Source: an uncultured Bacteroidales bacterium
GTDB lineage: Bacteria > Bacteroidota > Bacteroidia > Bacteroidales > Paludibacteraceae
Assembly: GCA_945787425.1 (NCBI GenBank)
Contig: CALZHO010000021.1
Span: 1 to 10,926, forward strand
Length of the DNA: 10,926 nucleotides
Direction: 5' to 3'
Numbering within the stretch: position 1 is the stretch's first letter; each line of letters starts with the position of its first letter. Shown in pieces: positions 1 through 10,926 of this stretch. The notes below the pieces were generated by a model that saw only the letters and a list, made by a program, of their open reading frames with translations, made no database searches and was not told the origin of the DNA. Made by a program: the position numbers and the translations under genes.

Positions 1-459
1 GGTATCGAAGACTTGGAAATATCTATTGGTCACAGGATTAGCAAAAATATCCTCCACCTCGTCATAGTTCGCCAATATTTCTCGGCGAACAGCCTGCAAC
101 AAGTCTTTGTTAGGGCACCACATACCGCCTGCAAACATACATTTATCGGGTTGAATATGAATATAGTACCCTCCTCTATCACTTTTCTTGCCGCCTTTTA
201 CTGCGGGGAACACCCCAAACCACTCTTTGAAAGGGCGTTTGTCGGGTGAGAAACGCACATCGCGATAAATACGCCATATACAATCTTTGGGTTGCAATGT
301 TGCCAAATCTGGGTCCATCTCCGCCAATCGCTCCAACCATTCCGCCGTAAACTGTTCAAAACGTTGTTGGCAATCGCGGTACCAATCTTTGTGCTCATTA
401 AACCACTCACGGTTGTTATTGCACGATAATTCTACTAAAAAATTCAGTATCTCTTTCAT
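1..459 (-). CDS. DUF2461 family protein, 3' end cut off by window edge
   Basis: Reading the minus strand from the ATG at 459 gives 153 codons with no stop, running off the left edge. The protein begins MKEILNFLVELSCNNNREWF and continues through WRIYRDVRFSPDKRPFKEWFG (about residues 62-82), a GGYYIHIQPD segment near residue 97 and MFAGGMW near 108. This order (NNxxWF, then RDxRFSxDKxPFKxxxG, then YYxHI, then GGGxW-like) is the pattern of the DUF2461 (TIGR02453) family. Family members are usually a little over 200 residues, so roughly the last third is missing here. The biochemical function of the family is not established. The start is supported by a -7 promoter box (481-488) ending about 20 bases upstream, which leaves only a short leader. 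It is divergent from the tRNA-Arg gene. Family assignment is from recognition of motifs, not a search. Confidence 0.87.
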   Translation of the reverse strand, partial: MKEILNFLVELSCNNNREWFNEHKDWYRDCQQRFEQFTAEWLERLAEMDPDLATLQPKDCIWRIYRDVRFSPDKRPFKEWFGVFPAVKGGKKSDRGGYYIHIQPDKCMFAGGMWCPNKDLLQAVRREILANYDEVEDIFANPVTNRYFQVFDT

Positions 460-480
460 GTTCTTTTACAATTTTCGCTG

Positions 481-512
481 CAAAGGTACACAAAAATTTG
501 CACACTTGCAAT
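481..512 (-). promoter_or_regulatory. Bacteroidota-type promoter for the DUF2461 gene
   Basis: On the minus strand the -7 box TACCTTTG lies at 488-481 and an ATTG -33 box at 512-509, with 20 bases between. This matches the Bacteroidota primary sigma pattern TTTG-N19/20-TAnnTTTG. The predicted start of transcription is near 474, about 15 bases ahead of the ATG. It overlaps the oppositely directed promoter at 497-528. Confidence 0.75.
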
Positions 513-528
513 TTTTTCACTACCTTTG
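497..528 (+). promoter_or_regulatory. Bacteroidota-type promoter for tRNA-Arg (and probably rnhA)
   Basis: TTTG at 497-500, 20 bases, then TACCTTTG at 521-528. Predicted transcription start near 535, about 45 bases ahead of the tRNA. Its -33 box and the -33 box of the divergent promoter lie in one inverted repeat, TTGCA (498-502) CACT TGCAA (507-511), so the two promoters compete for the same face of DNA. Confidence 0.75.
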
Positions 529-579
529 CACCGCGTTTCTTTCTCGCAAGCACATTTTCATAATCGCGCATTCCGACGA

Positions 580-654
580 GGTCTCATAGTTCAATGGATA
601 GAATAAGGTCCTCCTAAGACTTAGATTCGGGTTCGATTCCCGATGAGACTACCA
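580..654 (+). tRNA. tRNA-Arg (anticodon CCT)
   Basis: A full cloverleaf can be drawn. The acceptor stem 580-586 pairs with 644-650 (first pair G-T). T8 is 587. The D arm is 589-604 with GG at 596-597. The anticodon stem 606-610/618-622 closes the loop CTCCTAA with anticodon CCT at 613-615. The variable loop is four bases. The T arm 627-643 carries the loop TTCGATT. The discriminator is A651 and CCA is encoded at 652-654. CCT reads AGG arginine codons. The encoded CCA and the strong promoter upstream argue for an intact gene. It may be co-transcribed with rnhA, since no terminator separates them. Confidence 0.95.
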
Positions 655-704
655 AACAATACTAAACAACACTACACAATTCTATACAACTCTACACCAC
701 ACTC
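651..704 (+). repeat. 10-base periodic A/C-rich leader between tRNA-Arg and rnhA
   Basis: From the end of the tRNA to just before the rnhA ATG the sequence divides into five degenerate 10-base units starting at 651, 661, 671, 681 and 691: ACCAAACAAT, ACTAAACAAC, ACTACACAAT, TCTATACAAC, TCTACACCAC. It is almost free of G on the plus strand, so it would make an unstructured leader RNA. Confidence 0.6.
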
Positions 705-707
705 TTT

Positions 708-1376
708 ATGGCAAAACAAAAAGCAAAATTTTATGTAGTTTGGCAAGGGCGCGAGGCGGGAATCTACGACTCGTGGGCTGCCTGCGAAGCCCAAGTGAAG
801 GGCGTCGCCGCCAAATACAAAGGTTTTGCCACGCTCGCTGAAGCTCAGCAGGCCCTCGCCGCCAATCCCGAAGATTATATTACCAGCAAATCTACACCGC
901 TACAAAATAGCCGTCACCTCGCTGCAAGCGACACAACTTCGGCGCAGCCGACATTACCGCTACAGAGTAGCCCTATTCTCCCCGCTCTTGCAGTCGATGC
1001 CGCTTGTTCAGGTAATCCTGGACTAATGGAGTTCCGCGGGGTCATAGCCGACATAGGCACGCAGGTTTTTCATCGTGGTCCATATGTGGACGGAACGAAT
1101 AATATTGGCGAGTTCTTGGCCATCGTGCTCGGGTTGGCATATTTGAAAATCAACAATTTACCTTGGGCATTGTACTCGGATAGCAAAACGGCTATCTCAT
1201 GGGTAAGGCAGAAGCAATGCAAGACGAAACTGGAGTGGAACGCCAAGAATCAGGACCTATTGTTGGCAGTGCGCGCCGCTGAAAAATGGTTGCATGAAAA
1301 CACCTGGACCACACCCATCTACAAATGGGACACCGAACACTGGGGGGAGATACCAGCAGATTTCGGGCGAAAATAG
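708..1376 (+). CDS. rnhA: Ribonuclease H with N-terminal viroplasmin-type domain
   Basis: Type 1 RNase H, which cuts the RNA strand of RNA-DNA hybrids in the cytoplasm (R-loop and primer removal). Of 222 residues, about 6-50 (FYVVWQGREAGIYDSWAACE and following) form the small caulimovirus viroplasmin-like hybrid-binding domain typical of eukaryotic RNase H1 and of Bacteroidota RnhA. Residues 55-92 are a low-complexity S/T/P/Q linker. The catalytic domain begins near 93. The four acidic active-site residues are visible: D97 in VDAACSGNPG, E135 in NNIGEFLAI, D158 in YSDSKTA and D218 in the C-terminal IPADFGRK. The usual DGSC-type motif reads DAAC here. Length is normal. The ATG follows the tRNA-Arg gene by 53 bases with no promoter or terminator in between, so processing from a tRNA-rnhA transcript is likely (inference). 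Confidence 0.93.
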   Translation: MAKQKAKFYVVWQGREAGIYDSWAACEAQVKGVAAKYKGFATLAEAQQALAANPEDYITSKSTPLQNSRHLAASDTTSAQPTLPLQSSPILPALAVDAACSGNPGLMEFRGVIADIGTQVFHRGPYVDGTNNIGEFLAIVLGLAYLKINNLPWALYSDSKTAISWVRQKQCKTKLEWNAKNQDLLLAVRAAEKWLHENTWTTPIYKWDTEHWGEIPADFGRK

Positions 1377-1378
1377 CG

Positions 1379-1396
1379 CAAAAACACCCCTTTTTG
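1379..1396. terminator. Weak A/T stem after rnhA, possible terminator
   Basis: Just after the rnhA stop, CAAAAA (1379-1384), the loop CACCCC and TTTTTG (1391-1396) make a short stem that is mostly A-T. It could work as a weak bidirectional terminator, but it lacks a G/C core, so I give it low confidence. Confidence 0.3.
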
Positions 1397-1425
1397 TAAA
1401 ACAAAAATAGCAAAACTGCAAAAAA

Positions 1426-1457
1426 TTTGCGTGTTTCAAAAAAAAAGTGTAATTTTG
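1426..1457 (+). promoter_or_regulatory. Bacteroidota-type promoter for gapA
   Basis: TTTG at 1426-1429, 20 bases, TAATTTTG at 1450-1457. Transcription would start near 1464, giving a leader of about 105 bases before the gapA ATG. The -33 box is part of a small inverted repeat GCAAA-AAA-TTTGC (1418-1430). Confidence 0.75.
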
Positions 1458-1475
1458 CACCGATTTTGAGAAATA

Positions 1476-1514
1476 GGGGCCTCCCCAAACCCCTCTCTAA
1501 AGGGAGGGGCTTTC
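1476..1514 (+). repeat. G/C-rich hairpin element in the gapA 5' leader
   Basis: A C-rich then G-rich element stands out in the otherwise A/T-rich leader. CCCCTC (1490-1495) pairs with GAGGGG (1504-1509), extended by T1496-G1503 and C1497-G1502 around the loop TAAA. Just upstream, GGGGCCTCCCC (1476-1486) offers a competing partner for the same G-run. I recall similar CCTCCCC...CCCCTC...GAGGGGCTT elements as dispersed intergenic repeats in Bacteroidota genomes; whether this is a copy of such a family needs a genome comparison. It lies about 60 bases before the start codon. Confidence 0.55.
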
Positions 1515-1556
1515 AAAAACGAACAATAGAAACAAAATTAATATTAATTTTTTTAA

Positions 1557-2579
<1,023 letters not shown>

Positions 2580-2597
2580 TTCCAATAGCGCAATGGC

Positions 2598-2660
2598 GCG
2601 TCCTATAGGCGGTACGCCGTCCTATAGCGGGGTCCCCGAACAATCTGTTGATTGTGGGGG
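2598..2660 (+). repeat. Two consecutive hairpins in the gapA 3' region
   Basis: Hairpin one: CTATAGGCGG (2603-2612) pairs with CCG and CCTATAG (2617-2619 and 2621-2627), with T2620 bulged, around the loop TACG. Hairpin two: CCCC (2634-2637) plus ACAATC (2640-2645) pairs with GATTGT (2650-2655) plus GGGG (2656-2659), with a two-base bulge and the loop TGTT. Both come before the terminator at 2689-2723, so the gapA mRNA would end in three stem-loops. They may protect the 3' end, or be remains of a mobile repeat. Confidence 0.55.
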
Positions 2661-2688
2661 TGCTCTTAGCGAAGCGTCCAATATCCCT

Positions 2689-2723
2689 AAAAAAGAGGCA
2701 CTCATATCGAGTGCCTCTTTTTT
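2689..2723. terminator. Bidirectional intrinsic terminator after gapA
   Basis: A perfect 15-base inverted repeat: AAAAAAGAGGCACTC (2689-2703), loop ATATC, GAGTGCCTCTTTTTT (2709-2723). The T-run on either strand makes it work in both directions. It lies 110 bases after the gapA stop. Confidence 0.92.
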
Positions 2724-2987
2724 ACTTTTAGTACTTTTGTTAAGATTCTGTTCCTTTGTGCCTTATATATATGCTCCGTGTAAAAGACCAACGAAGAACC
2801 AAGGATGAACCAAGGAAGGACCTAAGAACTCCGAATCAGGAAATGTGCGTTTTATTAAGACATATCGCTTTCCTAAAAATTTGTCTCCCCTCCTAAAAAG
2901 GTTGACTAAAGTCCTAAAACAGTTGACTCTCGAAAGGAGAAATATGTGTTATCAATCAGATAAAATGCACTCCAACGAGCGATTTTA
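2724..2987. other. Gene-free interval with two short-repeat arrays
   Basis: No convincing gene on either strand. Short open frames here lack promoter support and recognisable sequence. A lone TACTTTTG at 2732-2739 matches the -7 box but has no -33 partner. The interval holds two arrays: units beginning GACCAACGAA, GAACCAAGGAT, GAACCAAGGAA at 2786, 2796 and 2807 (period 10-11), and TCCTAAAA-headed units at 2871, 2891 and 2912 (period 20-21). Confidence 0.6.
2871..2932 (+). repeat. Three TCCTAAAA units spaced two helical turns apart
   Basis: TCCTAAAA begins at 2871, 2891 and 2912. The last two units share TCCTAAAA, then two bases, then GTTGACT over 21 bases; the first is more diverged (TCCTAAAAATTTGTCTCCCC). 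Spacing of 20-21 bases puts each on the same DNA face. The last unit ends about 55 bases upstream of the -33 box of the DUF4160-DUF2442 promoter. Confidence 0.55.
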
Positions 2988-3019
2988 TTTGCACAATTCA
3001 AAAAAAAGTTGTATCTTTG
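2988..3019 (+). promoter_or_regulatory. Promoter of the DUF4160-DUF2442 operon
   Basis: TTTG at 2988-2991, 20 bases, TATCTTTG at 3012-3019. Transcription should start near 3026, which rules out the upstream in-frame ATG at 3009 and selects the ATG at 3045. The spacer shares TTTGCnCAATTCAAAA with the promoter at 3671-3702. Confidence 0.75.
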
Positions 3020-3044
3020 CGACCAAATTATAACAACAGATAAG

Positions 3045-3347
3045 ATGCCTAAGATTTTTGAGTACTTCGGATTTATATTTTTCTTCTACTCCAATGAACA
3101 TGAACCTATTCATGTACATGTAATGCACAACGGATGCCAGAGCATCTTTGAGTTGATTATGATGGATGGAGAATTAGTGGAAATCCGAGTTCGAGAAAAG
3201 GCAGGCGAGGATCCATTGCCAAACAAAGATAAAAAGACTGCCGAAGCATTTATTCGCAAGTATTGCAAGAATATCATTCAAAAATGGGTGAAGTTCTTCG
3301 TGATGAAGCAAGCAGTCAAGAGTACTAACATTAAAACCAAAATATAA
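3045..3347 (+). CDS. DUF4160 domain protein
   Basis: 100 residues from the ATG at 3045. An in-frame ATG lies at 3009, but it sits before the predicted transcription start and overlaps the promoter, so the short form is chosen. Residues 1-30 carry the DUF4160 hallmark: IFEYFGFIFFFYSNEHEPIHVHV, with histidines H19, H23 and H25 in EHEPIHVHV. A mid region ELVEIRVREKAGEDPLP follows, and a basic helical C-terminus (AEAFIRKYCKNIIQKWVKFF). DUF4160 proteins are usually about 80-100 residues. Biochemical function is not established. The gene is followed two bases later by a DUF2442 gene, an arrangement repeatedly seen for these two families, which suggests a shared role, possibly of toxin-antitoxin type (inference from gene pairing only). 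The histidine cluster could bind metal or serve catalysis, which is also inference. Confidence 0.87.
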   Translation: MPKIFEYFGFIFFFYSNEHEPIHVHVMHNGCQSIFELIMMDGELVEIRVREKAGEDPLPNKDKKTAEAFIRKYCKNIIQKWVKFFVMKQAVKSTNIKTKI

Positions 3348-3349
3348 CT

Positions 3350-3601
3350 ATGAGCAAACTTATGATCATCGGAGCTGAGAATCTTGGCAATTCTTCGGTT
3401 CGGTTGTCATTCAATGACAATACAACACAGGTTGTGGATATTGGCAGTTTCATTCGCCGTCATCCACATCCTCAGTACAACAAGTACCTTGAACCACGCC
3501 ATTTCGCAAAGTTCAGTATTGAGAATGGCAATATCGTATGGGGCAAAAACTGGGATCTTATCTTCCCAATAGAACAATTGCACGCAGGTACACTGCAATA
3601 A
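3350..3601 (+). CDS. DUF2442 domain protein
   Basis: 83 residues, starting two bases after the DUF4160 stop, so translation is probably coupled. The fold signature of DUF2442 is visible: an N-terminal strand region (VRLSFNDNTTQVVDI, 17-31), then YLEPRHFAKFSIENGNIVW (46-64) and the closing WGKNWDLIFPIEQL (64-77), which corresponds to the family's typical V-W-x-n-x-x-DL-x-P-E-x-L ending. Small single-domain members of this kind often sit next to DUF4160 genes. No catalytic residue can be assigned. If the pair is a toxin-antitoxin system, I cannot tell from sequence which partner is toxic. A terminator lies 33 bases after the stop, so the operon contains just these two genes. Confidence 0.85.
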   Translation: MSKLMIIGAENLGNSSVRLSFNDNTTQVVDIGSFIRRHPHPQYNKYLEPRHFAKFSIENGNIVWGKNWDLIFPIEQLHAGTLQ

Positions 3602-3634
3602 CTTATAATTCATAAATAAACCCAAACTATACTC

Positions 3635-3669
3635 GCCATTTATGCAAAAATCTCATAAATGGCTTTTTT
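3635..3669 (+). terminator. Intrinsic terminator after DUF2442
   Basis: GCCATTTATG (3635-3644) and CATAAATGGC (3654-3663) form a perfect 10-base stem around a 9-base loop, followed by TTTTTT (3664-3669). Confidence 0.88.
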
Positions 3670-3670
3670 A

Positions 3671-3702
3671 TTTGCTCAATTCAAAATAATTCACTACCTT
3701 TG
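3671..3702 (+). promoter_or_regulatory. Promoter upstream of the rod RNA region
   Basis: TTTG at 3671-3674, 20 bases, TACCTTTG at 3695-3702; it begins right after the terminator. Transcription would start near 3709. The next coding start is 360 bases away, so this promoter makes either a non-coding RNA or a very long leader. Confidence 0.75.
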
Positions 3703-3723
3703 CACCGCAAACTTGGAGTGAAA

Positions 3724-3767
3724 GAACAATATTGAACTACTCTGAACGATGTTGAACAATATTGAAC
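3724..3767 (+). repeat. Five GAAC units at exact 10-base spacing
   Basis: GAAC begins at 3724, 3734, 3744, 3754 and 3764. The first and fourth units are identical (GAACAATATT), the second is GAACTACTCT and the third GAACGATGTT. The array lies about 15 bases after the predicted transcription start, so it would be at the 5' end of the RNA. Confidence 0.75.
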
Positions 3768-3813
3768 CACCGCTCTGCGGCTTTGCAGACATAAATAAAA
3801 GGCGTTTATTGGC

Positions 3814-3990
3814 GCTTGTTTTGGAGCAACGAAATCCGGAAAATTTCTCTAACCCAAAGCAAGAGAGCGGTAAATGCCCCTTGGTGTGTTTAATCCGTTG
3901 TGTCCCACAACGATTAACATATCGGCGTGGGCATTCATTGTTTATTCTTGTTAGTAGGGTCATTCCGGAGCCTCGTTGCTAAGAATAAGC
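3814..3990 (+). ncRNA. Rod-shaped structured RNA, candidate 6S RNA
   Basis: About 177 bases fold back on themselves. The closing stem pairs 3814-3822 with 3982-3990 (two G-T pairs), AGCAACGA (3825-3832) with TCGTTGCT (3973-3980), and TCCGGAA (3835-3841) with TTCCGGA (3963-3969). A loosely paired middle follows (ACCC 3852-3855 with GGGT 3957-3960; CAAGA 3860-3864 with TCTTG 3946-3950; or a local TCTCT/AGAGA hairpin at 3846-3866). Then AATGCCC (3873-3879) pairs with GGGCATT (3929-3935), and an apical hairpin CGTTGT (3896-3901)/ACAACG (3907-3912) has a T/A-rich extension. Rod shape, length and an open centre are the architecture of 6S RNA, which binds RNA polymerase holoenzyme. In the 3' strand of the centre, TATTCTTG (3943-3950) nearly matches the -7 box. 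An A-run/T-run stem at 3991-4012 may be a weak terminator. Alternatively this is a structured leader of the lipoprotein mRNA. Structure: fairly sure; 6S identity: unproven. Confidence 0.5.
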
Positions 3991-4068
3991 AAAAAGAGGT
4001 TCCACGCTTTTTCTATATTATACCAACGGGGTGTTTGGAGCCAACTTCCCACAAGTAAAATTAAACAT

Positions 4069-5019
4069 ATGAAAAAGTTATTATTTATTTTTGCTGCTGC
4101 TTTATTTGTAGCATGTAATCCCATTCCTAAAAAATCAATCTTTGAAGATTTATCTACAGACGAACTGGCTTCTATCATTAAGTCTGATTCTAATTTTACA
4201 GAATTTTATGAAAACATTCATTCACTTGTTAAAATCTCTATGTTTTCTGATATTCAAAAAGCAGAGTACAAAGATGTTACCTATCGTCGTTTATATAAAT
4301 ACTACCATCGTAATAACTTTGAACCTGAGTATTGGCAACCATTAACAGAACAATGGAGCAACGAATGGGACGATACAATGGCTAAAGACCTACTTAAAGT
4401 AGACTCTGTTTCTGCATATTGGGCTGATTATAAGAAACAACACTCATTAAGTAGATTTGCTAAAGTTGAGTTGGCTGACTTTCGTATCACTTATTTTTAT
4501 AGCATGATAGATGATGCCTATATTTGCTTTGATATAACTCCACTACAAGGAACAATAGAGCAAATTAAGTTTACTTGCACATATGGATTTAAAATAGATG
4601 GTGATGATGGTAAAAAAACTTATGCTTATAGATATGCATCGCCAATCACAAAAACTAAAAGAGGTTATTGGGATATAGACTACTTCGAAAGAGATAAATT
4701 CAAAAATATGACCGTCAAGAAATTCTTACAAGAATATGATATGGAAATCGAAGTTACAGATGTTCGCATAGAGGGTAAAAATTATAGTCTTAATGATTTG
4801 AATATTCCTGAAGAGGTTCTAATTTTATGGCAAGAGGACACATCCGAAAATCGTGACGCAGTTGCCTCATTAGTCAATCCAACTTATGTAAATAAAGAGC
4901 AATACATATCCAACAAAAAAACAGAAGATTTGAAAATATTCGACTTACTATGTTATGAATTTAGCGAAGCACTGCTACAGAATAGTTTATTAAATGGATT
5001 TAAGAAAATCTTTGAATAA
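4069..5019 (+). CDS. Unrecognised AT-rich lipoprotein
   Basis: 316 residues from the ATG at 4069. An upstream in-frame ATG at 3976 would add 31 residues encoded by the rod RNA's closing strand and would bury the signal peptide, so it is rejected. MKKLLFIFAAALFVAC is a lipoprotein signal peptide with lipobox FVAC and the lipidated Cys16; Asn follows. The mature part is hydrophilic, rich in aromatic residues and charge, and shows no motif I know: notable segments are RRLYKYYHRNNFEPEYW, a central likely beta-rich region (FKIDGDDGKKTYAYRYASPI) and a helical C-terminus. Base composition is visibly more AT-rich than rnhA, gapA or the right-hand operon. It is followed 16 bases later by a secreted protein gene, so the two probably form one operon. 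No promoter is evident between the rod RNA and the ATG. Function unknown. Confidence 0.8.
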   Translation: MKKLLFIFAAALFVACNPIPKKSIFEDLSTDELASIIKSDSNFTEFYENIHSLVKISMFSDIQKAEYKDVTYRRLYKYYHRNNFEPEYWQPLTEQWSNEWDDTMAKDLLKVDSVSAYWADYKKQHSLSRFAKVELADFRITYFYSMIDDAYICFDITPLQGTIEQIKFTCTYGFKIDGDDGKKTYAYRYASPITKTKRGYWDIDYFERDKFKNMTVKKFLQEYDMEIEVTDVRIEGKNYSLNDLNIPEEVLILWQEDTSENRDAVASLVNPTYVNKEQYISNKKTEDLKIFDLLCYEFSEALLQNSLLNGFKKIFE

Positions 5020-5035
5020 TATAAGACTAATAGAC

Positions 5036-5551
5036 ATGAAGAAGATTGCTATATTTTTGGTTGCAATATTGTTTTCAATGACTATTTTTGCACAAGTAAC
5101 ACCTAAAGAAAAACGTGCAGCTTTCCTTACGCCACCATACTATACAAATTGGATAGGTGCTGATTTTCTTACCATATCAACAGTTGAAGCGGAATTTGAT
5201 GTAACGCCTGCTCAAATAGTAGGGCTAACTTTCTTCTATGACTTTGGAGATTGCTTTGTAGGAATGGAAGCCAATGAGCAAAGTGTTGTAATACAATTAG
5301 CCATTAGACTTTTTAGTGCTCAAGCAACAGGTTTTATACAAAATGCTATTGATTATGGATATGAAATTGTTGACATCGGAGAAAATGTTAACATTAGATT
5401 AAATAATAAAGAAGTGTTTCCTGAGGTGTATGAGAGTGATGTTAAAATATATCGTAAAGTAACAGAAAATGGAAAGGTATATTTGGAAGTGGCAAATAAT
5501 AGCAAGAATATTAATGAATATGAAATAGTGATTTATAGAGCAATGGAGTGA
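5036..5551 (+). CDS. Unrecognised small secreted protein
   Basis: 171 residues from the ATG at 5036, chosen over the in-frame ATG at 4994 because it places a classical signal peptide first (MKKIAIFLVAILFSMTIFAQ, cleavage probably after FAQ) and avoids overlap with the lipoprotein gene. The mature protein begins VTPKEKRAAFLTPPYYTNWI and contains short alternating strands (VEAEFDVTPAQIVGLTFFYDFGDCFVGM; KVYLEVANNSKNINEYEIVIYRAME at the end). I do not recognise a domain. It has the same AT-rich composition as the upstream lipoprotein and follows it by 16 bases, so joint transcription and a joint role in the envelope are likely (inference). There is no obvious terminator straight after it. Confidence 0.75.
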   Translation: MKKIAIFLVAILFSMTIFAQVTPKEKRAAFLTPPYYTNWIGADFLTISTVEAEFDVTPAQIVGLTFFYDFGDCFVGMEANEQSVVIQLAIRLFSAQATGFIQNAIDYGYEIVDIGENVNIRLNNKEVFPEVYESDVKIYRKVTENGKVYLEVANNSKNINEYEIVIYRAME

Positions 5552-5938
5552 TGTTATGAATATAATTACAAACAACGATCGCCTAAGAATATCATTACGA
5601 GGCTAACAATCTTGGTAATTCTTTATTAGCCGAAATTACAATCAACAGGTGGAATGGACATCGTGGCATGTACGAAAGCCCATATTACTATGCTTATTTT
5701 CTATTAAGTAACAAAACAGAAAAAGGAACAGCCACCGAAAGCCCACAGATGTCCCAGAGATCTCCTATCGTGCTCCCGAAACTTGTAATACTTTTTTGTG
5801 ACCCTAACGAGAAGAAGTTTAACACAATCTTGGCAACCTCAAAATACTATAATGCGGCTTAAAAATGGTAATAAGACGCAGATTTTGCGGCTAAAATCAA
5901 TCTTTTTAACCGCAAAAATGATATTTTCACACAAAATC
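5552..5938. other. Gene-free or decayed interval before the Fic gene
   Basis: No gene I can support. The plus-strand frame open from 5584 to a TAA at 5860-5862 reads EYHYEANNLGNSLLAEITINR and onward with no start codon until an ATG at 5668, and its second half looks unlike protein. ANNLGNSL resembles the beginning of the DUF2442 protein (AENLGNSS), with 19 of 22 bases shared between 5602-5623 and 3374-3395. This could be a decayed gene or chance. A large A/T-flanked hairpin (5882-5918) closes the interval. Confidence 0.4.
5882..5918. terminator. Long hairpin, possible terminator
   Basis: TTTTGCGG (5883-5890) pairs with CCGCAAAA (5910-5917), and TAAAA (5892-5896) with TTTTA (5904-5908), around the loop TCAATCT; one A-C mismatch interrupts the stem. 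No T-run follows outside the stem, so termination is possible but not certain. Confidence 0.45.
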
Positions 5939-5970
5939 CTTGCATATATCTCACAAAAATTGTAATTTTG
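5939..5970 (+). promoter_or_regulatory. Promoter of the Fic gene
   Basis: CTTG at 5939-5942, 20 bases, TAATTTTG at 5963-5970. Predicted transcription start near 5977, about 20 bases before the ATG at 5998. It overlaps, and therefore excludes, an in-frame TTG start at 5968. Confidence 0.7.
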
Positions 5971-5997
5971 CAGGCAATTATTGATACATACACAACT

Positions 5998-7278
5998 ATG
6001 TTTATTCATCAGGCGGATAATTGGACAAATTTTGTTTGGGACAAAGATAAAATCTCAGACAAACTCATGCAAGTGATGCAAGCGTTGGGCTATATGCACG
6101 GGCGATTGAGCATGCTCGGATTTGAAGAGCAACTGAAAGCCACGGCTGAAAGTATCACTGCCGAGATCGTATCTACCTCACAAATTGAAGGTATCAAGCT
6201 CAAGACCAACTCCGTCCGTTCATCCGTAGCGAGACGTTTAGGTGTGCCTGCAGACGGTGTTGCAGAAAGTATTTCGCATGATGTGGAAGGCATTGTGACT
6301 GTGGAATTGGACGCAACGCACAACTACAGCCAACCATTAACGCATGAGCGACTATTCAATTGGCATAACGAACTATTTCCTATTGACCGAAGAAAACATT
6401 ATCAAATAGATATTGGGCAATACCGCACACACGGTATGCAGGTCGTTTCTGGTAATATGGGACGCGAGCGTGTACATTATCAAGCACCTGAAGCAAAGCG
6501 CGTACCGCAAGAGATGGAGATATTCCTCAATTGGTACAACGATGAAACCATTGCCTCACCTCTAAAAGCTGCCATTGCCCATTTTTGGTTTGTATGTATC
6601 CACCCCTTTGATGATGGTAATGGACGTTTAGCGCGCGCATTGTCGGATAATCTATTGGCGCGTTTCGAGGGCAGTCAATTGCGTTATTATAGCATGTCGC
6701 ACCAGATATTAGTAGACCGCGATATGTATTATCGCGAACTAGAGTGTGCCCAACGGGGAAATGGCGATATTACTGATTGGATTATTTGGTTTCTATCTGC
6801 CTTGTTGAAAGCCATTCAGTCGTCCGATAGTGTGATTGGCAATGTGCTACAAAAGACCTATTTTTGGCAATTACATGCAGATGCGCCCTGTTCCAAACGC
6901 CAAAAAGATATATTGAACATGTACCTCAGTGGTTATGATGGCAAACTGACAGCTAAAAACTGGGCAAAACTGGCTGAAGTATCTATGGACACCGCTAACC
7001 GCGATATAGCAGATTTGGTGCAAAAGGGATTATTGCGCGCAGTACAGGGGAAAGTGCGTAATGTGGCATACCTACCTTGTTTCGAGGTAAACGATGGCAT
7101 ACCATTCGAAAATATACAATTGATTGAAGAGAATCATCATACATATATAAGCATGATGTATCAGGGCAAAGCATATCGCGAACAACTGACAGAAGGCGAC
7201 TTGCAAAGTCTCAAACAAGAGGAACGTACCCTCCGTGACTTGGCATACAAGTATTTTGCATATTTGGTTGTGATATAG
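5998..7278 (+). CDS. Fic family AMPylase with DUF4172 N-terminus and winged helix
   Basis: Cytoplasmic Fic-fold enzyme expected to transfer AMP from ATP to a protein hydroxyl group. 426 residues from the ATG at 5998. Residues 1-80 match DUF4172 (FIHQADNWTNFVWD at the start). The regulatory helix carries T60-S-Q-I-E64-G65, the (S/T)xxxE(G/N) inhibitory motif that places a glutamate in the ATP site, at the N-terminal (class II) location. The Fic core includes QIDIGQYRTHGMQV and the canonical HPFDDGNGRLAR at 202-213, with catalytic His202 and intact phosphate-binding residues, so an active but self-inhibited enzyme is predicted. Residues about 300-352 form a winged helix (LAEVSMDTANRDIADLVQKGLLRAV), suggesting DNA binding or autoregulation. 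A C-terminal tail of some 70 residues is unassigned. It has its own promoter. No separate antitoxin gene is seen, in keeping with the inhibitory motif being built in. Confidence 0.93.
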   Translation: MFIHQADNWTNFVWDKDKISDKLMQVMQALGYMHGRLSMLGFEEQLKATAESITAEIVSTSQIEGIKLKTNSVRSSVARRLGVPADGVAESISHDVEGIVTVELDATHNYSQPLTHERLFNWHNELFPIDRRKHYQIDIGQYRTHGMQVVSGNMGRERVHYQAPEAKRVPQEMEIFLNWYNDETIASPLKAAIAHFWFVCIHPFDDGNGRLARALSDNLLARFEGSQLRYYSMSHQILVDRDMYYRELECAQRGNGDITDWIIWFLSALLKAIQSSDSVIGNVLQKTYFWQLHADAPCSKRQKDILNMYLSGYDGKLTAKNWAKLAEVSMDTANRDIADLVQKGLLRAVQGKVRNVAYLPCFEVNDGIPFENIQLIEENHHTYISMMYQGKAYREQLTEGDLQSLKQEERTLRDLAYKYFAYLVVI

Positions 7279-7491
7279 CTATAGCGGCTTTTCCGCTTGC
7301 AGCATCTCCACAATATCTTTCTCAATCTTCATGGGTGTGGTGGCAGGAGCATATCGCTTAATCACGCTACCGTCGCGCGAAACGAGGAACTTCGTGAATT
7401 TCCATTTAATCTTTCTGCCAAAGCACCCCCCCAGCTTTGCTTCTTTCTTGGGGTTGCTTTCCTTCCAAAACGCAGCAAATGTATTGTTTTC
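7279..7491 (-). pseudogene. Glutathione peroxidase C-terminal remnant
   Basis: The minus strand from 7491 to the TAG at 7281-7279 encodes 70 residues ending IKWKFTKFLVSRDGSVIKRYAPATTPMKIEKDI and a short tail. This is the conserved C-terminal third of glutathione peroxidases (W-N-F-x-K-F-L-V-x-R-x-G-x-V). The usual N-terminal two thirds, with the catalytic Cys (or Sec), Gln and Trp, are absent: an in-frame TAA at 7494-7492 blocks extension and there is no start codon in place. A promoter-like TACCTTTG remains on the same strand only about 10 bases further upstream (7511-7504), so the coding sequence between promoter and C-terminus appears to have been deleted. A 7-C run at 7426-7432 lies in the remnant but keeps the frame. 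The stop codon touches the Fic stop codon with no base in between. Confidence 0.85.
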
Positions 7492-7503
7492 TTAAATCTG
7501 CTG

Positions 7504-7532
7504 CAAAGGTATAGCTTTCTCTCTATAACAAA
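7504..7532 (-). promoter_or_regulatory. Leftover promoter ahead of the peroxidase remnant
   Basis: On the minus strand TACCTTTG lies at 7511-7504, with a TTTG at 7532-7529 (spacing 17, shorter than the usual 19-20). It probably once served the peroxidase gene. If active it would now transcribe only the remnant and run antisense into the Fic gene. Confidence 0.45.
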
Positions 7533-7755
7533 CTTAAAACTAACTTAATTTTCTTTTTGTAGGCAAAAATGATGCCGTTCCTTCCGTTTTTACTTCTCCA
7601 TTCCCCGTCTTTCCGCCATGAATTACGGTAGATATACGGTAGATACACGGTAGATATACGGTAGATATACGGTAGATAAATATAGTTATACCCTATAACC
7701 ACCATGTAATATACCCTCAACATTCTCCTCTATTTGCTACTTTTTCCGTATTTTA
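7533..7755. other. Gene-free interval with an 11-base tandem array
   Basis: No gene is supported on either strand. The frame open on the minus strand across 7523-7723 just translates the tandem repeat (YIYLPYIYR...). The interval contains the array 7627-7681 and, close after it, an inverted repeat GTTATA-CCC-TATAAC (7685-7699). Confidence 0.6.
7627..7681 (+). repeat. Tandem 11-base repeat, five units
   Basis: GGTAGATATAC begins at 7627, 7649 and 7660 with identical sequence; the unit at 7638 differs by one base (GGTAGATACAC) and the last at 7671 fades out (GGTAGATAAAT). The period is exactly 11. The near-identity of units indicates recent expansion by slippage, so copy number may vary between strains. 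It ends about 75 bases before the promoter of the acyltransferase operon. Confidence 0.92.
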
Positions 7756-7787
7756 TTTGGCTATTCCAGAAAAAATCACTACCTTTG
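7756..7787 (+). promoter_or_regulatory. Promoter of the acyltransferase-DUF819-Omp85 operon
   Basis: TTTG at 7756-7759, 20 bases, TACCTTTG at 7780-7787; predicted transcription start near 7794, some 16 bases before the ATG at 7810. Confidence 0.78.
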
Positions 7788-7809
7788 CCTCGTAAAAATT
7801 CGATGTAAC

Positions 7810-8829
7810 ATGAAGCAGATACATGATGAGAATCGTGGGTATCGCATTCTCCTCCCTTTGGTGAACTGGATGTTCCGACATTCGTACCGACACATTAAAT
7901 ACGTAGGAGAGGAGAATATTCCAACCGATGGAGCGGTCATCTTTGCTCCCAATCACACCAACGCGCTGCAAGATGCGCTGGCGGTGCTTTCTATTAATTC
8001 CGAGAGAAAAGTGTTTGTCGCTCGCGCCGATATTTTCCGAAATAAAACAATCGCAAAGATTCTGAGTTGGCTAAAGATTATGCCTATCCGCCGTATGCGT
8101 GATGGCGCAAGCGAAGTGCTGAAAAACGATGAAACGGTTGAACGCGCTATTGATACTCTTCATGAGGGTGTGCCATTCTGTATTCTCCCAGAGGGTACGC
8201 ATCGCACCAAGCACTCGCTTCTGCCATTGGGTAAAGGAATCTTCCGTATTACCTTGCGTGCCAATGAGAAGTTTGGACACGAGAAGCCAATCTACATCGT
8301 ACCTGTCGGGCTGGAGTATAGCGACTGGTTCCACCTGTGGGACACGCTCGTTATCAATATTGGCAAACCTATCAATATGACGCAGTTCATCGCGGAACAT
8401 GCTGATTTAGAGCGTCCTAAACTCATCCTTGCTATGCGCGAGGAGCTCACTAATCGCATGCGTGAACAAATCCTATGGGTGCCCGATGATGAGAACTACG
8501 AGAAGAATTGGGCAGAGCTTAGCAAGAATCGTCCTGCGCACAAGAACTGGTTTCCCAAACACCGCATGCCTAAGTGGTTGTTGCTCTTGATGCTCGTACT
8601 CATGTCGCCTCTCGCATTGGTGGCTGGTGTCATCACCTTACCGCTTTGGCTTGCTTGGCTCATTATCCGTTGGGCAATCAAAGACCCTGCCTTCCACAAC
8701 TCCGTGCAGTTCGTTTGGCAACTGATTATCATCCCTCTAACGGGCTTTATCACAATGCCTTTCTGGATGTTCTTGCAAGAGTATATGTATCTTGCACGTA
8801 AATTGAATAAACCTGAAGAAACAAAATAA
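7810..8829 (+). CDS. PlsC-type 1-acylglycerol-3-phosphate acyltransferase-like protein
   Basis: Membrane-associated acyltransferase of the lysophospholipid acyltransferase superfamily, expected to move an acyl group onto glycerol 3-phosphate or a lysophospholipid on the inner leaflet of the cytoplasmic membrane. 339 residues. Motif I is NHTNALQD at 48-55 (His49 and Asp55 as the catalytic pair; five residues lie between, as in NHxNAxxD-type subfamilies, rather than four). The glycerol-phosphate site motif is LPEGTHR at 126-132, and IVPVGLEY (163-170) is motif IV. The C-terminus (about 257-325) is strongly hydrophobic, enough for two or three membrane helices, which a minimal PlsC lacks. First gene of an operon: the next start follows its stop after two bases. 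Exact substrate cannot be told from sequence, so no gene symbol is given. Confidence 0.9.
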   Translation: MKQIHDENRGYRILLPLVNWMFRHSYRHIKYVGEENIPTDGAVIFAPNHTNALQDALAVLSINSERKVFVARADIFRNKTIAKILSWLKIMPIRRMRDGASEVLKNDETVERAIDTLHEGVPFCILPEGTHRTKHSLLPLGKGIFRITLRANEKFGHEKPIYIVPVGLEYSDWFHLWDTLVINIGKPINMTQFIAEHADLERPKLILAMREELTNRMREQILWVPDDENYEKNWAELSKNRPAHKNWFPKHRMPKWLLLLMLVLMSPLALVAGVITLPLWLAWLIIRWAIKDPAFHNSVQFVWQLIIIPLTGFITMPFWMFLQEYMYLARKLNKPEETK

Positions 8830-8831
8830 TC

Positions 8832-10007
8832 ATGACAAAAGTTTACATTATTTTAGCATGTTATGTGCTTGCACCTCTGTTGATTATAGAGGGTTTTAAG
8901 CGTTGGACAATCGTGCAAAAGATTGGTACTGTAGTACTTGCATACGCAGTGGGCATCATTGCTTCGCTCTGTGGTGTATTCCATTTTCAAGATCCTGAAG
9001 TAGCAGTGTCCTTCAGCAAAATGCAATCTATGATGATGAATGTGGCAGTGCCTCTGGCTATTCCATTGATGCTGTTCAACTGCGACTTTAAGTTGTGGAC
9101 CAAAGCCCTGCCTAAAACTGCTTGGGCACTCGCAGGTGGTATGCTTGCGGTGCTCGTGTCCGTAGTGTCGGGCTATTTCATCTTCCGCAACCATATTCCT
9201 GAGCCAGCCAGAGTGTCGGGTATGATGACAGGTATCTATACGGGTGGGACAATGAACTTCAACGCACTTGGTGCATCGCTCGGTGTGGACAAATCCGTAA
9301 TGGCTATTGTGCTTGCTTTTGAGATGGTAATCACTACACCTTATATATTCTTCCTACTCGGTGGTGGCTACAAGATCTTCCGCAAACTTCTGCCTTTCAA
9401 GGATATAACCCACAAGGGTCGTACCGATGAAGAGAACGTAGAGACTGCTGATGTGGAGAACTACCACGGCATGCTGGAGAAGAAAAACTTCTGGGGCATG
9501 CTCAAAGGTTTGGGCTTGAGTGTTCTCTTCCTTGCTATAGGTGCAGGTCTGGCATTACTCATCACAGGCACACTCAACGAACTGGTTGTTATCCTCACTA
9601 TCACCACTTTGGCGATTATCGCCTCTTTCTTCAAGAAGGTGCGCGAGTTGCCTAAGACCTTCGAACTGGGAATGTTCTTCATCTTGGTTTTCAGCGTGAT
9701 AGTAGCGTCTATGTTCGACATCAATAGTGTAAATGGTGCTTCACTCTATATCGGTGGCTTTGTGCTATGGATTATGTTCATGTCTATGGCACTGCACTTG
9801 ATTTTCTGCCGAATTGCTAAAGTCAGTGGCGACCTTTTCTGCGTGAGCCAAGTAGGATTGCTCTGCTCACCTCCATTCGTGCCACCTATTGTAGGCGCAA
9901 TGAAGAATAAGAAAGTCCTCATTTCGGGTATTGTAGTTGGACTGGTCGGCTATGCCGCTGGTACCTACCTCGGTGCGTTACTCGCTTGGATATTGGGCGG
10001 TATTTAG
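8832..10007 (+). CDS. DUF819 family integral membrane protein
   Basis: 391 residues, nearly all membrane helices, probably ten or so, in two halves divided by a charged cytoplasmic-type loop at about 188-219 (KDITHKGRTDEENVETADVEN). The motif GMMTGIYTGGTMNFNALG (130-147) is the DUF819 (YjcL-like) glycine/asparagine signature in the middle of a helix pair, reminiscent of substrate-binding re-entrant loops in secondary transporters. Another conserved part is near the end: VSQVGLLCSPPFVPPIVGA. Family members are putative transporters with no agreed substrate; I cannot assign one. The start codon lies two bases after the acyltransferase stop, so the two are co-translated. The stop codon is inside the repeat element at 10003-10053. 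Confidence 0.87.
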   Translation: MTKVYIILACYVLAPLLIIEGFKRWTIVQKIGTVVLAYAVGIIASLCGVFHFQDPEVAVSFSKMQSMMMNVAVPLAIPLMLFNCDFKLWTKALPKTAWALAGGMLAVLVSVVSGYFIFRNHIPEPARVSGMMTGIYTGGTMNFNALGASLGVDKSVMAIVLAFEMVITTPYIFFLLGGGYKIFRKLLPFKDITHKGRTDEENVETADVENYHGMLEKKNFWGMLKGLGLSVLFLAIGAGLALLITGTLNELVVILTITTLAIIASFFKKVRELPKTFELGMFFILVFSVIVASMFDINSVNGASLYIGGFVLWIMFMSMALHLIFCRIAKVSGDLFCVSQVGLLCSPPFVPPIVGAMKNKKVLISGIVVGLVGYAAGTYLGALLAWILGGI

Positions 10008-10053
10008 TGTTTAGTGAACGCTCGCAGAGCGAGCTACTGTTTAGTGTTTAGAG
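10003..10053 (+). repeat. Hairpin flanked by paired TTTAGTG repeats
   Basis: TTTAGTG occurs twice in tandem at 10003-10016, then a perfect hairpin GCTCGC (10020-10025)-AGA-GCGAGC (10029-10034), then TTTAGTG TTTAGAG at 10040-10053. The arrangement is symmetrical about the hairpin. No T-run follows, so it does not look like a terminator. It fills nearly all of the gap between the DUF819 gene and the next. Confidence 0.75.
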
Positions 10054-10062
10054 ACAAAGAAT

Positions 10063-10926
10063 ATGAAACGAACTATTATATTGATACTTACAGCTTTATT
10101 GACATTGTCAATGCAAGCAGCCAAGAAGGAGAAAGTCCAACAAGTGGACTCGCTCGGTCGCAAGATTAAGACAGGTTGGAACTTCGGCATATTGCCATCT
10201 GTGGCTTTTGATGCAGACTTGGGTTTCCAAGGCGGTGCTCTGACCAATATCTATTACTATGGCGATGGTTCGCAGTACCCTGAGTATATCCACTCGCTTT
10301 ATGCAGAGGCGGCTTATACCACCAAGAACTATGGTATCTTCCGCGTGAACTATGATAGCAAGTACTTGATTCCCAAGCACCGTCTGACCCTTGATGCTAC
10401 TTATCAACCAGACGCTATGTGCGATTTCTATGGTTTCAATGGCTATCAGTCGGTTTATAACCAAGATTTCCACAAGTGGAAGAAAGACCCTGCTAAGATG
10501 GGGGTGCTTGAGGACTACCAATCGCGCGCGTTCTATAAATATAAACGCGACCTTTTCCGCTTTGCTGCCGACATAGAGGGTACTATTTGGAAAAATATCA
10601 AGTGGAATGCAGGTCTTGGTGTGCTCGGCTACATGATTGACGAATGCGATATTGACATGCTCAATGGCAAGAAGAATGTCTATGACCCTGCTATCGACCG
10701 CTATGCACAAAAAGCGATGGATAAGAACATCGAGGGGATGTATGAGAAATACGTGAAATGGGGTATCATTGACAAGAATGAGGCACTCGGCGGTTGGCAC
10801 CCATACTTACGTTTGGGCTTGACTTACGACAGCCGCGATCAACGCACCTGCCCAACCAAAGGTATCTATACAGATGCGTTCTTCACTTATACGGCAGCCT
10901 TCAATGCTAAGTACGGTCAGCAAGCT
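10063..10926 (+). CDS. Omp85/BamA-type outer-membrane barrel protein, cut by window edge
   Basis: 288 codons from the ATG at 10063 to the right edge with no stop. MKRTIILILTALLTLSMQAA is a signal peptide. Barrel-like alternating strands begin almost at once (GWNFGILPSVAFDADLGFQGGALTNIYYYGDG, 38-69), so there is no room for POTRA domains. The segment YLRLGLTYDSRDQRTCPTKGIYTDAFFTY (248-276) matches the surface-antigen D15/Omp85 barrel signature (x-x-D-x-R-D-x-x-x-P-T-x-G-x-x). A long charged insertion (about 135-245, with MLNGKKNVYDPAIDRY and KWGIIDKNEA) is probably an extracellular loop or plug. The protein is likely in the outer membrane, as a small Omp85-family pore or assembly factor. It is probably the third gene of the acyltransferase operon, 55 bases after DUF819 with no promoter between. 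Family level is fairly sure; exact role is not. Confidence 0.8.
   Translation, partial: MKRTIILILTALLTLSMQAAKKEKVQQVDSLGRKIKTGWNFGILPSVAFDADLGFQGGALTNIYYYGDGSQYPEYIHSLYAEAAYTTKNYGIFRVNYDSKYLIPKHRLTLDATYQPDAMCDFYGFNGYQSVYNQDFHKWKKDPAKMGVLEDYQSRAFYKYKRDLFRFAADIEGTIWKNIKWNAGLGVLGYMIDECDIDMLNGKKNVYDPAIDRYAQKAMDKNIEGMYEKYVKWGIIDKNEALGGWHPYLRLGLTYDSRDQRTCPTKGIYTDAFFTYTAAFNAKYGQQA

Follow-up and report, generated by a model that had tools for sequence, protein, structure and literature searches.

A multi-copy leader RNA family of the Bacteroidota, probably a transcription attenuator, represented upstream of a Paludibacteraceae lipoprotein gene

Introduction

What is the rod-like RNA that appears to be encoded just upstream of a predicted lipoprotein gene in an uncultured Bacteroidales bacterium? 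The original prediction, made for positions 3814-3990, was that of a 6S RNA whose open centre mimics a promoter, with a leader controlling the lipoprotein gene as the fallback. The window, which is the whole stretch of 10,926 nt that was analysed, consists of one entire contig from a draft genome that comprises 1.34 Mb and is 62% complete. All of its features discussed below are given on the forward strand.

The locus

The predicted lipoprotein gene behind the element (4069-5019) encodes 316 residues starting MKKLLFIFAAALFVAC, and a second gene of the presumed transcript (5036-5551) encodes 171 residues with an N-terminal start like that of an exported protein. Neither product has a Pfam match. 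A likely Bacteroidota promoter lies at 3671-3702, where TTTG (3671-3674) and a -7 box, TACCTTTG (3695-3702), are spaced by 20 nt; this assignment follows the promoter consensus of the phylum. Transcription would likely start a few bases 3' of the -7 box. The sequence TANNTTTG is found within 260 nt upstream of many copies of the element in the same genus, though not all. A second copy in the genome of the window itself, at C48:6040-6234, was found with a covariance model (R1, described below).

Just upstream of the leader, positions 3045-3601 encode a DUF4160 protein (PF13711) and then an 83-residue protein, a pair that by eye is toxin-antitoxin-like. Farther downstream, at 7624-7680, there is a short tandem repeat of acggtagatat-like units.

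Fold of the element

The segment 3805-4000 has a minimum free energy of -77.4 kcal/mol, whereas 200 dinucleotide-shuffled versions average -46.89 and none is as good (z -6.90). The three distal pairings on which the rod had been based (3814-3822/3982-3990, 3825-3832/3973-3980, and 3835-3841/3963-3969) are present and form part of the minimum-energy fold. As limits of the element, 3814-3990 proved too short: a strand at 3797-3805 pairs with 4004-4012, and 4037-4042 pairs with 3998-4003, giving an extent of 3797-4042.

The outermost helix, P0, is formed by its 5' strand AAAAGGCGT (3797-3805) with 4004-4012, as judged from a comparison of pairing within copies and between swapped strands. P1 (3814-3822 with 3982-3990) and the hypervariable P2 (3825-3831 with 3974-3980), whose 3' strands together occupy 3974-3990, are seen both in the minimum-energy fold and in the covariation. 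Next come hairpin A (3832-3846) and, on the other side, hairpin B (3958-3972, stem GGT/GCC), which presents TTCCGGA (3963-3969) to the loop TCCGGAA (3835-3841) of hairpin A. The third of the predicted stems survives as a pairing, which covaries; rather than a plain stem, it is most plausibly a kissing contact made by the loops of two small hairpins. Inside it lie the covarying P4 (3849-3853 with 3950-3954) and an arm with P5, P6 and an apical hairpin (3868-3940).

Homologous copies lend this fold extensive support. In a structure-free MAFFT alignment of 65 copies, mutual information between columns is as high as 1.77 bits with pairing at 100%, and the column pairs with high values belong to P2 (up to 1.77 bits), P4, and the 3835-3841/3963-3969 pairing. 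A second alignment, fitted to the model and comprising 61 rows from genus to phylum, has 94.0% of its cells paired (67.2% when shuffled) and a covariation of 0.624, against 0.191 when shuffled and 0.05-0.09 for slid versions; these values come from an alignment (A4) that includes two antisense rows (L208 + and L194 +) and from a fitting procedure that favours structure. The loop helix has 99.8% of its cells paired, and each of the 42 modelled pairs is seen with both of its bases changed. The stem of hairpin A (xAAA..UUUy) is nearly invariant, so its covariation is weak and the stem rests on complementarity. For the stem pair of hairpin B, the 59 rows that are left without the two antisense rows, which were also omitted for hairpin A, comprise C-G 25, C-A 0, T-A 23, T-G 8, A-G 1, and 2 in which the pair was not found, a switch with a Fisher value of 4e-9. 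Together, the copies show a conserved, covarying fold: P0 closes it, P1 and P2 follow, hairpins A and B kiss at a four-way junction, and P4, P5, and P6 lie beyond.

Relation to 6S RNA

Two features speak for a 6S RNA acting as a promoter mimic: a rod of about 180 nt and the presence of TATTCTTG in one of its strands. The -7 box of the Bacteroidota has the consensus TAnnTTTG. Against this consensus, TATTCTTG at 3943-3950 does match five of the six fixed positions, as had been noted. However, pairing of UCUUG with CAAGA inside the rod explains the sequence, and distant copies do not, by eye, conserve it as a promoter-like box. Nor is there the central bubble that had been proposed, since P4 and the loop-loop helix fill the middle of the rod and make it helical. 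The 6S models RF00013 and RF01685 match neither the element nor, in a genome that is 62% complete, any other place; among 14 named control genomes, RF00013 matches five and RF01685 none, and a scan of 61 genomes with RF01685 gave matches in six at E up to 0.001, with none above the Rfam cut-off. Furthermore, the element is multi-copy, and the genus has a separate 6S-Flavo-like RNA. The covariation among homologues, from which the original prediction had expected support, argues for a different family. That the element is a 6S RNA is thus hardly credible. It resembles 6S RNA (RF00013) and 6S-Flavo (RF01685) in its rod shape and similar length, but differs from both in its lack of a model match, its many copies, its loop-loop pairing, and its tie to downstream genes.

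The 6S-Flavo-like RNA is conserved, with one related locus in each of four genomes of the genus (L295, L296, L297, and L299) that scores below the Rfam cut-off, and is likely a true 6S RNA. In Bacteroides, 6S RNA is known (PMC7366714).

Distribution of the family

Searches with Rfam 15 at E up to 5 matched no family over the element, and no family was matched over the element in 45 other loci. In blastn, 3790-4030 matched 18 of 61 genomes: its own and 17 congeneric ones, with many copies in several of them. A covariance model of 35 genus copies (R1) matches 169 of 178 genus genomes (Paludibacteraceae), including 67 of the 68 good ones, with the training genomes counted in; it also matches 78 of 295 sampled genomes of the order and 21 of 395 of the phylum. 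A compact model of 28 copies from outside the genus (R2) matches 112 of the 295 genomes (79 of 183 genera) in the order sample and 59 of the 395 (31 of 171 genera) in the phylum sample, figures that include training copies drawn nearly all from these samples and matching by construction. Each matching genus genome has 1 to 15 R1 matches, where 15 is the number that was scored; since 6-15 candidates were scored per genome, all copy numbers are minima. R2, run over both strands of 95 loci (293 kb), yielded 97 matches with E no higher than 0.001; each locus contributes one, and the other two are a further copy in L253 and a weak antisense match in L194. The element belongs to a Bacteroidota family of leader RNAs that lacks an Rfam entry.

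A pattern scan of named genome contigs found at least 119 stretches, and among the matches listed the titles are those of Paludibacteraceae, Bacteroidales, or Bacteroidia MAGs but for three: one Bacteroidaceae, one Candidatus Colicola, and one Ruminococcus. The last of these (L132, on a contig titled uncultured Ruminococcus) reflects either a transfer or a misbinned contig. Named plasmids of Chryseobacterium shandongense and Parabacteroides distasonis (R1, 42.7 and 28.8 bits) and of Rhizosphaericola mali (R2, 84.7 bits) also carry copies, and because of these plasmid examples the range of the family includes Flavobacteriia and Chitinophagia. In one locus, L286, two copies with equal scores lie 1.1 kb apart on one strand (763-898 and 1888-2023). 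A phage or viral origin was considered and is excluded as far as close relatives are concerned: blastn in phages with the window or with L206 gave no match, and neither did one exact 25-base pattern in viral contigs.

By title or abstract, no publication that came up in the literature search describes the family. PMC8040213 reports thousands of candidates, among them HMP2_4205, which is 132 bp, palindromic, and found mostly in Bacteroidetes; this may be the same element. According to PMC9723704, Flavo-1 (RF01705) is another multi-copy structured RNA of the Bacteroidota that is sometimes located in 5' regions. Its model has 76 positions; five f124 genomes have 41-126 matches apiece, two f123 genomes have 10 and 0, and five Bacteroidales genomes have none. 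The family described here is distinct from Flavo-1, as RF01705 has no match in 20 of its loci or over the element in the window.

Gene context

Gene order supports the fallback of the original prediction, in which the element is a leader that controls the lipoprotein gene. Of 101 genus copies, 13 have no ORF in the stretch, and in 86 of the other 88 the next ORF (at least 70 residues) has the orientation of the element. In a wider set, placed by model coordinates and reduced from 96 places to 91 distinct copies by dropping five repeats, 4 of the 91 have no ORF, and in 85 of the other 87 the next ORF shares the strand of the element, at a median gap of 92 nt. Upstream ORFs are more mixed, with 63 on the same strand and 28 on the opposite strand for the genus copies and 48 and 38, respectively, for the wider set. 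The element is placed before a same-strand gene and has a conserved, covarying fold.

By a crude rule, 51 of 85 downstream genes in the wider set have signal-peptide-like starts, compared with 38 of 102 other ORFs (Fisher 0.002); in the genus the count is 61 of 88. Beyond this excess there is no clear common theme among the downstream genes, which were named by eye and are diverse: lipoproteins, repeat-rich surface proteins, glycosyltransferase-like proteins, response regulators, and toxin-antitoxin-like proteins. In one Bacteroidales genome (G256), blocks comprising a promoter plus the leader are 83-86% alike and lie before different genes. The ends of some contigs near copies had raised the idea of an invertible promoter; this was set aside, as a similar promoter-plus-leader block in the compared groups can alone explain the breaks.

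Four copies (L005, L117, L142, and L180) precede genes whose products have a 'ELQSRREFFKKAAKAALP'-like start, at least two of them cysteine-rich, and by eye these products are peptide-natural-product-like. There is also a second class of copies (L012, L037, L085, L133, and similar ones), which mostly lie right behind a same-strand gene. Upstream of the element, this class has short H-type pseudoknot-like modules, e.g. CGUCG-CUUGC-CGACGUUAAACA-GCAAG, in which by eye the loop and tail appear to covary.

The U-tract strand and its partners

The strand GGTTCC-ACGC-TTTTT (3998-4012), which ends in a U-tract, has four rival partners: 3797-3805 in P0, GCGTGG (3925-3930) in the apical arm, 3968-3975, and GGAGCC (4037-4042), which pairs with GGTTCC (3998-4003) to form P7. 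When the strands of different copies were swapped, with relatedness between copies left in, complementarity to the U-tract strand fell for each of the three partners examined in this way: from 16.2 to 14.5 (sd 0.34; 0/300; 52 copies) for the P0 5' strand, AAAAGGCGU; from 17.8 to 15.9 (sd 0.32; 0/200; 54 copies) for the apical arm with GCGUGG; and from 13.7 to 11.8 (sd 0.29; 0/300; 51 copies) for the P7 strand near the start codon. Copies with no recognised U-tract had been dropped (4 of 58 before the apical test, with 3 more before that of P7 and 2 more before that of P0), and in L187 and L189 the U-tract is probably misplaced. Exceptional copies compensate, both in P0 (AGUAGCGU/GCGCUAUU in L216 and GAAAAGACGU/ACGUCUUUUU in L199) and in the apical pairing (GGACGCG with GUUGCGUCC in L212, L215, and L224; AGUGUGG with CCACACUUC in L198). 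Since ACGC is required for P0 and for the apical pairing alike, the two are mutually exclusive. The strand that ends in the U-tract has several partners that exclude one another, and its complementarity to them is higher within copies than between them.

The remaining partner, 3968-3975, forms with 3996-4003 a local terminator-like hairpin. The 45 nt that precede the U-tract have a mean minimum free energy of -9.9 in 96 genus copies (shuffled, -5.6), and in 46 of the 96 five or more of the seven bases next to the U-tract are locally paired. In 44 distant copies the energies are -8.8 and -7.3, a strong local hairpin abuts the U-tract in 19, and z is below -2 in 7. In one genus class the terminator hairpin shares only 2 nt with P1; because of this small overlap, the rod and the terminator are not necessarily alternatives in that class.

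Mode of action

With modest confidence, we favour a reading in which the lipoprotein transcript has the element as its 5' leader, a copy of a phylum-wide cis-regulatory family that probably acts as a transcription attenuator. The stability and covariation of the fold, the distribution of the family, the same-strand ORF, the alternative helices of the U-tract strand, the local hairpins in the genus, and a close tandem of two copies on one strand (265-395 and 470-606 of L282, also L326) speak for this reading. The many distant copies that have no strong hairpin at the U-tract, the genus class with the 2-nt overlap, and the lack of a clear theme among the downstream genes speak against an attenuator. 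Attenuation nevertheless appears, from the sequences, to be the likeliest mode for this leader family.

The same observations can be read in other ways. If the transcript usually ended at the U-tract (about 3708-4012), the product would be a free regulatory small RNA that acts in trans or on a protein, with the gene reached by read-through only; the strong, compact fold and the hairpins found directly before the U-tract in 46 of the 96 genus copies would suit this, but it is unlikely, given a pairing partner past the U-tract and near the start codon (P7), the short distance to an ORF that is almost always on the same strand, and the many copies per genome ahead of unrelated genes. Those terminator-like hairpins, and a strand whose mutually exclusive partners suggest switching, argue in turn against a constitutive 5' element for mRNA protection or for help with the start of translation, with the U-tract serving as a P0 strand or protein site and not as part of a terminator. 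Bacteroidota make little use of Shine-Dalgarno sequences, and the covarying helix of P0 with the U-tract, the location of P7 just upstream of the start codon, and the diversity of the genes fit such an element, which we consider slightly less probable again.

Varied genes following a leader RNA near a promoter are also characteristic of put and EAR, which are processive antiterminators. A fold of this type, which would bind RNA polymerase and let it pass the terminators of an operon, accords with the promoters that are often nearby and with the unrelated genes that follow, including surface-polysaccharide-type genes by eye. However, no Rfam model matches over the element in the window or in 45 other loci, and this role seems quite improbable. 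Finally, a dispersed, multi-copy element that occurs on plasmids and within the similar G256 blocks ahead of different genes could be a MITE-like repeat or recombination site, i.e. mobile DNA that folds by accident. The fixed orientation relative to the next gene (86/88 and 85/87) and the compensatory changes throughout make this very improbable.

Under attenuation, the 5' A-rich strand would keep the U-tract strand in P0 as long as the closed fold holds, and polymerase would continue into the gene. Upon loss of the closed fold, the U-tract strand would pair upstream and form an intrinsic terminator. P7, near the start codon, would be present in read-through RNA only. A metabolite, a protein, or the ribosome might set the balance. 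Attenuating riboswitches, such as the purine and SAM types, are comparable in their conserved 5' leader fold, in the alternative helices involving a U-tract, and in that one genome has them before several genes. Loop-loop pairing within the molecule is likewise a feature of purine riboswitches. In contrast to these riboswitches, the element precedes genes that share no clear single pathway and has no Rfam match.

Barcode stems

In the genus, P2 and P4 are nearly randomised between copies that are otherwise much alike. Among 115 distinct genus cores, taken with no identity filter, 37 pairs are 2-5% apart outside these stems, and they differ at 71% of P2 and 51% of P4 positions, against 20% of loop positions and only 5.5% of apical positions. 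P2 is identical in just 1 of the 37 pairs, and it is shared in 5 of 7 pairs that are less than 2% apart. Counted copies had to show P2 complementarity, and therefore both P2 strands change together. The pattern is weaker in three other Bacteroidales genera, where among the closest 15% of pairs P2 differs by 0.34-0.55, compared with 0.16-0.23 elsewhere. Either selection for private stems, or gene conversion that homogenises the remainder while strand-breaking conversions are lost, could account for it. It is possible, though doubtful, that the family consists of phylum-wide, signal-sensing kissing-loop leaders whose private, fast-changing but complementary P2 and P4 stems serve as barcodes, such that each RNA pairs with itself and not with its sisters.

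Significance

If the leader reading is true, a structured leader that lies before many genes in a dominant phylum of the gut and the environment, and that is missing from Rfam 15, would constitute a large uncharted layer of gene control. The contrast between a near-invariant core and randomised stems would provide direct material for ligand or protein hunts. The barcode stems raise a testable question as well, namely by what means the many near-identical folded RNAs of one cell escape mispairing among themselves.
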